A stretch of DNA of 64,000 nucleotides from assembly GCA_903862425.1 (NCBI GenBank), contig CAIOYC010000021.1:1-64000 (forward strand). The letters are read 5' to 3'. Shown here in pieces: positions 1 through 64,000 of this stretch (position 1 is the first letter of the stretch; the number at the start of each line of letters is the position of its first letter). This DNA is from an uncultured Caulobacterales bacterium. Its GTDB lineage: Bacteria; Pseudomonadota; Alphaproteobacteria; Caulobacterales; Caulobacteraceae. The notes beneath the pieces are model-generated. The model saw nothing but the letters and a program-made list of their open reading frames with translations. It was not told where the DNA came from and searched no databases. The position numbers and the translations under genes were made by a program.

Positions 1-621
1 GAGATCGACCGGCAAGGCGCCCGCCGAATGGCTGAGGTCCCAGAGGGCGAGGGCCCCGGCGGCGTGCGTGGCGGCGGTGAGGCCCGCCATGTCGTGCACC
101 CGCCCCGACTTGTAATGGACCTGGGTCAGGACCAGGAGGGCTACCTCGTCCGTCAGGGCGGCCGGGATATCTTCCGGCGGCGTGACCCGCAGCTCCAGCC
201 CCAGCGTCCTGCACAACCCCTGCAGCACATAGAGATCGGTGGGGAAGTTGCCCGGTTCGCTCACCACCACCCGCCGTCCGGGGCGCAGATCAGCGGCGGC
301 GGCGGCCAGCTTGTAGAGGTTCACCGAGGTGGAGTCCGCGGCGATGACCTCGTCCGTCTCAGCGCCGATCAGGGGGGCGATGCGCGCGCCGATGCGGGCG
401 GGCAGGTCCATCCAGCCGGCGCTGTTCCAACTGGTGATCAGCCCATCGCCCCACTGGCCCGCCACCGCGGCAAACACCCGCGCCGGGGTGGAGCGCGGCA
501 GAGCGCCGAGGGAGTTGCCGTCGAGATAGATCAGGTCTTCGGGCAGAGTGAAGCGGGTGCGGGCGAAGGCCAGCGGATCCTCTTCGTCCCAGCGGTCGCA
601 ATCATCGAGAGTCGGCGTCAT
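1..621 (-). CDS. kynU: kynureninase, N-terminal part (runs off the left edge)
   Basis: PLP-dependent hydrolase of tryptophan catabolism that cleaves L-kynurenine (and 3-hydroxykynurenine) to anthranilate (or 3-hydroxyanthranilate) and alanine. The reverse strand reads 207 uninterrupted codons from the ATG at 621 to the window edge. Visible family features are the opening block with YLDGNSLGALPRST, the SWNSAGWMDLP segment, the VIAADSTSVNLYK segment that begins the PLP fold, and the EPGNFPTDLYVLQGL block. The active-site lysine lies in the missing C-terminal half (family about 400 residues), so activity cannot be judged. The gene points left, so any other kynurenine pathway genes downstream lie outside the window. 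Confidence 0.93.
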   Translation of the reverse strand, partial: MTPTLDDCDRWDEEDPLAFARTRFTLPEDLIYLDGNSLGALPRSTPARVFAAVAGQWGDGLITSWNSAGWMDLPARIGARIAPLIGAETDEVIAADSTSVNLYKLAAAAADLRPGRRVVVSEPGNFPTDLYVLQGLCRTLGLELRVTPPEDIPAALTDEVALLVLTQVHYKSGRVHDMAGLTAATHAAGALALWDLSHSAGALPVDL

Positions 622-1093
622 GAGGGAGCGATAGCAGGCCGGTGGCCGGTCCCGAAGCCTCAAGCACCATGCTTCGACGCGCGGAAAGGCCCCGGGACAG
701 CCTTTTCGATAACGGCGTTGCCTCATGTGTCCGTTTGCCGAGAGAACGCCGGACAGCCCGGACAGCCGGACACTTCTCAGCCTTGGCTCTGCGCGACGGA
801 TCGCAGGCGACCCGCAAGTCGAGTGACGGATTGAGGAATGTCGCGAGGCCATGCGGCTACTATCAAGCCATTTTCTGTCCCGCGGAGACGTTTTTCCAGC
901 GCGGCCTCAAGCGCTTGTTTTCAGGGCGGATACGCCCGCCAAGGACGTGGAAAGGCGGTTCGCTATCCGCCCATCTCGATAGGCAGCCATCGTTCGACGA
1001 TGAACCAAACGGCGACGCCCGCATTCACATGCCAGTCACCCGAAAACGCTTATCCTATTGAATTGCAATGATTTGTTGCGAAGGAGACATGTT
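622..1093. other. intergenic region between divergent kynU and rcnB-like gene
   Basis: About 470 bases with no convincing coding frame. It must hold the promoters of kynU (left) and the RcnB-like gene (right). Between 727 and 773 there is a cluster of GGACA-type repeats (separate entry). Just before 1094 an AAGGAG ribosome binding site lies at 1081-1086. I could not assign a clear -35/-10 pair. Confidence 0.5.
727..773. repeat. clustered CCGGACA repeats with an outer inverted GTGTCCG/CGGACAC pair
   Basis: CCGGACA occurs three times at 749-755, 758-764 and 766-772. GTGTCCG at 727-733 is the exact inverse complement of CGGACAC at 767-773. The cluster lies 106-152 bases upstream of kynU. It could be an operator array for the kynurenine operon; no regulator gene is adjacent in the window. 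Confidence 0.4.
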
Positions 1094-1426
1094 ATGAAAC
1101 ATATCCTGCTGGCGGCGTCCGCGCTGTCTCTTCTCGTCGGCGCCGGCGCGGCGGCGGCCCAGCCCGGCCACGACCGCGGCCCTCCTGGCCATATGGCCCC
1201 CGGACACATGGGGCCCGGTCCTGGCGGTCCTGGCGGCATGCATCATGACTGGCGTCGCGGCGGCCGCATCGATGCGGGGGACTGGCGCCGGGGCCGGGTG
1301 GTCTCGAACTATAGCCGATATCACCTGCGCCGCCCGCCCCGCGGCTATCAATGGCGCGACGTAGACGGCAACTACGTGCTAGCGGCCGTCGCCGGCGGCG
1401 TGATCGCCGACATCCTGGCGCACTAG
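1094..1426 (+). CDS. RcnB-family periplasmic protein
   Basis: A 110-residue secreted protein. Residues 1-22 are a clear Sec signal peptide (MKHILLAASALSLLVGAG, then AAAA before the mature part). The mature part begins with a Gly/Pro/His/Met-rich stretch (PGHDRGPPGHMAPGHMGPG) that could bind metal. The C-terminal half has the RcnB-family pattern: a GDW-RRG segment, a Tyr/Arg-rich YSRYHLRRPPRGYQW motif, then DGNYVLAAVAGGVIADIL. E. coli RcnB takes part in nickel/cobalt homeostasis, but most alphaproteobacterial members are uncharacterised, so metal binding is inference. Start chosen at 1094 because AAGGAG lies at 1081-1086. Confidence 0.75.
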   Translation: MKHILLAASALSLLVGAGAAAAQPGHDRGPPGHMAPGHMGPGPGGPGGMHHDWRRGGRIDAGDWRRGRVVSNYSRYHLRRPPRGYQWRDVDGNYVLAAVAGGVIADILAH

Positions 1427-1434
1427 GCCACGGT

Positions 1435-1464
1435 CGCCGCCCGGGGAGATATCCTCGGGCGGCG
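1435..1464. terminator. strong hairpin between convergent genes
   Basis: CGCCGCCCG at 1435-1443 pairs with CGGGCGGCG at 1456-1464, and the stem can extend inward by four more pairs to leave a four-base loop. It sits 9 bases after the RcnB-like stop and just before the end of the convergent beta-oxidation gene, so it could act in both directions. There is no clean run of T on either side. Confidence 0.5.
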
Positions 1465-1470
1465 CTCGAC

Positions 1471-3552
<2,082 letters not shown>

Positions 3553-3723
3553 GGGTTTCCTCGGCGGGGTCCAGGCTTTGCGCCTGCGATTGCGGCAAGG
3601 TTTCATCCCGGACGCTGCGGAAGTCCAGAGGGGCCAGACCGGATATTCGAACTTCACATCGTCCGGATTCGCCACGAGGGTGAGCCCCTGTTAAGGTTCG
3701 GCGATCAGCTGGAGGATCCTTCC

Positions 3724-4473
3724 ATGAAGACCGCCCGATTGCTTATCGCCGGCGCCGTCGCCGTGCTCTGCGCCGGGGCTGCCCTCGCCGCCCCGCCCAT
3801 GTTCCTGGTCACCGCCGTGGCCGACAGCTCCCGCCCCACCGAAGACGTCAAGCGCGACCCCGACCGCAAGCCCGCCGAGACCCTGGCCTTCGCCGGCGTG
3901 AAGCCGGGCGCCAGCGTGGTCGATCTTTTGCCGGGCGGCGGCTACTTCACCCGCATCATGGCCGGGGCCGTGGGCGCCAAGGGCCATGTCTATGCCGATG
4001 TGCCGGACATCCTGGCCTCCAATCCCCGCTACGTGCCGCTGATCGCCGGGCTGAAGGACTTCGCCGCGGCGCATGCCAACACCACCGTCACCGTGGGCGA
4101 CGTGACCAAACCGCTGGCCCCCGCCCCGGTGGACATCGTCTTCACCGCCCAGAACTATCACGACTTTCACAACCTGCCCGGCGAGGGCTGGAAGGCGATC
4201 AACAAGGCCGCTTACGACTCGTTGAAGCCTGGCGGGGTGTATGTGGTCCTCGACCATGTGGGCGCTGCCGGAACCGGCGTCAGCCAGACCAAGACCCTGC
4301 ACCGGATCGAACCCGCCGCGATCACCAGCGAGGTGGAGGCCGCCGGGTTCAAGCTGATCGGAACATCCGAGGTCCTGAAGGACCCCGCCGATGATCACAG
4401 CAAGAGCGTGTTCGACCCCGCCATTCGGGGCAAGACCGACCAGATCATCCTCAAGTTCAAGAAGGTCGGCTGA
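3724..4473 (+). CDS. secreted class I SAM-dependent methyltransferase-like protein
   Basis: A 249-residue protein with an N-terminal Sec signal (MKTARLLIAGAVAVLCAGAALA, cleavage near residue 22) followed by a class I methyltransferase fold. The SAM-binding glycine loop is DLLPGGGYFTRIMAG, and later strands include VDIVFTAQNYHDFH and LKPGGVYVVLDH. Exported proteins of this type are common in alphaproteobacteria, but their substrate is unknown, and it is unclear how they would obtain SAM outside the cytoplasm; catalytic function is therefore not assured. A GGAGGA ribosome binding site precedes the ATG. The gene is divergent from the beta-oxidation gene. Confidence 0.75.
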   Translation: MKTARLLIAGAVAVLCAGAALAAPPMFLVTAVADSSRPTEDVKRDPDRKPAETLAFAGVKPGASVVDLLPGGGYFTRIMAGAVGAKGHVYADVPDILASNPRYVPLIAGLKDFAAAHANTTVTVGDVTKPLAPAPVDIVFTAQNYHDFHNLPGEGWKAINKAAYDSLKPGGVYVVLDHVGAAGTGVSQTKTLHRIEPAAITSEVEAAGFKLIGTSEVLKDPADDHSKSVFDPAIRGKTDQIILKFKKVG

Positions 4474-4538
4474 ACCCCAAAGGTCGCCAGGTAGCTCGGC
4501 GCTAGGGAATCCGCGTCGGAAGCCCTACATATGGGCCC

Positions 4539-4952
4539 ATGCCTCCTCCCCACAGCCCGCCGACCTTTCCGCTGCCCTCGCAGGGGCCTGAACTCGGGAC
4601 GGGCACGACCCTGTCGCCGCGCTTCGACGCCAACGGCCTGATCGCTGCCGTGGCAACCGACGCCGACAGCGGCGAGGTGCTGATGCTGGCCTGGATGAAC
4701 GCCGAGGCGTTGCGCAAGACGCTGGATACGGGCGAGGCCCATTACTTCAGCCGCTCACGCAATGAGCTCTGGCATAAGGGCGCCACTTCGGGCCAGGTCC
4801 AGGTGGTGGACGAGATCCGCATCGACTGCGATCAGGACGCGGTCTGGCTCAAGGTCTATCCGCAGGGCGATGGCGGCGCCTGCCACACCGGCGCACGCTC
4901 CTGCTTCTATCGGATGGTCGGCCCCAACGGAAAGCTGGTGAAGACCAGTTGA
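4539..4952 (+). CDS. hisI: phosphoribosyl-AMP cyclohydrolase
   Basis: Third step of histidine biosynthesis: hydrolytic opening of the adenine ring of phosphoribosyl-AMP. The 137-residue protein has the family signatures [31 protein letters not shown], the metal-binding [11 protein letters not shown] segment and the C-terminal [14 protein letters not shown] with the zinc-ligand cysteines. It is the stand-alone form, with no HisE domain fused. It overlaps the next gene (TTGA), so it is co-translated with an rRNA pseudouridine synthase and separated from other his genes. Confidence 0.95.
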
Positions 4953-5974
4953 GCGCGGCCGACGCTCTGCCCGAGGGCGGGGAGCCGGAGGGCGAGCTCC
5001 TGACCTTCATCCTGTCCGACAAGGCTTCGGGCCGGCTTGACAAGGCGCTGGCCGAGGCCGCGGCGGCGCTCGACGGCGTCACCCTGTCGCGCGCGCGCAT
5101 TCAGGCCCTGATCGCCGAAGGGGCGGTGACGCTGGACGGCGCGCAGATCAGCGACGGCTCGCAAAAGGCCCGCCCGGGCGGCGCTTACGAGATCCTCGTC
5201 CCGCCGCCCGAAGCCCCCGAGCCGCTGCCCCAGGCCATTCCCCTGACCGTGCTGTTCGAAGATGCGCATCTGATCGTCATCGACAAACCGCCCGGCATGG
5301 CCGCCCACCCGGCGCCCGGCACGCCCGACGGCACCCTGGTCAACGCCCTCCTGCACCACTGCGGCGACAGCCTCTCGGGCATCGGCGGCGTGGCCCGGCC
5401 CGGCATCGTGCATCGGCTGGACAAGGACACCTCCGGCGTGATGGTCGCCGCCAAGACGGACGCGGCGCATCAGGGCCTCAGCAAGCTGTTCGCCGCACAC
5501 GACATCGACCGGGTTTACATCGCGCTCGTGCGCGGCGCCCCGACCCCGCCGGGGGGTACGGTGAAAACCCTGATCGGTCGGGCCCGATTCGATCGCCAGC
5601 GCATGGCGGTGCTGCGCGAAGGCGGTCGCGAGGCCACCACCCACTACGAGACGGTTCAGACCTTCGGCGGAACCGAGACCAAGCCGCCCCTCGCCGCCCA
5701 GGTCCGCTGCACCCTGGAGACCGGGCGCACGCACCAGATCCGTGTACACATGGCGCACAAGGGCGCGCCGGTCTTGGGCGACGCGGTCTATGGCTCAGCC
5801 CCCGCCGCCGCGCCCGTCCGCGCCGCCATCGCCGAGGCGGGGCTGGAGCGTCAGGCCCTGCACGCCGCCGTGCTCGGCTTCGTCCACCCCATTACGGGTG
5901 AAGCGCTGCGCTTCGAAACGTCCCTGCCGCCCGACATGGCCGCCCTGCTGGACGCGCTTCGAACCATGGCCTGA
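4949..5974 (+). CDS. rluD: RluA/RluD-family 23S rRNA pseudouridine synthase
   Basis: Pseudouridine synthase of 341 residues. An S4 RNA-binding domain comes first (from [13 protein letters not shown] through [18 protein letters not shown]), then the catalytic domain with [16 protein letters not shown] carrying the active-site Asp, and the late [22 protein letters not shown] motif. S4 domain plus length fits RluD (helix 69 of 23S rRNA), but RluC-like function is possible. The best start is a TTG at 4949 that overlaps the hisI TGA, implying translational coupling; no better in-frame ATG lies near the N-terminus of the S4 domain. Confidence 0.88.
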
Positions 5975-6007
5975 GCCAGCGCCTTCCACGCGCCCGCTCA
6001 CCTCACA

Positions 6008-6018
6008 TTAAGCATTAA
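6008..6018. promoter_or_regulatory. paired TTAA half-sites upstream of motA
   Basis: TTAA at 6008-6011 and TTAA at 6015-6018 lie 46-56 bases before the motA start. CtrA of Caulobacterales binds TTAA-N7-TTAA; here the gap is only three bases, so this is a weak, off-consensus candidate in the expected place for a cell-cycle controlled motility gene. Confidence 0.25.
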
Positions 6019-6063
6019 CGTTCACCGTGCCGCTCGACTGCATTTGCGGGTGGGACGAGTTCG

Positions 6064-6936
6064 ATGTTTCAGATCATTGGCGTGGTGCTGCTGTTCGGCC
6101 TGGTGTTCGGCAGCTACATCATGTCCGGCGGCAATATGGGCGTGATCATCGAGGCGGCTCCGCACGAGCTGATGGCCATCCTCGGGGCCGGCGTGGCCTC
6201 GTTCCTGATCTCCAACTCCATGACCGTGATCAAGGCCACGGGCGGCGGGTTCGGCAAGATCTTCAAGGGGCCGAAGTGGAAGAAGGCCGACTATAACGAC
6301 CTGCTTTCGCTGCTCTTCCTGCTGACCAAGACGATGAAGTCCAAGGGCGTGATCGCGCTCGAAAGCCATATCGAGAACCCGCACGATTCATCGATCTTCA
6401 GCCGCTACCCCAAGATCGGCAAGGACCACTTCGCCATCGACTTCATCTGCGACACCCTGCGGATGATGACCATGAACCTGGAGGATCCGCATCAGGTCGA
6501 GGACTGCATGGAAGGTCAGCTGGAAAAGCACCATCACGAGGCGCTGGCCCCCGCCCACGCTTTGCAGAGCCTGGCCGACGCCCTGCCCGCCCTCGGCATC
6601 GTCGCCGCCGTGCTCGGGGTGATCAAGACCATGGGCGCCATCACCCAGCCGCCGGAAATCCTCGGCGAGATGATCGGCGGCGCCCTCGTCGGCACCTTCC
6701 TCGGTGTGTTCATGGCCTATGGCCTGGTCGCGCCCATGGCCACGCGCCTCAACGCCATCGTCGAGGAGGAAGGCGCCTTCTACAAGATCATCCGCCAAGT
6801 GCTGGTGGCCCATCTGCACGGCAACGCCGCCCAGATCTCGGTGGAGCTCGGCCGTGGCAGCGTTCCCTCGGGCTCGCAGCCCACCTTCGCCCAGTTGGAA
6901 GAAACCCTTACCGCCATCCCCGCCGAAGCCGCCTAG
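6064..6936 (+). CDS. motA: flagellar motor stator protein MotA
   Basis: Inner-membrane stator subunit that with MotB forms the proton channel driving flagellar rotation. The 290 residues show two N-terminal membrane helices (1-20 and about 35-55), the cytoplasmic loop (DLLSLLFLLTKTMKSKGVIALE through DFICDTLRMMTMNLEDPHQVED), and two further helices in the conserved LADALPALGIVAAVLGVIKTMG and LGEMIGGALVGTFLGVFMAYGL blocks. Overall similarity to Caulobacter MotA is strong. No motB follows; the next gene is an unrelated lipoprotein. In Caulobacter motA and motB are also apart, so absence here need not mean a defect. Confidence 0.95.
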   Translation: MFQIIGVVLLFGLVFGSYIMSGGNMGVIIEAAPHELMAILGAGVASFLISNSMTVIKATGGGFGKIFKGPKWKKADYNDLLSLLFLLTKTMKSKGVIALESHIENPHDSSIFSRYPKIGKDHFAIDFICDTLRMMTMNLEDPHQVEDCMEGQLEKHHHEALAPAHALQSLADALPALGIVAAVLGVIKTMGAITQPPEILGEMIGGALVGTFLGVFMAYGLVAPMATRLNAIVEEEGAFYKIIRQVLVAHLHGNAAQISVELGRGSVPSGSQPTFAQLEETLTAIPAEAA

Positions 6937-7120
6937 GGCTTTTCGCAGGCCTTTGTCGGACCCGGCAGGAACCTCACATCACGCTTGCGTGTTCGATGAG
7001 GCAGGGCATAGTGCCCCTGTGCGGCTTGGCGTCGCAGCCCCGCTGCACCAGGCTATCGGCGTATCGGGGCGGCGAAGTCGGCCGGTCACGCTTGAAAGCC
7101 TTGAAGGGAAACCCAGGGAC

Positions 7121-7402
7121 ATGACCTCCGACACTCTGCGTAAGCTGCTGATCGCCACTTCGGCCGTCGCCGCCCTCTCCGTCGCCGCCTGCTCCAAGCC
7201 GGCCGCCGACAACAACACCACCGCGAACAACACCACGACCACCACGACCACGACGACGGACACCACCAACACCACCGCCGCCCCGGCCAACGCCACGGAC
7301 GCCAACGCGACCGCCCCGGCCACCGGCAACATGACGAGCGGCAACACCACCGGTAATACGACCTCGACCACGACCACCACGTCGAACTCGACCGGCCAGT
7401 AA
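7121..7402 (+). CDS. small Thr/Asn-rich lipoprotein, low complexity
   Basis: A 93-residue protein with a lipoprotein signal peptide (LLIATSAVAALSVAAC, lipidated Cys near residue 23) followed by a mature region made almost wholly of Thr, Asn, Ala and Asp, including nine consecutive Thr. No fold or domain is recognisable; the tail is probably disordered and may be an envelope spacer or a target for modification. The start has an upstream GAAGGGAAA. A rho-independent terminator follows at 7445-7473, which supports a separately transcribed gene. Confidence 0.65.
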   Translation: MTSDTLRKLLIATSAVAALSVAACSKPAADNNTTANNTTTTTTTTTDTTNTTAAPANATDANATAPATGNMTSGNTTGNTTSTTTTTSNSTGQ

Positions 7403-7444
7403 GCCGACCGAGCTTGGTCTTTGGCCTTCGGGCCCAATGATCCG

Positions 7445-7473
7445 GGGCCGCTCCTTGCGGGGCGGCCCTTTTT
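7445..7473 (+). terminator. rho-independent terminator after the lipoprotein gene
   Basis: GGGCCGC at 7445-7451 pairs with GCGGCCC at 7462-7468, followed directly by five T at 7469-7473. It ends the lipoprotein transcript 31 bases before mnmC. Confidence 0.8.
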
Positions 7474-7503
7474 CATGGCGTCCATCCGGACTAGACCGCC
7501 TCC

Positions 7504-9297
7504 ATGACTGAACCCGCCGACTGGTCGGCCGCCATAGACTGGTCAGCGGGTACGCCGCGCTCCTCCCGCTTCGACGACACCTATTTCTCCGCCGAGGACG
7601 GCTTGGCCGAGACCCACGCCGTGTTCCTGAACGGCTGCGGCCTGCCGGAAGCCTGGGCGAACCGGCGGCATTTCACTGTGGCCGAGCTCGGCTTTGGGAC
7701 GGGGCTCAACATCCTGGCCCTGCTCGACCTGTGGCGCGACCATCGGCCCGCGGGCGGGCGCCTGCACATCTTTTCGGTCGAGGCTTACCCTATGACGCGC
7801 GAGGATGCGGCCAAGGCGCTCGTCCGCTGGCCGAACCTCTCCGACCTCGCCGCCCCCATGCTGGCGGGCTGGCCGGACAGGCGACGCGGCTGGCGGCGGA
7901 TCGAATGGCCGGAGTTCGGCGCGACCCTCGACCTGGCCGTGGAGGAAGTGGCGACGGCTCTGGCCGGTTGGACCGGTCGCGCGGACGCCTGGTTCCTCGA
8001 CGGCTTCGCTCCCTCACGAAACCCCGAGATGTGGCGCGAGGAGGTGCTGGCCCTGGTCGCCGCCCGCTCCACGCCGGGGGCGCGCGCCGCCAGCTTCACC
8101 GTCGCCGGCGCGGTGCGGCGCGGACTGGAGGCCCAGGGCTTCACCGTTGAGCGGGTTGCGGGCTTTGGGCGAAAGAAGCAGCGGCTGGAGGCCCGGCTCG
8201 CCACCTCCGCGCACGCCGAGGCGCCAGCGCCTCGGGTGGCGATTCTCGGCGCAGGCATCGCCGGAGCCTCCCTGGCCCGCGCCTTCGCCCGGCTGGGTGT
8301 CGCCGCCCCGGTATTCGACCCCGGCGGGCTCGGCGCCGGCGCCTCGGGCAATGCGGCGGCGCTGGTCACGCCTCGTCTCGATGCCGGGTTCGGGGCCGTG
8401 GCCGAAATCTACGCCCAGGCCTTCGCACGCGCCGTTGACCTTTACAGTATCGAGACGCCCGAAGCCGTAATCGCCAACGGCGTATTGCAGTTGGAGAGCG
8501 CCGAACGCGACGCCGCCCGATTCGATCGCATCGCCGGCTGGGAGGGCTTCGCCCAGCGGGCGCTGCAGCGATTGGATAGCGCAGCCGCCGCCGACCGTCT
8601 CGATGAGGTCACGGCGCCCGGCGCCCTCGCCTATCGCGACGCCTTGGTCGTCGAGCCGTCGGCGGTGCTCTCCGCCTGGATCGGCGATGCCTTGGACATG
8701 CGCGCCGTTGATCGGCTGGAGCGGGGTGAAAGCGGCTGGCGCCTGGTCGATGTAGCGGGAGAGGCGCTCGCCGAGGCGGACGTCGTCGTCATCGCTACCG
8801 GACATGCCGCCGACCGGTTCGCGCCCGAACTCGTCCTGCGCCCCGTGCGTGGGCAGGCGAGCCTGGCGCCCCTCCCCTTCACCGGCGCGCCGGCGGCCTG
8901 GGGCGGCTACGCCATCCCCACCCGCACCGGCCTGCTGTTCGGCGCGACCCATGACCGGGGCGATCTGGAAACTGACGTGCGGGAGGCGGATCATGTCCGG
9001 AACCTGGGCTTCCTCGCTCAGGGCCGCCCCGATCTGGCGGCGACGCTAGCCGGCATGCCCCTGACGGGCCGAGCGGGCATCCGGGCGGCGACGCCGGATC
9101 ACCTGCCGCTAGCGGGCGCCGTGCCGAACATGGATGGCGTGTACGTGCTGGCGGGACTCGGCGGACGGGGCTTCACCCTGGCGCCGATCCTGGCCGAGCA
9201 GGTGGCCGCCATGGCGCTCGGCCTCGGTGGGCCGTTGCCGAAACGTCTGGTGGAGGCTGTCAGCCCGTCCCGCGCGGAACGGGCGAAGCGCGGCTAG
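7504..9297 (+). CDS. mnmC: bifunctional tRNA mnm5s2U34 biosynthesis protein MnmC
   Basis: Final steps of mnm5s2U34 formation at the tRNA wobble base. The N-terminal domain (about residues 1-230; VAELGFGTGLNILALLDLW SAM loop, DAWFLDGFAPSRNPEMW) is the methyltransferase MnmC2. From about residue 244 comes the FAD-dependent oxidase MnmC1, with the dinucleotide motif VAILGAGIAGASLARAFARLG-like Rossmann start, RPVRGQASLAP, and the C-terminal LAGLGGRGFTLAPILAEQVAA. At 597 residues it is a complete two-domain form. Its TAG shares CTAG with the convergent CHAP gene. Confidence 0.92.
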   Translation: MTEPADWSAAIDWSAGTPRSSRFDDTYFSAEDGLAETHAVFLNGCGLPEAWANRRHFTVAELGFGTGLNILALLDLWRDHRPAGGRLHIFSVEAYPMTREDAAKALVRWPNLSDLAAPMLAGWPDRRRGWRRIEWPEFGATLDLAVEEVATALAGWTGRADAWFLDGFAPSRNPEMWREEVLALVAARSTPGARAASFTVAGAVRRGLEAQGFTVERVAGFGRKKQRLEARLATSAHAEAPAPRVAILGAGIAGASLARAFARLGVAAPVFDPGGLGAGASGNAAALVTPRLDAGFGAVAEIYAQAFARAVDLYSIETPEAVIANGVLQLESAERDAARFDRIAGWEGFAQRALQRLDSAAAADRLDEVTAPGALAYRDALVVEPSAVLSAWIGDALDMRAVDRLERGESGWRLVDVAGEALAEADVVVIATGHAADRFAPELVLRPVRGQASLAPLPFTGAPAAWGGYAIPTRTGLLFGATHDRGDLETDVREADHVRNLGFLAQGRPDLAATLAGMPLTGRAGIRAATPDHLPLAGAVPNMDGVYVLAGLGGRGFTLAPILAEQVAAMALGLGGPLPKRLVEAVSPSRAERAKRG

Positions 9298-9944
9298 CGG
9301 CCTGAGTCGAGGGCAGCGACAGCCGAGGCGCTGGTGTCGTGGCCTGCGCCTGTGGCGGCGCCGAAGGCCGCCTTGGCCGCCTTATAGACGAAGCCGAAGG
9401 TCGGATAGACGGTGGTGCCGAGGTCGCCGGTGGGGTTGTAGAACACCTTCACCTGGCTCCAGTCGCCGGCCTTGGACACGTCCACCACGGTGACATCCTT
9501 CTCCACCTGGCCGCGATGGCCCCCGATGATGGACCAGTTGGCGTGGGTGACCTGGATGATTCGGTCGGTGAGCACCTGGCTGACCACCGCCACATGACCC
9601 CGCGTCATCGGGCCGTAGGGCTTGAAGACGAGGACGCTGCCGGCCTCGGGCGTGAAGCCGCGGGCGTACTTGCCGAGCGCCTGGCTCCACCAGGTGCCCG
9701 CGTCGCCGAAAATCTGGATGCCGGAGAACATGCGCGCGAACGTGGCGCACTGCCAGCCGGAGGTCTTGCCGAACCAACCCTTGACCTTCTCCATCGTGGT
9801 CTGCGGGGGCGCGGTCTGGGCGGGAACCGAAGCGGCATGGTCCGCATTAGGGAACGAGGCTGAAGTGTCGGCTGCGTGAGCCGAACCAGCCGCGAAGGCC
9901 AGGGCGAAGGCGGTCGCTATTGCGGCCGTCGATCGTTGCGGCAT
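9294..9944 (-). CDS. secreted CHAP-domain cysteine hydrolase
   Basis: A 216-residue exported protein with a signal peptide ending near residue 25 (SAHAAD). A CHAP-type amidase/endopeptidase fold follows: the nucleophile Cys66 in SGWQCATFARMFSG and His117 in TRGHVAVVSQV, with the third polar residue probably in the THANWSI segment. Such enzymes cut peptidoglycan amide bonds, so a role in cell-wall remodelling is likely; the exact bond is unknown. The gene is monocistronic by layout. A 17-base palindrome and two DnaA-box-like sequences lie upstream. Confidence 0.78.
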   Translation of the reverse strand: MPQRSTAAIATAFALAFAAGSAHAADTSASFPNADHAASVPAQTAPPQTTMEKVKGWFGKTSGWQCATFARMFSGIQIFGDAGTWWSQALGKYARGFTPEAGSVLVFKPYGPMTRGHVAVVSQVLTDRIIQVTHANWSIIGGHRGQVEKDVTVVDVSKAGDWSQVKVFYNPTGDLGTTVYPTFGFVYKAAKAAFGAATGAGHDTSASAVAALDSGR

Positions 9945-9988
9945 TCGGAAATTCCCTGAGCCGTTACCGGGACTGTCTTCCTACAGGA

Positions 9989-10005
9989 TTCACCAGAAGG
10001 GTGAA
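9989..10005. promoter_or_regulatory. 17-base palindrome upstream of the CHAP gene
   Basis: TTCACC at 9989-9994 is the exact inverse of GGTGAA at 10000-10005, with a five-base centre. It lies 45 bases upstream of the start of the minus-strand CHAP gene, a usual place for an operator. No regulator gene is adjacent. Confidence 0.4.
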
Positions 10006-10049
10006 CAGGTCCTTATCACGCGACGTTTCGACATGTTTCGCATTGGTTC

Positions 10050-10078
10050 TGTGGAAAACGCATCTGGCCTGTGGATAA
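10050..10078 (-). promoter_or_regulatory. two DnaA-box-like nonamers 20 bases apart
   Basis: On the minus strand 10070-10078 reads TTATCCACA, identical to the E. coli DnaA consensus, and 10050-10058 reads TTTTCCACA, one mismatch away. Same orientation and a 20-base (two-turn) spacing. They lie 106-134 bases upstream of the CHAP gene. A chance match of the first box is plausible in a window this size. Confidence 0.35.
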
Positions 10079-10082
10079 GCGC

Positions 10083-11222
10083 CTAGCGCGCCACGGCGGT
10101 TCTCAGGGCGAAGCGGGTACGGGCGGCCCGATGGCGGCGACGCTCGGCCCAGTTGCGCATCAGGGTGCGGGCCGGACGCTCCACCACATGGTGGCCGAGC
10201 ATGCCCACCAGCACCACGCCGCCGAAATAACCCAGCCAGATCGGCAGGGGCAGATCGCCCGCCAAGTGGAACGCCTTTTGCGCGCCGGACATGACCAGCA
10301 TCTTCCAGGGGATGGCGACCATGTAGACGGAGAACGACACCTCACCGAGATAGACGCCGACCTTGTTGGAAAACAGCCTGGAGCCGGTCGAGGTCAGGCT
10401 GGCGAGGCCGAGGATCAAGGCGCCGAACGAGGCGACGATGGCGGCGGTCGGGGCGGCCAGGGCGACGAGGGCCACACTGACCGCCGCGAAGCCGAGGCTC
10501 ATCCCCACGGCGGTGCGCTGGGTCTGCACCGCGCCCGAACGCCATATCAGGAACATGGCGCAGCCATAGGCGAAGCAGGGCACGATGCGCAGCGCACCCC
10601 AGGCGATGGTGGCGTCGGTGAGCTTGAAGCCGGCGAAATGTTCGAACGCCGGATAGATCACGACCAAGAGCAGCGCCGCCAGCGATGCCGCCAGGACCGG
10701 GCGGGCGCGCAGGGACCAGGCTATCGTCGCAAACACCGGGAACAGCAGATAGGCGAACCATTCGGCCGAGATCGACCACGCCGGGTGGTTCCACCCCGCG
10801 TCGGTATTGAAGCCCCAGGCATTGACCAGCAGCAGGTTGGACGGCAGGGCGGGCCAATAGAGCACATTGTGCTCCATCACGCGGCCCATCAGCAGGGCGG
10901 CGGCGCCCATCACGCCCACGGCGGCCAGGGTGGCGATGTGCAGCGGATAAATCCGCGCCAGCCGCGCCCACAGGAAACCCTTGTAGTCGAAACGCTTCTC
11001 GCCGAAGGCCGACAGATAGACGTGGCTGAGAATAAAGCCCGACAGCACGAAGAATAGCTCCACCCCCAGCTGGCCGCTGGCGATGAAGGCGGGCGGTGCG
11101 TCCGGCGCCCCCTTCAGGTCCGGCCAATAGTCCGCCAGCACCACCCACAGGGCAGGCAGGATCCGCAGGGCGGTCAGCGGCTTCAGATCGAGAGGCGCCT
11201 TGGATTGGACGGCCGTTGTCAT
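10083..11222 (-). CDS. acyltransferase-3 family membrane protein (OafA/YrhL type)
   Basis: Integral inner-membrane O-acyltransferase of 379 residues with about ten hydrophobic helices. The family opening is visible: LTALRILPALWVVLADYW, then GQLGVELFFVLSGFILSHVYL and the Arg-rich RFDYKGFLWARLARIYPLHI. The usual catalytic His-x-x-x-x-Asp/Arg region near the N-terminus appears altered (no clear RGIAALxVxxxH pattern), so the acceptor and activity are uncertain. Members modify surface sugars, peptidoglycan or secreted metabolites. It stands alone, with AAGGGAC before the ATG and a terminator-like hairpin upstream that ends the previous gene. Confidence 0.82.
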   Translation of the reverse strand: MTTAVQSKAPLDLKPLTALRILPALWVVLADYWPDLKGAPDAPPAFIASGQLGVELFFVLSGFILSHVYLSAFGEKRFDYKGFLWARLARIYPLHIATLAAVGVMGAAALLMGRVMEHNVLYWPALPSNLLLVNAWGFNTDAGWNHPAWSISAEWFAYLLFPVFATIAWSLRARPVLAASLAALLLVVIYPAFEHFAGFKLTDATIAWGALRIVPCFAYGCAMFLIWRSGAVQTQRTAVGMSLGFAAVSVALVALAAPTAAIVASFGALILGLASLTSTGSRLFSNKVGVYLGEVSFSVYMVAIPWKMLVMSGAQKAFHLAGDLPLPIWLGYFGGVVLVGMLGHHVVERPARTLMRNWAERRRHRAARTRFALRTAVAR

Positions 11223-11299
11223 AGACGTGTCCCTTTCAGAGACGAACGTCCGGCATCAGCAACTTCCGGGCCTACAATTGGCGACGACCTGCACGCAGG

Positions 11300-11332
11300 A
11301 AAATGGCGGCGAGCCTCAGGAACCCGCCGCCA
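11300..11332 (-). terminator. intrinsic terminator downstream of the amidotransferase gene
   Basis: On the minus strand TGGCGGCG pairs with CGCCGCCA (plus-strand arms 11325-11332 and 11304-11311, 13-base loop), followed by TTTT. It lies about 140 bases after the end of the amidotransferase gene and before the acyltransferase gene, so the two are probably separate units. Confidence 0.55.
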
Positions 11333-11474
11333 GTCATGACGACAGGCGCTGGACGAGCCTGGAGCCGGAGGGTGTCAGACGGCGAACCGAACTTGACGCT
11401 GATCAGATAGCAAGTCGGCCACAAGGCGCCAAGTCGAAATCTAACGGTGTAAAGATTCTTGAAGCGGCGGGGTC

Positions 11475-12170
11475 TCAGCCCTCCCGCAAGAAGCGCCTCA
11501 GCCACCGCGCGACACGGACGTTGTCATTGGGCGCGTGTAGAGAGGCGATAGCGCTTTGCGCGTGCTCCCGCGTCAAGGGGCCGTCCTCGCGGGTCAGGAT
11601 CAACGCCTCCGCATAGGCCGGATCGAATTCCGGGTGCGGTTGCAGAGAGACGGCCTTCAGGTCGGGCCAGGCGAGAAAACCGAACGGGCAGAACGCCGAC
11701 CCGCCCAGCACCTCGGTTCCCACGCCGACCTCGACCACCTGATCCTGGTGTGAGACCGGCAGCGCCATGCTCAGTGCGTCCTCGGGCATCCATGGCGCAG
11801 CGGTGTTGAGATCGTAGGTATGCAGGCCGACGCCCCAGCCCTTGGGCGACTTGACCACCTTGCCGCCGAAGGCCTCCGCCATCAGCTGGTGGCCGAAACA
11901 GATGCCGATCATCGGCGCCGACCCGGCGGTGCACTGTACCCAGGTCTTCAGTTCCGGGATCCACGGATCGGGATCGTAGACGCCCGAGGACGAGCCGGTG
12001 ATCACATAGCCGTCCCAACCCTCGGCCTTGGGCCACTCGCCGGCGCGGATGTCGAACATCTCGACCGCAAACCCTTCGCCCAGCATCGCCGCGACCATCC
12101 CGCCGTAACCGCCAAAACGGGGCAGCAGGGCCGGCGGCGGCGCACCGGGTTCGAGAACCGCGATCTTCAT
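11475..12170 (-). CDS. class I glutamine amidotransferase (GMP synthase-like)
   Basis: A 231-residue stand-alone glutaminase-type domain. The catalytic triad is visible: Cys91 in GICFGHQLMAEA, and His179/Glu181 in LQPHPEF. The oxyanion region is YVITGSSSGVYD. Family members either supply ammonia to a partner or hydrolyse gamma-glutamyl compounds (as PuuD and GGP proteins do), so the substrate is open. Start set at 12170 (MKIAVLEPG) where a GAGG lies just upstream; an upstream in-frame extension lacks homology. Confidence 0.85.
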   Translation of the reverse strand: MKIAVLEPGAPPPALLPRFGGYGGMVAAMLGEGFAVEMFDIRAGEWPKAEGWDGYVITGSSSGVYDPDPWIPELKTWVQCTAGSAPMIGICFGHQLMAEAFGGKVVKSPKGWGVGLHTYDLNTAAPWMPEDALSMALPVSHQDQVVEVGVGTEVLGGSAFCPFGFLAWPDLKAVSLQPHPEFDPAYAEALILTREDGPLTREHAQSAIASLHAPNDNVRVARWLRRFLREG

Positions 12171-12262
12171 GAGCGCCTCGGATTCAGCACGGCGAAATTG
12201 GCACGGATCCTTCCCGTTCATCCCGACGAATGCCGGAAAGATCGGTTGAGACTGGGGTCAAA

Positions 12263-12293
12263 CGAAAACCGCGCGGCCATCTGCGACCGCGCG
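12263..12293 (-). terminator. rho-independent terminator of the cytochrome c gene
   Basis: On the minus strand CGCGCGG and CCGCGCG (plus-strand arms 12287-12293 and 12270-12276) form a 7-bp stem with a 10-base loop, followed by GTTTTCGTTT. It lies 27 bases after the cytochrome stop. Confidence 0.72.
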
Positions 12294-12319
12294 ACTTCAG
12301 TTCGGTAAGAGCGAGAAGC

Positions 12320-13099
12320 CTATTTCGGCGGGGCGCCGGGCGAGGTGCTGGCGGTTTTGGGTGCTGCGGCGGCGCCGGAGCCGGTCTGGCCCGGCGTGCC
12401 CGTGGCGCTGCCGCCCGCGGCGGCGACCGGAGCGCCCTTGGCCGGCTCGCCCTTGCCGGTCTCGGCCACCTTGGCGGCGTCGGAGGGAGCCGGCTTGCCG
12501 GCGGCGGTCTGGGCGGCGCCCGCGCCAGCCGCGGCCGCTTCGGCCTTGGGGTTCGGGGCCGGAATCGCGACCGGGCTGGAGGATTGCTGGCGCAGCCACG
12601 CGATCAGGTTGATCCGATCCTCAGGCTTCTTCAGGCCCACGAACGACATCTTGGTGCCGGCCACGTAGCTCTGCGGATTGGCCAGGAACATGTAGAGGTG
12701 GTCGAAGTCCCAGGCCGGGGTCTTCTTGCCGAAATCCTGCATGGCCGAGGAATAGGCGAAGCCCGGATGGGTGCCCGGCTGGCGGCCGACCACGCCCCAA
12801 TTGTTCGGGCCCGTACCGTTGGCGCCGCCATTGGTGAAGGTGTGGCACGAGGCGCACTTGGTGGAGACCTGCTCGCCGGCGGCCACGTCGGCCTTGGGCA
12901 ATACCGTGCCCCAATCCGGCGGCGTATCGGCCTTGGCTTCGCCGCCGCCGCTGGTGTCTTCCGCCACGGCGATGGCGTAGCCCGGCTTTTCGATCTTGTG
13001 TGGCGCGTAGACCATCTCCGCGGCCTGCTTCAGACCAAGGATCACCAGAGCCGTCGCGAGCACCGCGCCGAAGATCTTGTTCGCACCCAAGTCGTCCAT
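12320..13099 (-). CDS. membrane-anchored class I cytochrome c with Ala/Pro-rich tail
   Basis: Electron carrier of 259 residues. Residues 8-24 are an uncleaved N-terminal membrane anchor (KIFGAVLATALVILGL). The haem c site is Cys82-Ala-Ser-Cys85-His86 and the axial methionine is probably Met151 in AGTKMSFVG; the GPNNWGVVGRQPG segment is typical. It resembles CycM-type cytochromes that pass electrons from the bc1 complex to oxidases. After the haem domain (ending near 172) there are about 85 residues rich in Ala, Pro, Gly and Lys with no recognisable fold, longer than in most relatives. Start 13099 (MDDLGANK) chosen by homology. It is divergent from kdsB. Confidence 0.88.
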   Translation of the reverse strand: MDDLGANKIFGAVLATALVILGLKQAAEMVYAPHKIEKPGYAIAVAEDTSGGGEAKADTPPDWGTVLPKADVAAGEQVSTKCASCHTFTNGGANGTGPNNWGVVGRQPGTHPGFAYSSAMQDFGKKTPAWDFDHLYMFLANPQSYVAGTKMSFVGLKKPEDRINLIAWLRQQSSSPVAIPAPNPKAEAAAAGAGAAQTAAGKPAPSDAAKVAETGKGEPAKGAPVAAAGGSATGTPGQTGSGAAAAPKTASTSPGAPPK

Positions 13100-13267
13100 G
13101 TGCCGCCGTCGTTTATGGAGGGAAACAACCCTCATCAGCCCGTCCCGCCGACGCCCTTTCGAGCGCGGTCTTGTGTCGGCGTCTGTGGCACGCTAACGCC
13201 GCCCGCGCAACCGGGTGATGTCGCAAAGCTTGGCCCCGGCAAGGATATCGCGGAGCGCGACAGCGCC

Positions 13268-14020
13268 ATGAAGCCCATCGTCCTGATCCCCGCCCGCATG
13301 GCGGCCACGCGCCTGCCCGGAAAGCCGCTGGCCGACATCGGCGGCGTGCCGATGATCGTGCGCGTGGTGCGCCAGGCCGAGAAGGCGGGCATCGGGCCGG
13401 TGGCCGTGGCGGCGGGTGATTCGGTGATCGTCGATGTGGTGGAGGCGGCCGGGGGACGGGCGGTGCTTACCGATCCCGACCTGCCCTCCGGCTCGGACCG
13501 GGTGCGAGCGGCCCTGGCCATGCTCGATCCCGAAGGCTGGCACGACGCGGTGATCAATGTGCAGGGCGACATGCCCTTCCTCGATCCCGAAGCGATCAGG
13601 GCCTGCGCCGCCCTCCTGGCCGACACCGACGCGGACATCGCCACCACGGTCGGCCTGGAGCGTTCCATCGAGGACCGCACCGATCCGGACGTGGTCAAGG
13701 CCGTGCTGGCCATGGACGGCTCCGCCCGAGGCCGTTTTGAAAGAGGGAAGGCGCTCTACTTCACCCGCTCCACCCTCTATGGCGAGGGACCGGTGTGGCA
13801 CCATTTCGGCATCTACGGCTATCGGCGCGAGGCCCTGATGCGCTTCTGCGCCGCCCCGCCCTCCCCGCTCGAAAAACGCGAGAAGCTGGAGCAACTGCGC
13901 GCCCTGGAGCTCGGCATGAGCATCTGGGCGGCCGTGATCGATGCGGCTCCCATCTCTGTCGATAACCCGACAGACCTTGCCGCCGCCCGCGACCTCGCTA
14001 GGACGGGGGCAGAGAGATAG
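13268..14020 (+). CDS. kdsB: 3-deoxy-manno-octulosonate cytidylyltransferase
   Basis: Activates Kdo with CTP to CMP-Kdo for lipopolysaccharide core assembly in the cytoplasm. The 250 residues show the nucleotidyltransferase start IPARMAATRLPGKPLADIGG, the SGSDRVRAAL segment, the metal-binding VINVQGDMPFL, the HFGIYGYRREAL block and the PLEKREKLEQLRALE motif. Length is normal. Two bases separate its stop from the pheA start, so the pair is an operon. Cytochrome c, kdsB and pheA are neighbours in many alphaproteobacteria. Confidence 0.95.
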   Translation: MKPIVLIPARMAATRLPGKPLADIGGVPMIVRVVRQAEKAGIGPVAVAAGDSVIVDVVEAAGGRAVLTDPDLPSGSDRVRAALAMLDPEGWHDAVINVQGDMPFLDPEAIRACAALLADTDADIATTVGLERSIEDRTDPDVVKAVLAMDGSARGRFERGKALYFTRSTLYGEGPVWHHFGIYGYRREALMRFCAAPPSPLEKREKLEQLRALELGMSIWAAVIDAAPISVDNPTDLAAARDLARTGAER

Positions 14021-14022
14021 AC

Positions 14023-14868
14023 ATGACTGAACGCTGCATAGCTTACCAGGGGGAGCCCGGCTCCAACTCGGACATGATGTGCCGCGAGCACTTCGCGGAT
14101 TACCTGCCCCACCCCTACCCCACCTTCGAGGCGGCGTTCGAGGCGGCGCGTTCGGGAAGGTGCGAGTTGGCCATGATCCCGCTGGAGAACTCCATTGCCG
14201 GGCGGGTGGCGGACGTGCACCACCTTCTGCCCCGCTCGGGCCTGAAGATCATCGGCGAGCGCTACATGCGCATCCGCTTCGACCTGATGGCCAATCCCGG
14301 GGTGAAGATCAGCGACATCAAGGTTGTGGCCAGTCACATGATGGCCCTGGCCCAGTGCCGGTCGCTGTTCCGCGAGCATGGCTTCCTGGCCGAGACGGTA
14401 GGCGACACCGCCGGCGCCGCCCGCGCCCTGGCCGCGCATCCGGACCCGACCCGCGGCGCGCTCGCCCCGCCCGGCGCGGCGGCGCTGTACGGTCTGGAAA
14501 CCCTGGCGGCGGGGGTGGAGGATGCGGGCGACAACACCACCCGCTTCGTGGTGCTCACCGCCGACCGCGATCCGCCCGCCCCGCCGGAAGGCGCGTCCTG
14601 CATGACCAGCTTCGTCTTCCAGGTGAAGAACGTGCCGGCGGCGCTCTACAAGGCGCTCGGCGGCTTCGCCACCAACGGCGTCAACATGACCAAGCTTGAG
14701 AGCTATGCGGAAGGCGCCGCCTTTGCCGCCACCATGTTCTATGCCGAGGTGGTCGGCCGGCCCGAGGACGCCAACCTGAAGCGCGCCTTCGACGAACTGG
14801 AATTTTTCACCCGCCGCTTCGAAATCCTCGGCGTCTACGAAGCCGCCCCCTGGCGCGCTGGACGGTAG
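14023..14868 (+). CDS. pheA: prephenate dehydratase
   Basis: Converts prephenate to phenylpyruvate in phenylalanine synthesis. Residues 1-185 are the catalytic domain, with AYQGEPGSNSDMMC, the LAMIPLENSIAGRVADVHHLL block and the conserved DNTTRFVVL (Thr-Arg-Phe) motif. Residues 195-275 form the ACT regulatory domain (SFVFQVKNVPAALYKALGGF, then NMTKLESYA), so feedback control by phenylalanine is expected. This is the monofunctional form without chorismate mutase. A short inverted repeat (CGGGGA / TCCCCG, 14890-14908) follows the stop but has no T run. Confidence 0.95.
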   Translation: MTERCIAYQGEPGSNSDMMCREHFADYLPHPYPTFEAAFEAARSGRCELAMIPLENSIAGRVADVHHLLPRSGLKIIGERYMRIRFDLMANPGVKISDIKVVASHMMALAQCRSLFREHGFLAETVGDTAGAARALAAHPDPTRGALAPPGAAALYGLETLAAGVEDAGDNTTRFVVLTADRDPPAPPEGASCMTSFVFQVKNVPAALYKALGGFATNGVNMTKLESYAEGAAFAATMFYAEVVGRPEDANLKRAFDELEFFTRRFEILGVYEAAPWRAGR

Positions 14869-14995
14869 AGGCGCCTTTGCGCTGCGCTCCGGGGAAGCGG
14901 ACTCCCCGTCATCGACCTGGTCTCCGGCCGCTGCGCGCCGGCGCACCGCGCGGCTCGCCCGCCTGAACCCAGGCAACTTTTCGCCGGCCCTCCGG

Positions 14996-15012
14996 TTCTG
15001 TTCTGCACAGAA
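14996..15012. promoter_or_regulatory. short inverted repeat in the leader of the Rieske/FAD gene
   Basis: TTCTGT at 14996-15001 is the inverse of ACAGAA at 15007-15012 with a five-base centre, ending 14 bases before the ATG at 15027. No clear Shine-Dalgarno is visible in this stretch, so the element could be an operator or a leader hairpin affecting initiation. Confidence 0.3.
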
Positions 15013-15026
15013 GCGCGAGCGAGCAC

Positions 15027-16547
15027 ATGGCTGAATCCTCCGACAAGATGCCCGACTTCAAGGCCGGCGTATCGAGCGACGATGTTGCCGACGGCATGAT
15101 GCTTGGCGGAACCTTCGGCGAGGATGGCGTGCTCGTGGCCCGGCGCGGCGGCCGGTTGTTCGCCGTATCGAGCGAATGCACCCACCTCGGCGGCCCCCTG
15201 CCGGAGGGGCTGATGGTGAGCGGCGAGGTGCGCTGCCCGTGGCATCAGGCGCGGTTCTCGTTGGAGACGGGAGAAGCCATCGCCGCCCCCGCCCTGCAAC
15301 CCCTCGGTTGCTATGCGGTCGAGGAGCGTGACGGCAAGGTCTTCGTCACCGGCAAACGTGAACGGCCGGCGCCCGCCAAGACACCGAAGTCGCCGGGCCG
15401 GGTCGTGATTGTCGGCGGCGGCGCGGCCGGTCACGCCTGCGCCGACATGCTGGCGCGACACGGATTTGCGAACCAGGTGACTGTGATCTCCGAGGACGCC
15501 GACGCCCCCTATGACCGCACCTTCTGCTCCAAGCAGTACTTGTCCGGCGAGTCCGAGCGCGGCGAGACCGATCTGGACCACAATGTTGTCTACAAGGCCG
15601 GCGTGACCCTGAATACCGGAATGCGCGTCACCGCCATCGACCTCGACGGCGGGACGGTGGCCACGGCGGACGGCGCCCTCCCCTTCGACGCCCTGGTTCT
15701 GGCCACCGGCGCGGCGCCGATCCGCCCCGAGATCCCCGGCTTCGACAAAGCCAATGTCCACCTGCTCCGCACACTGAAGGATGCCGATGCGCTGATCGCC
15801 TCAGCGGTTAAGGCGAAACGGGTCGCCATCGTCGGCGCCAGCTTCATCGGGCTGGAGGCGGCGGCGGCCATGATCGCGCGCAAGCTGGAGGTGACCGTGA
15901 TCGCGCCCGAACCCGTGCCGCTGGCGCGGATTCTCGGAGAGGAGGCGGGCCGCTACGTGCAGGGACTTCACATCGACAAAGGCGTCGCTTTTCGTCTTGG
16001 CCGGAAGGTCGAGGGCTTCGACGGCGACGCGCTGACGCTGGACGACGGTTCGACCGTGGAGGCCGATTTCGTTGTGCTGGGCGTCGGAGTGAAACCTCGC
16101 CTCGAGCTGGCCGAGGCGGCGGGCCTTAAGCTGGCCGACGAGAAGACCGGCGGCGTGCAGGTGGACGCGCGACTTCGGACGTCCGCCCCCGACGTCTATG
16201 CGGTGGGCGACATAGCCGCCTATCCCGATCCGCGCACCGGCGTGATCCGGGTCGAACACTGGGCCCATGCCGAACGTCAGGGCCAGCATGTGGCGCGGGT
16301 ATTGATGGGCCTGGCCGACGCCTATGAGACGGCGCCCTTTTTCTGGACCAACCATTACGACGGCGGCGTCGGCTATATCGGCCATGCTCGCAAGCCGGAT
16401 GAGACCAAGGTGGACGGCAAGGTCGCATCAGGGGCGTTCGCCATCGAGTACTACGAAGACGGCAAGCCCGCCGCGATGGCCACATCCGGCCGGGACATCG
16501 ACGGGCTCAGGTTCGACGCGGCGCTGGAGGCCGGCGTCGCAGAATAA
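15027..16547 (+). CDS. AIF-family NAD(P)H-dependent reductase with fused Rieske domain
   Basis: A 506-residue flavoprotein. Residues 10-110 are a Rieske [2Fe-2S] domain with ligands Cys51-x-His53 (CTHLGGPLPEG) and Cys70-x2-His73 (CPWHQARF). From about 125 two nucleotide-binding motifs follow: VVIVGGGAAGHACADML for FAD and VAIVGASFIGLEAAAAM for NAD(P)H, plus DVYAVGDIA near the end of the FAD part and a C-terminal reductase dimerisation domain. The layout matches human AIFM3-like and bacterial ferredoxin-reductase-like proteins. It probably moves electrons between NAD(P)H and an iron-sulfur partner; the physiological acceptor is unknown. No oxygenase is nearby. Confidence 0.88.
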   Translation: MAESSDKMPDFKAGVSSDDVADGMMLGGTFGEDGVLVARRGGRLFAVSSECTHLGGPLPEGLMVSGEVRCPWHQARFSLETGEAIAAPALQPLGCYAVEERDGKVFVTGKRERPAPAKTPKSPGRVVIVGGGAAGHACADMLARHGFANQVTVISEDADAPYDRTFCSKQYLSGESERGETDLDHNVVYKAGVTLNTGMRVTAIDLDGGTVATADGALPFDALVLATGAAPIRPEIPGFDKANVHLLRTLKDADALIASAVKAKRVAIVGASFIGLEAAAAMIARKLEVTVIAPEPVPLARILGEEAGRYVQGLHIDKGVAFRLGRKVEGFDGDALTLDDGSTVEADFVVLGVGVKPRLELAEAAGLKLADEKTGGVQVDARLRTSAPDVYAVGDIAAYPDPRTGVIRVEHWAHAERQGQHVARVLMGLADAYETAPFFWTNHYDGGVGYIGHARKPDETKVDGKVASGAFAIEYYEDGKPAAMATSGRDIDGLRFDAALEAGVAE

Positions 16548-16558
16548 GGAGATAAGGT

Positions 16559-16581
16559 GGGCGGCGCATCGCGGGCCGCCC
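16559..16581. terminator. hairpin between convergent reductase and ferritin-like genes
   Basis: GGGCGGC at 16559-16565 pairs with GCCGCCC at 16575-16581 over a nine-base loop, 12 bases after the reductase stop and before the end of the opposing gene. No T run, so termination strength is uncertain. Confidence 0.4.
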
Positions 16582-16598
16582 ACTGCAAATCCCTGGTC

Positions 16599-17186
16599 TC
16601 AGCCTTCCAGCATCGGCTTGCCTTCATGGGCGACCAGTAGGTCGTGCATGTCGTCGGTGTGTTCTTCCTCCACCGCCAGGATGCCTTCCAGCATCACGCG
16701 GGTGGTGGGGTCGTCGTCGCCGAAGTAGCGAATCAGTTCGCGGTAGTGGTCTACGGCGATGCGCTCGGCGATCAGGTTTTCCTTGATCATATCGACCAGA
16801 TTCTCGCCCTCGGCATATTGCGAGGCGGAGCGGCTGGCGAGGCCCTCGGGGTTGAAGTTGGGCGTGCCGCCAAGCTGGTTGATACGCTCGGCCACGGCCA
16901 GCATGTGTTCCTGCTCTTCCTTGGCATGCTCGGCGAACTCGGCCTTGACCGAGTCCGACGAGATGCCGGCGGCGGCGATGGAATGCATGGTGTAGCGCAG
17001 GACGCAGACGATCTCGGTGGCCAGCACCGCCTGCAGAATCTCGATCGTCTTGTCGACGTCGCCCTGATAGGTGGTGGTGACGTTGCCGCTGTTCAGGTTC
17101 TGCCGCGCGCGCTCGCGCAGGGTCTTCACGTCGCTCAGGAACGGCTTAGCGGTTTTGGCGGCGGGTGCGGCTTGATCGTCGGGCAT
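16599..17186 (-). CDS. bacterioferritin-like diiron protein
   Basis: A 195-residue four-helix ferritin-like protein, probably an iron-oxidising or iron-storing oligomer. After a 45-residue leader the helices carry carboxylate motifs: AVLATEIVCVLRYTMHS, then EFAEHAKEEQEHMLAVAERI with ExxH, NLIAERIAVDHYRELIRYF, and ILAVEEEHTDDMHDLL with the second ExxH. These are the expected diiron ligands. It is longer than E. coli Bfr (158) because of its N-terminal extension. Start at 17186 (MPDDQAA). It lies 68 bases downstream of the sugar-phosphate operon on the same strand and might be read through from it. Confidence 0.83.
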   Translation of the reverse strand: MPDDQAAPAAKTAKPFLSDVKTLRERARQNLNSGNVTTTYQGDVDKTIEILQAVLATEIVCVLRYTMHSIAAAGISSDSVKAEFAEHAKEEQEHMLAVAERINQLGGTPNFNPEGLASRSASQYAEGENLVDMIKENLIAERIAVDHYRELIRYFGDDDPTTRVMLEGILAVEEEHTDDMHDLLVAHEGKPMLEG

Positions 17187-17254
17187 GGTCGGTTTCCGGT
17201 GGCTAGGCCGGTGAAACGCCAAGGCCGCGCTTCCGATCCATTACCGCACACGAC

Positions 17255-18583
17255 TCACTCCATCGCGGCCAGCAGCGCGTCCACATCCACGGTGGAGAAG
17301 GCGGTATAGTTGTCCGCCACCCCATAGGGCAGCAGCAGGGTCCGGCCCCGTAACAGAGCGCCGCAGCTATAGACCACGTTCGGTACATAGCCGTCGCGCG
17401 ATCCCTGCAGCGGCTCCAGCACCGGGCGCGACATGCGTTTCAGGACCTTGGAAGGGTCGTGCTTGTCCAGAAGGCAGGCACCGACGCAATAGTTGCGCGC
17501 CGCGCCGACCCCGTGGGTAATCAAGAGCCAGCCTTCGTCCAGCTCGATGGGCGAGCCGCAATTGCCGATCTGGATGAACTCCCATGGCCATTCCGGCTCG
17601 ATGATCTTCTCGCCGCCGTTCCAGTTATAGGGGTCGTCGGAATACACCAGGAACAGGTTCTCATTGTCCTGGCGCGACAGCATCACGTAGCGTCCGTCGA
17701 TCCGGCGCGGAAACAAGGCCATTCCCTTGCCGCTATAATGGTCGCCTTGCACGCCGCGCATCTCGTAGGTGCGGAAGTCGCTGGTGCGCAGCAGGCCCTG
17801 GCGGACGTCGGAGCCGTCGAAGGCGGTGTAGGTGCCGCGATATTCCGTCTTGCCGTCGTCGTCGGTGAACTCCACCAGCCGGCAGTCCTCCAGTCCGCGC
17901 CCCTGGCTCGGCATGAACGGGTAGATTACCGGTTCCGACAGGTCCTTGATGTCCTCGAACATCAAATGGACGACGAGTTGATTGTTGTCGGTTTCCGAGC
18001 GCTCGATGCGCGGGCCAATGGCGAAGTCGCTGGGCTTGTAGGTCTCGACCGTACCGTCCTTCTTCCAGATAGCGCAGCGGAAGGTCAGGGAGGAGATGTG
18101 ACCCTCGCCGATGCCGCGCAGCGACAGCAGGATGCGTGTATCTCCCTCCTCCACGCCGGACTGGTCGGGGTGGCGCACCACACTCGGATTGAACAGTGCG
18201 GCGGACTCGAAGGAGAACTCCTCGCTGAAATAGGCGCCGATCAGCTTGGCTTGGTCGCGGTCGATCTTCACGCCCTTGGGTGCGAACTTCTTCACCTCCT
18301 CGTAGCGGCTCAGCATGGTCTCTTCGGCGTGTGGATGTCGACCGTCGAGGGCGTCGTTGACGGCGTCCAGACCCCGTTGCACGCCTTCCAGGTCCAGGGT
18401 CAGCACCCGCTCGATCACGCGGCGCGTGCGGGGACAGTCGCCCGTCTCGTCCTCGATGATGAAGGGACGCAGCACGGTGCGGGTCGGGTCGGGACGCAGC
18501 AGATCGGGCTGGCGCCGGGCGAGCGCCTCATTCTGATCGTCATCGACAGCAAGACGGGGCGAGGCGACGGCTTCGGCGGTCAT
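17255..18583 (-). CDS. glycoside hydrolase family 130 protein (beta-mannoside phosphorylase or mannosidase)
   Basis: GH130 enzymes phosphorolyse (some hydrolyse) beta-mannosides, releasing alpha-mannose-1-phosphate. This 442-residue protein has the five-bladed propeller motifs in order: ALFNPSVVRHPDQSG (129-143), LRGIGEGHISSLTFR (155-169), GLEDCRLVEF with the likely catalytic Asp near 233, GKGMALFPRR (285-294), GNCGSPIELDEGWLLITHGVG (in parts, 340-360) and VPNVVYSCGALL (400-411), ending LPYGVADNY. The roughly 110-residue helical N-terminal extension is typical of a proteobacterial subgroup whose substrate is not established. It is the last gene of the eleven-gene operon; its ATG overlaps the phosphomannomutase stop by one base, which supports a phosphorylase role. 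Phosphorylase versus hydrolase cannot be decided from sequence here. Confidence 0.82.
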   Translation of the reverse strand: MTAEAVASPRLAVDDDQNEALARRQPDLLRPDPTRTVLRPFIIEDETGDCPRTRRVIERVLTLDLEGVQRGLDAVNDALDGRHPHAEETMLSRYEEVKKFAPKGVKIDRDQAKLIGAYFSEEFSFESAALFNPSVVRHPDQSGVEEGDTRILLSLRGIGEGHISSLTFRCAIWKKDGTVETYKPSDFAIGPRIERSETDNNQLVVHLMFEDIKDLSEPVIYPFMPSQGRGLEDCRLVEFTDDDGKTEYRGTYTAFDGSDVRQGLLRTSDFRTYEMRGVQGDHYSGKGMALFPRRIDGRYVMLSRQDNENLFLVYSDDPYNWNGGEKIIEPEWPWEFIQIGNCGSPIELDEGWLLITHGVGAARNYCVGACLLDKHDPSKVLKRMSRPVLEPLQGSRDGYVPNVVYSCGALLRGRTLLLPYGVADNYTAFSTVDVDALLAAME

Positions 18584-19335
18584 CAGTGGGATCCCAGGCA
18601 GGCGATGATGCCTTCGATCACGCGGCCGGTCTCTTCCGGATCGCGCACGCGGATGCAGTCGACCCCGGTCTTGCGCGCCGGTTCGTCATTGCCGCCGGGA
18701 AACAGGGCGTCGCCGAGGAAGATCATGTCCTTGATCGGAATGCCCAGCTCGCCCTTCAGCTTCTCGATGCCATAGGCCTTGTCCACGCCCGGCCGGGTGA
18801 TGTCGATGGAGGACGAACCGCCCATGCCGACGGAGAACTCCGGCAACAGTGGATCCAGAATGGCCTTGATCTTCTTGCGCTTGGCGAAGTCCGGGTCCCA
18901 GTCCTTTTTCACGTCCAGCGGCGCTTCCTGGCCAAGGGCCGACATGGTGATCTGGCTGTCGCGATCCTCGATGATCTCGCCCCAGTGCTTTTTCTCGCGA
19001 AAGCCGGACTCGTCGAGCGACTTGTTCAGCGCGTCGATGATCTTCTTCTTCTCGTCGGGGGTGAAGTTCTCCGCATAGAGCTCCTTCCACGTCCCCTTGT
19101 CGTACTTCATGAAGCGGGTGCCGCTGGTGGGCAGGAGCGAGAGCCCGTCCAGCTTGTCGTCCTTGGGCAGGTTGGCCAGCAATTGCTTTTCGAACTGGGG
19201 CCAGGCGCCGCCGGAGATGACCGCCACCTTGGCCACCGTCAGCAGCTTGTCGAGGTGAGCGGCCATGTCCTTTTCCAGCGACGACTTGCTGGGAGCGAGG
19301 GTGCCGTCGAGGTCGAAAACGATCAGGCGTTTCAT
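18583..19335 (-). CDS. HAD-IIB phosphomannomutase, eukaryotic (PMM2) type
   Basis: Cytoplasmic enzyme proposed to interconvert mannose-1-phosphate and mannose-6-phosphate. The 250 residues follow the eukaryotic PMM pattern rather than the bacterial ManB/AlgC fold: HAD nucleophile motif FDLDGTL with Asp8 and Asp10, SGGAWPQFEKQL after the first strand, the cap domain around residues 85-185 with FSVGMGGSSSIDI, the VDKAYGIEKL segment, and the diagnostic GDALFPGGND at 208-217. It is usually annotated only as a HAD-IIB hydrolase, so a phosphatase remains possible. Its position between manA and a GH130 gene strongly supports the mutase assignment. Start at 19335, overlapping the manA stop by 4 bases. 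Confidence 0.75.
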   Translation of the reverse strand: MKRLIVFDLDGTLAPSKSSLEKDMAAHLDKLLTVAKVAVISGGAWPQFEKQLLANLPKDDKLDGLSLLPTSGTRFMKYDKGTWKELYAENFTPDEKKKIIDALNKSLDESGFREKKHWGEIIEDRDSQITMSALGQEAPLDVKKDWDPDFAKRKKIKAILDPLLPEFSVGMGGSSSIDITRPGVDKAYGIEKLKGELGIPIKDMIFLGDALFPGGNDEPARKTGVDCIRVRDPEETGRVIEGIIACLGSH

Positions 19336-20342
19336 GCGGGCTCCGGAATGGCGTTGACGTCTGGCATGGAGATATCGAGCAGGGTGACGGCGCCGTCCGG
19401 CACGAACCGGCAGGCGCCGAGCGCGGCGGGCAGAACCGTCACGCCGCCGCGTTTCATCGGATAGGCCTTTCCGCCGTACTCGACCGCCCCCTTGCCGGCG
19501 ACGCATACCAGGACGCGCGGCTCGTCGGCGACACCGACGGTGAACGGGTTGGACGTATCATACCGGTCGAGGCCGAAGTGCGGATTGTCGAACACGCGCT
19601 CGCGCCCCTCGCCTTCGGCTTTCGGCGTCGTCGGCTGGATCACGCCCTGGTCGAAGTTCACACTCTGCAGCGCCTGGTCCACCTGCAGGTCGCGGGGCTT
19701 CTTGGTCTGCGGATCGATGTGGTTCCAGTCGTAGAGGCGGAAGGTGGTGTCGGAATTCTCCTGCACCTCGAACACCATCACCCCGTCGCCCAGCGAATGC
19801 ACCGTGCCCGACTGGATCAGCACCGCTTGCCCTACCTTGGGGGCGAAGCTGGCCAGGTGGTCGTCCACGTTGTCGTTGTCGAGCTTACGCAGGATATCGG
19901 CGTCGGTGTGCGGCTTCAGCCCTGCGTAGATACGGCTCTTGGCATCGGCCTGCAGCACCACCCAGGCCTCGGTCTTGCCGGTGTCGCCCTTGGGGATCAG
20001 CGCCTTCTGGTCGTCGCGGGGATGCACCTGCACCGACAGCATCTGCTCCACGTCGAGGAATTTCAGCAGCAGGGGGAAGCGATCCGTCTTGCCCGCGTAT
20101 CTGCCGAGCAGGCCCCTGGGTGCGGACTTCATGAGTTCGGTGAGGGTCGCATCCTTCAGCGGCCCGTCGATCACCGGGCTGGCGTGATCCTGGCGGTCGG
20201 ACAGGATCCAGGCCTCGCCGATGGTGTTGTCCTTGTCGCCGGGCAGCTTGGCGTCCATCCAGTCGCCGAGGCGCCGACCGCCCCACAGGCGGTACTGGAA
20301 GATCGGCGCGAAGCCGAGTGGATAGAGGTCCGGTTCACTCAT
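19332..20342 (-). CDS. manA: type I mannose-6-phosphate isomerase
   Basis: Zinc-dependent isomerase linking mannose-6-P and fructose-6-P. The 336-residue cupin protein has the N-terminal block FQYRLWGGRRLGDWMD, IGEAWILSDR, the metal site LSVQVHPRDDQ, KTEAWVVLQADAKSRIYAGL, the VHSLGDGVMVFEVQENSDTTF block with further metal ligands, and a C-terminal cupin half. It resembles the shorter Bacillus-type enzymes rather than the 390-residue E. coli form. It lies between pgl and the phosphomannomutase with 4-base overlaps on both sides, tying mannose metabolism to the pentose phosphate genes. Confidence 0.92.
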   Translation of the reverse strand: MSEPDLYPLGFAPIFQYRLWGGRRLGDWMDAKLPGDKDNTIGEAWILSDRQDHASPVIDGPLKDATLTELMKSAPRGLLGRYAGKTDRFPLLLKFLDVEQMLSVQVHPRDDQKALIPKGDTGKTEAWVVLQADAKSRIYAGLKPHTDADILRKLDNDNVDDHLASFAPKVGQAVLIQSGTVHSLGDGVMVFEVQENSDTTFRLYDWNHIDPQTKKPRDLQVDQALQSVNFDQGVIQPTTPKAEGEGRERVFDNPHFGLDRYDTSNPFTVGVADEPRVLVCVAGKGAVEYGGKAYPMKRGGVTVLPAALGACRFVPDGAVTLLDISMPDVNAIPEPA

Positions 20343-21064
20343 GCCGCCGCCGCCTCATCACAAAACACAATCAGTTCACCCACCGGATCGAGCCGCGCCG
20401 AGGGCAAGGCGGCGTCTCCCGCGATCAGCCGCTTGAGCATGTCGCGCTTGCCCTCACCGACCACGAGGAAGGCGGCGTAAGCGCTGGATTCCAGAGCCGG
20501 ATAGGTCAGGGTGATGCGCGCCTCCGCCTTGGCCCCGATCACCGGCGCGACCCAGCGATTGCGCTCGGCCAGGACGGTCGTGTCCGGGAACAGCGAGGCG
20601 GTATGTCCATCCTCGCCCAGGCCCAGCAGGTTGACGTCGAACAGGGGCCGAGCAGAGGCCAAGGTCTCCGCCGCATAAGCGCCTTCGAGGGTCAGCTGGT
20701 AGGCCACCGCCGAGGCTTCGGCATCGAGGCCGATGGTCTGGACCGGATAGATGTTGTCCTTGGGGATCGGCGCGTGGTCGAGCAGCGCTTCTTTGACCAT
20801 GCGGTAGTTGCTGAGCGCATCGTCCGGCGGCACGAACCGCTCGTCGCCCCAGAACAGTTCGGTGCGCGCCCAGGGAAACCCGTGGCGATAGGGGGGGGCG
20901 GCCAGGCGTTGATACAGGGCCTTAGGCGTCGATCCGCCGGAAAGGCAGAGGCGAAAGGCGCCGTCCTTGGCTTTCGCCAGGTCGAGCAGCCAGGCGGCGG
21001 CGTGCTCCGCCAAGGCGGCGGGATCGGGCAGGGTGACGACCCGCATGGCCTTGGAACGGGTCAT
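20339..21064 (-). CDS. pgl: 6-phosphogluconolactonase
   Basis: Hydrolyses 6-phosphogluconolactone, the product of Zwf, to 6-phosphogluconate. The 241-residue protein has the NagB-like fold motifs LCLSGGSTPKALYQ (phosphate binding), TELFWGDERFVPPDDALSNYRM, and LLGLGEDGHTASLFPD with the catalytic His region. It starts at the ATG overlapping the rpe stop by 4 bases; an internal ATG six codons in (MRVVTLPDP) is possible. In most bacteria pgl sits next to zwf; here fba, rpe and a phosphatase lie between. Confidence 0.94.
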   Translation of the reverse strand: MTRSKAMRVVTLPDPAALAEHAAAWLLDLAKAKDGAFRLCLSGGSTPKALYQRLAAPPYRHGFPWARTELFWGDERFVPPDDALSNYRMVKEALLDHAPIPKDNIYPVQTIGLDAEASAVAYQLTLEGAYAAETLASARPLFDVNLLGLGEDGHTASLFPDTTVLAERNRWVAPVIGAKAEARITLTYPALESSAYAAFLVVGEGKRDMLKRLIAGDAALPSARLDPVGELIVFCDEAAAA

Positions 21065-21732
21065 CGGCAGCCCTCGCGGATGGCGTTGATGGCGGCGGCG
21101 TAGTCGGCCTTGCCGAAGATGGCGCTGCCGGCGACGATGGCCGTCGCCCCCGCCTCGATGCTTTCAGGCGCGTGGCGGCAGTCCTGCCCGCCATCAACCT
21201 CGATCACCGGATCGACGCCGTTCAGCCGGCACAGGGCGCGCAGCTTCCTGATCTTGGGCAGCATTTCCGGCAGGAAGGCCTGGCCGCCGAAGCCGGGATT
21301 GACCGTCATCACCAGGATCACGTCGCACAGGTGCAGCACGTATTCGACCGCCTCCACCGGCGTGGCGGGGTCGAGCACCACGCCCGCCTTCTTGCCGAGC
21401 TCGCGGATGCAGCTGAGCGTGCGGTGCAGATGGATGGTCGAGCCGGGCTCGGCCTGGACCAGGATGTGATCGGCGCCCGCCTCGGCGAAGCCCTGCAGAT
21501 AGCGTTCCGGCTCCACGATCATCAGGTGGACGTTCAGCGGCTTGCTCGTCGCCGCCCGCACCGCCTTCAGGATCACCGGGCCGAAGCTGATATTGGGCAC
21601 GAAGCGGCCGTCCATCACGTCCACATGGATCCAGTCGGCGCCGGCCGCGTCCACCGCGCGCACCTCCTGCGCCAGCCGGCCGAAGTCGGCGGACAGGATG
21701 GAGGGCGCCACGATGATGGACCGGTCGCTCAT
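21061..21732 (-). CDS. rpe: ribulose-phosphate 3-epimerase
   Basis: Interconverts ribulose-5-P and xylulose-5-P in the non-oxidative pentose phosphate branch. A 223-residue TIM barrel with all signatures: APSILSADFGRLAQEV, DWIHVDVMDGRFVPNISFGP with the metal-binding His and catalytic Asp, VHLMIVEP, VMTVNPGFGGQAF, and IEVDGG with the second catalytic Asp region. Metal ligands look intact. It overlaps fba upstream and pgl downstream by 4 bases. Confidence 0.96.
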   Translation of the reverse strand: MSDRSIIVAPSILSADFGRLAQEVRAVDAAGADWIHVDVMDGRFVPNISFGPVILKAVRAATSKPLNVHLMIVEPERYLQGFAEAGADHILVQAEPGSTIHLHRTLSCIRELGKKAGVVLDPATPVEAVEYVLHLCDVILVMTVNPGFGGQAFLPEMLPKIRKLRALCRLNGVDPVIEVDGGQDCRHAPESIEAGATAIVAGSAIFGKADYAAAINAIREGCR

Positions 21733-22661
21733 CCGACCTTGGTCTTGCCCGCATGGATATCCATCGCCTTGTGCAGCATGGCGATGGCCTCGTCGTGGGG
21801 GCGCTGGAAAGAGTTGCGCCCGACGATGGAGCCGAAGCCGCCGCCATCGTGGATGGCCTGGAACTCCTCATAGAGCGCCTTGTCGTCGAAATTGGCCGCG
21901 CCGCCGGAGAAGATCAGGATGCGCCGCCCGGCGAAGGCGGCCTGCACCACGTGCCTCACCCGATCCGCCTGGGTGGCGATGGGTATCTTCTTGGTCTGAT
22001 AGACGTTGCGCGCCGCATCCTGCTCGATGTGCGCCGTGGGCAGCTTGACCTTGATGATGTGCGCGCCGAGCTGGGCGGCGATCTGAGCCGCATAGGCGAT
22101 CACGTCGATGCTGGTCTCACCCGCCGTGGTGAGGGCGCCGCCGCGCGGGTAGGACCAGATCACCACCGCCAGGCCATAGGCCTTGGCTTCTTCAGCCAGG
22201 GTGCGGACCTTCTCGAACATCTCGTACTGGTTGGAGGAGCCGGGATAGATGGTGAAGCCGACCGCTGAGGCGCCGAGACGCAGGGCGTCCGCCACGCTGC
22301 CGGTCATGGCCTGATCCGGCTCCACGCCGTCGTTCAGGCTGTCCGCATCGTTGCACTTCAGGATCAGCGGCACGTCGCCGATGAAATCGCGCCCGCCCGC
22401 TTCGAGAAAACCCAACGGGGCGGCGTAGGCGTTGCAGCCGGCCTCGATGGCCAGCTCGAAGTGGTAGCGCGGATCATAGGCCGGAGGGTTGGCGGCGAAC
22501 GACCGCGCTGGACCGTGCTCGAACCCCTGGTCGACCGGCAGGATCACCAGCTTGCCGGTACCCGCCAGACGCCCGTGGTTCAACAGCCGCGCAAGATTGG
22601 TCAGGGCGCCAGGACTGTCGGCGCCGTACCAGCTGAGGATTTCCTTCACGCGCGGGGTCAT
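21729..22661 (-). CDS. class I fructose-bisphosphate aldolase, DhnA/FbaB type
   Basis: Schiff-base aldolase of 310 residues, interconverting fructose-1,6-bisphosphate with glyceraldehyde-3-P and dihydroxyacetone-P. Visible are VILPVDQGFEHGPARSF near residue 40, the EAGCNAYAAPLGFLE strand, LILKCNDADSLN, GFTIYPGSSNQYEMF, AVVIWSYPRGG and the Schiff-base lysine region AHIIKVKLPT. The glycine-rich phosphate loop FSGGAANFDDKAL is present. Start at 22661 overlaps the phosphatase stop by 4 bases. No phosphofructokinase is nearby, so flux through it is likely gluconeogenic or serves triose-phosphate recycling; that is inference. Confidence 0.9.
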   Translation of the reverse strand: MTPRVKEILSWYGADSPGALTNLARLLNHGRLAGTGKLVILPVDQGFEHGPARSFAANPPAYDPRYHFELAIEAGCNAYAAPLGFLEAGGRDFIGDVPLILKCNDADSLNDGVEPDQAMTGSVADALRLGASAVGFTIYPGSSNQYEMFEKVRTLAEEAKAYGLAVVIWSYPRGGALTTAGETSIDVIAYAAQIAAQLGAHIIKVKLPTAHIEQDAARNVYQTKKIPIATQADRVRHVVQAAFAGRRILIFSGGAANFDDKALYEEFQAIHDGGGFGSIVGRNSFQRPHDEAIAMLHKAMDIHAGKTKVG

Positions 22662-23515
22662 GCGGGCTCTCCGGTCTTGGCGGCGACCGGCAGCAGGTAC
22701 TGGCGCACCGCCTTGGCCCAGCCGTCGTCCTGGTTGCTGTCCGTCACGAAGTCGGCCTTGGCCTTCACGTCGTCGTCGGCATTGCCCATGGCAATGGAGA
22801 GGCCCGCCTTGGCGAACATCAGGGTATCGTTGTCGCCGTCCCCGATCGTGGCGATCTGGGCGGTCTTGAGGTTCAGCCGCCGCGCCAGATCCTCCACTAC
22901 CCAGCCCTTGTTGGCCTTTGGATGGGTGACGTCGAGGAAGTGGCCGGAGGAGCGCGACGCGCTGGCGGTATCGCCGAGCAGAGCCTGGGCGCCCTTGGCG
23001 ACCTGCGCCAGGCGTGCGGCGTCGTCGCAGATGCCCACCACCTTGAAGGCGTGGCGGGTCTGTTCGGGAGTGAAGTCCTGCACCACGCGGGGCGGCAATT
23101 GCAGGATGAAGGCCTCGCGCTCCACATGCGCGCCCTTGGGGTCGCGCACGAACCACTCGTCCTCGGTATAGACCCAGATATCGAGTTTCTGTTCGTGCAG
23201 GAAAGCGATCGCCTTCTCGGCCGCGGCCGGATCGACCGGATGGCTTTCGATGATCTTCAGGTCGGGCGGCTCGCCCCAGGCGCCGCCGTTGAAGCCGGAA
23301 ATGGGAAGGGTCAGCTGCAGCGGCTCGACCAGCATTCGACAGCCGCGCGGCGGCCGGCTGGAGGTGACGGCCAGTGCGATGCCTGCCGCCTTCAGCGCCT
23401 TGGCCGCGTCGATGGAGGCAGGCGTCAGCACCTTGTCGTTATTGACCAGGGTGCCATCGACATCGGTGATCAGCAGCTTGACGGCTCCCGCCGCGCTTTT
23501 TTGAGCAGGGGTCAT
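22658..23515 (-). CDS. Cof-type HAD-IIB sugar phosphatase
   Basis: A 285-residue HAD hydrolase with motif I LLITDVDGTLVNNDK, motif II in LAVTSSRPPRG, a large C2 cap (about residues 95-200) and motif IV IGDGDNDTLMFAKAGLSIAMGNA. The Cof family acts on sugar phosphates and other small phosphoesters; the substrate here is unknown. Placement between zwf and fba suggests it removes a toxic or side-product sugar phosphate, or makes a free sugar from the pathway. Unlike the other HAD-IIB gene of this operon it has the usual GDGxND motif of phosphatases. Confidence 0.85.
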   Translation of the reverse strand: MTPAQKSAAGAVKLLITDVDGTLVNNDKVLTPASIDAAKALKAAGIALAVTSSRPPRGCRMLVEPLQLTLPISGFNGGAWGEPPDLKIIESHPVDPAAAEKAIAFLHEQKLDIWVYTEDEWFVRDPKGAHVEREAFILQLPPRVVQDFTPEQTRHAFKVVGICDDAARLAQVAKGAQALLGDTASASRSSGHFLDVTHPKANKGWVVEDLARRLNLKTAQIATIGDGDNDTLMFAKAGLSIAMGNADDDVKAKADFVTDSNQDDGWAKAVRQYLLPVAAKTGEPA

Positions 23516-25155
23516 GCGCGCTGATCCGAAGCGGGCTTGGCGGCGGCGTCGCCCCGTTGATCCGGGGGCGGAGCGACGGGTCTCCATTCGCGCCCTCCAT
23601 CCTTGGCGATGAGAGTGTCCGCCGCTTCCGGCCCTTCGCTGCCCGAGGCGTAAGGCTCCGGCGCGCCTTTGGTCCAGGCCTTCAACACCGGTTCCAGGAT
23701 TCGCCAGCCGTGCTCGACCATGTCCGCCCGCATGAACAGGGTCGGATCGCCGATCATCACGTCATAGAGCAGGGTCTCGTAGCCGACGTTCGGCTCCTTG
23801 GGGAACCAGTCGTCGTAGCGGAACTCCATCTTCACCGGGGCGAGGTCCAGCACCGGCCCGCGCCGCTTCACCTCGAACTGAAGCGAGATGCCCTCATCCG
23901 GCGCGATGCGGATCACCAGCCAGTTGGGCGGCAGGTCGTTCACCGGCGTGTCGCGGAACACGGCGTAGGGCGCCTGCTTGAAGCGGATGGCGATCTCGGT
24001 CATCCGCGCCGCGAGATGCTTGCCGGTGCGCAGGTAGAAGGGCACGCCCGACCAGCGCCAGTTGTCCACCTCGAGCTTCACGGCGGCATAGGTCTCGACA
24101 TCCGAGTCCTTGGCCACGTCGGGCTCCTGGCGATAGGCCGCCTTCTTGGCCCCGCCCAGCATACCAGCGGCATACTGCCCACGCACGGCGGCGGAGGGTT
24201 TCACCGCCGGAATCGCCGCCAGCACCTCGGCCTTTTTCTCGCGCACGGCGGAGGCTTCGAAGCTGTTGGGAGGGTCCATCGCCACCAGCGAGAGCAGGCT
24301 CAGCAGGTGATTAGGGGCCATGTCGCGCAGCGCGCCGGTCTGTTCGTAGAACTGGCCGCGCTGCTCCACGCCCACCGTCTCGGCGGCGCTGATCTGCACG
24401 TGATCGATGCGGTCGCGGTTCCAGATCGGCTCGAACAGGCCGTTGGCGAAACGGAAGGCCATGATGCTCTGCACCGTGTCCTTGCCGAGGAAGTGGTCGA
24501 TGCGGAAGATCTGGTCTTCGGACAGCACCTTGGCGATGTCGGCGTTGAGCTTCCGGGCCGAGGGCAGGTCGTGGCCGAAGGGCTTCTCTATGATCACCCG
24601 ACGCCAGCTCTTGATCGCGCCCTTGCGGTCGACCTCCTGCTTCACCATCCCGCCGCTGCCGAGGTTCTGCACCACCGTACCGAACAACCGGTCGGCTACG
24701 GCGAGGTAGAAGATGGCGTTGCCGCCGGTCTTGTAGGTGGTTTCGCTGAGGTCCAGCGCGGCGTTCAGTTCGGCATAGAGCTCAGGCGTCGTGATATCGC
24801 CCTGCACGAAGGTCATGCGGTCAGCGAGCTTGGCCCAGGCCGTCTCGTCGATGTGATCGGCGTTGAAGGTACCGGACTTGGAGGCCACCATGGCCTTCAG
24901 CGCGGTGTGCAGGCCGTCGCGCCAGCTTTTCACATCGTCCTCGCCGCGCGCGACGCCGATCAGGGCGAAGCGCTCGGGCAGGGCGCCGGAAACGGCGAGA
25001 TTGTAGAGCGCCGGAATTACCAGCCGCTTGGCCAGATCGCCCGTGGCCCCGAACAGCACCATGGTGCACGGATCGGCGGGCCTCAACTTGTGACGCGGAG
25101 CCGCATCCTTGGTCTGCGGCCGCGCGACGGGACGCAGCGCGGTGTCGTCAGCCAT
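23512..25155 (-). CDS. zwf: glucose-6-phosphate 1-dehydrogenase
   Basis: First oxidative pentose phosphate step, producing NADPH and 6-phosphogluconolactone. The 547-residue protein has the coenzyme loop [20 protein letters not shown] near residue 35, the substrate motif [12 protein letters not shown] with the catalytic His region, [11 protein letters not shown], and [16 protein letters not shown]. It is longer than the usual 490 residues because of a 30-residue N-terminal extension and a charged C-terminal tail. The start overlaps gnd by 8 bases. Confidence 0.96.
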
Positions 25156-26167
25156 GATTGTCGTCGGCCTTCTTCGTGGTCGGCGTACCCTCGAGCGCGC
25201 CCTCGATATGGCCGCCGAAGCCGAAGCGCATGGCCGACAGCATCTTCTCGGCGAAGGTGTGCTCCTGGCGCGAGCGGAAGCGGGTGTAGAGCGCGCTGGT
25301 CAGCACGTCCGCCGGCACCGCCTCCTCGATGGCGGCCTGGATGGTCCAGCGGCCCTCCCCGCTGTCGTCCACATAGCCGGAGAAGTCGGCGAGGGTCTGA
25401 TCCTTGGCGAGGGCGTCGGCCGACAAGTCCAGCAGCCAGGACGACACCACGCTGCCGCGACGCCAGACCTCGGAGATATCGGCCATGTTCAGTTCGAAGC
25501 GCTCGTCCTCGGGCAACTGGTCCGAGTTCTTGTTGCGCATGATGTCGAAGCCCTCGGCATAGGCCTGCATCAGGCCGTATTCGATGCCGTTGTGGACCAT
25601 CTTGACGAAGTGACCCGCGCCGGTGGGGCCGGCATGGATATAGCCCTGCTCCGCCTTGGAGTGCGGGCCCTTGCGCCCCTGCGTGCGGGGGATGTCGCCG
25701 ACGCCGGGGGCCAGGGTCTTGAAGATCGGGTCGAGCCGTTCGACCGCCGCGTCCGGGCCGCCGACCATCATGCAGTAGCCGCGCTCCAGCCCCCACACGC
25801 CGCCGGAGGTGCCGCAATCGATATAGTCGAGGCCCTTCTCCTTGGCCGCCTTCGCCCGCCGGATGTCGTCCTTGTAGTAGGAGTTGCCCCCGTCGATGAT
25901 GGTGTCGCCCGCCTCCAGAAGCTCCCCGAGCTTAGCGACCGTGTCCTCTGTTATCTTGCCGGAGGGCAGCATGGACCAGACGGCGCGGGGCGCCTTCAGC
26001 GCTTTGACCATCTCCTCCAGCGAACCCACGGCGGCGGCGCCTTCCTTAGCCAGGGCGGCGCCGGGTTTGGGGCTGGCGTCATAGACGACGCACTCGTGGC
26101 CGGCCTTCATCAGGCGGCGCGCGATATTGCCCCCCATGCGCCCAAGCCCGATGATGCCGATCTGCAT
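25148..26167 (-). CDS. gnd: 6-phosphogluconate dehydrogenase, decarboxylating, short form
   Basis: Oxidatively decarboxylates 6-phosphogluconate to ribulose-5-P. At 339 residues it belongs to the short class (as in Gluconobacter, some methylotrophs and Gram-positives) rather than the 470-residue E. coli type. Motifs: cofactor loop [53 protein letters not shown], and the catalytic [21 protein letters not shown]. Short-form enzymes often prefer NAD, which would change the NADPH balance; the residue after strand 2 is not enough to decide. It lies 24 bases after tal-pgi. Confidence 0.94.
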
Positions 26168-26191
26168 GCGTATGCTCCGTGTAGGGATGGG

Positions 26192-29017
26192 TTAGGAAAG
26201 CGCCTGTTCGACGGCGCGAACGAGTTCGGGCAGGCCCTTGTCCACGTCCTTCAGATGGAGGCGCAGGGTGCGCCGACCGCGCTCGTTCAGCACGGCTAGG
26301 TCGCCGCTCGCCTGCGCCGCCTTGACCACGCCGAAGGTGTAGCCGTGGCCGGGCACGTCCAGGTCGTGGGCGTCGTCGCAGGTGATCTGCAGGAAGACCC
26401 CGGTGTTGGGCCCGCCCTTATAGGCCTGCCCCGTAGAGTGCTGGAAGCGGGGGCCGAAGCCGACGCAGGTCGCCGCATGGGTATGGTCGCGCACAAGGGT
26501 GCGGATTTCGCCGATGGCGTCGATGTGTGGCGTGTTGCGCTCCACATAGGCGAGGAAGGCGGCATAGTCGCCCGCCCCGAGGCGGCCGAAGTGGCTTTTC
26601 AAGTAGCCTTCCAGGGTGTTGTGACGCCCGAGTTGGTCGGCGTTGCGGGCGTCGGCATAAAGGGCGACGCCGTTCTGCTGGAACACCGGTTCGCCCTTGG
26701 GCAGACTATGCGACTTCTCGTAGTCGTCGGTCAGCTCCTTGGCCTTCTTCTTGCTGGCTTCCACGTCCGGCTGGTCGAAGGGGTTGATGCCGATAATCGC
26801 GCCGGCCACGGCGGTGGCGATCTCCCAGCGGAAGAACTCCTGGCCGATGTCCCAGATCGACCTGACGGTCACATAGGCTACCGGGTGCCCGGCCTTGGCC
26901 AGGGCGTCCACCGCCGCGCGCTGGGCCGGATCCGCCTTGCCCTCGAGTTCGAGGTAGGCGAAGAAGCGGTCGTTCCCATACTTGTCCGGCGTGGTCACCG
27001 GTTCGTCGGCGAGGGGGATCAGCCCCTTGCCTTGCTTGCCGGTGCTTTCGGCCATCAGCTGTTCGAGCCAGGCGCCGACATCGCCGATACCCGGCGAGGC
27101 GATGATGGTGATCTTGTCCCGCCCGAGCTTGGAGGCCGAGACGCCCAGAGCCACGCCGAGTTCCACGCCCGGATTGTCCTTGGGCGGAACGTCAGTCCCG
27201 CAGGCGCGCACCATCAGCCGGGTGGCGGTAAGGAACTTCTCGATGTCGATGCCCATGGCGGCGGCCGGGACGAGGCCGAACTTGGACAGCACCGAATAGC
27301 GCCCGCCGATGGAGGGCACGCCATAGAAGATGTGAGCGAAGCCCTGATCCTTGGCGCGTTTTTCCATGGACGAACCCGGATCGGTCACCACGGCGAAGTG
27401 CTGGCCCGCCTTGTCCTTGCCGCGCACGGCGGCGACCCGGTCGAAGAAATAGTCCGTGAAAATGTTGGGCTCCAAGGTTGAGCCCGACTTGGACTGGACG
27501 ATGAACAGGGTCTTTTCCAGGTTCACAGCGTCGTCGATGGATTTCACCTGCGCGGGGTCGGTGGCGTCCAGCATGTGGAAGCGCGGACGGCCCTCGATCT
27601 GGCCGAAGGTGTCGCTCAACACTTCGGGGCCGAGGCTCGATCCGCCCATGCCGAGCAGGACGATGTCGGTAAAGCCGTCGGCCTTCACCTTGTCGCCGAA
27701 GGCCTGCAGCTTGTCCGCCTCGGCCAGTTCCTGCTCGACGATGGTCAGCCAGCCGCCCCACTTGTCCTCATCCGCCGAGGTCCACAGGCTCTTGTCCATG
27801 GCCCAGAGCTTGCGGATCAGGCCCTGAGAGCGCCAGACCTCCATCTCGTCCGCGAAGGCTTGCTTTGTCGCGTCCGACCCCGGTTCGATGGTCAGGCTCG
27901 GTTTGTCCTCGCCCAGCGCCGCGCGACGGCTTTCGGCGACGGAGCCGAACAACTTGTCGAAGGCCTCGGCGAACTGCTGCACGCCGTCGACCACCAGATC
28001 CTCGGTGATCTTCTCCAGCGAGACGCCGAGCGCCTCCAGCGACGCCAGGGTCTGACGCGCGCCCTGCACGTCTTCCTCGATGGCGTCAGCCTTCACCACG
28101 CCATGGTCGCGGAAGGCGTCCATGGTGGCGGGCGGGATGGTGTCCACCGTGTCGGGGCCGATCATGGCCTCCACATAGAGGGTGTCCTTGAGCGCCTTGT
28201 CCTTGACCGAGGTTGAGGCCCAGAGCAGGCGCTGGGTCTGCGCGCCCGCCTTTTCCAGCGCTTCCCAGCGGGGGCCGGAGAACAGGTCCTTGTAGCGTGT
28301 ATAGGCCACCTTGGCGTTGGCGATGGCGACCTTGCCCTTCAACGCGTCGGCGCCGTCCTTGCCTTCCAGCGCCTTGTCCACGGCGCTGTCGATGCGGCTG
28401 ACGAAGAAGCTGGCCACGCTCGCCACCTTCGACAGGTCCCCGCCCGCCTTATGCAGCGCTTCGAGGCCTGAAATGTAGGCCTCCACCACCTCTTCATAGG
28501 CCTTGACCGAGAACAGCAAAGTGACGTTGACGTTCGTGCCCTTGGCGATGGTGCGCTGAATGGCCGGGATGCCCGCGGGCGTGGCCGGGATCTTCACCAT
28601 CAGGTTCGGACGCGCCACCGTGTCCCACAGGTGCTGCGCCTCGATCACCGTCGCCTCGGTGTCGTTGGCGAGATAGGGCGAGCACTCCAGGCTCACATAG
28701 CCGTCGCGGGCCTTGGTGGTCTCATAGACCGGCTTCATCACGTCACACGCCGCCTGGATGTCGGCGATGGCCAGGTGCTCGTAGATCTCGGCGACGCTGT
28801 GGTCGCCCTGCTTCAGATAGGTCTTGATGTCTTCGGCGTATTCGTCGCTCTCGCCGATGGCCTTCTGGAAGATGGAGGGGTTGGAGGTGACGCCCTTCAG
28901 CCCGTCGGTCTCGATCATTTTGGCGAGGTCGCCGCCCTGGATCAGGCTGCGCTTCAGATAGTCCAGCCACGGCGCCTGGCCGCAGGCTTCGAGCTGCTTC
29001 AGCGGATTGTCGCTCAC
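26192..29017 (-). CDS. tal-pgi: bifunctional transaldolase / glucose-6-phosphate isomerase fusion
   Basis: A 941-residue fusion. Residues 1-365 are transaldolase of the TalB-like class (GLKGVTSNPSIFQKAI, DTEATVIEA, NLMVKIPATPAGIPAI with the Schiff-base Lys, NVNVTLLFSVKAYEEV). Residues about 400-941 are phosphoglucose isomerase (LLGMGGSSLGPEVL, FIVQSKSGSTLEPN, FAVVTDPGSSMEKRA, QHSTGQAYKGGPNTGVFLQ). It would interconvert fructose-6-P with both glucose-6-P and the transaldolase pool. The same fusion is known in acetic acid bacteria and some cyanobacteria and actinobacteria. A 4-base overlap joins it to tkt. Confidence 0.95.
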   Translation of the reverse strand: MSDNPLKQLEACGQAPWLDYLKRSLIQGGDLAKMIETDGLKGVTSNPSIFQKAIGESDEYAEDIKTYLKQGDHSVAEIYEHLAIADIQAACDVMKPVYETTKARDGYVSLECSPYLANDTEATVIEAQHLWDTVARPNLMVKIPATPAGIPAIQRTIAKGTNVNVTLLFSVKAYEEVVEAYISGLEALHKAGGDLSKVASVASFFVSRIDSAVDKALEGKDGADALKGKVAIANAKVAYTRYKDLFSGPRWEALEKAGAQTQRLLWASTSVKDKALKDTLYVEAMIGPDTVDTIPPATMDAFRDHGVVKADAIEEDVQGARQTLASLEALGVSLEKITEDLVVDGVQQFAEAFDKLFGSVAESRRAALGEDKPSLTIEPGSDATKQAFADEMEVWRSQGLIRKLWAMDKSLWTSADEDKWGGWLTIVEQELAEADKLQAFGDKVKADGFTDIVLLGMGGSSLGPEVLSDTFGQIEGRPRFHMLDATDPAQVKSIDDAVNLEKTLFIVQSKSGSTLEPNIFTDYFFDRVAAVRGKDKAGQHFAVVTDPGSSMEKRAKDQGFAHIFYGVPSIGGRYSVLSKFGLVPAAAMGIDIEKFLTATRLMVRACGTDVPPKDNPGVELGVALGVSASKLGRDKITIIASPGIGDVGAWLEQLMAESTGKQGKGLIPLADEPVTTPDKYGNDRFFAYLELEGKADPAQRAAVDALAKAGHPVAYVTVRSIWDIGQEFFRWEIATAVAGAIIGINPFDQPDVEASKKKAKELTDDYEKSHSLPKGEPVFQQNGVALYADARNADQLGRHNTLEGYLKSHFGRLGAGDYAAFLAYVERNTPHIDAIGEIRTLVRDHTHAATCVGFGPRFQHSTGQAYKGGPNTGVFLQITCDDAHDLDVPGHGYTFGVVKAAQASGDLAVLNERGRRTLRLHLKDVDKGLPELVRAVEQALS

Positions 29018-31158
29018 TTCACGGCCTCCTTGGCCTTGGCCATCGACGTCTTGGCGGCGGCCAGCACCTTTTCCGGGGTCAGGCCGAACTTGGTCATCAG
29101 GTCCTTGATCGGCGCGGAGGAGCCGAAGGTGTGGATGCCGATGATCTCGCCGAACGAGCCCGCATAGCGGTCCCAGCCCAGCACCGAGGCGGCTTCCACC
29201 GTCACACGGGCATGCACGTCTGGCGGCAGGACGCTATCGCGATAGGCCTGATCCTGCTGCTCGAACAGGTCCCAGGAGGGCATGGAGACCACGCGGGCGG
29301 CGACGCCCTCGGCCTTCAGTTTCTCATAGGCCTGAATGCATAACTGCACCTCGCTGCCGGAGCCGATCAGGATCACCTCGGGCTTGCCGGGCCTGGCGTC
29401 GGCCAGCACATAGGCGCCCTTGGCCACGCCCGACGCCGGAGCGAACACCGTGCGGTCCAGGGTCGGCAGGGCTTGGCGGGTCAACACCAGGGTAGCTGGC
29501 TGATGCTTCAGCTGGGCGATCACCTTCCACGCCTCGACCGTCTCGTTGGCGTCGGCCGGGCGCAGCAGCACCATGCCGGGCACGCCTCTGATGGATAGAA
29601 GCTGTTCGACCGGCTGGTGGGTCGGGCCGTCCTCGCCGACGCCGATGGAATCGTGGGTGAAGACGAAGATGGTCGGCTGATCCATCAGCGAGGCCAGCCG
29701 CATGGGCGGCTTCATATAGTCGGAGAAGATCAGGAAGGTGGAGCCATAGGCCCTGATGCCCGACAGGGTGATGCCGTTGCAGATCGAGCCCATGGCGTGC
29801 TCGCGGATGCCGAAGTGCAGGTTGCGCCCACTGTATTTCTCCGCCTCGAACGACCCCGCGCCTTCGAAGGTAAGGTTGGTCTTGGTGGAGGGCGACAGGT
29901 CCGCCGAACCGCCGATCATCCACGGATAGTTCTTGGCCAGAGCGTTGATGGCCTTGCCACCGCTCTCTCGGGTGGCCACGCCCTTGGGATCGGCGGGATA
30001 GACCGGCAGATCCTTGTCCCAGCCCTTGGGCAGTTCGTGCGCCAGCATTAGGTCGAGCTGCTGCGCCAGATCCGGGTAGGCGGCGCGGTAGTCCTTCAGC
30101 AGCTTGTCCCAGTCGGCCTTGGCGGGCTTGCCGCGCGCATTGAGGGCCTTCTGGAAATGCGCCTCGACGCCGTCGGGGACCAGGAACTGCGCATCCTCCG
30201 GCCAGCCGTAGAAGCGCTTGGCCAGCTTGACCTCTTCCTCGCCCAGGGCCTCGCCGTGGGCGGAGGCGGTGTCCTGCTTGTGCGGGGCGCCATAGCCGAT
30301 CAGGCTGGTGACGATGATCAGGGTGGGGACGGTCTCGGTCTTCTTGAAGCTTTCGATGGCTTCGGCGAAACGGCCCGTATCGTTGGCGTCGCCCACATGC
30401 AGGACGTTCCAGCCATAGCCCTTGAAGCGCGCCGCCACATCGTCGCTGAAGGCGAGGTCGGTGTGACCTTCGATGGTGATGCGGTTGCTGTCGTAGATCC
30501 AGCACAGGTTGCCGAGCATCAGGTGCCCGGCGATGGAGGCGGCCTCGCTGGACACGCCCTCCATCATGTCGCCATCGCCGCAGAAGGTGAAGACGTCATA
30601 GTCGAACAGCTTGGCGTCGGGCTTGTTGAAATGCGCCGCCAGCCACTTGGCCGCCATGGCCATGCCGACGCTGTTGCCGCAGCCCTGGCCGAGCGGACCG
30701 GTGGTGGTCTCCACCCCCGTGGTAATGCCGTGCTCCGGGTGGCCGGGGCACTTGGAATCCAACTGACGGAATTTCTTGATGTCGTCCAGCGTGACCGAGA
30801 GACAGTTCTTGTCGGCGTTATCTTTGATCCCCGCGAGGTGGATCAGGCTGTAGAGCAGCATGGAGGCGTGGCCGTTGGACAGCACGAAGCGGTCGCGGTT
30901 CGGCCAGGCGGCGTCGTCGATGTCATAGCGCAGGAAGTCGCGCCACAGGGTGTAGGCGACCGGCGCCAGGGCCATGGGCGCACCGGGATGGCCCGAATTG
31001 GCCTTCTGCACCGCGTCGATGGACAGGGTGCGGATGGTGTTGATGGCCAACTGGTCGAGATCGCCCTGGGGCTGGGCCTCCGTGCCGGAGATCGCCGATC
31101 CTCCACCTCCACCGTCCGCGTTCCGGGTCGTTCGGGAGGCGGCGTCGCGGTGGTTCAT
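29014..31158 (-). CDS. tkt: transketolase, first gene of the operon
   Basis: Thiamine-diphosphate enzyme of 714 residues transferring two-carbon units between pentose, heptose and triose phosphates. Motifs: SGHPGAPMALAPVAYTLW, GPLGQGCGNSVGMAMA, the ThDP-binding FCGDGDMMEGVSSEAAS with GDG-x(about 25)-N, and in the pyrimidine domain FGIREHAMGSICNG with the catalytic Glu, and THDSIGVGEDGPTHQPVEQL. An N-terminal extension of about 35 residues rich in Gly precedes the domain. Start at 31158 preferred to 31176 because CGGAG lies seven bases before it. Confidence 0.95.
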   Translation of the reverse strand: MNHRDAASRTTRNADGGGGGSAISGTEAQPQGDLDQLAINTIRTLSIDAVQKANSGHPGAPMALAPVAYTLWRDFLRYDIDDAAWPNRDRFVLSNGHASMLLYSLIHLAGIKDNADKNCLSVTLDDIKKFRQLDSKCPGHPEHGITTGVETTTGPLGQGCGNSVGMAMAAKWLAAHFNKPDAKLFDYDVFTFCGDGDMMEGVSSEAASIAGHLMLGNLCWIYDSNRITIEGHTDLAFSDDVAARFKGYGWNVLHVGDANDTGRFAEAIESFKKTETVPTLIIVTSLIGYGAPHKQDTASAHGEALGEEEVKLAKRFYGWPEDAQFLVPDGVEAHFQKALNARGKPAKADWDKLLKDYRAAYPDLAQQLDLMLAHELPKGWDKDLPVYPADPKGVATRESGGKAINALAKNYPWMIGGSADLSPSTKTNLTFEGAGSFEAEKYSGRNLHFGIREHAMGSICNGITLSGIRAYGSTFLIFSDYMKPPMRLASLMDQPTIFVFTHDSIGVGEDGPTHQPVEQLLSIRGVPGMVLLRPADANETVEAWKVIAQLKHQPATLVLTRQALPTLDRTVFAPASGVAKGAYVLADARPGKPEVILIGSGSEVQLCIQAYEKLKAEGVAARVVSMPSWDLFEQQDQAYRDSVLPPDVHARVTVEAASVLGWDRYAGSFGEIIGIHTFGSSAPIKDLMTKFGLTPEKVLAAAKTSMAKAKEAVK

Positions 31159-31335
31159 GATCAAGCTCCGCTGCATCTAGGGTGGCGAAAAAAGGTCGCG
31201 CCGCTCGTATCTGCGATTCGTTTAAACCGGAACGGCCGGGATCGGATGGAGCCCCCACCGTCCGATCGTTGCACAAACGACCTCGAACGCCTTTGGTTCA
31301 AGCATTTCTGCGCCGCAAAGAAGCTGAGCCTTGGG
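31159..31335. promoter_or_regulatory. probable promoter and leader of the sugar-phosphate operon
   Basis: A 177-base space between glpQ-like and tkt (both minus). It contains an inverted repeat, GATCGGA at 31240-31246 with TCCGATC at 31261-31267, extendable by two more pairs beyond one mismatch, about 82-109 bases before the tkt start. It may be an operator, or the terminator of the upstream gene (no T run). A clear -35/-10 pair could not be fixed. Confidence 0.45.
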
Positions 31336-32430
31336 TCATGCCGCGCCATCTATCGCCAGGCGTCCGAGTCCGGGATCGTCGCTGAAGAAGCCATCGATTC
31401 CGGCGGCGATGTAGCGGCGCATCTCCGCCACAGAACCGGCCGTATTGCGCTCGGTGGGCGCGCCGCTCCGGAAGTCCGCCGCAAGGAACAGGTTCTCCGG
31501 CCGGAAGGTCCAGATGTGCACAAGCAGTCCGGCCGCATGGGCGTCGGCGACGAACGCGGTCGGCGCCAAAAGCTTGCCGTCCTTGCCCAGCGGAATGACC
31601 GAGCGGGTGGGCGGGGCCACCACGTCGGCATACTTGCCGATCTCCTTCATCCCATCCGCCGAGGTGAGGTCGCCGAAGGTGCGGCCCGGAATATCCACCG
31701 GGCTCTGCTTGCCCTCCCCCACCAGTTGCATCAGCCGCACGTTCTTCGGCCGGCCGAGCCTGGTGCGCAGGTATTTGAGATTGTTCACCTCGAAGGACTG
31801 AATCTCAACTGGCGCGCGGTTCATATACTTGTGGCTGGCCAGCACATTAAGGAACCGGTCCTCCATGGGCTGGCCGATGGAGGCGAAATAGGTCGAGTGC
31901 TTGATCTCGGGCACGAGGCCGATATCGCGACCGCGCGTGGCCGCCATGGCGGCGGCGAAGTCGATCATCTCCTCGAAGGTCAGGATCTGGAACTCGCCGT
32001 CATAGGCGGTATTGGCCTTGCGGATCGCCGGCAGGCGCTCGACGGCGCGCAAGGTCTTGAGCTCGGCCAGGGTGAAGTCCTCGGTGAACCAGCCTGTCTG
32101 TTTCTCCCCGTCTATGGTCTTGGTGGTCTTGGGGTGGGCGAACTCCGGACGCGTCTTCACGTCGGTCGTCTCCACCATGTTGTTCTCATGGCGGATCACC
32201 AGCACCCCGTCCCTGGTGATGACGAGATCCGGCTCGATGTAGTCGGCCCCGTCGGCGATGGCCCGGGCATAGGAGGCGAGGGTGTGTTCGGGCCGGAGCG
32301 CCGGGGCGCCGCGATGGCCGAACAGTTCCACCTTGGCCGACAGCCGCGCCGGCGCCGCCCGCCCGAGGAGGGGCGCTCCCAGCGTCATGGCGCCCGCCGC
32401 CGCTCCGATCACGTCCCGCCGCGTCGCCAT
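31336..32430 (-). CDS. glycerophosphodiester phosphodiesterase, Tat-exported
   Basis: GlpQ-type enzyme of 364 residues that hydrolyses glycerophosphodiesters to glycerol-3-phosphate and an alcohol outside the cytoplasm. The N-terminus has a twin-arginine signal (TRRDVIGAAAGAMTLGAPLL). The TIM-barrel motifs are ELFGHRGAPALRPEHTLASY (metal and catalytic His), DYIEPDLVITRDGVLVIRHEN with Glu and Asp metal ligands and the second His, LVPEIKHSTYF and the C-terminal VHIWTFRPEN and GIDGFFSDDPG. The start at 32430 is supported by GGGAG seven bases upstream; GTG at 32436 is too close to that site. Confidence 0.88.
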   Translation of the reverse strand: MATRRDVIGAAAGAMTLGAPLLGRAAPARLSAKVELFGHRGAPALRPEHTLASYARAIADGADYIEPDLVITRDGVLVIRHENNMVETTDVKTRPEFAHPKTTKTIDGEKQTGWFTEDFTLAELKTLRAVERLPAIRKANTAYDGEFQILTFEEMIDFAAAMAATRGRDIGLVPEIKHSTYFASIGQPMEDRFLNVLASHKYMNRAPVEIQSFEVNNLKYLRTRLGRPKNVRLMQLVGEGKQSPVDIPGRTFGDLTSADGMKEIGKYADVVAPPTRSVIPLGKDGKLLAPTAFVADAHAAGLLVHIWTFRPENLFLAADFRSGAPTERNTAGSVAEMRRYIAAGIDGFFSDDPGLGRLAIDGAA

Positions 32431-32581
32431 GCCCACACTCCCGTTCGATCAGCAGCCACGCTAGCCCGTCCATGTGACGGTTGGCCAATACTCCCATCGG
32501 CCTTGGCCTTGCACGGCGGCGCGAATAGACGTTCGGTGCGAGGACGCTGCGACCACAAGCGGCCGCCGCCGAGGAACACGT

Positions 32582-33856
32582 ATGGAAGCCGCCCCACCGC
32601 CCGCCGCCGCTATTGAGGGCGCCGCCCCACAGGCCGCCGGCCTGAACGTGCTGATCTATGCCCTGTTCTTCACCTTTGGCGGCATCACCAGCCTGAACGA
32701 CGTACTGATCCCCAAGCTTAAGGGCTTGTTCCACCTGAACTATGGCGAGGTGATGCTGGTCCAGTCGGCCTTCTTCCTCTCCTATCTCGTCATCTCCCTG
32801 CCGGCGGGATGGCTGGTGGCGCGGCTCGGCTACATGCGCTCGGCGGTGGTGGGCCTGCTGACCATGGCGGTCGGCGCGGCCCTGTTCTATCCGGCGGCCA
32901 AGCTCGAGGCTTTCGCGCCGTTCCTGGGCGCCTTGTTCGTGGTGGCGGCCGGGATCACCGTGGTGCAGGTGGTGTCCAACCCCTTGATCTCGCTGCTCGG
33001 CAAGGCGGAGACGGCCTCCAGCCGGCTGACCTTCGCCCAGGCGTTCAATTCGCTCGGCACCACGCTTTTTCCCTTCTTCGGCTCGATGGTGATCCTCGGC
33101 GCCGTCGCCACGGTGAAGACCGTGGCGGGACAGGCGGCGGTCGTGGGCGCCTCCTATCTCTACATCGCCGCCGCGCTCGTGGTCGTGGCCGGCGTGATCT
33201 ACACCCAGCGCCACCGGCTGACCGAGCAGAAGGCGAAGGCCACCAATCCCCTCGCCAGCATCGACCTTTTGAAGCGTCCGCGCTTCGCCTTCGGCGTGGC
33301 CTGCATCTTCGTTTATGTGGGCGCGGAGGTGTCCATCGGCAGCCTGCTGGTGAACTTCCTCGGCCAGCCGAACACCCTGGCGCTCACGCCTGAAGTCGCG
33401 GGCCGGCACCTGATCTTCTATTGGGGCGGGGCGATGGTCGGCCGCTTCATCGGCACGTTCGTGCTGCGCATGGTCTCGCCGGGCAAAGTCCTGGCGGCGG
33501 TGGCGGCGATGAACATGGTCCTGCTGGCCTGCGCCGGAGCGGGGCACGGCGCTTTCGCCGGCTGGTCCCTGCTGGCTATGGGTCTGTTCAACTCGATCAT
33601 GTTCCCGACCATCTTCACCCTGGCCAGCGAGGGGCTGGGACCGCGCGCGGCGGAGGGGTCGGGGCTTCTCAGCCTGGCCATCTTCGGCGGCGCGGTGGTC
33701 CCCGCCCTGACCGGCCAGCTTGCCGACCACTTCGGCCTGTCGCTCGCCCTGCTGGCCCCGGCGGTCTGCTACATGGTCATAGGCGGGTTCGGCTGGTACG
33801 CCCGCCGCCCCGCCGACGACGCCGCGGCGAGCGAGACGGTGCTGGCGGCCGGCTAA
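32582..33856 (+). CDS. FucP/GluP-type sugar/H+ symporter (MFS)
   Basis: Inner-membrane major facilitator of 424 residues with twelve hydrophobic helices. It matches the L-fucose/glucose/galactose permease branch: FFTFGGITSLNDVLIPKLK in the first helix (the GxxxxxNDxLxPxxK pattern of FucP and GluP), YLVISLPAGWLVARLGY, and VVSNPLISLLG-type motifs in the middle. The exact sugar (glucose, mannose, galactose or fucose) is not determinable. It is divergent from the glycerophosphodiesterase and close to the sugar-phosphate operon, so supplying hexose to that operon is a fair inference. GAGGAA lies at 32569-32574. Confidence 0.87.
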   Translation: MEAAPPPAAAIEGAAPQAAGLNVLIYALFFTFGGITSLNDVLIPKLKGLFHLNYGEVMLVQSAFFLSYLVISLPAGWLVARLGYMRSAVVGLLTMAVGAALFYPAAKLEAFAPFLGALFVVAAGITVVQVVSNPLISLLGKAETASSRLTFAQAFNSLGTTLFPFFGSMVILGAVATVKTVAGQAAVVGASYLYIAAALVVVAGVIYTQRHRLTEQKAKATNPLASIDLLKRPRFAFGVACIFVYVGAEVSIGSLLVNFLGQPNTLALTPEVAGRHLIFYWGGAMVGRFIGTFVLRMVSPGKVLAAVAAMNMVLLACAGAGHGAFAGWSLLAMGLFNSIMFPTIFTLASEGLGPRAAEGSGLLSLAIFGGAVVPALTGQLADHFGLSLALLAPAVCYMVIGGFGWYARRPADDAAASETVLAAG

Positions 33857-33869
33857 ACTGGCGCCTTGG

Positions 33870-34439
33870 CTAGTCCTTGGCGCGTTCCACGTAGGCGCCG
33901 TCTTCGGTCATGACGACGATGCGGGTGCCGGGGGTTATGTAGGTGGGCACCATGGTGCGCACGCCGTTGGTCAGCATGGCGGGCTTGTAGGAGCCCGAGG
34001 CGGTCTGGCCCTTCACCACCGGTTCGGTCTCGGCCACCTCGCAGGTGGCGCGCTGGGGCAGTTCGATGGCGATGGCGATGTCGTCGTGCAGCGACAGGTG
34101 AACCGTCACGCCGTCGGTGAGATAGGCGGCGGCGTCGCCGACCATCTCGGTGGTGACTGTGACCTGATCGAAGGTCTCCGGGTTCATGAAGTGGAAGCCG
34201 TCGCCGTCGCTATAGAGGAAGTTGTACTCGCGCTCGTCCACGAAGGCGCGCTCCACCTGTTCGGTGGTGCGATAGCGCTCGGACACCTTCACCCCGTCGG
34301 AGATGCGGCGCATGTCGAGCTGGGTGACGGGCGTGCCCTTGCCGGGGTGGATGTTCTCCACGCTGAGCACGACATAGAGCTTGCTGTCGATGTCTAGGAC
34401 GGACCCCTTGCGGAGCGAGCTGGCGGCGACCTTGGGCAT
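33870..34439 (-). CDS. efp: translation elongation factor P
   Basis: Ribosome rescue factor that helps synthesis of polyproline stretches. The 189 residues show the KOW-like domain I, the OB domains II ([21 protein letters not shown]) and III ([22 protein letters not shown]), and the tip loop [12 protein letters not shown] with Lys34, the residue modified by EpmA/EpmB in E. coli. The divergent neighbours are epmA and epmB, so Lys34 is very probably beta-lysylated. Start at 34439 has GAGGAA just upstream; longer readings lack homology. Confidence 0.96.
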
Positions 34440-34526
34440 AATTCCTCGAAAGACTCGGCCGCGCGGTGGGGTCCGGGGCGGCATGAATGACTTGATTCCT
34501 CGCGCACCTACACGCAGGAGGCGCGG

Positions 34527-35573
34527 ATGACAAATCCCCTGCCTTGGTGGAGCCCTGGGATTCATGCGGCGCGGCGGCCCCATCTGGTCGCTCGAAACGC
34601 CCTGACGCGGGCGGTGCGCGGCTGGTTCGAGGCTCAGGACTTCACCGAGGTCGAGGCCGCGTCACTGCAGGTCTCGCCCGGCAACGAGGCGCACCTGCAC
34701 GCCTTCGCCACCGACATGATCGGCCATGACGGGACGGCGGCGAAGCTCTACCTGCACACCTCGCCCGAGTTCGCCTGCAAGAAGCTGTTGGCGGCGGGCG
34801 AGACGCGCATCTTCGATTTCGCCCGCGTGTGGCGCAATCGCGAGCGCGGGCCGCTGCATTATCCGGAGTTCACCCTGCTGGAATGGTATCGGACGGGCGA
34901 GCCCTATGCGGTGCTGATGGCCGACTGCGCCGCGCTGCTGGCCTTGGCGGCGCAGACTACCGGGCGGCGCGAATTCGTTTGGCGCGACCGGACCATGGAC
35001 CCCTTCGCCGAGCCCGAGCGGCTGACGGTGGCCGACGCCTTCACCCGCCATGCCGGCATCGACCTTCTGGCCCACCTCGATGATAGCGAGGGCCTCGCCG
35101 CCGCCGCCCGGGCCAGGGGTATCCGGGTCGCGGACGACGATGTCTGGGCCGACGTGTTCAGCCGGGTGATGGTGGAAAAGGTCGAGCCCAACCTCGGCAC
35201 GGGCCGCGCCACGGTCCTGTGCGAATACCCGGCGAGCGAGGCGGCCCTGGCGCGCCTCAGCCCCCGCGATCCGCGCGTGGCCGAACGGTTCGAGCTCTAT
35301 GCCTGCGGGGTGGAGCTGGCCAACGCCTTCGCCGAGCTGACCGATCCGGCCGAGCAGCGCCGCCGTTTCGTCCTCGAGATGGACGAGAAGGCGCGGGTCT
35401 ATGGCGAGCGCTACCCGCTGGACGAGGATTTCCTCGCAGCGCTGGCGCACATGCCGCCCGCCTGCGGGTCGGCGCTCGGCTTCGACCGGCTCGTCATGCT
35501 GGCCACCGGCGCGACCCGCATCGAGCAGGTGCTGTGGACGCCCGTGGCCGACCGCGAGGTGGACCCGTCCTGA
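34527..35573 (+). CDS. epmA: EF-P beta-lysine ligase EpmA (GenX/PoxA)
   Basis: Truncated class II lysyl-tRNA synthetase homologue that attaches (R)-beta-lysine to EF-P Lys34. The 348 residues contain only the catalytic core, without the anticodon-binding domain of LysS. Class II motifs are visible: motif 1 in [20 protein letters not shown], motif 2 in [23 protein letters not shown], and motif 3 at the end in [24 protein letters not shown]-like substrate residues appear in [16 protein letters not shown]. It is divergent from efp with an 87-base gap and is followed 22 bases later by epmB. Confidence 0.93.
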
Positions 35574-35595
35574 TGCCTGCGCCATATCCCAGGCC

Positions 35596-36645
35596 ATGAC
35601 CGCCCACGACACGACCCTGCCGGGCTCCACCCTGCGCAGCCCCGCGGATCTCGCCGCCGCCGGGCTCGTTGCGCCCGTGGCCCTGCCGGGTCTGGAGGCC
35701 GTGGCCGCCCGCTACGCCATCGCCATCACCCCCGCCAGCCTCGCCCTGATCGAGCCCGGCGACGCCGCCGACCCCATCGCCCGCCAGTTCGTGCCCACCG
35801 AGGCCGAACTGGTGATGGCCCCTGAAGAGCTGGCCGATCCGGTCGGCGACACGACGCACAGTCCGGTCGAGGGGATCGTGCATCGCTATCCCGACCGGGT
35901 GCTGCTGATGGCCACCCACACCTGCGCCACCTATTGCCGCTTCTGCTTTCGTCGCGAGAGCGTCGGGCAAGGGGACGGGACGCTTTCCGCCGGGGCGCTC
36001 GACGCCGCCATCGCCTATATCGCCGCCCACCCCGCGATCTGGGAGGTGATCCTCACCGGGGGAGATCCCCTGATCCTATCGCCTCGCCGCCTCGCCGCGA
36101 TCATGGACCGACTGGCGGGCATCGAGCATGTGAAGGTGGTGCGCCTGCATACCCGCATCCCGGCGGTAGAGCCGGAGCGGGTGTCTGACGCGTTGGTCGC
36201 GGCCCTGAAGCGGTCGGGCAAGGCGGTCTATGTCGCCCTGCACGCCAACCACCCGCGCGAACTCACGCCCACGGCCCGCGCCGCCTGCGCCCGGCTGATC
36301 GACGCGGGCGTTCCCATGTTGAGCCAGACCGTGCTGCTGAAGGGCGTCAATGACGATCCGCAGACGCTGGCCGCCTTGATGCGCGGCTTCGTGGAGAGCC
36401 GGATCAAGCCCTACTACCTGCACCATGGCGATCTCGCCCCCGGCACGTCGCACCTGCGCACGACGCTGGCGGAAGGACAGGCGCTGGTCGCCGGCCTGCG
36501 CGGCCACGTCTCGGGCCTGTGCAACCCCACCTATGTGCTCGACATCCCCGGCGGTCACGGCAAGGTCCCCGTGGGACCGGCCTATATCAGCGACGGCGAG
36601 GTCACCGACCCGTGGGGGCGAACTCATCCCTATCCGCGAGGTTAG
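35596..36645 (+). CDS. epmB: EF-P (R)-beta-lysine synthesis protein EpmB (KamA family radical SAM)
   Basis: Lysine 2,3-aminomutase of the EpmB type, making (R)-beta-lysine for EpmA. The 349 residues have the radical-SAM cluster Cys110-x3-Cys114-x2-Cys117 (CATYCRFC), the EVILTGGDPL block, VKVVRLHTRIPAVEPERV, and PLP-site residues in the HVSGLCNPTYVLDIPGGHGKVP segment. Length matches E. coli EpmB rather than the longer clostridial KamA. Directly downstream of epmA; start at 35596 follows a short gap. The EpmC hydroxylase gene is not in the window. Confidence 0.92.
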   Translation: MTAHDTTLPGSTLRSPADLAAAGLVAPVALPGLEAVAARYAIAITPASLALIEPGDAADPIARQFVPTEAELVMAPEELADPVGDTTHSPVEGIVHRYPDRVLLMATHTCATYCRFCFRRESVGQGDGTLSAGALDAAIAYIAAHPAIWEVILTGGDPLILSPRRLAAIMDRLAGIEHVKVVRLHTRIPAVEPERVSDALVAALKRSGKAVYVALHANHPRELTPTARAACARLIDAGVPMLSQTVLLKGVNDDPQTLAALMRGFVESRIKPYYLHHGDLAPGTSHLRTTLAEGQALVAGLRGHVSGLCNPTYVLDIPGGHGKVPVGPAYISDGEVTDPWGRTHPYPRG

Positions 36646-36691
36646 AGCGCAGAGAGCCACCCCGCCCACCAGTACACGCCGCTCCAACGCG

Positions 36692-37378
36692 CTATCCCAG
36701 CAGCGCCATCACGTTTTCACGTAGGACGGCTTTCACGGTCTGTGCGCGTTCGGCTTCGAAGTTGGGCCAATCCATCAGGTCGAGCAGGTGGTCACGATGG
36801 TGGTGCAGGGCCGTCATCTGGCTGAGGATGAAGATGGCGCGCAACCGGGCGATGGGGTCGTCGGCCTCTAGCCCGAGCGCGCAGGCGACGAGTGCGGTCG
36901 CCGTCGATTTGAGCGGAAAGGAAATGCCCTCGTTCACCACCGCGGAGGCGGGTCCCAGATCGTCGGTCTGGCACCGGCCGAGGAACCGGCTCCAACCCTC
37001 CGTCTCGACCCGCGCCATGGCGAAGTCCGCGGTCCATTCGATCAGGGTGCAGAGCGCCGCCACGGAAGCCTCGCGATCGCGGGCGGCGATAGCCGTTCGC
37101 GCCTCGTCGAGGGCCGGGCCGAGCACGAGCATCACCCGATCGACGATAGCCTGGCCGCAAGCGCGGTGCAGGCCTTCCTTGCTGTGGAAATAATACTGCA
37201 AGGCCGGGGGGTTGACCCCCGCCTCGGAGGCGATACGGCGCGTGGAGGCGCCCACATAGCCCTCCTCGGCAAAGACCACGAAGGCCGCCTCGATGATGCG
37301 CTCGCGCGTTTCCTCGCCGCGCGCATAGCCGCCTTCCACGGGTCGCCTCCGGGGCGAGGGCGCGGCCGAGCCGTCCAT
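36692..37378 (-). CDS. TetR/AcrR regulator with CecR-like C-terminal domain
   Basis: A 228-residue repressor-like protein. The N-terminal helix-turn-helix is clear: RERIIEAAFVVFAEEGYVGAS, TRRIASEAGVNPPALQYYFHS. The C-terminal ligand domain (about residues 95-228) resembles the DUF1956/CecR type (EWTADFAMARVETEGWSRFL, LRAIFILSQMTALHHHRDHL). In E. coli CecR controls drug-efflux genes. It is divergent from the emrA-emrB-OMF operon, so it most likely regulates that operon and itself. AAGGAGGA a few bases before 37378 fixes the start. Confidence 0.88.
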   Translation of the reverse strand: MDGSAAPSPRRRPVEGGYARGEETRERIIEAAFVVFAEEGYVGASTRRIASEAGVNPPALQYYFHSKEGLHRACGQAIVDRVMLVLGPALDEARTAIAARDREASVAALCTLIEWTADFAMARVETEGWSRFLGRCQTDDLGPASAVVNEGISFPLKSTATALVACALGLEADDPIARLRAIFILSQMTALHHHRDHLLDLMDWPNFEAERAQTVKAVLRENVMALLG

Positions 37379-37440
37379 GCGTTCTCCTCCTTGATCCGTT
37401 ATACGAGCTTCGTCAAAAACTGCCAGTCGCGAAACATATT

Positions 37441-37466
37441 CCAATTGACAGACATGTGCCGATTGG
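37441..37466. promoter_or_regulatory. candidate operator and -35 in the TetR/efflux divergent region
   Basis: CCAAT at 37441-37445 and ATTGG at 37462-37466 form an inverted repeat around a central ACATGT at 37452-37457. A perfect -35 hexamer TTGACA (37445-37450) overlaps the left arm and points toward emrA; the -10 at about 37468-37473 (CGAAAT) is poor. A repressor bound here would cover the emrA promoter. Confidence 0.45.
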
Positions 37467-37514
37467 ACGAAATCGCCTCGCCGGCGCTCCCCCGCCGGAG
37501 CCGGGAGCCCTCCC

Positions 37515-38696
37515 ATGGCGGACCAAGACCCCACGCCGGCGGGCGATGACGCGCGCGCATCCGTCCAGCAGCCCCAGGCCGCTGATGCCGGAAGTTCCCG
37601 GCCGAAGAAGCCTTCGCCACTCAAGAACCCGGTCGTGCGGATCGGGCTGATTCTGGCCGGGCTGGTCCTGATCGTTGTGTTGGCGATCGTCTTCATCGGC
37701 TGGTGGACGCACGGCCGTTTCGTGCAGAGCACCAACGACGCCTATGTGCGCGCCGACCAGGTGACCATCGCCCCCAAGGTGCAGGGCTATGTGGAGGCGG
37801 TTTATGTGGCCGATAACCAGGCGGTGGTTCCCGGCCAGCCGCTGGTGAAGATCGATGCGGCGACCTACGACGCCACTTTGGCCAGCCAGCTCGCCACCGT
37901 GGCGGCGCGCGAGGCGGATATCGAAGCCGCCAACCGCCAGGTCATACAACAACAGGCCGTGGTGGATCAGGCCCAGGCCCAGTTGAAAGGCGCGCAGGAC
38001 ACAGCAGCCTACGCCGCCAAGGAGGCGGAGCGTTATCGCCTGCTCTCGGCCCAAGGCGTGGAGACCCAGGCCCGCTACACCCAGGCCGTCAATCAGCGCG
38101 ACCAGGCGATCGCCACCGTCAAGTCCGACATCGCCCAGGGCGTACAGGCGACCCGCCAGGTCGCCACCCTCCAGGCGCAGGTCGGCCAGGCGCAGGCCCA
38201 GCTCAAGGCCGCCCAGGCCCAGGTGAAGTCGGCGCAGATCAATGTGGGCGATACGACCCTGCGCGCCTCGGTCGCCGGCAATATCGGCGACAAGACCGTC
38301 CGCGTCGGCCAGTTCGTGCAACCGGGGGCGCGGCTGATGTCGGTGGTCCCGGTGCAGGACGTCTATCTGGTGGCCAACTTCAAGGAGACCCAGATCGGCA
38401 AGATGCGCATCGGCCAGGCCGCGAGCGTGAAGATCGACGCCTTCGGCGGACGCAGGATCGACGCGGTGCTGGACAGTTTCGCCCCCGGCACCGGCGCCCA
38501 GTTCGCCCTCCTGCCGCCGGAGAACGCCACAGGCAACTTCACCAAGATCGTCCAGCGGGTGCCGGTGCGCTTTCGCCTTCGCCCACCCGCCGAGCTTCGC
38601 GACCACATCCTTCCCGGCCTATCCGCCACGGTGAGCGTGGACACGACCCAGGAACCGGAAACCCATCGCACCTCCGCGCCGGGATCGGTCCGGTGA
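37515..38696 (+). CDS. emrA: membrane fusion protein of an EmrAB-type drug efflux pump
   Basis: Periplasmic adaptor of 393 residues. One membrane helix lies at about 42-66 (VRIGLILAGLVLIVVLAIVF), followed by the split lipoyl domain (YVRADQVTIAPKVQGYVEAVYVAD as its start), a long Gln/Ala-rich coiled coil (about 120-245), and the second lipoyl/barrel half with TTLRASVAGNIGDKTVRVGQ and VVANFKETQI-like sequence. This is the EmrA/HlyD layout. Its stop overlaps the GTG start of emrB, and an outer-membrane factor follows, making a complete tripartite pump. Confidence 0.9.
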   Translation: MADQDPTPAGDDARASVQQPQAADAGSSRPKKPSPLKNPVVRIGLILAGLVLIVVLAIVFIGWWTHGRFVQSTNDAYVRADQVTIAPKVQGYVEAVYVADNQAVVPGQPLVKIDAATYDATLASQLATVAAREADIEAANRQVIQQQAVVDQAQAQLKGAQDTAAYAAKEAERYRLLSAQGVETQARYTQAVNQRDQAIATVKSDIAQGVQATRQVATLQAQVGQAQAQLKAAQAQVKSAQINVGDTTLRASVAGNIGDKTVRVGQFVQPGARLMSVVPVQDVYLVANFKETQIGKMRIGQAASVKIDAFGGRRIDAVLDSFAPGTGAQFALLPPENATGNFTKIVQRVPVRFRLRPPAELRDHILPGLSATVSVDTTQEPETHRTSAPGSVR

Positions 38697-40309
38697 CGGA
38701 CGCCGCCGCCGACGGGGCCTCAGCTCCGGCGAAAGGCCAGGTCCAAGGCCAAGCGCAGGAAAGCGCCTCGCTACAGGACTGGATCGCCGTGGTGGCCGGA
38801 GCGCTCGGCGCCCTCATCGCCTCGCTCGACATCTCCATCGTCAACTCCGCCCTGCCGCAGATCCAGGGCGAGATCGGCGCCAGCGGCACCGAAGGCACCT
38901 GGATCTCCACCGGCTATCTGGTCAGCGAAGTGGTGATGATCCCGCTGGCCGCCTGGCTGACGCGGGTGTTCGGCCTGCGCACCTTGCTGCTGCTCTGCGG
39001 CGGGCTGTTCACCGTCTTCTCCATGGTGTGTGGGATCGCACACGACCTGCCGACCATGATCCTGGGGCGGGTGGGACAGGGCTTCTTCGGCGGCGCTCTC
39101 ATTCCCACCGCCCAGACCATCGTGCGCACGCGCCTGCCGCCGCGCCAGATGCCCATCGGCATGACCATCTTCGGCCTGATCGTATTGCTCGGCCCGCTGC
39201 TTGGACCGGTGATCGGCGGCTGGCTCACGGAGAGCGCCTCCTGGCGCTGGTGTTTTTTCCTGAACCTGCCCATCGCCGGGGGACTGATCGCGCTCCTGTT
39301 GCTCGGCCTGCCGCACAATAAGTCTCGGCTCGACCAGTTCATCCGCGCCGACTGGCTCGGCATCGTCGGCATGACGGCGGGGCTGTCCTGCCTCACCGTG
39401 GTGCTGGAGGAGGGTCAGCGCGACCGCTGGTTCGAATCCAGCTTCATCGTCTTGCTGAGCGTGATCTCGGTGATCGGCTTCATCGTCCTCGGCATCGCCC
39501 AGGCCACGGTCAAACAGCCGGTGATCAAGCTGCGGCTGATGCTCAACCGCTCTTATGCCAGCGTGATCCTGATCATCGTCGTGGTCGGCATGGTGCTCTA
39601 CGGCATCCTCTACGTCCTGCCCCAGTTTCTCTCGATTATCGCGGGGTACAATTCCGAGCAGTCGGGGCGAATCCTGGCGGTCTCCGGCATTCCCGCCTTT
39701 CTGATGATGCCGATCCTGCCTCTGATCCTCGGCAAGGCACCGCTTCGTCTGACCGTGTTGCTCGGCCTGACGTGCTTCGCCCTGAGCTGCTTTATCGATA
39801 TCGGGCTGACCGCCGAGACCTCGGGCGACCATTTTGTCATCTCTCAGCTTCTGCGCGGGGTGGGACAGATCCTGGCCTTCATGCCGCTGAACCAGGCCTC
39901 GGTGGGGTCGGTGCCGCCGGAGGACGCGGCGGATGCGGCGGGCCTCTACAACATGGCGCGCAACCTCGGCGGATCGCTGGGACTGGCCCTGCTCGGCGTC
40001 TTCATCGACCGCCGGTCAGAGGCCCACGCCGACTATATCGGCCAGGCGGTGACGCAGAATTCCGACCTCGCTCAGGCCCGGTTGGCGGGACAGGCCGCCG
40101 GATTCGCCGCCACCAACGGCGGGGACATGGGCGCCGCCAACATGCAGGCGCTCACCGCCCTGGCCGGCACGGTGCGGCAGCAGGCGATGATCATCACCTA
40201 TTCCGAATGTTTCTGGATCCTCGGCATCGCCCTCATTGCGCTGATGCCGCTGGTCTTCCTGCTCAAGGCGCCGCCCAAGAGGTCGAGCGCGGCGGAGATG
40301 GCCCATTGA
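38693..40309 (+). CDS. emrB: DHA2-family 14-helix MFS drug exporter
   Basis: Inner-membrane proton-driven exporter of 538 residues with fourteen predicted helices. DHA2/EmrB motifs: IASLDISIVNSALPQIQGEIGA (motif D1, first helix), TWISTGYLVSEVVMIPLAAW, GLRTLLLLCGGLFTVFSM, and motif C LGPLLGPVIGGWLTESASWRW. It works with EmrA and the outer-membrane factor to move amphipathic toxic compounds across both membranes. Initiation is at a GTG at 38693 overlapping the emrA TGA. Substrates are unknown. Confidence 0.92.
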   Translation: MTDAAADGASAPAKGQVQGQAQESASLQDWIAVVAGALGALIASLDISIVNSALPQIQGEIGASGTEGTWISTGYLVSEVVMIPLAAWLTRVFGLRTLLLLCGGLFTVFSMVCGIAHDLPTMILGRVGQGFFGGALIPTAQTIVRTRLPPRQMPIGMTIFGLIVLLGPLLGPVIGGWLTESASWRWCFFLNLPIAGGLIALLLLGLPHNKSRLDQFIRADWLGIVGMTAGLSCLTVVLEEGQRDRWFESSFIVLLSVISVIGFIVLGIAQATVKQPVIKLRLMLNRSYASVILIIVVVGMVLYGILYVLPQFLSIIAGYNSEQSGRILAVSGIPAFLMMPILPLILGKAPLRLTVLLGLTCFALSCFIDIGLTAETSGDHFVISQLLRGVGQILAFMPLNQASVGSVPPEDAADAAGLYNMARNLGGSLGLALLGVFIDRRSEAHADYIGQAVTQNSDLAQARLAGQAAGFAATNGGDMGAANMQALTALAGTVRQQAMIITYSECFWILGIALIALMPLVFLLKAPPKRSSAAEMAH

Positions 40310-41760
40310 CCCGTTTGACCCGCCGCCTCCTGGCTCCGAGCCTTTTGATCTCAGGCGCACTCCTTTCCGGCTGCGTCGTCGGGCCTGATTATAAGGGGCC
40401 GCCCATCGTGGCCGCGAACGCCGCGAGTGCGCTCGCCTTCCATCGCGCCGACGCCACGGAGCCCAATGGCCAACCGCCCGCCCAATGGTGGGCGCTGCTC
40501 GGTGACGCGGAGCTGTCGCGCCTCATCGACGCGGCGCTCGCGGCGAGCCCCGACCTGGGGGCGGCGCGCGCCCGGATCGTGCAATCGCGCGCCGGACTGA
40601 AGAGCGCCCGCGCCGACCGCCTGCCCACCACCGGCAGCACGGCCGCGTATCTGCGCAGCAAGGGCCTGACCAGCTTCATCGGCGCCGGCCAGGCCGCGGC
40701 GGCAGGCGCGCCCTCGACGGTAGAAATCTATACGGCGGACTTCGACGCTACCTGGGAGATCGACCTGTTCGGCGGCAAGACCCGCGCCGCGGAAGGCGCC
40801 AAGGCCCAGGCCGACGCCACCCGGGCCGCCTATGACGGCGTGCAGGTAAGCCTGGAGGCCGAGGTGGCGCAGGCCTATGTGACCCTGCGCCAGTTGCAGC
40901 AGCGACTGGAGCTGTCCAGGCGCAATGCCGAGATCGAGCGCCGCATGCTTGACCTGACCCGCCAGCGTCGCGCGGGCGGGACGGCCTCCGACCTCGACGT
41001 GGAGCAGCTGAACAACCAGCTGCAGTCCACCGAAGCTGACCTCGTACCGCTGGCGGCGCGGATCACCGAGCAGTTCGACCGGCTGGCCGTGCTGACCGGC
41101 CGTGAACCCGGCGCGCTCGATGCCGAGCTGGCCCCCCTCGGCGTCCTGCCGACACCGCCCGCGACGGTGGCCGTGGGCGATCCGGCCGCCCTGCTGCGCC
41201 GTCGGCCGGACGTGCGCCAGGCCGAGCGCCAGTTGCAGCAGTACAACGCCGTGATCGGCCAGCGCACCGCCGACCTGTTCCCAAAGGTGACCCTGCTCGG
41301 CTCCATCGGCTATACGGCGCCGCAGCTTTCGCACCTGTTCGACAACGCCAACCAGACCAGCGCCGCCGCGCCCTTCCTGCAATGGACACCCTTCGACTTC
41401 GGCCGTACCCGAGCAAAGATCGCCGAGGCTCGCGGCGCCTATGAGGAGGCCATCGCCAATTATCGCAGGACGGTCCTGAGCGCCTTGCAGGACGCGGAAA
41501 CTTCATTGTCCCGCTACGGCCGGCAGCGCGACAGCCTGACGGGATTGCTCCGCGTGGAGGCCTCCGCCGACCGTTCCGCGAGCCTGCAGGCGCTCCGCGA
41601 AAAGGGCGGAACAGCGACGACGATCGACGTTCTGGACACGGAGCTTCGCCGCGCGCAGGCGCAGCAGGGCGTCCTCGACGCCCAGGCCCAGTTGACCCAG
41701 GATTACATCGCTCTCCAAAAGAGCCTTGGCCTCGGTTGGAGCCAATTCGTGACAGAATAG
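40306..41760 (+). CDS. outer-membrane efflux lipoprotein (NodT/OprM family)
   Basis: TolC-like outer-membrane channel of 484 residues. A lipoprotein signal ends in SGALLSGCVVGPDY, lipidating the Cys near residue 24. Then come the two OEP repeats (WWALLGDAELSRLIDAALAA, and later LLRRRPDVRQAERQLQQYNAV) and the C-terminal SLQALREKGGTATTIDVLD block. It starts at TTG 40306, overlapping the emrB TGA, and completes the efflux operon. A hairpin follows at its stop. Confidence 0.9.
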   Translation: MTRLTRRLLAPSLLISGALLSGCVVGPDYKGPPIVAANAASALAFHRADATEPNGQPPAQWWALLGDAELSRLIDAALAASPDLGAARARIVQSRAGLKSARADRLPTTGSTAAYLRSKGLTSFIGAGQAAAAGAPSTVEIYTADFDATWEIDLFGGKTRAAEGAKAQADATRAAYDGVQVSLEAEVAQAYVTLRQLQQRLELSRRNAEIERRMLDLTRQRRAGGTASDLDVEQLNNQLQSTEADLVPLAARITEQFDRLAVLTGREPGALDAELAPLGVLPTPPATVAVGDPAALLRRRPDVRQAERQLQQYNAVIGQRTADLFPKVTLLGSIGYTAPQLSHLFDNANQTSAAAPFLQWTPFDFGRTRAKIAEARGAYEEAIANYRRTVLSALQDAETSLSRYGRQRDSLTGLLRVEASADRSASLQALREKGGTATTIDVLDTELRRAQAQQGVLDAQAQLTQDYIALQKSLGLGWSQFVTE

Positions 41761-41778
41761 GCGCCACCGCGTGGCGCT
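41760..41778 (+). terminator. hairpin at the end of the efflux operon
   Basis: GCGCCAC at 41761-41767 pairs with GTGGCGC at 41771-41777 over a three-base loop, directly after the stop codon. The following bases are not a clean T run. Confidence 0.42.
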
Positions 41779-41859
41779 ATCGCGTGTTTAGCGCACCGAA
41801 ACCGTGCCTTCTGCAACACAGACTTACCTTTATGGCGTCACGGCGGCGGCATTGAGGTT

Positions 41860-41876
41860 GCACATGTCGCAAGTGC
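41860..41876. promoter_or_regulatory. imperfect palindrome upstream of the TonB-dependent receptor
   Basis: GCACATG at 41860-41866 and CAAGTGC at 41870-41876 are inverse with one mismatch, around a TCG centre, 63 bases before the receptor start. A possible operator for a nutrient-responsive regulator; not a recognisable Fur box. Confidence 0.35.
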
Positions 41877-41938
41877 GAGTAGGTGCAGCCCTCAATAAAC
41901 GTCCGGCGGCGCCGGGAGAAACCCTGAGGGAGGCGAAC

Positions 41939-44491
41939 ATGAATCGCACCGACCGCCGGCTGTTGGCCAGCGCATCCGCTATCTGTCTTTTGACCGCCAT
42001 GACGGCCGGCCACGCCGCCGCCCAAAGCGCCACGGCCCCCGCGCCAGCGAGCGCCTCGACCAGCGGCCCGTCCAACGTAGACGAGATTGTCGTCACCGCT
42101 CAAAAGCGTACTCAGAGCCTGCAGGACGTGCCGATCGTGGTCACCACGGTCAGCCACCAACTGCTCCAAGATACGGGCGTCAAAGACATCAAGGACCTGT
42201 CGCTCCTGACGCCGGGCCTGCTCGTCACCTCCACCACCTCGGAAGCCTCCACCACCGCCCGCATCCGCGGCATCGGCACCGTGGGCGACAACCCTGGCCT
42301 GGAAAGCTCGGTCGGCGTGGTGATCGACGGCGTCTATCGCCCGCGTAACGGCGTCGGCTTCGGCGACCTCGGCGATGTGGATCGCATCGAAGTGCTGAAG
42401 GGTCCGCAAGGCACCCTGTTCGGCAAGTCCACCTCGGCCGGCGTCATCAACATCGTCACCGCACCGCCCAAGTTCAATTTCGGCGCCAATGCCGAAGCGA
42501 CCTTCTCCAACTACGGCGGATACGGCGGCTCGGCCGAAGTGACCGGCCCGCTGATCGCCGACAAGGTGGCCGGCAGCCTCTACTTCGCCGACCGCCAGCG
42601 CGACGGCTATTTCGACGTCAACACCGGCGCGGGTCCGAACACGCGTCACGAAGACACCAACCGCGACTTCTACACGATCCGCGGTCAAATCCTGGCGCTG
42701 CCGGACAATAATACGACGGTCCGCTTCATCGCCGACTACAGCCACCGGACCGAGCACTGCTGTATCGCCACGGTGATCCGCCCCGGCGAGACCAACGCCA
42801 TCGTCGGCGCCCTGGCCGGCGGCGTGGGCGAAGGCGACGGCGCCAACCCCTATGCGCGGAACGCCTATTCCAACCGTCCGGACCTGTCGAACACCACCGA
42901 CGGCGGCCTCTCGCTCCAGATCGACTACAAGATCCCGAGCATGAACGCGTCGGTGACCTCGATCACGGCCTGGCGGGACTGGAAGACCGTGGGCGGCTTC
43001 GACGCCGACTTCTCGACCGCCGACCTGCTGTACCTGCCCAGCAATGACAGCAACAGCAACGAGTTCCGTCAGTTCAGCCAGGAGCTCCGCTTCGCCGGCA
43101 ACTACGGCAAGATCGACTATCTGGTGGGCGGCTTCATCGGCCACGAGGATCTGCGTTCGAACTCCAGCGTGCTGTTCGGCAACCAGTTCGGCACCTATCT
43201 CAGCCTGCTGTTCTCCGGCGGCGCCAACCCCGCCTTCCTGAACGGCTCGCCCTTCAACCTCTTCACGCCCGGCGGCGCCAACTATGTCGGCGGCAACGGC
43301 TCGGTGGACCATTACAAGCAGGCCAACGACAGCTATTCGGTGTTCACCAACGACACCTTCCACCTGACCAACAAGCTTGAGCTCAATATCGGCCTGCGCT
43401 TCACCGACGACATCAAGGTTCTGAACAACACCGACCAGAACATCGGCAACGGCGCGGCCTGTCAGGCCCTGGCCAATGTCGGCGCCTACTATAACTCGCT
43501 GCCCGCCGGCGCCACCAAGACCGCTCTGGCCGCGATCGCCGGCGTCATCCAGCCCGCTGGCTGTCTGCCGTTCGAGAGCCCCGGCTTCAATAACTTCACC
43601 AACCATCAGGCGGAGAGCGAGCAGGAAGTCACCGGAACGGCGAAGCTGAACTATCGCTTCGACCCGCGCCTGCTGGTCTACGCATCCTACGCGCGTGGCT
43701 ATAAGGCCGGCGGGTTCAACCTCGACCGCGTCCAGTGCACCATCGGCGTGGACGCCGGCTGCAACCCTGGCACGGCGGCGACCATCACCCCGGTCCGCGA
43801 CACCAGCTTCCCCGGCGAATTCGTGAACTCTTATGAGATCGGTGAAAAGGCGACCCTGCTTAACCGCAAGCTCTCGCTCAACGCCACCCTGTTCTACCAG
43901 GAGTTCACCAACTTCCAGCTGAACACTTTCAACGGCCTCGTGTTCGTGGTGGATTCGGTGCCGAAAATCATCAGCAAGGGCATTGATACCGATTTCGTCT
44001 ACTTCCCGATCCGCGACCTGTCCTTCCAGGGCGGTCTGACCGTGGCTGACACCCGCTACGACCTGAACTCCTCCCAGGTCGCGGCGCTGAACGCCCGCAC
44101 CGGTTTCCTTGGATCGGGCGGTTCGCGCCTGTCCCTGGCGCCGCTGTATTCGGCCTCGCTCTCGGCCACCTATACCTACCACCTGAACGATGCCTACAAG
44201 ATGCGCTTCAACGTCGGTTCGAAGTACTCCTCCGGCTACAACACCGGTTCGGATCTCGACCCCGGCAAGAAGCAAGCCGGCTTCGCCCTGTTCAACGCCC
44301 GCGTCGCCTTCGCCCCGACCAACGACCAGTGGGCCGTGGAGCTTTGGGCCGAGAACCTGTTCGACCGCAACTACAAGCAGGTGGCGTTCGACAGCGGCTA
44401 TCAGAACGTGCCGACCAACAGCACCGGCGTGCTGGACGCCTTCCTCGGCGCGCCGCGCACCTTCGGCGTGACCTTCCGCGCCAAGTACTGA
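41939..44491 (+). CDS. TonB-dependent outer-membrane receptor
   Basis: Outer-membrane transporter of 850 residues for an unknown ligand. The signal peptide ends near AAAQS (about residue 29). A TonB-box-like VDEIVVTAQKR lies at about 47-57, followed by the plug domain (DVPIVVTTVSHQLLQD to IEVLKGPQGTLFGKSTSAGV) and a 22-strand barrel ending in the C-terminal aromatic pattern PRTFGVTFRAKY. No N-terminal STN signalling domain is present, so it is not a surface-signalling receptor. It belongs to the large sphingomonad/caulobacter type of receptors often used for sugars, aromatics or vitamins. GAGGGAGG lies at 41926-41933. Confidence 0.92.
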   Translation: MNRTDRRLLASASAICLLTAMTAGHAAAQSATAPAPASASTSGPSNVDEIVVTAQKRTQSLQDVPIVVTTVSHQLLQDTGVKDIKDLSLLTPGLLVTSTTSEASTTARIRGIGTVGDNPGLESSVGVVIDGVYRPRNGVGFGDLGDVDRIEVLKGPQGTLFGKSTSAGVINIVTAPPKFNFGANAEATFSNYGGYGGSAEVTGPLIADKVAGSLYFADRQRDGYFDVNTGAGPNTRHEDTNRDFYTIRGQILALPDNNTTVRFIADYSHRTEHCCIATVIRPGETNAIVGALAGGVGEGDGANPYARNAYSNRPDLSNTTDGGLSLQIDYKIPSMNASVTSITAWRDWKTVGGFDADFSTADLLYLPSNDSNSNEFRQFSQELRFAGNYGKIDYLVGGFIGHEDLRSNSSVLFGNQFGTYLSLLFSGGANPAFLNGSPFNLFTPGGANYVGGNGSVDHYKQANDSYSVFTNDTFHLTNKLELNIGLRFTDDIKVLNNTDQNIGNGAACQALANVGAYYNSLPAGATKTALAAIAGVIQPAGCLPFESPGFNNFTNHQAESEQEVTGTAKLNYRFDPRLLVYASYARGYKAGGFNLDRVQCTIGVDAGCNPGTAATITPVRDTSFPGEFVNSYEIGEKATLLNRKLSLNATLFYQEFTNFQLNTFNGLVFVVDSVPKIISKGIDTDFVYFPIRDLSFQGGLTVADTRYDLNSSQVAALNARTGFLGSGGSRLSLAPLYSASLSATYTYHLNDAYKMRFNVGSKYSSGYNTGSDLDPGKKQAGFALFNARVAFAPTNDQWAVELWAENLFDRNYKQVAFDSGYQNVPTNSTGVLDAFLGAPRTFGVTFRAKY

Positions 44492-44498
44492 TGACGCG

Positions 44499-44527
44499 TC
44501 GGGCGGAGGCCATGCGCCTCCGCCCGA
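44499..44527 (+). terminator. perfect 12-bp stem hairpin after the TonB-dependent receptor
   Basis: The stem 44499-44510 pairs perfectly with 44516-44527 (core GGGCGGAGGC / GCCTCCGCCC) over a five-base loop, eight bases after the stop. Four T appear a few bases later, so the U tract is weak. It separates the receptor from the MMPL gene. Confidence 0.6.
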
Positions 44528-44607
44528 TCTCACTTTTGCGGGCTTGCGCTTCGGCCGATCATCGGCCTGACAATCCCTCGCTGCCGGGATAAGGCTCACC
44601 TTCGTTC

Positions 44608-47226
44608 ATGAGGAGGCAGGGCTTGGCCAAGGGCGGCTCACCCATCGCGCATCTGGTCCGTTTCAGCAGCGCCCGGCCCTGGCCGGTGCTGGTCCTGACC
44701 GCTCTGCTCTGCATCGGCGCGCTCTTCTACACCGCCGGCCACGCGGCCATGACCACCGACACCGAGGCGCTGATTTCGCCCACGGTGGACTGGCGCAAGA
44801 ACCAGGCGGCCATGGACGCCGCCTTCCCCCAGAACACCGACACCATGCTGGTGGTCATCGACGGCAGGACGCCCGAGTTGGCCGAAGCCGCCGCAGCCCG
44901 CCTCGCCTCGGCCCTCACCGCCGATCAGACCCACTTCCGCCACGTGCAGCGCCCCGACGGCGGCGCTTTCTTCGCCAAGGAAGGGCTGCTGTTCCAATCC
45001 ACGGCGGAGGTGAAGGCCACCACAGATCAGCTGATCAAGAGCCAGCCCTTCTTAGGCCCCCTCGCCGCCGACCCGAGCCTCCGCGGCGTGGCGGGCGCAC
45101 TCGGCACGCTGGCCACGGGCGTGCAGACCGGGAACACCTCCCTTGCCGCCATCGACAAGCCGCTGAAATCCCTGGCCGACGCGCTGGAAGGGGTCGAGGC
45201 GGGCCGCCCCACCTTCTTCTCCTGGCAGGCCCTGCTGGAAGACGGCCCGGGCGCGATGAAGTCGCCCAGCCGGCGTTTTATCCTGACCCAGCCCAAGCTG
45301 AACTATGGCGACCTCGAGCCCGGTTCCGACGCGAGCGCCGCCATTCGCGCAGCGGCGGGCAAGCTCGCCCTCGACGCCGAGCATGGCGTCACCGTCCGCC
45401 TTACCGGCTCCGTGCCCCTGTCCGACGAGGAGTTCGCCTCGCTATCGGACAAGGCCTGGCTGGTGGCGGGGGCCATGCTGGTCGCCATGCTGGTCATGCT
45501 CTGGCTGGCGGTGCGCTCCGTGCGGATCATGCTTGCCATCCTGATCGCCACCCTCAGTGGCCTCGTGCTGACGGCGGCGGTGGGGCTGATGGCGGTGGGA
45601 CGCTTCAACCTGATCTCCGTGGCCTTCATTCCGCTGTTCGTGGGGTTGGGGGTGGACTTCGGCATCCAGCTCACCGTGCGTTTCCGCGCCGAGCGCCTGC
45701 ATGAGCCGGACATCGTCGAAGCCTTGGCGGCGGCGGCGCAGGGCATAGGCGGCGCGCTGGTGCTGGCGGCGGTGGCCATCACGCTGGGCTTCTTCACCTT
45801 CCTGCCCACCAAATATATCGGCGTGTCCGAGCTTGGCATCATTGCCGGCCTCGGCATGATCATCGCCCTGGTCATGGCCCTGACCGTGCTGCCTGCCCTG
45901 CTGGTGGTGTTGAAGGCCCCGCTGCAGACCCGTGAGGTGGGGAACAGGGCGTTGGCCCCGCTCGACCATTTCCTCGTCCGGCGACGGGGCCTCGTGCTCT
46001 GGGCCTTCGTTATCGCCATGGCGCTCAGCTTGGTCTCGCTGATCTGGGTACGGTTCGACTTCAACCCGCTGCACCTGAAGAACCCGCGCGGCGAAGCCAT
46101 GGCCACCCTGTCGGACCTGATGAAAGACCCCGACCAGTCGCCGAGCACCATCGACGTGCTGACGCAGAGCCCCGCCGCTGCGGCGGCCCTGGCCAAGCGC
46201 TTGTCCGCCCTGCCCGAGGTCTCGCAGGCGGTGACCTTAACCAGTTTCGTGCCGGAGGATCAGGCGCCCAAACTGGCCCTGATCCAGGACGCCAACACCC
46301 TGCTCGACCCGACCCTCAACCCCTTCGACCTCATACCCGCGCCAACCGATGCGGACACCGTGAACAGTCTGCGCCAGACGGCGGCGTCGCTGGGCGCCGT
46401 CGCCAGCGGATCGGACGCCGGCGCCGTGGATGCCCGCCGCCTCGTCAACGCCCTGACCAGGCTGGCCGACGGATCGCCGGACCTGCGTGCAAAGGCCACC
46501 GAGGCCCTGATCCCGCCCCTCAACACCCTGCTCGACCAGATCCGCAGCATGCTCCTGGCCGAGCCCGTGACGCTGGAGACCCTGCCGCCGGCGATGAAAG
46601 CGGACTGGCTGTCCGCCGAAGGGCAAGCGCGGGTCGAGGTCTTTCCCAAGGGTGCATCGAACGACAATGCGACGCTGGTGCGCTTCTCCAAGGCTGTGCG
46701 GGCCATCGCCCCCAATGCCTCGGGCGGGCCGATCTCGATCCAGGAGGCAGGCAACACCATCTCCTTCGCCTTCATCGAGGCGGGGGTGCTTTCCTTCGTG
46801 GCCATCAGCGTGCTGCTGCTGATCGTGCTGAGGAGCGTGCGCGAGGTGGCTTTCACCCTGGCGCCGATCATCCTGTCCATCTTCCTGACGCTGGGTAGCT
46901 GCGTGGTAATCGGTCAGCCGATCAACTTCGCCAACATCATCGCCTTCCCGCTGCTGTTCGGCGTCGGCGTGGCGTTCCACATCTACTTCGTCATGGCCTG
47001 GCGGGACGGAGCGCACGACCTGCTGCAATCCAGCCTGGCGCGGGCGGTCTTCTTCAGCGCGCTGACCACCGGGGCGGCGTTCGGCAGCCTGATGCTGTCG
47101 AGCCACCCCGGGACGGCCAGCATGGGCAAGATCCTGATGATCTCGCTGATCTGGACCCTGATCTGCGCCCTGATCTTCGAACCGGCCCTGCTGGGACCGC
47201 AGAAAGCGAAGGCCGCGCGGACCTAG
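44608..47226 (+). CDS. MMPL/RND transporter, hopanoid-exporter HpnN-like
   Basis: Inner-membrane RND-superfamily protein of 872 residues with two halves, each a first helix, a large periplasmic loop and a five-helix bundle. Typical are VAFIPLFVGLGVDFGIQLTVRFR and LPTKYIGVSELGIIAGLGMIIAL in the first half and IANIIAFPLLFGVGVAFHIYFVM-like sequence in the second. Length and pattern fit HpnN, which moves hopanoids to the outer membrane, but no hopanoid synthesis gene (shc, hpnC-E) is in the window, so the cargo is inference. Its TAG shares CTAG with the convergent dnaJ stop. Confidence 0.83.
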   Translation: MRRQGLAKGGSPIAHLVRFSSARPWPVLVLTALLCIGALFYTAGHAAMTTDTEALISPTVDWRKNQAAMDAAFPQNTDTMLVVIDGRTPELAEAAAARLASALTADQTHFRHVQRPDGGAFFAKEGLLFQSTAEVKATTDQLIKSQPFLGPLAADPSLRGVAGALGTLATGVQTGNTSLAAIDKPLKSLADALEGVEAGRPTFFSWQALLEDGPGAMKSPSRRFILTQPKLNYGDLEPGSDASAAIRAAAGKLALDAEHGVTVRLTGSVPLSDEEFASLSDKAWLVAGAMLVAMLVMLWLAVRSVRIMLAILIATLSGLVLTAAVGLMAVGRFNLISVAFIPLFVGLGVDFGIQLTVRFRAERLHEPDIVEALAAAAQGIGGALVLAAVAITLGFFTFLPTKYIGVSELGIIAGLGMIIALVMALTVLPALLVVLKAPLQTREVGNRALAPLDHFLVRRRGLVLWAFVIAMALSLVSLIWVRFDFNPLHLKNPRGEAMATLSDLMKDPDQSPSTIDVLTQSPAAAAALAKRLSALPEVSQAVTLTSFVPEDQAPKLALIQDANTLLDPTLNPFDLIPAPTDADTVNSLRQTAASLGAVASGSDAGAVDARRLVNALTRLADGSPDLRAKATEALIPPLNTLLDQIRSMLLAEPVTLETLPPAMKADWLSAEGQARVEVFPKGASNDNATLVRFSKAVRAIAPNASGGPISIQEAGNTISFAFIEAGVLSFVAISVLLLIVLRSVREVAFTLAPIILSIFLTLGSCVVIGQPINFANIIAFPLLFGVGVAFHIYFVMAWRDGAHDLLQSSLARAVFFSALTTGAAFGSLMLSSHPGTASMGKILMISLIWTLICALIFEPALLGPQKAKAART

Positions 47227-48410
47227 GCCCGCTTGCGTTCCTCGCCGACCACGCCATCCCAGAACTTACGGGCCTTGGTGAAGAAGCCGGCGCTCTGCGG
47301 ATGGTGACGGCAGGGCTCTCCCGCGGTCGTGTTGCAGCTGTCGGCCAGTTCCTGCATCAGCGCCTTCTGCCTGGCGGTAAGGTGGGTGGGGGTCTCCACA
47401 TAGAGTTCGACCACCAGATCGCCGCGTTCGCGCCCGCGCAGGGATGGCATGCCCTTGCCGCGGATGCGCACGGTCTTGCCGGTCTGCGCGCCCTCCGGGA
47501 CCTTTACCTTGACCTTCAGGTCGTGCTCGGTCTCCGGCGAGGCGGCCAGGCACGGGGCCTCGATCTCACCGCCCAGCGCCGCCATCCACATGGGAATGGG
47601 CGCGGTGGCGTGCAGGTCCAATCCGTCGCGTTCGAAGATCTCGTGCGAGCGGATGGAGAGGAAGATGTAGAGGTCGCCCTTCGGGCCGCCGCGCTGACCC
47701 GCATCGCCCTCGCCCGACAGGCGGATGCGCGCCCCGTCGTCGACGCCCGCCGGGATGCGAACCTGCAGGGTGCGGTTCTTACGCACTTGGCCGTGGCCGT
47801 GACAGGTGCGGCAGGGGTCGGGGATCACCTTGCCGGCGCCGCCGCAGCGGGGGCAGGTGCGCTCGACCTGGAAGAAACCTTGCGACATGCGCACGCGGCC
47901 CTGGCCGGCGCATTGGACGCAGGTCTGGGCGCTGGTGCCGGGCTTGGCCCCAGAACCATCGCAGTCCTCACAGTTGATGGTGGTGGGCGCGGTGATCTCC
48001 ACCTCGGCGCCGCCATAGGCCTGCTCCAGGGTGATCTCGAGGTCGTAGCGCAGGTCCTGGCCCCGGGCCGGACCGCCGCGCCGACCGCCCTGGCCGAACA
48101 TTTCGCCGAAGGCGTCGCCAAAGATGGAGGAGAAGATGTCGCCGGCGTCCTGCTGGCTGAACCCGCCGCCCGGCCCCGCGCCGCCGCCCTGGAAGGCGGC
48201 ATGGCCGAACCGGTCATAGGCCGCCCGCTTTTGCGGATCGGACAGGATGGAATAGGCCTCGTTGCACTCCTTGAAGCGCACCTCGGCCTGGGCATCGCCG
48301 GGGTTCTTGTCCGGATGATGCTTCATCGCCGCCTTGCGAAAGGCGGATTTGAGCTCGACCTCGGTGCAGGTCCGCTCGACTTCCAGAATCTCGTAATAGT
48401 CGCGCGCCAT
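47223..48410 (-). CDS. dnaJ: chaperone protein DnaJ
   Basis: Hsp40 co-chaperone of 395 residues that delivers clients to DnaK and stimulates its ATPase. The J domain has the HPD motif (KHHPDKNPG), then a Gly/Phe linker, the zinc-binding region with four CxxCxGxG repeats (CEDCDGSG, CVQCAGQG, CPRCGGAG, CRTCHGHG) and C-terminal client domains. Start at 48410 (MARDYYEIL). It follows dnaK with a 193-base gap that may hold its own signal but shows no clear promoter. Confidence 0.97.
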   Translation of the reverse strand: MARDYYEILEVERTCTEVELKSAFRKAAMKHHPDKNPGDAQAEVRFKECNEAYSILSDPQKRAAYDRFGHAAFQGGGAGPGGGFSQQDAGDIFSSIFGDAFGEMFGQGGRRGGPARGQDLRYDLEITLEQAYGGAEVEITAPTTINCEDCDGSGAKPGTSAQTCVQCAGQGRVRMSQGFFQVERTCPRCGGAGKVIPDPCRTCHGHGQVRKNRTLQVRIPAGVDDGARIRLSGEGDAGQRGGPKGDLYIFLSIRSHEIFERDGLDLHATAPIPMWMAALGGEIEAPCLAASPETEHDLKVKVKVPEGAQTGKTVRIRGKGMPSLRGRERGDLVVELYVETPTHLTARQKALMQELADSCNTTAGEPCRHHPQSAGFFTKARKFWDGVVGEERKRA

Positions 48411-48457
48411 GTCAGACGTGGACTCCCTTGCCCGCACACGCGGGTCCGAAAGCCCCA

Positions 48458-48486
48458 CCCCTCGACAAGCTCAGGATAAGGCTTCC
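48458..48486. repeat. single copy of a REP-like motif
   Basis: The stretch around CTCGACAAGCTCAGGATAAG (48461-48480) resembles the interspersed TTCGACAAGCTCAGGATGAGG-type element found in many copies in alphaproteobacterial genomes. It lies between dnaK and dnaJ. I found no second copy in this window. Confidence 0.35.
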
Positions 48487-48603
48487 TACTGAAACCGATG
48501 TAGCGACGTTGGCGAAAACCGCCTCACCCGGATTGTGTCCGCCGGGTCCTGCATATAGCAGGCCCGAGGATGAACTCCGGGCGAGGCGTTTCATCGCAGG
48601 GGC

Positions 48604-50499
<1,896 letters not shown>

Positions 50500-50625
50500 C
50501 TTAGTCTCGATACTCCTTGCGGCGGGCGGACGGAGGGCCTTCTTCGAAGCGCCCTTGGGGTCCGTCCCCAAGTGGGTTGGGTGTTGTACAAAGGCTCACA
50601 GGAACGAGAGCCGACGATGCAGCCG

Positions 50626-50653
50626 ATATGGGAAATGAGGGCGCCGCTGCAAG
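50626..50653 (-). promoter_or_regulatory. RpoH (sigma-32) type promoter of dnaKJ
   Basis: On the minus strand CTTG (plus 50650-50653), 17 bases, then CCCATAT (plus 50626-50632), followed by CGG. The alphaproteobacterial RpoH consensus is CTTG-N17/18-CYTATNT-nnG; all of -35 and six of seven -10 positions agree. Transcription would begin near 50617-50619, giving a leader of about 120 bases. Confidence 0.7.
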
Positions 50654-50888
50654 GGCGAACCCACTCCCCGCCTTCTCCACGATCAATCCGCCGCAGGAAA
50701 AGCCGTGTTATGATAGGATACGGCGCCCGGTGGCGCCGACGCTCTTTGACATCGACGACGACCGGCGACATCGAGAGCGACGGAAACGCCCGCTTCAGCC
50801 GCTTGGAGACGCGCGCCTCGTCCGGCGTAAATTGCGACCCAAAAAAGGGACGGCTCGTTCAGGTGCCCGAGTCCAGCCGGCTAGACCT

Positions 50889-50974
50889 TGTCCAGTGCGC
50901 ATGACTTTGATTTCACATGGGAAGTCTTGATTCCTGGACACTCTGGACTGTCCAGCACGAACAGAAATGTCCAG
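50889..50974. repeat. cluster of TGTCCAG sites upstream of the quinone oxidoreductase
   Basis: TGTCCAG occurs at 50889-50895, 50949-50955 and 50968-50974, and its complement CTGGACA at 50934-50940. A 13-base perfect palindrome CTGGAC-T-GTCCAG covers 50943-50955. Four exact copies plus one partial within 86 bases, ending 101 bases before the gene start, look like an operator array for an unidentified regulator. Confidence 0.5.
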
Positions 50975-51074
50975 ACGCTGATCGGAACCTTGAAACCCTG
51001 CCGCCAAGCTGAAACCCCACACCCTATCCCCGCATTGTTCCCGCATCGGGTCGATCAGCGCAGAAGGCTTGGCC

Positions 51075-52004
51075 ATGAAGGCGATACGCATCCACGAGTT
51101 CGGCGGCCCCGAGGTCATGCGGCTGGATGAGGTGGCCAAGCCCACGCCCGGCCCGGGCGAGGTGCTGATCGCGGTCAAGGCGGCGTCGCTGAACCCGGTC
51201 GATTACAAGACCCGCGAGGGCAAGTTCCCGCCGGTGAAGGCCGACCAGCTGCCCCTCGTGCTCGGCCGCGACGTGGCGGGTGTGGCGACAGCCTTCGGGG
51301 AAGGCGCCTCGGCCCTGGCGGTCGATGACGAGGTCTATGCCATGCTGCCCACCGAAGTCGGCGCCTTCGCCGAGTGGGTGGCGATCCCGGCCAGGCTCGT
51401 GGCCAAGAAGCCGAAGTCTCTCGACATGTTGCAGGCCGCCTCCGTTCCCCTCGCAGCGCTCACCGCCTGGCAGGGGCTGTTCGACCATGGCGGATTGAGG
51501 GCGGGCCAGAGCGTGCTGATTCACGGCGCCTCGGGCGGCGTCGGCCTTTTCGCCGTCCAGTTTGCCCGCGCCGCCGGAGCGCAGGTGTTCGCCACCTGCT
51601 CGGTCGGCCAGAAGGCCCTGGTCGAGGAGATCGGGGCGACCCGCGCCATCGATTACAAGAACGAGCGGTTCGAGGAGATCGCGCGCGAACTCGACCTCGT
51701 CTTCGACCTGGTCGGCGGCGAGACCCAGGACCGGTCCTGGCGGACCCTTAAGCGGGGCGGCGCGCTGATCTGCACCATGCAGGAGCCCGATCAGGGCAAG
51801 GCCGAAGCCGCGGGCGTCCGCGCCGAACGCTACACGGCCGAACCGCGCGGCGACCAGCTGGCTGAGATCGGCAAGATGATCGACGACGGTCAGGTCCGCG
51901 TGATCCTCGACAAGGTCTTCCCGCTCGACGAGGCGGCCGACGCCGAGAACCATCTCCAGAACGATCACGTGGTCGGCAAGGTGGTGTTGTCCGTGGGCGG
52001 ATGA
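51075..52004 (+). CDS. zinc-free NADPH:quinone oxidoreductase, MDR family
   Basis: A 309-residue medium-chain reductase of the QOR branch, reducing quinones or activated alkenes with NADPH. The GroES-like half has RIHEFGGPEVMRLDE and ASLNPVDYKTREGKFP, without the zinc-ligand cysteines of alcohol dehydrogenases. The coenzyme half has SVLIHGASGGVGLFAVQFA (nucleotide loop) and LDLVFDLVGGETQDRS. The ATG at 51075 is preferred over a TTG two codons earlier; AGAAGG lies at 51062-51067. Upstream TGTCCAG repeats suggest regulation by a specific, perhaps redox- or electrophile-responsive, factor. Confidence 0.9.
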   Translation: MKAIRIHEFGGPEVMRLDEVAKPTPGPGEVLIAVKAASLNPVDYKTREGKFPPVKADQLPLVLGRDVAGVATAFGEGASALAVDDEVYAMLPTEVGAFAEWVAIPARLVAKKPKSLDMLQAASVPLAALTAWQGLFDHGGLRAGQSVLIHGASGGVGLFAVQFARAAGAQVFATCSVGQKALVEEIGATRAIDYKNERFEEIARELDLVFDLVGGETQDRSWRTLKRGGALICTMQEPDQGKAEAAGVRAERYTAEPRGDQLAEIGKMIDDGQVRVILDKVFPLDEAADAENHLQNDHVVGKVVLSVGG

Positions 52005-52014
52005 GGGGCCGCAA

Positions 52015-52042
52015 AAGCTTGACCGGTTTGTGATTCAAGCTT
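52015..52042. repeat. perfect 8-base inverted repeat after the oxidoreductase
   Basis: AAGCTTGA at 52015-52022 and TCAAGCTT at 52035-52042, with a 12-base loop, start 11 bases after the oxidoreductase stop. No T run follows. It may be a terminator hairpin or an operator for the next gene. Confidence 0.4.
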
Positions 52043-52115
52043 CGCCAAAATCACCGATGGTGTTCACCAAACCCGCCTAGAGCGGCGCCCGCCAAGCAAG
52101 GCCAGGGAGCTTCTC

Positions 52116-52466
52116 ATGCGCGCCTACCTCATCATCGCTGCAGCCGTGGCGGCGTTCGCCGCGTCCGCCGCGTCCGCCCAGACCATCGATCCGCCCGGCC
52201 GCGAGGCGGCCAGCCATTCCATCGTCGTCACCGCCTACGATTTCCGTTCGCCGGCGGCCGTTCAGAGCCTTCACGACCATCTGGCCCGCGTCGCCGCCCA
52301 GGTATGCAACAGCGAGCTTGCCGGTCTTCAGGCCCGATCGGCCGACCAGGCCTGCGCCAAACAGGCCCTCGACCAGGCCGTGCGCCAGATCGACCGCCCG
52401 GTGCTGACCGCGCTGCACGGCGGCCGCGACCTCACGCGTCTGGCCGAGCTGTCCGAAATTCGCTGA
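52116..52466 (+). CDS. UrcA-family secreted protein
   Basis: A 116-residue protein with a Sec signal peptide (AYLIIAAAVAAFAASAASA). The mature part fits the UrcA family, common in Caulobacterales and sphingomonads: an early strand with IVVTAYDFRSPAAVQSLH, a helix LARVAAQVCNS, and the second cysteine in SADQACAKQALDQAVRQI. The two cysteines probably form a disulfide. The function of the family is unknown. The stop is followed by a strong hairpin. Confidence 0.78.
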   Translation: MRAYLIIAAAVAAFAASAASAQTIDPPGREAASHSIVVTAYDFRSPAAVQSLHDHLARVAAQVCNSELAGLQARSADQACAKQALDQAVRQIDRPVLTALHGGRDLTRLAELSEIR

Positions 52467-52472
52467 GCGCTG

Positions 52473-52503
52473 GGGCGGACGCCGCTCCGACCGGCGTCCG
52501 CCC
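52473..52503 (+). terminator. perfect 11-bp stem hairpin after the urcA-like gene
   Basis: GGGCGGACGCC at 52473-52483 pairs with GGCGTCCGCCC at 52493-52503 with a nine-base loop, seven bases after the stop. No T run; still the probable transcript end before the sdh promoter. Confidence 0.5.
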
Positions 52504-52543
52504 ACCGCCCCGCATCTGCGAATCGTTATCGAGCGTAGCTGAA

Positions 52544-52571
52544 TTGACACCCTGCCCCTCCGGCCTAAAAG
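52544..52571 (+). promoter_or_regulatory. candidate sigma-70 promoter of sdhCDAB
   Basis: TTGACA at 52544-52549 matches the -35 consensus exactly; 16 bases later TAAAAG at 52566-52571 matches four of six -10 positions. Transcription would start about 55 bases before sdhC. Confidence 0.45.
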
Positions 52572-52630
52572 AGGCGCGGGTTTGACGGACCGGTCTCTTC
52601 GGCAGGACGATCTATGGGCGTGAGGTATGG

Positions 52631-53044
52631 ATGAGCGATAGCAAGCCCAGCGCGGTGGTCCGTCCCGCGCCCCTCTCCCCTCACCTTCAGGTCTGGCGCT
52701 GGCACGTCACCATGGCCGCGTCGATCGCGACCCGCGCCACCGGCATCGCTCTCTATGGCGGCTTCCTCATCATCGCCATCGGCGCGCTCTGTCTTGCCGC
52801 CGGGTCCGACGCCTATGCCGACTTCACCGGCATCATGGGAACCTTCCTCGGCCGTCTCGTACTCTTCGGCGTCACCGTCTCCATCTTCTACCACATGGCC
52901 GCCGGCGTCCGGCACCTGGTGTGGGACTTCGGCAAGGGCTTCGAGCCCAAGACCGCCAACCTCAGCGCCATCGTCTGCTTCGCCTTTGGTCTGGTCGCCG
53001 CCATCGTGGTGTGGATCATCGCCCTCATGACGGGAGCAGCCTGA
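52631..53044 (+). CDS. sdhC: succinate dehydrogenase cytochrome b556 subunit
   Basis: Membrane anchor of complex II, 137 residues, helping bind haem b and ubiquinone. The family start SPHLQVWRWHVTMAASIATRATGIALY has the Ser and Arg of the quinone pocket, and three membrane helices follow; the haem-ligand His is in YHMAAGVRHLVWDFGKGFE. Its stop overlaps the sdhD ATG. Start at 52631 with TGAGG five bases upstream. Confidence 0.95.
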   Translation: MSDSKPSAVVRPAPLSPHLQVWRWHVTMAASIATRATGIALYGGFLIIAIGALCLAAGSDAYADFTGIMGTFLGRLVLFGVTVSIFYHMAAGVRHLVWDFGKGFEPKTANLSAIVCFAFGLVAAIVVWIIALMTGAA

Positions 53045-53451
53045 TGGTCTCCACCGCCAAGCAGCACCGCACACCCCTGGCCCGCGCCCGCGGTCTCGGG
53101 GCCGCTCACCACGGGGTGAGCCACTTCATCATCGAGCGCGCGACGTCCGTCGCCCTCGTTCCGCTCTGCCTGTGGGCCGTATGGGCCGGGCTCAAGCTCG
53201 CCCCGGTGGGATACGAGGGAGCGCAAAGCTTCTTTGCCTCGCCGGTCAACGCGGTGCTGGCCATCCTTTTGGTGCTGATCGCCGCCCGGCACATGTCGGT
53301 CGGCATGCGGGTGGTGATCGAGGACTATATCGACGACACCGCCATGCGCATCGCGCTGCTCCTCCTCAACACCGGCGTGGCGGGCCTGTTCGCCGCCCTC
53401 GCCGTCTTCTCCATCCTGAAGGTCGCCCTGCCCGGGCTGGCCGCCCACTAA
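53044..53451 (+). CDS. sdhD: succinate dehydrogenase membrane anchor subunit
   Basis: Second membrane anchor of complex II, 135 residues with three helices. Conserved features include [22 protein letters not shown] near the N-terminus and the haem/quinone segment [22 protein letters not shown] with the conserved His and Asp-Tyr. The ATG overlaps the sdhC stop by one base, and sdhA follows 13 bases after its end. Confidence 0.94.
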
Positions 53452-53464
53452 GGAAAGCCTCGGA

Positions 53465-55252
53465 ATGGCCGCCTACAAGTTCGTCGACCACGCCTATGAC
53501 GTCGTCGTGGTCGGCGCGGGCGGATCGGGCCTGCGCGCCGCGCTGGGCTGCGCCCAGGCCGGGCTGAAGACCGCCTGCGTCACCAAGGTCTTCCCCACCC
53601 GCTCGCACACCGTGGCGGCCCAGGGCGGCATCTCCGCCGCGCTCGGCAATATGGGCCAGGACGACTGGCGCTGGCACATGTACGACACGGTGAAGGGCTC
53701 CGACTGGCTCGGCGACCAGGACGCCATCGAATACCTGGTCCGCAACGCCCCGGCCGCCGTCTACGAGCTCGAACACTGGGGCGTGCCCTTCTCGCGCACC
53801 GACGAGGGCAAGATCTACCAGCGCGCCTTCGGCGGCATGACCAAGAACTTCGGCGAGTCGCCCCAGCAGCGCACGTGCGCCGCCGCCGACCGCACCGGCC
53901 ACGCCATTCTGCACACCCTCTACGGCCAGTCGCTCAAGCACGCCGTGGAGTTCTTCATCGAATACTTCGCCCTCGACCTGATCATGGAGGATGGCGTCTG
54001 CCGCGGCGTTACCGCCTGGAAGCTCGACGACGGCACCCTGCACCGCTTCTCGGCCCAGACCGTGATCTTGGCCACCGGCGGCTATGGCCGCGCCTATTTC
54101 TCCTGCACCTCGGCCCATACCTGCACCGGCGACGGCGGCGGCATGGTGCTGCGCGCGGGCCTGCCGCTGCAGGATATGGAGTTCGTCCAGTTCCACCCCA
54201 CCGGCATTTACGGCGCCGGGGTGCTGATCACCGAAGGCGTGCGCGGCGAGGGCGGCTATCTGACCAATTCCGAGGGCGAGCGGTTCATGGAGCGCTATGC
54301 GCCCTCCGCCAAGGACCTCGCCAGCCGCGACGTGGTCTCCCGCTCCATGACCATCGAGATCCGCGAGGGCCGGGGCGTGGGTCCCAACAAGGACCACATC
54401 TACCTTCACCTCGATCACCTCGATCCGAAGATCATTCACGAGCGCCTGCCCGGCATTTCCGAGAGCGCCAAGGTGTTCGCCAATGTGGACGTGACCAAGG
54501 AGCCGATCCCGGTGCTTCCCACCGTTCACTACAATATGGGCGGCATCCCGACGAACTATCATGGCGAGGTGCTGACCAAGGTCGGCGGCGATCCGGACGC
54601 CATCGTCCCCGGCCTGATGGCCGTGGGCGAAGCGGCCTGCGTCTCGGTGCACGGCGCCAACCGCCTCGGCTCCAACTCTCTCACCGACCTTGTGGTGTTC
54701 GGCCGCGCGGCGGGTCTGCGCGCCGGCGAGATGCTGAAGGCCGGCGACCGCCTGCCCGAGCCCAAATCCGAGTGGACCGACAGCCACCTCGCCCGCCTCG
54801 ACAAGTTCCGCAACGCCTCGGGCTCGGAGCCCACCGCCAGGCTGCGCGCCGAGATGCAGAACGCCATGCAGTCCGACTGCGCCGTGTTCCGCACCGCCGA
54901 GACCATGAAGGACGGGGTCGACAAGATCGCCGCGGTCTATGGCAAGCTGCCGCAGATCCGGGTCACCGACCGGGGCATGATCTGGAACACCGACCTGGTG
55001 GAGACCCTCGAGTTCGACAATCTGATCAGCCAGGCGGCGGTCACCGTCAACGGCGCGCTGAACCGCGAGGAAAGCCGCGGCGCCCACGCCCGCGAAGACT
55101 TCAAGGATCGCGACGACAAGGAGTGGATGAAGCACACCCTGGCCTGGTTCGACGACCAGACCGGCAAGGTGACCATCGACTACCGCCCCGTCCACACCTA
55201 CACGCTGTCCAACGACATCGCCTACATCCAGCCTAAGGCGCGGGTTTACTGA
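53465..55252 (+). CDS. sdhA: succinate dehydrogenase flavoprotein subunit
   Basis: Catalytic subunit of complex II, 595 residues, oxidising succinate to fumarate with covalently bound FAD. The FAD loop is [18 protein letters not shown], the flavin-attachment region [16 protein letters not shown] carries the conserved His, and active-site segments [39 protein letters not shown] and [13 protein letters not shown] are intact. The C-terminal helical domain has the Glu-Arg block [11 protein letters not shown]. It overlaps sdhB by one base. Confidence 0.98.
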
Positions 55253-56031
55253 TGGTCCAGCTCACGCTCCCCAAGAATTCCAAGGTCGTTCGCGGCAAGC
55301 ACCATCCGGCTCCGGAGGGGGCCAAAACGGTCAAGACCTTCAAGATCTACCGCTACGACCCCGAGGGCGAGGCCCAACCGCGCTGGGATACCTATGATGT
55401 GGATGTGGCGGCCTGCGGTCCCATGGTCCTCGACGTGCTGCTGCACATCAAGAACACCATGGACCCGACCCTGGCCCTGCGCCGCTCCTGCCGCGAAGGC
55501 GTATGCGGCTCGTGCGCCATGAACATCGGCGGGCGCAATACCCTGGCCTGCACCCACGGCCACGAGGACTACGGCAACAGCGTCACCGTCGCGCCTCTGC
55601 CGAGCCAGCCGGTGCTGAAGGACCTGATCCCCGACCTTAACCTGTTCTTCGCCCAATACGCCTCCATCGAGCCATGGCTGCAGACCGACACCCCGGAGCC
55701 GCAGCGCGAGTGGGAGCAGGACCCGAAGGACCGGGTGAAGCTCGACGGGCTCTACGAATGCATCCTGTGCGCCTGCTGCACCACCTCGTGCCCGAGCTAC
55801 TGGTGGAACGGCGACAAGTATCTAGGCCCGGCCACCCTGCTGCAGGCCTACCGCTGGCTGGCCGATAGCCGCGACGAGGCCAAGGGATCGCGGCTTGACG
55901 CGCTGGAGGATCCTTTCAAGCTCTACCGCTGCCACACCATCATGAACTGCGCCCAGGTCTGCCCCAAGGGCCTGAACCCGGCCAAGGCCATCGCCCAGAT
56001 CAAGGCGATGCTGGTGGAGCGGGTCGTCTAG
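55252..56031 (+). CDS. sdhB: succinate dehydrogenase iron-sulfur subunit
   Basis: Electron-transfer subunit of complex II, 259 residues. The [2Fe-2S] cysteines are in [20 protein letters not shown] and TLACTH; the [4Fe-4S] and [3Fe-4S] ligands are in [19 protein letters not shown] and [15 protein letters not shown] with CHTIMN before. All appear intact. It ends the sdhCDAB operon; a cyclophilin gene begins 16 bases later on the same strand and may be part of the same transcript. Confidence 0.98.
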
Positions 56032-56047
56032 TCGGAGGACGAACGGT

Positions 56048-56659
56048 ATGGACCGGGCCGGGATCGGACGTCGGGGTGTTCTGGGCGCGGCAGGGCTGGC
56101 TCTGGCCGGTCCGGTCTTCGCCCAGCCCACGGGCGCGAAACCTCGCGTGACGATCCAGACCGGCAAGGGTGTGATCGTCGTCGAACTCGAAGCGAAGAAG
56201 GCCCCGCTCACCAGCCTGAACTTCCTGCGCTATGTCGATGGCCATCGCTATGATGGCGGGACCTTCTACCGCGCCTCCCGCGAACCGAGCGCACCGGGGC
56301 GGGGAACCATCGAGGGCGGCCCCTCCGCCTATGCCCGACGCTTCCCGCCGATCCCGCACGAGAGCACGCGGATGACGGGGCTGAAGCACGTGGCCGGGAC
56401 CATCTCCCTGGCTCGCCTCGCCCCCGGCACCGGCACCGGCGACTTCTTCATCTGCGCCAGCGCCCAGCCTTATCTTGACGCCCATCCCGGCGCGCCCGGC
56501 GACAACGAAGGCTTCGCCGCCTTCGGCCACGTGGTCTCCGGCATGGAGGTGGTGCGCGCCATCCTGGCCCAGCCCACCGGAGGCAAGGCCGAGGTCGCCG
56601 CCATGAAGGGCCAGATCCTGACCCAGCCCGTGCCCATCGTCAGCATGAAGCGGCTCTAG
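56048..56659 (+). CDS. exported cyclophilin-type peptidyl-prolyl isomerase
   Basis: A 203-residue cis-trans prolyl isomerase, probably periplasmic. The leader has a twin-arginine-like RRGVLGAAGLALAGPVFA ending at Ala-Gln. The cyclophilin core has VIVVELEAKKAPLTSLNFLRYV, the YDGGTFYRASRE active-site strand, and AGTISLARLAPGTGTGDFFI with the usual Met-Ala replaced by Leu-Ala, then NEGFAAFGHVVSGMEVVRAI. This divergent pattern is common in alphaproteobacterial exported cyclophilins. It lies downstream of sdhB and abuts the end of purK (convergent). Confidence 0.88.
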   Translation: MDRAGIGRRGVLGAAGLALAGPVFAQPTGAKPRVTIQTGKGVIVVELEAKKAPLTSLNFLRYVDGHRYDGGTFYRASREPSAPGRGTIEGGPSAYARRFPPIPHESTRMTGLKHVAGTISLARLAPGTGTGDFFICASAQPYLDAHPGAPGDNEGFAAFGHVVSGMEVVRAILAQPTGGKAEVAAMKGQILTQPVPIVSMKRL

Positions 56660-56660
56660 C

Positions 56661-57748
56661 CTATTCGGGCATTTCCAGCATCGACAGCCGGTTGACGTGA
56701 CCCATCTTGCGGCCCGGCGCGGCTTCGCGCTTGCCGTAGAGCCACAGGCGCGCATCCGGGTCGGCGGCGAGGGCGGGCCAGTCAAGGGCCTCCTCGCCGA
56801 GCAGGTTGGTCATCTCCACCCGCGCCAGTGCATCCGTGGGCCCGAGCGGCCAGCCGGCGACCGCGCGGATATGCTGCTCGAACTGATCCACCTCGCAGCC
56901 GTCGAGCGTCCAGTGACCGGTATTGTGCACCCGGGGGGCAAACTCGTTGACCAGCAAGGCTCCATCGGCAAGCTGAAATAGCTCCACCCCGATCACCCCG
57001 ACATAGTCGAGGGCGTCAAGCAGAGTGGTGGCGATCCGCAGCGCTTCGGCCTGCACGCCGTCCTCGACCTCGGCCGGGGCGATGGTGGTGCGCAGCACAC
57101 CGTGTTCGTGTCGGTTCTCGCCGAGAGGATAGGCGGCTACTTCGCCATTCCAGCCGCGCGCTGCGATCACCGACAGCTCGCGCACGAAGGCGGCCTTGGC
57201 TTCGAGGATGGCGGGCTTGGCCCCGATGGCGGCGAAGGCGGCCTCGGCCTCGTCCGCTTGCTTCACCCAGACCTGACCCTTGCCGTCATAGCCCTCGCGG
57301 CGGGTCTTCAAGAGGGCGGGCGCGCCTAGCTGGGCGAGCGCCGGGCCGATATCGGCGGCGCTGTCGATAGCGACAAACGTGGTGGTGGCGAGGCCGTGGG
57401 CGTTGAGGAAGATCTTCTCGTCAACCCGATCCTGGGAGATGGCCAGGGCGCGGCCCGGTGGGGCGATGGGTACGCCGCGCGCCACCACCGCCTCCAGAGC
57501 TTCAGCCGCCACGTTCTCGAACTCGAAGGTCAGCACGTCCGAAAGCGCCGCCAACCGCGCTACCGCTTCGCCATCGGCATACCCGCCGACGATCTCTACC
57601 GCGGATACCTGTCCGGCGGGCGAATCGGCCTCACGCGCCAGCACCGCCACGCGGAACCCCAGCCGCGCCGCCGCCAGGGCGAGCATGCGGCCGAGCTGAC
57701 CGCCGCCGACGATGCCGATGGTCGATCCAGGCGCGAGCGGAAAGGCCA

Positions 57749-57749
<1 letters not shown>
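56661..57749 (-). CDS. purK: 5-(carboxyamino)imidazole ribonucleotide synthase
   Basis: ATP-grasp enzyme of purine synthesis that carboxylates AIR on its amino group with bicarbonate. The 362 residues have the PurK start IGIVGGGQLGRMLALAAARLGF, the ATP-grasp core (LLKTRREGYDGKGQVWV, EAKAAFVRELSVIAARG) and the metal-binding ELFQLADGALLVNEFAPRVHNTGHWT block. PurE is upstream and overlaps by one base, so both make the two-step route to CAIR. Confidence 0.97.
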
Positions 57750-58258
<509 letters not shown>

Positions 58259-58342
58259 GCCGTCCTGCCTTTGGCCCGTGCGCAAAACGGCGGATTACAG
58301 GATCGGCTTTGCGCCCGCAACGGGTGGGTTTACCTTGTGCCC

Positions 58343-58960
58343 ATGACGGTGATCCACGCCATCGACCATCCGGTCGAACCGCACGTTCTCCAGCCGGGGC
58401 CAGAGGGCGCGCCGTTAGCGCTTCAACGTCGCCTGGCCCAGGCCGAAGCAGAGATCGTCCGACTGAAATCTGTGCTGGCCGAAGCCGAACGTATGGCCGA
58501 CCATGACGCGCTCACCGGCCTGATGAATCGTCGGGGGTTCGAACGGGAGCTGGCGCGCACCCTGGCCGCCTGCCGCCGCTACCGCACCGAGGCGGCGCTG
58601 GTCTATTTCGACCTCGACGGCTTCAAGGCAGTCAACGACCGTCTCGGCCACGCGGCCGGCGACAGGGCTCTGCAGACCGTGGCGCACCTGCTCAGCGCCG
58701 GCGTGCGCGAAAGCGACGTGGTGGCGCGGCTGGGCGGGGATGAGTTCGCCGTGATCCTGAACCGGGCGGGACGCGCAGCCGCGGAGTCCAAGGCGTTGAC
58801 GCTCGCCCAATCGGTGGAGCGCGCTCCGGCGGGTCCAGGCGGCCCGATTCGGTTGTCCTTCGGTGTCCGCGTGTTCGAACCCGGCATGCAGGCGGCGCAG
58901 ATGCTGGCCGAGGCCGATGCCGCCATGTTCGTCCGCAAGGGCGAACGACGCCGCGCCTAG
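58343..58960 (+). CDS. GGDEF diguanylate cyclase with intact inhibitory site
   Basis: Makes the second messenger cyclic di-GMP from two GTP. The 205-residue protein has a short helical, coiled-coil-like N-terminus (about 25-53) and one GGDEF domain: DALTGLMNRRGFERELA, the metal-binding YFDLDGFKAVNDRLGHAAGD, and the catalytic RLGGDEFAV at 130-138. The product-inhibition I-site RxxD is present as RESD (122-125), the canonical five residues before GGDEF. No membrane helix or sensor domain, so it is cytoplasmic and perhaps recruited through its N-terminal helix. Low c-di-GMP feedback-controlled output is expected. Confidence 0.92.
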   Translation: MTVIHAIDHPVEPHVLQPGPEGAPLALQRRLAQAEAEIVRLKSVLAEAERMADHDALTGLMNRRGFERELARTLAACRRYRTEAALVYFDLDGFKAVNDRLGHAAGDRALQTVAHLLSAGVRESDVVARLGGDEFAVILNRAGRAAAESKALTLAQSVERAPAGPGGPIRLSFGVRVFEPGMQAAQMLAEADAAMFVRKGERRRA

Positions 58961-59033
58961 CTGCGCGTCGTTGCGAGGATAAAGCCAAGCCGACCCCTAC
59001 CGGAATGCCGCCGCTTGCGTCCGAGCAAAACCG

Positions 59034-59276
59034 TCAGGCTTCTTTCTTCGCGTACACCATCACCGCGCCCGTATAGGCGGCTTCGTCCACGATCTGCACG
59101 CCATGGGTTAGAAAGGCGTCCGCTACCTTCTTGGCCGTACCCCGACGCGGCGTGGCTTCCCCGCCTTCGAGTCGATTGACGGCCCCAAGCGATACACCGC
59201 TCCGGCTCGCCAGGTCGCGCATCGACCAGCCCAAAAGAGCGCGTGCGGCGCGGCAGGCTTGCGGCGTAATGGCCAT
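59034..59276 (-). CDS. small XRE-family transcriptional regulator
   Basis: An 80-residue protein that is essentially one Cro/CI helix-turn-helix: ITPQACRAARALLGWSMRDLA, SRSGVSLGAVNRLEGGEATP, then KKVADAFLTHGVQIVDE. Small XRE proteins of this type are common stand-alone genes in alphaproteobacteria; target unknown. It is convergent with the diguanylate cyclase gene and divergent from the pilus-like genes at 59443, whose promoter region it could control. Confidence 0.85.
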   Translation of the reverse strand: MAITPQACRAARALLGWSMRDLASRSGVSLGAVNRLEGGEATPRRGTAKKVADAFLTHGVQIVDEAAYTGAVMVYAKKEA

Positions 59277-59415
59277 GTTTCCCCTCTCAACCCTCAGGCC
59301 CCGGACGTTGCATAGCTGAAACGTACCCGCAAGCGGACCCGAGCGCGCACCCCGGCCGCAGAACGTCGCACCCGGTATGCGTGTAACCCATCATTCACCG
59401 CTTGATGCTATTTCT

Positions 59416-59430
59416 AGTTGTATTGCAACT
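59416..59430. promoter_or_regulatory. short inverted repeat before the TadE-like gene
   Basis: AGTTG at 59416-59420 is the inverse of CAACT at 59426-59430 with a five-base centre, directly before the GGAG ribosome binding site of the TadE-like gene. Candidate operator, possibly for the divergent XRE protein. Confidence 0.3.
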
Positions 59431-59442
59431 GGAGATCAACTT

Positions 59443-59847
59443 ATGCGAAGGCGCGGTGCAGAAGACGGAGCCACGGCGGTCGAGTTCGCCCTGCTCTCGC
59501 CCGTGCTCGTACTGATGCTGGCGGGGATCACCGGATATGGCGGGTACTTCTGGATTTCCCACTCCGTGCAACAACTGGCCAACGACGCAGCTCGGGCGGC
59601 CGTGGCCGGACTCGACACAACCGAGCGGACAAGCCTGGCACAACAGGCCGTAAGCGCCGAGGTGGGCGGATACAGCTCCCTCGACGCGTCGAGGGTGACG
59701 ACCACGCTCAACGTCAACGCTAGTGCGATGACCGTCAGCGTGACCTACGACGCATCCGGATCGGCCTTCTGGGCCATGCGCGGTTTGACTCCGATGCCGT
59801 CCACCACGGTGGTCCGCCAAGCGGTCATCCGACTAGGGGGATACTGA
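59443..59847 (+). CDS. TadE-like pilus assembly protein
   Basis: A 134-residue protein with the TadE prepilin-like N-terminus: a short charged leader, then GATAVEFALLSPVLVLMLAGI with the conserved Glu of the hydrophobic stretch, and a long helix followed by a small beta domain. TadE-like pseudopilins help assemble Flp/Tad pili and are processed by a TadV/CpaA peptidase. Start at 59443 with GGAG eight bases upstream. It is followed two bases later by a TadG-like gene; no other tad/cpa gene is in the window. Confidence 0.8.
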   Translation: MRRRGAEDGATAVEFALLSPVLVLMLAGITGYGGYFWISHSVQQLANDAARAAVAGLDTTERTSLAQQAVSAEVGGYSSLDASRVTTTLNVNASAMTVSVTYDASGSAFWAMRGLTPMPSTTVVRQAVIRLGGY

Positions 59848-59849
59848 CC

Positions 59850-61520
59850 ATGGGCGTGCTCTCCTTCATAAAGCGCCTGAAGCGCGACCAGCGCGGCGCA
59901 GCGGCAATGATGATCGCCCTTGGCCTGCCCATGATCCTCGGTTTCGGCGCGGTCGCGGTGGATGCCGGCTCGATCTATCTGACGACCCGCCACCTGCAAG
60001 GTGTGGCCGACATGGCCGCCCTCGCCGCCGCCAACGATCTATCCAAGGCGCAGCTGGCCGCCCAGGCCACGGCAGACGCCAATCTGATGGATAGTCCGGT
60101 CACCGCCCAGACCGTGACCGGGGTCTACTCCGGTAGCGGATCAATCAACCCCGGAAGCCGGTTCGTGCCTGGCGGAGCCTCGCCCACTGCCGCCCAGGTG
60201 ACGCTGCACGGCCAGGCGCTTCTATTCTTCGGGGGCGCCCTGATCGGCCGGCCCAGCTTCGATATCTCGCGCACAGCCACCGCCGCGCGGGCTCAGCTGG
60301 CAAGCTTTTCCATCGGCTCGGGGCTGGCCTCGGTGAACGGCGGGATCGAGAACGCCCTGCTGTCAGCGCTTACGGGCTCCACGGTCAATCTGTCGGCGAT
60401 GGATTACAACGCTCTTGCAACCGCCAATGTCGATCTGTTCGACTATGTGGCGGCCTTGCGCACCCGCCTGTCCCTGCAGGGCGCCAGCTATTCGCAGGTC
60501 CTATCCACCAAGGTGTCGAGCCCGCTTGCGATGCAGGCTCTCGCGGACGTGCTCTCCACCAATGGCCAGAGCACGGCGGCGGCGGCGGCGCGCACCTTGG
60601 CCGCAGCCGAGAACGGCTTGAATCAGACCGACCTAAGCCTGCTAATCGCGCCAGGCCCCTATGGCGCGCAGGACCATGTGACGGGCGGATCAGGCGCCAA
60701 GGTGTCGCTCGAGGCCATGGATGTGGCAAACGCCCTTCTCACCCTGGCCAATGGCGGACGGCAGGTACAGCTCAACCTCGGCGCCTCCATTCCCGGCCTC
60801 GCCTCCACCACTGTCTTTCTCGCCATCGGCCAACGACCATCCAACTCGCCCTGGATCGGCATCGACGATGCGGGGAAGGTGATCGTACGCACCGCCCAGG
60901 CGCGGCTCTATGTGAGCGCCCAGGTCGGCGCGGGGAGCGTGCTCGGCGGCCTCGGAGCGTCACTGGTGAATGTGCCGATCTATGTGGAGCTGGCCTCGGC
61001 CCAGGCGAAGCTTTCCGCCCTGTCCTGCGCCAGCAATACCGCCAGCCTCAGCGTCGCGCCCAGCGTGGGTCGCATCGCCCTGGGTCAGGTGAACACCAGC
61101 GGCCTCGACGACTTCACCACGCCTGAAACAATCAACCCGGCGACTCTGCTCAACCTCGGCCTGGTCAAGGCGACGGCGATCTCGGTGGTCGATCTGGGCG
61201 GGGCGCAATGGCAGACGGTGAACTTCTCATCCGGCGACGTTTCCGCCCATACGGTCAAGACCGTCAGCACCCAGGACCTGGCCCAGACCACGGTGGCGTC
61301 ACTGGTTGGAAACGCCCAGATCGGGGTGCAACTGCTCGGGTTGGGGCTAGTCGTCGGCCAAGGCCCCGTGACTACGGCTCTTGGTCAGACGCTCTCCGTC
61401 GCCGCCGTTCCGCTCGATGGCGTCCTCAATTCCCTGGAAAGCCTGCTCGGCGTCCGGCTGGGCTATGCCGATGTGCGCATCAACGGCCTGCGCTGTAACG
61501 GCGCGGCGCTGGTCGCTTAG
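59850..61520 (+). CDS. TadG-like protein with Flp pilus assembly N-terminal domain
   Basis: A 556-residue protein whose N-terminus fits the TadG/TadE-like domain: basic start KRLKRDQRGAAAMMIALGLP, then one membrane helix MILGFGAVAVDAGSIYLTTRHLQGVADMAALAAA read in the family pattern. The rest (about 60-556) is a long Ala/Ser/Gly/Leu-rich extracytoplasmic region with no von Willebrand domain that I can see, unlike many TadG proteins. It ends in a two-cysteine region (SCASNTA and LRCNG). Its TAG overlaps the convergent FMN reductase stop. Confidence 0.75.
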   Translation: MGVLSFIKRLKRDQRGAAAMMIALGLPMILGFGAVAVDAGSIYLTTRHLQGVADMAALAAANDLSKAQLAAQATADANLMDSPVTAQTVTGVYSGSGSINPGSRFVPGGASPTAAQVTLHGQALLFFGGALIGRPSFDISRTATAARAQLASFSIGSGLASVNGGIENALLSALTGSTVNLSAMDYNALATANVDLFDYVAALRTRLSLQGASYSQVLSTKVSSPLAMQALADVLSTNGQSTAAAAARTLAAAENGLNQTDLSLLIAPGPYGAQDHVTGGSGAKVSLEAMDVANALLTLANGGRQVQLNLGASIPGLASTTVFLAIGQRPSNSPWIGIDDAGKVIVRTAQARLYVSAQVGAGSVLGGLGASLVNVPIYVELASAQAKLSALSCASNTASLSVAPSVGRIALGQVNTSGLDDFTTPETINPATLLNLGLVKATAISVVDLGGAQWQTVNFSSGDVSAHTVKTVSTQDLAQTTVASLVGNAQIGVQLLGLGLVVGQGPVTTALGQTLSVAAVPLDGVLNSLESLLGVRLGYADVRINGLRCNGAALVA

Positions 61521-62122
61521 CCGACGGCCCGCTTCATGGCGGCGAAGGCCACCACCTGCTCGGCCATGGCCTGAACCTGCCAGGCGTCGCGGCGGTCGGC
61601 AAGGCGGCCCTCGCCATCGAACAGGCCGCCGGTGTCCCGCGCCGCCGCCCCGTTCAGGGCCACGCCCATGGGGGTATTCCAGCCGCGCAGGGCGTGGACG
61701 ATGGCGCGCAAGGCTCCTAGCGTTGCGCCCGCCGCCTGCCAGCCATCGACGGTGACGATCACGCCCACCGCCCGTCCATCGAAATAGGGCCGCGTATCGT
61801 CCCTGAGCACGTCGAGGGTGTCGAGCGCGTTCTTGACCAGACCCGAAACGGAGCCGTGGTAGCCCGGCGAAGCGATGATCAGCCCGTCGGCCGCGCGTAC
61901 AGCGGCGACCAGCGCATCCCGTTCGGGCGAAGCGGCGGAGACCTCGGGATTAAACAGGGGCAGCTTGGCCAGGATTTCTCCACCGAACAGCTCCGTGCGC
62001 GCGCCCTTGGCCTCGGCCGCCTTCAGCGCCAGGGCCAGCACCCGTTCGGAGGTGGAGCCCGCGCGAGTGGTGCCGCCGATGCCGACGATCAAAGGCCCTC
62101 CTTCAGACAAGGGGGCGCTCAA
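61517..62122 (-). CDS. NADPH-dependent FMN reductase
   Basis: Flavodoxin-fold reductase of 201 residues. Motifs: LIVGIGGTTRAGSTSERVLALAL (FMN phosphate loop), ADGLIIASPGYHGSVSGLVKNALD, and a C-terminal helix region. It could supply reduced FMN or reduce quinones, azo compounds or chromate; no monooxygenase partner is present. The start is taken as TTG at 62122, overlapping the acyl-CoA ligase TGA; a second TTG (giving MIVGIGG) preceded by GGAGG is equally plausible. Confidence 0.83.
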   Translation of the reverse strand: MSAPLSEGGPLIVGIGGTTRAGSTSERVLALALKAAEAKGARTELFGGEILAKLPLFNPEVSAASPERDALVAAVRAADGLIIASPGYHGSVSGLVKNALDTLDVLRDDTRPYFDGRAVGVIVTVDGWQAAGATLGALRAIVHALRGWNTPMGVALNGAAARDTGGLFDGEGRLADRRDAWQVQAMAEQVVAFAAMKRAVG

Positions 62123-63879
62123 GCGACCGCCTCCGCCAGCAAGGCCTTCTTCAAGTCGGTCTTGAGGATCTTGCCGTTGGCGTTGCGGGGCAGCATCTCG
62201 GGCCAAAAGTGCACCGCGACCGGCACCTTGAAGGCGGCGAGTTTGCTTTTCACCAGATCGCGCAACTCCTGCTCGGTGGCCGCCGTCCCCGGTGACAGTG
62301 CGACCACCGCCACGGGCTCTTCGCCCAAAGTACGATGCGGGCGGCCAATCAGCGCGGCGTCCATCACCGAGGGATGTTCGTAGAGCACGTTCTCGACCTC
62401 GACGCAGTAGATGTTCTCCCCGCCCCGGATCAGCATGTCCTTGGCCCGGTCCGAGATGGTGACGAACCCGTCAGCGTCGATGGAGGCGAGGTCGCCGGTC
62501 CGCACCCAGCCGTCATGGAAGGCGGCAGCCGTGGCCTCCGGCTTGTTCCAGTAGCCGCGCACCACCTGCGGGCCGCGCGCGCACAGCTCGCCGACCTCGC
62601 CGGGCGCCAGCACGCGGCCGGGCCACGGGCTGGCGGGATCGATCACCATCACCTCGCCGGTGGGGTTGGGCACGCCGCAGCTCCACGGGCGGTTCTCGTA
62701 GTCCTCGCCAGCGTGGCCGGTGAAGGTGGCGGAGGTTTCGGTCATGCCCCAGGCATTGCCCGGCGCAGCGTTGGGAAAGACCTCGCGGATCAGCCGCACC
62801 AGCTCCGGCGCCGAGGGGGCGCCGCCGTAGGAGACGCCTTCCAGCGAGGAAAGGTCGTACTTGGCACGGTCCGGGTGCTCGATCAGCTGCCAGGCGATGG
62901 TCGGCACCCCGCCGGTCTGGTTGACCCGCTCGCGCTCGATCAGGCCGAGCGCCTTCTCCGCATCCCACTTGTGCATGAGCACGAGCTTGCCGCCGGTGCT
63001 CATCAGCGGACCGAGATTGGAGCAGAGGCCGGTGACGTGGAACAGCGGCACGACCAGCAGGGTGGTGCGCTGGACGCTGGGATCGGGCACGGGTGGGGTC
63101 TCGCCACGGCGCAGAAAACGTCGCGCCTGGGTAATGGCGCCCGACATCACATTGGTGGTGATATTGCGATGGGTAAGGATGGCGCCTTTGGGCTTGCCGG
63201 TTGTGCCGGAGGTGTAGCAGATCGCCGCGTCGTCATCGGCCACAAGCGGCACGGCAGGCATGGACCGATCGGGCAGCTTGGCCCAGTCGTTGGTCGCGCC
63301 GATCAGGTCTTCCAGCCGGCTGGTCTTATCGGCCGTGAAACCGGCCGGGGAGCGGGTCACGTAGAGGTGCTCCAGCGCCCGGCAGGCGGCGATGTGCTCG
63401 CCCATGCGCTCGTAGCGTTCGTGATCCAGGATGGCGATCTTGGCCCCGGAATCGACTAGGCCGTATTCCAGCTCCGGCCCGGTCCACCAGGCGTTCAGAG
63501 GCGTGACCACCGCGCCCAGCATGGCCGCGGCGTGGAAGGCCGCGACCCATTCGGGTAGGTTGCGCATGATGATCGCCACCCGGTCGCCCTTCTTCACGCC
63601 CTTGGCGGCGAGATCGGCGGCGAGGGTCAGGGTCGCGCGGGCGAAGGCCTCGTAGCTGGCTCGCTCATCCTCATAGACAATGAAGGTGCGATCCGGCCCG
63701 AAGGCCCGGCCCATCTCGAAGATAGCCCGGGTCGTCGGCGGCGCGTTCTTGAATACCCTGGTCTTCACGCCCCGGATCACCAGGTCCTCGGTCTCGAAAC
63801 GGGCGCCCGGCGCAGTCAGGATGGCGTGCGCCTCGGCGATCGACATGGCGGGCCAGGGCTTGGATACGGCTTCGGTCAT
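62119..63879 (-). CDS. AMP-dependent acyl-CoA synthetase/ligase
   Basis: Adenylate-forming ligase of 586 residues, activating a carboxylic acid with ATP and CoA. Core motifs: AICYTSGTTGKPKGAILTHRN (P-loop), GGAPSAPELVRLI, NAWGMTETSATFTG, and the hinge with WVRTGDLASIDADGFVTISDRAKDMLIRGGENI, then the lysine in LPRNANGKILKTDLKKAL. The profile is nearest medium- or long-chain fatty-acyl-CoA ligases of the FadD3/FadD13 kind. Substrate not determinable. It is upstream of the FMN reductase and divergent from nothing in the window; the next gene upstream runs off the edge. Confidence 0.88.
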   Translation of the reverse strand: MTEAVSKPWPAMSIAEAHAILTAPGARFETEDLVIRGVKTRVFKNAPPTTRAIFEMGRAFGPDRTFIVYEDERASYEAFARATLTLAADLAAKGVKKGDRVAIIMRNLPEWVAAFHAAAMLGAVVTPLNAWWTGPELEYGLVDSGAKIAILDHERYERMGEHIAACRALEHLYVTRSPAGFTADKTSRLEDLIGATNDWAKLPDRSMPAVPLVADDDAAICYTSGTTGKPKGAILTHRNITTNVMSGAITQARRFLRRGETPPVPDPSVQRTTLLVVPLFHVTGLCSNLGPLMSTGGKLVLMHKWDAEKALGLIERERVNQTGGVPTIAWQLIEHPDRAKYDLSSLEGVSYGGAPSAPELVRLIREVFPNAAPGNAWGMTETSATFTGHAGEDYENRPWSCGVPNPTGEVMVIDPASPWPGRVLAPGEVGELCARGPQVVRGYWNKPEATAAAFHDGWVRTGDLASIDADGFVTISDRAKDMLIRGGENIYCVEVENVLYEHPSVMDAALIGRPHRTLGEEPVAVVALSPGTAATEQELRDLVKSKLAAFKVPVAVHFWPEMLPRNANGKILKTDLKKALLAEAVA

Positions 63880-63888
63880 ACGACCGGA

Positions 63889-64000
63889 TTACTCCGCCGC
63901 CTCCAGCGCGGCCAGCCCCTCCAGCGCTTCGCCGTACTTCTCCATCGCCGCCGCCCGCTGATTGGGGATTGAATAGGCGGGGAAGAGCGCGTTCGAGGGC
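63889..64000 (-). CDS. C-terminal fragment of an unidentified protein (runs off the right edge)
   Basis: The reverse strand has an open frame from the edge to a TAA at 63889-63891. Its last residues (LFPAYSIPNQRAAAMEKYG, then Ala/Glu-rich helix) are too few to name. It ends 9 bases before the acyl-CoA ligase start on the same strand, so it is probably the upstream gene of that operon. Confidence 0.6.
   Translation of the reverse strand, partial: PSNALFPAYSIPNQRAAAMEKYGEALEGLAALEAAE

Follow-up and report, generated by a model that had tools for sequence, protein, structure and literature searches.

In phage lambda, the initiator O is built from a DNA-binding part, a linker encoded by the iteron array of the origin and a C-terminal part, so the iterons lie within the O gene. 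In phage P22, the gene for the small terminase subunit, an HTH protein, holds its own recognition array, the pac site. ParB–parS systems use a few dispersed, centromere-like sites; the parS site of P1 is asymmetric, with two groups of boxes, and the chromosomal parS site of ParB-CTP systems is a TGTTTCACGTGAAACA-type 16-mer that lies near the origin together with the ParB gene. Caulobacter also carries CcrM-associated intergenic repeats (CIR elements), originally described by Chen and Shapiro (2003), as cited in the excerpts of PMC2229807 and PMC10969869 on which we draw; the excerpt of PMC2229807 describes them as conserved between species and never intragenic.

The array analysed here lies in a stretch of 64,000 nucleotides (the window) from a genome of 3,694,921 bases in 42 contigs (G000). 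Like a lambda O gene, HTH genes related to this array (seven of ten) have an array in the part that encodes the linker, and its repeat is a candidate for the cognate site; the HTH proteins scanned, however, match no O-like family, and the HTH arrays are dispersed over many chromosomal loci. Phage genes in IMG/VR that are O-like do carry palindromic GTCCAG..CTGGAC iterons in their linkers (L294:2060-2800, with PHROGs matches, and L200:3439-4137, by resemblance). An HTH gene with an in-gene array also recalls the small terminase and its pac site, yet the paralogue that matches a terminase, L049, has no array, the HTH gene that holds array E (HTH-E) is not in a phage packaging module, and there are several paralogues per chromosome with dispersed arrays. 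The arrays resemble ParB–parS and P1 parS in being few, dispersed and composed of two box groups, but the HTH proteins have no match to a ParB-like domain, their hexamers differ between paralogues in one genome, and the array motif differs by eye from the chromosomal parS consensus.

Compared with CIR elements as the excerpts present them, the arrays of G000 are alike in a length of about 110 bp, dispersal, two arms with a linker and richness in GANTC. They differ in that the hexamer is species-specific and conservation is mostly at half-sites; conservation across species was not found, the core being at chance level in 389 genomes. Arrays are also found inside HTH-family genes, in contrast to the strictly intergenic CIR elements, and those of G069, a genome from another genus, are not GANTC-rich.

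Architecture of the array

TGTCCAG occurs at 50889 (+), 50934 (−), 50949 (+) and 50968 (+), and a partial copy, CTGGAC, stands at 50943, where it opens a perfect 13-base palindrome, CTGGACTGTCCAG (50943–50955). The four copies in both orientations, the partial copy and the palindrome were all described correctly in the initial annotation. Additional sites, GTCCAG at 50871 and CTAGAC at 50881, carry the array beyond the 50889–50974 first assigned to it and set its left edge at 50871; the start of qor lies 100 bp to the right of the array (Table 1).

Table 1 Coordinates of the window array, its neighbours, its sister arrays and associated features.
Feature	Position	Strand	Remarks
Half-site GTCCAG, first in left group	50871..50876	+	Reads AGTCCAG; overlaps GAGTC (a GANTC site)
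Degenerate inverted half-site CTAGAC, between the two left GTCCAG	50881..50886	−	Alignment
Half-site TGTCCAG, second in left group	50889..50895	+	Sequence
Weakly conserved block GCATGACTTTGA	50899..50910	+	Aligned with YTAARNCNYTG in other arrays
22-bp core CTGGACACTCTGGACTGTCCAG	50934..50955	+	Two direct copies of CTGGAC 9 bp apart and one inverted; holds palindrome 50943–50955
Half-site TGTCCAG right of core	50968..50974	+	19 bp past the preceding one
dnaK, divergent neighbour, outside the system	48604..50499	−	Named from translation; start codon 50497–50499
qor, zinc-type NAD(P)H:quinone oxidoreductase-like gene	51075..52004	+	TIGR02824, below cutoff
Array A	Window, 50871–50974		Between divergent dnaK and qor; frame reading
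Array B	C8:203.6k		Between convergent genes; frame reading
Array C	C8:313.2k		Between convergent genes; frame reading
Array D	C9:202.2k		Between tandem degQ and rarA, upstream of rarA; frame reading
Array E	Contig ends C14, C42, C22		In 3' part of a gene converging on accC; frame reading
Array F, degenerate sixth array	C32:76.1k		Between divergent genes; frame reading
Second-family dispersed arrays	C33:56.3k, C42:41.6k, C9:260.9k, C9:406.8k, C8:241.1k		
Second-family arrays in HTH-family genes	C14:32.3k (L046); C33:64.4k (L048)		Short core in L048
Hairpin GGCGC-N5-GCGCC	L012:8645, L013:8187, L014:9103, L126:9085, L168:16274, L143:10073, L150:16002		

Sister arrays in the same genome

Exact copies of the 22-bp core, CTGGACANNCTGGACTGTCCAG, stand at seven places in G000, representing five distinct loci, and with up to three mismatches no match was found in this genome beyond the same arrays. 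Array F came from a 47-row listing of CTGGAC-N0-30-GTCYAG pairs, in which the nine places outside known arrays were all inspected. Names of the genes next to the arrays were mostly assigned by eye.

In the family of the window (the CTGGAC family), the left group ends about 43–56 bp before the core. It reads GTCCAG-N13-GTCCAG, two sites 19 bp apart, in A, B and E, and is an inverted pair, CTGGAC..GTCCAG, in C and D; another GTCCAG follows 19–21 bp past the core in A, D and E. An alignment of arrays A–E places the block YTAARNCNYTG 34–36 bp before the core, a distance at which no such block was seen by eye in array F. The spacers between half-sites are mostly unlike across loci. Arrays B, C and D have sequence in common to the right of the core, around a hairpin, GGCGC-N5-GCGCC, and this similarity beats 200 of 200 shuffles for each pair. 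The hairpin is found within 200 bp of seven of the ten intergenic arrays, counting both families of G000, and of none of the three intragenic ones, with 0.025 expected per 500 bp; it is absent beside those arrays of G069 and G001 that were checked. It is often flanked by A/T-rich DNA on one side.

Twelve arrays of G000 hold 34 GANTC sites in 1,368 bp, whereas the sample has 1.27 per kb; the high density arises in part because GAGTCCGG contains one; the arrays of G069 are not dense in GANTC (2 across six stretches). REP-like inverted repeats at L014:8914-9043 and L010:17527-17614, one pair of which adjoins array D, are present in congeners too.

Clustering of sites far exceeds chance

The window contains 11 copies of TGTCCAG against 6.16 expected (s.d. 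2.35), four of them within array A. For the initial annotation, it mattered that the motif be neither frequent nor evenly spread over the genome, and the counts given here agree with both points: genome-wide, the 7-mer occurs 378 times in G000 against 530 for the backwards pattern, with no enrichment, so that its clustering is the unusual part. The palindrome CTGGACNGTCCAG is found at 8 places in G000, seven of which are arrays resembling that of the window, and its reversed control at 0.

We scanned 1,198,217 unique bases of G000 (32.4%), a sample in which loci A–F were picked for their arrays and much of the rest regardless of them. At least five GTCCA/TGGAC sites per 120 bp occur at 8 places in these 1.198 Mb, all of them array records, three of which are contig ends of one duplicated array; beyond the known records, no array of this density appeared in the sample. 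By the same rule, four control pentamers gave 0, 0, 0 and 9 places, and the one with 9, a nearly twice as abundant word, had 0 places with at least seven sites, against four for the arrays. The palindrome, 7-mer, pair-listing and pentamer-control counts rule out an ordinary chance cluster, and the density of sites is far above chance, as had been claimed.

A second array family and a common module

Scanned for clustered hexamers without a supplied motif, 1.2 Mb gave 55 bursts, a good many of which are G+C-rich words. The scan revealed clusters of AGTCCG/CCGGAC (GTCCGG on the other strand) with the same spacing pattern, both dispersed and in HTH-family genes (Table 1). Two of the dispersed arrays overlap frames: at C8:241.1k the final residues of one whose hydrolase match is weak and below cutoff, and at C33:56.3k a short one without any match. 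With the first of these, arrays in coding sequence may extend beyond the HTH family.

When hexamers were ranked by clusters of at least four in 130 bp, TGGACA, GAGTCC, CTGGAC and AGTCCG came first; CTTTCC and ATAGCC were next, and CCGGAC took seventh place. Under a tighter rule, with three copies in 55 bp, GAGTCC, CTGGAC, AGTCCG and TGGACA ranked highest across the sample; in the C9 stretches alone (431 kb), the array families were not at the top of the short-range ranking. CTGGAC forms 9 clusters (eight array records and L132), a number reached by one of 461 peers of similar abundance, which is CCGGAC, and AGTCCG forms 6 (five arrays and L162), reached by two of 560 (CGGACA and TGGACA). The 12 clusters of CCGGAC are reached by three of 392 unrelated peers; this count thus does not settle the matter by itself, and the case rests on the geometry. 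Separately, a cluster of CTTTCC/GGAAAG in both orientations, within at most 60 bp and right before a frame (L117:464, C9:211.4k in G000), has the look of an ordinary operator.

The geometry was sought as a module, in which any hexamer has two copies 9 bp apart and an inverted copy within 0–14 bp. Only CTGGAC (seven) and CCGGAC (three) had this module in at least three records of G000, with five other hexamers in two. The sole hexamer in two records of G001, a genome of the same genus, was GTGCAA, and GTCTGA took the strict form once in G069; no hexamer recurred in G002 and G302. The inverted copy lies at 1 or 11–12 bp (14 in G069), distances that are about one helix turn apart.

An HTH gene family that carries arrays

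The gene of array E encodes a protein in which an HTH at about residues 5–52 is followed by a helical region, a linker and the C-terminal end, and the array is the DNA of the linker. The gene is duplicated, with copies 96% identical across 547 bp, and the three contig-end records of E presumably represent two nearly identical gene copies. The contig ends share 128 identical bases (C14:103047-103174, C42:63047-63174 and C22:1-128; one continuation is missing), where the assembly breaks within the duplicated gene. Another inverted repeat adjoins the copy on C42. By eye, the genes neighbouring array E are argS-like, accC and one for a large TPR-like protein, and no phage genes were seen around it.

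No Pfam or NCBIfam family was reported for the HTH-E protein. Members of the family match phage DNA-binding and small terminase families, the best terminase match being that of L049 to phrog_1206, terminase small subunit (E = 3.6e-6), and four of eight weakly match HTH_7 (best E = 0.0041); similarity to known families is thus weak. Of 13 genomes searched, three have relatives: G000 with eight matches to seven genes, one gene being split in two, G069 with two matches and G001 with one. In viral contigs, none was confirmed for two queries.

Linker arrays are present in E1, E2, L046, L048, L041, L044 and L042, from three genomes. The other three genes, L047, L049 and L050, all among the seven of G000, have no array of a dispersed hexamer (for L049 and L050 mainly by eye); in L047, the hexamer GCGAAC/CGAACG was tested as a suspected array word and yielded no family. 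Other dispersed repeats, REP-like or hairpin stretches, were seen by eye in the linkers of L041, L044 and L050, so the linkers may simply tolerate insertions. An element, ATCTTCTCC(C/T), stands ahead of or near the start of six of the seven G000 genes (two on C14 and those on C42, C2, C33 and C8) and also, at L168:16491 and L143:10205, within 350 bp of two dispersed GTCCGG arrays; it has 18 distinct places in the sample (20 rows).

Linker repeats predict arrays in other genomes

The linkers of the G069 HTH genes carry 9-bp repeats of TTCAGAC, and that of the G001 gene holds a direct and inverted group of TTGCAC. We set beforehand that the linker hexamers, GTCTGA in G069 and GTGCAA in G001, should be arrayed elsewhere in their own genomes, and both predictions held, in another genus and in the same genus, respectively.

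In 400,000 bases of G069, GTCTGA forms 6 clusters, two of them in the HTH genes. Of the other four, three fall in gaps between frames and the last is at the 5' end of a frame resembling an exonuclease, probably ahead of the true start. None of 537 equally abundant hexamers has 6 clusters, and six have at least two. In 398,125 bases of G001, GTGCAA forms two clusters, one in the HTH gene and one a double array between two genes (L333 16933-17270); the two clusters have the 18-mer CAATTGCACCCTTTGCAC in common, and 12 of 501 peers have one cluster and none has two. With two clusters, GTGCAA has no place in the general rankings of G001.

Under one and the same rule, G069 reached a best score of 24.5 and G000 one of 12.7; the best in G001 was 7.7 and belonged to a G-rich word instead of GTGCAA. 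Two genomes served as negative controls. G302, which has no HTH match and was sampled at length (393,552 bases), showed no comparable family (best score 3.7), and the second, small control, 129,549 bases of G002, had a best score of 1.9.

Distribution and comparison with a congener

With at most two mismatches, the core is found in seven of 390 genomes of the family: exactly in G000, and as a single two-mismatch match in each of six others. The reversed control matched in 11 genomes, which puts the core at chance level in the 389 other genomes. Searched with a relaxed core, 84,980 species genomes (one genome per species, a set that may omit records of G000 or of a near relative) yielded 11 stretches and IMG/VR yielded 1, and none of these had more than one additional half-site within 300 bp. 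These relaxed-core counts rule out an array common to other species by descent, and core arrays appear, as far as seen in the genomes searched, to be confined to the species of the window.

Searches of plasmids and phages for homologues of the array returned weak, partial matches to two plasmid and seven phage records (best E = 0.3). Looser patterns in IMG/VR (at least 120 stretches) led solely to O-like initiators with in-gene iterons; 40 of 138 loci screened there have at least five sites in 120 bp, in a set that was chosen for such sites and is therefore not a background. TGTCCAG was absent among the literature matches listed. When long words from the three motifs and TTCAGACGG were sought in the literature, only TTCAGACGG appeared among the matches listed, by title mostly in work on Neisseria and in none on this bacterial group.

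Arrays A–E were compared with the congener G002. Its dnaK is collinear and its oxidoreductase, in the same dnaK–qor neighbourhood, is 82% identical to the qor product of the window; no GTCCAG is found on either strand in 3.9 kb of this region. The gap between the two genes is about 500 bp with the array in G000 (50571–51075 of the window) versus 825 bp in G002, which has an alkB-like frame (by eye an Fe(II)/2OG dioxygenase; L052:796-1404) where G000 has the array. The hflX–mazG gap is about 1.75 kb in G000 versus 67 bp in G002, and the degQ–rarA gap 438 bp versus 36 bp; the neighbours of array C are on different contigs in G002.

The initial annotation had placed the array, with a regulator bound to it, ahead of the quinone gene, which suggests a switch of that gene. 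The same array, however, recurs at unrelated loci, two of them between convergent genes and one in coding sequence, and the qor region of G002 is bare; across arrays A–F and G002, we found neither a related set of promoters nor conservation upstream of orthologues. The positions of the sister arrays and the congener locus without a site thus lead us to reject a quinone-responsive operator as a general explanation.

Discussion

The arrays described here keep one geometry, are dispersed over the chromosome and lie within genes of an HTH family, and hexamers read from the linkers of that family were found arrayed elsewhere in two further genomes. We favour, with a probability of roughly 0.6, the reading that the window array is a member of a dispersed family of cooperative binding arrays for HTH proteins of diverged specificity, the binder being a candidate suggested by sequence. 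Each array would be built on one hexamer per paralogue or lineage (CTGGAC here; CCGGAC, GTCTGA and GTGCAA elsewhere) and would follow a shared geometry of two direct copies 9 bp apart with an inverted copy 1 or 11–14 bp onward, a spacing that would place the sites on about the same face of the helix. The HTH protein may then bind its own array cooperatively and with looping. Cooperative binding by one regulator, which the initial annotation had proposed, fits this geometry and survives as a plausible part of that proposal, whereas a role as an operator for a quinone-responsive regulator is not supported. An HTH gene of this kind would carry its array where the linker joins the DNA-binding part to the C-terminus, and because the array is within the gene of the protein itself, the protein may mark its own gene, by autoregulation or self-targeting, and a few other loci. 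The outcome would be the marking of loci or chromosome architecture rather than control of a single promoter, which is the least certain step.

The main rival explanation, which we consider unlikely, takes the arrays for short dispersed repeats like CIR, REP or MITE elements, spread by copying to sites between genes and to disordered linkers that tolerate them; their link to the HTH genes would then be a sink effect and no specific binder would be needed. Arrays A–E do sit in DNA that is absent or different in G002, and the hairpin and shared sequence of B, C and D, with the hairpin also beside most intergenic arrays, would suit copied elements, as would the other repeats in the HTH linkers, the array-free paralogues and the likeness to CIR elements, as excerpted, in length, arms and GANTC sites. 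The spacers, however, mostly differ between loci; what is conserved is largely the sites themselves, as selection on binding, and not recent copying, would leave it. Moreover, apart from one possible exception, the intragenic arrays in the DNA that was read all belong to the HTH family, with seven genes from three genomes.

A conventional regulon, in which the arrays are operators of one transcription factor and the qor promoter is among its targets, would account for A and F in divergent promoter regions and for D upstream of rarA. It is quite improbable given B and C between convergent genes, E within a gene, neighbours that by eye have no common function and the qor region of G002 without a site. 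About six half-sites in 110 bp and an HTH weakly like the HTH_7 of resolvases recall a site of recombination or resolution of the res or att type, and TGTCYR is reminiscent of resolvase half-sites. The res site of a serine resolvase has three subsites of 25–34 bp, with inward-pointing half-sites, and an adjacent resolvase gene. Here, by contrast, the members of an inverted pair face away from each other across 1 to 14 bp, no recombinase was found among the frames read beside the arrays and HTH-E has no match to a catalytic domain, which makes such a site very unlikely. Least credible of all is a structured RNA element. Two arrays, C and D, have better folds than their shuffles (z = −3.5 and −2.3), but A, B, E and F are unremarkable (z = −0.98 to −1.76), the five loci A–E searched gave no Rfam match, D is antisense to both neighbours, and what is conserved is the sequence and not the pairing. 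Readings as a promoter, an IHF site, a DnaA box or an integron attC were dropped by eye.

Returning to binding arrays for HTH proteins, we tentatively suggest a wider, rather speculative possibility, an undescribed self-tagging system. The HTH family would be multiplying, and its active paralogues would encode an array of their recognition hexamer in their own linker and seed or maintain it at a few chromosomal loci; the hexamer would change between paralogues and lineages while the geometry of 9-bp direct and inverted copies stays. Such a system may stem from a phage packaging or replication protein and may now anchor or partition regions of the chromosome, possibly with a readout through CcrM methylation of overlapping GANTC sites.

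A dense cluster of sites before a gene, as at qor, need not be the operator of that gene. If HTH proteins do bind these arrays, the linker would spell the recognition sequence of its own protein, and specificity could be read from the genome, with no need of experiments, and traced between paralogues. The arrays would then also add a new type of site scattered over the chromosome, and a simple way of testing the function of such sites, in what, judged from gene content, appears to be the Caulobacter group, a main model for chromosome organisation.
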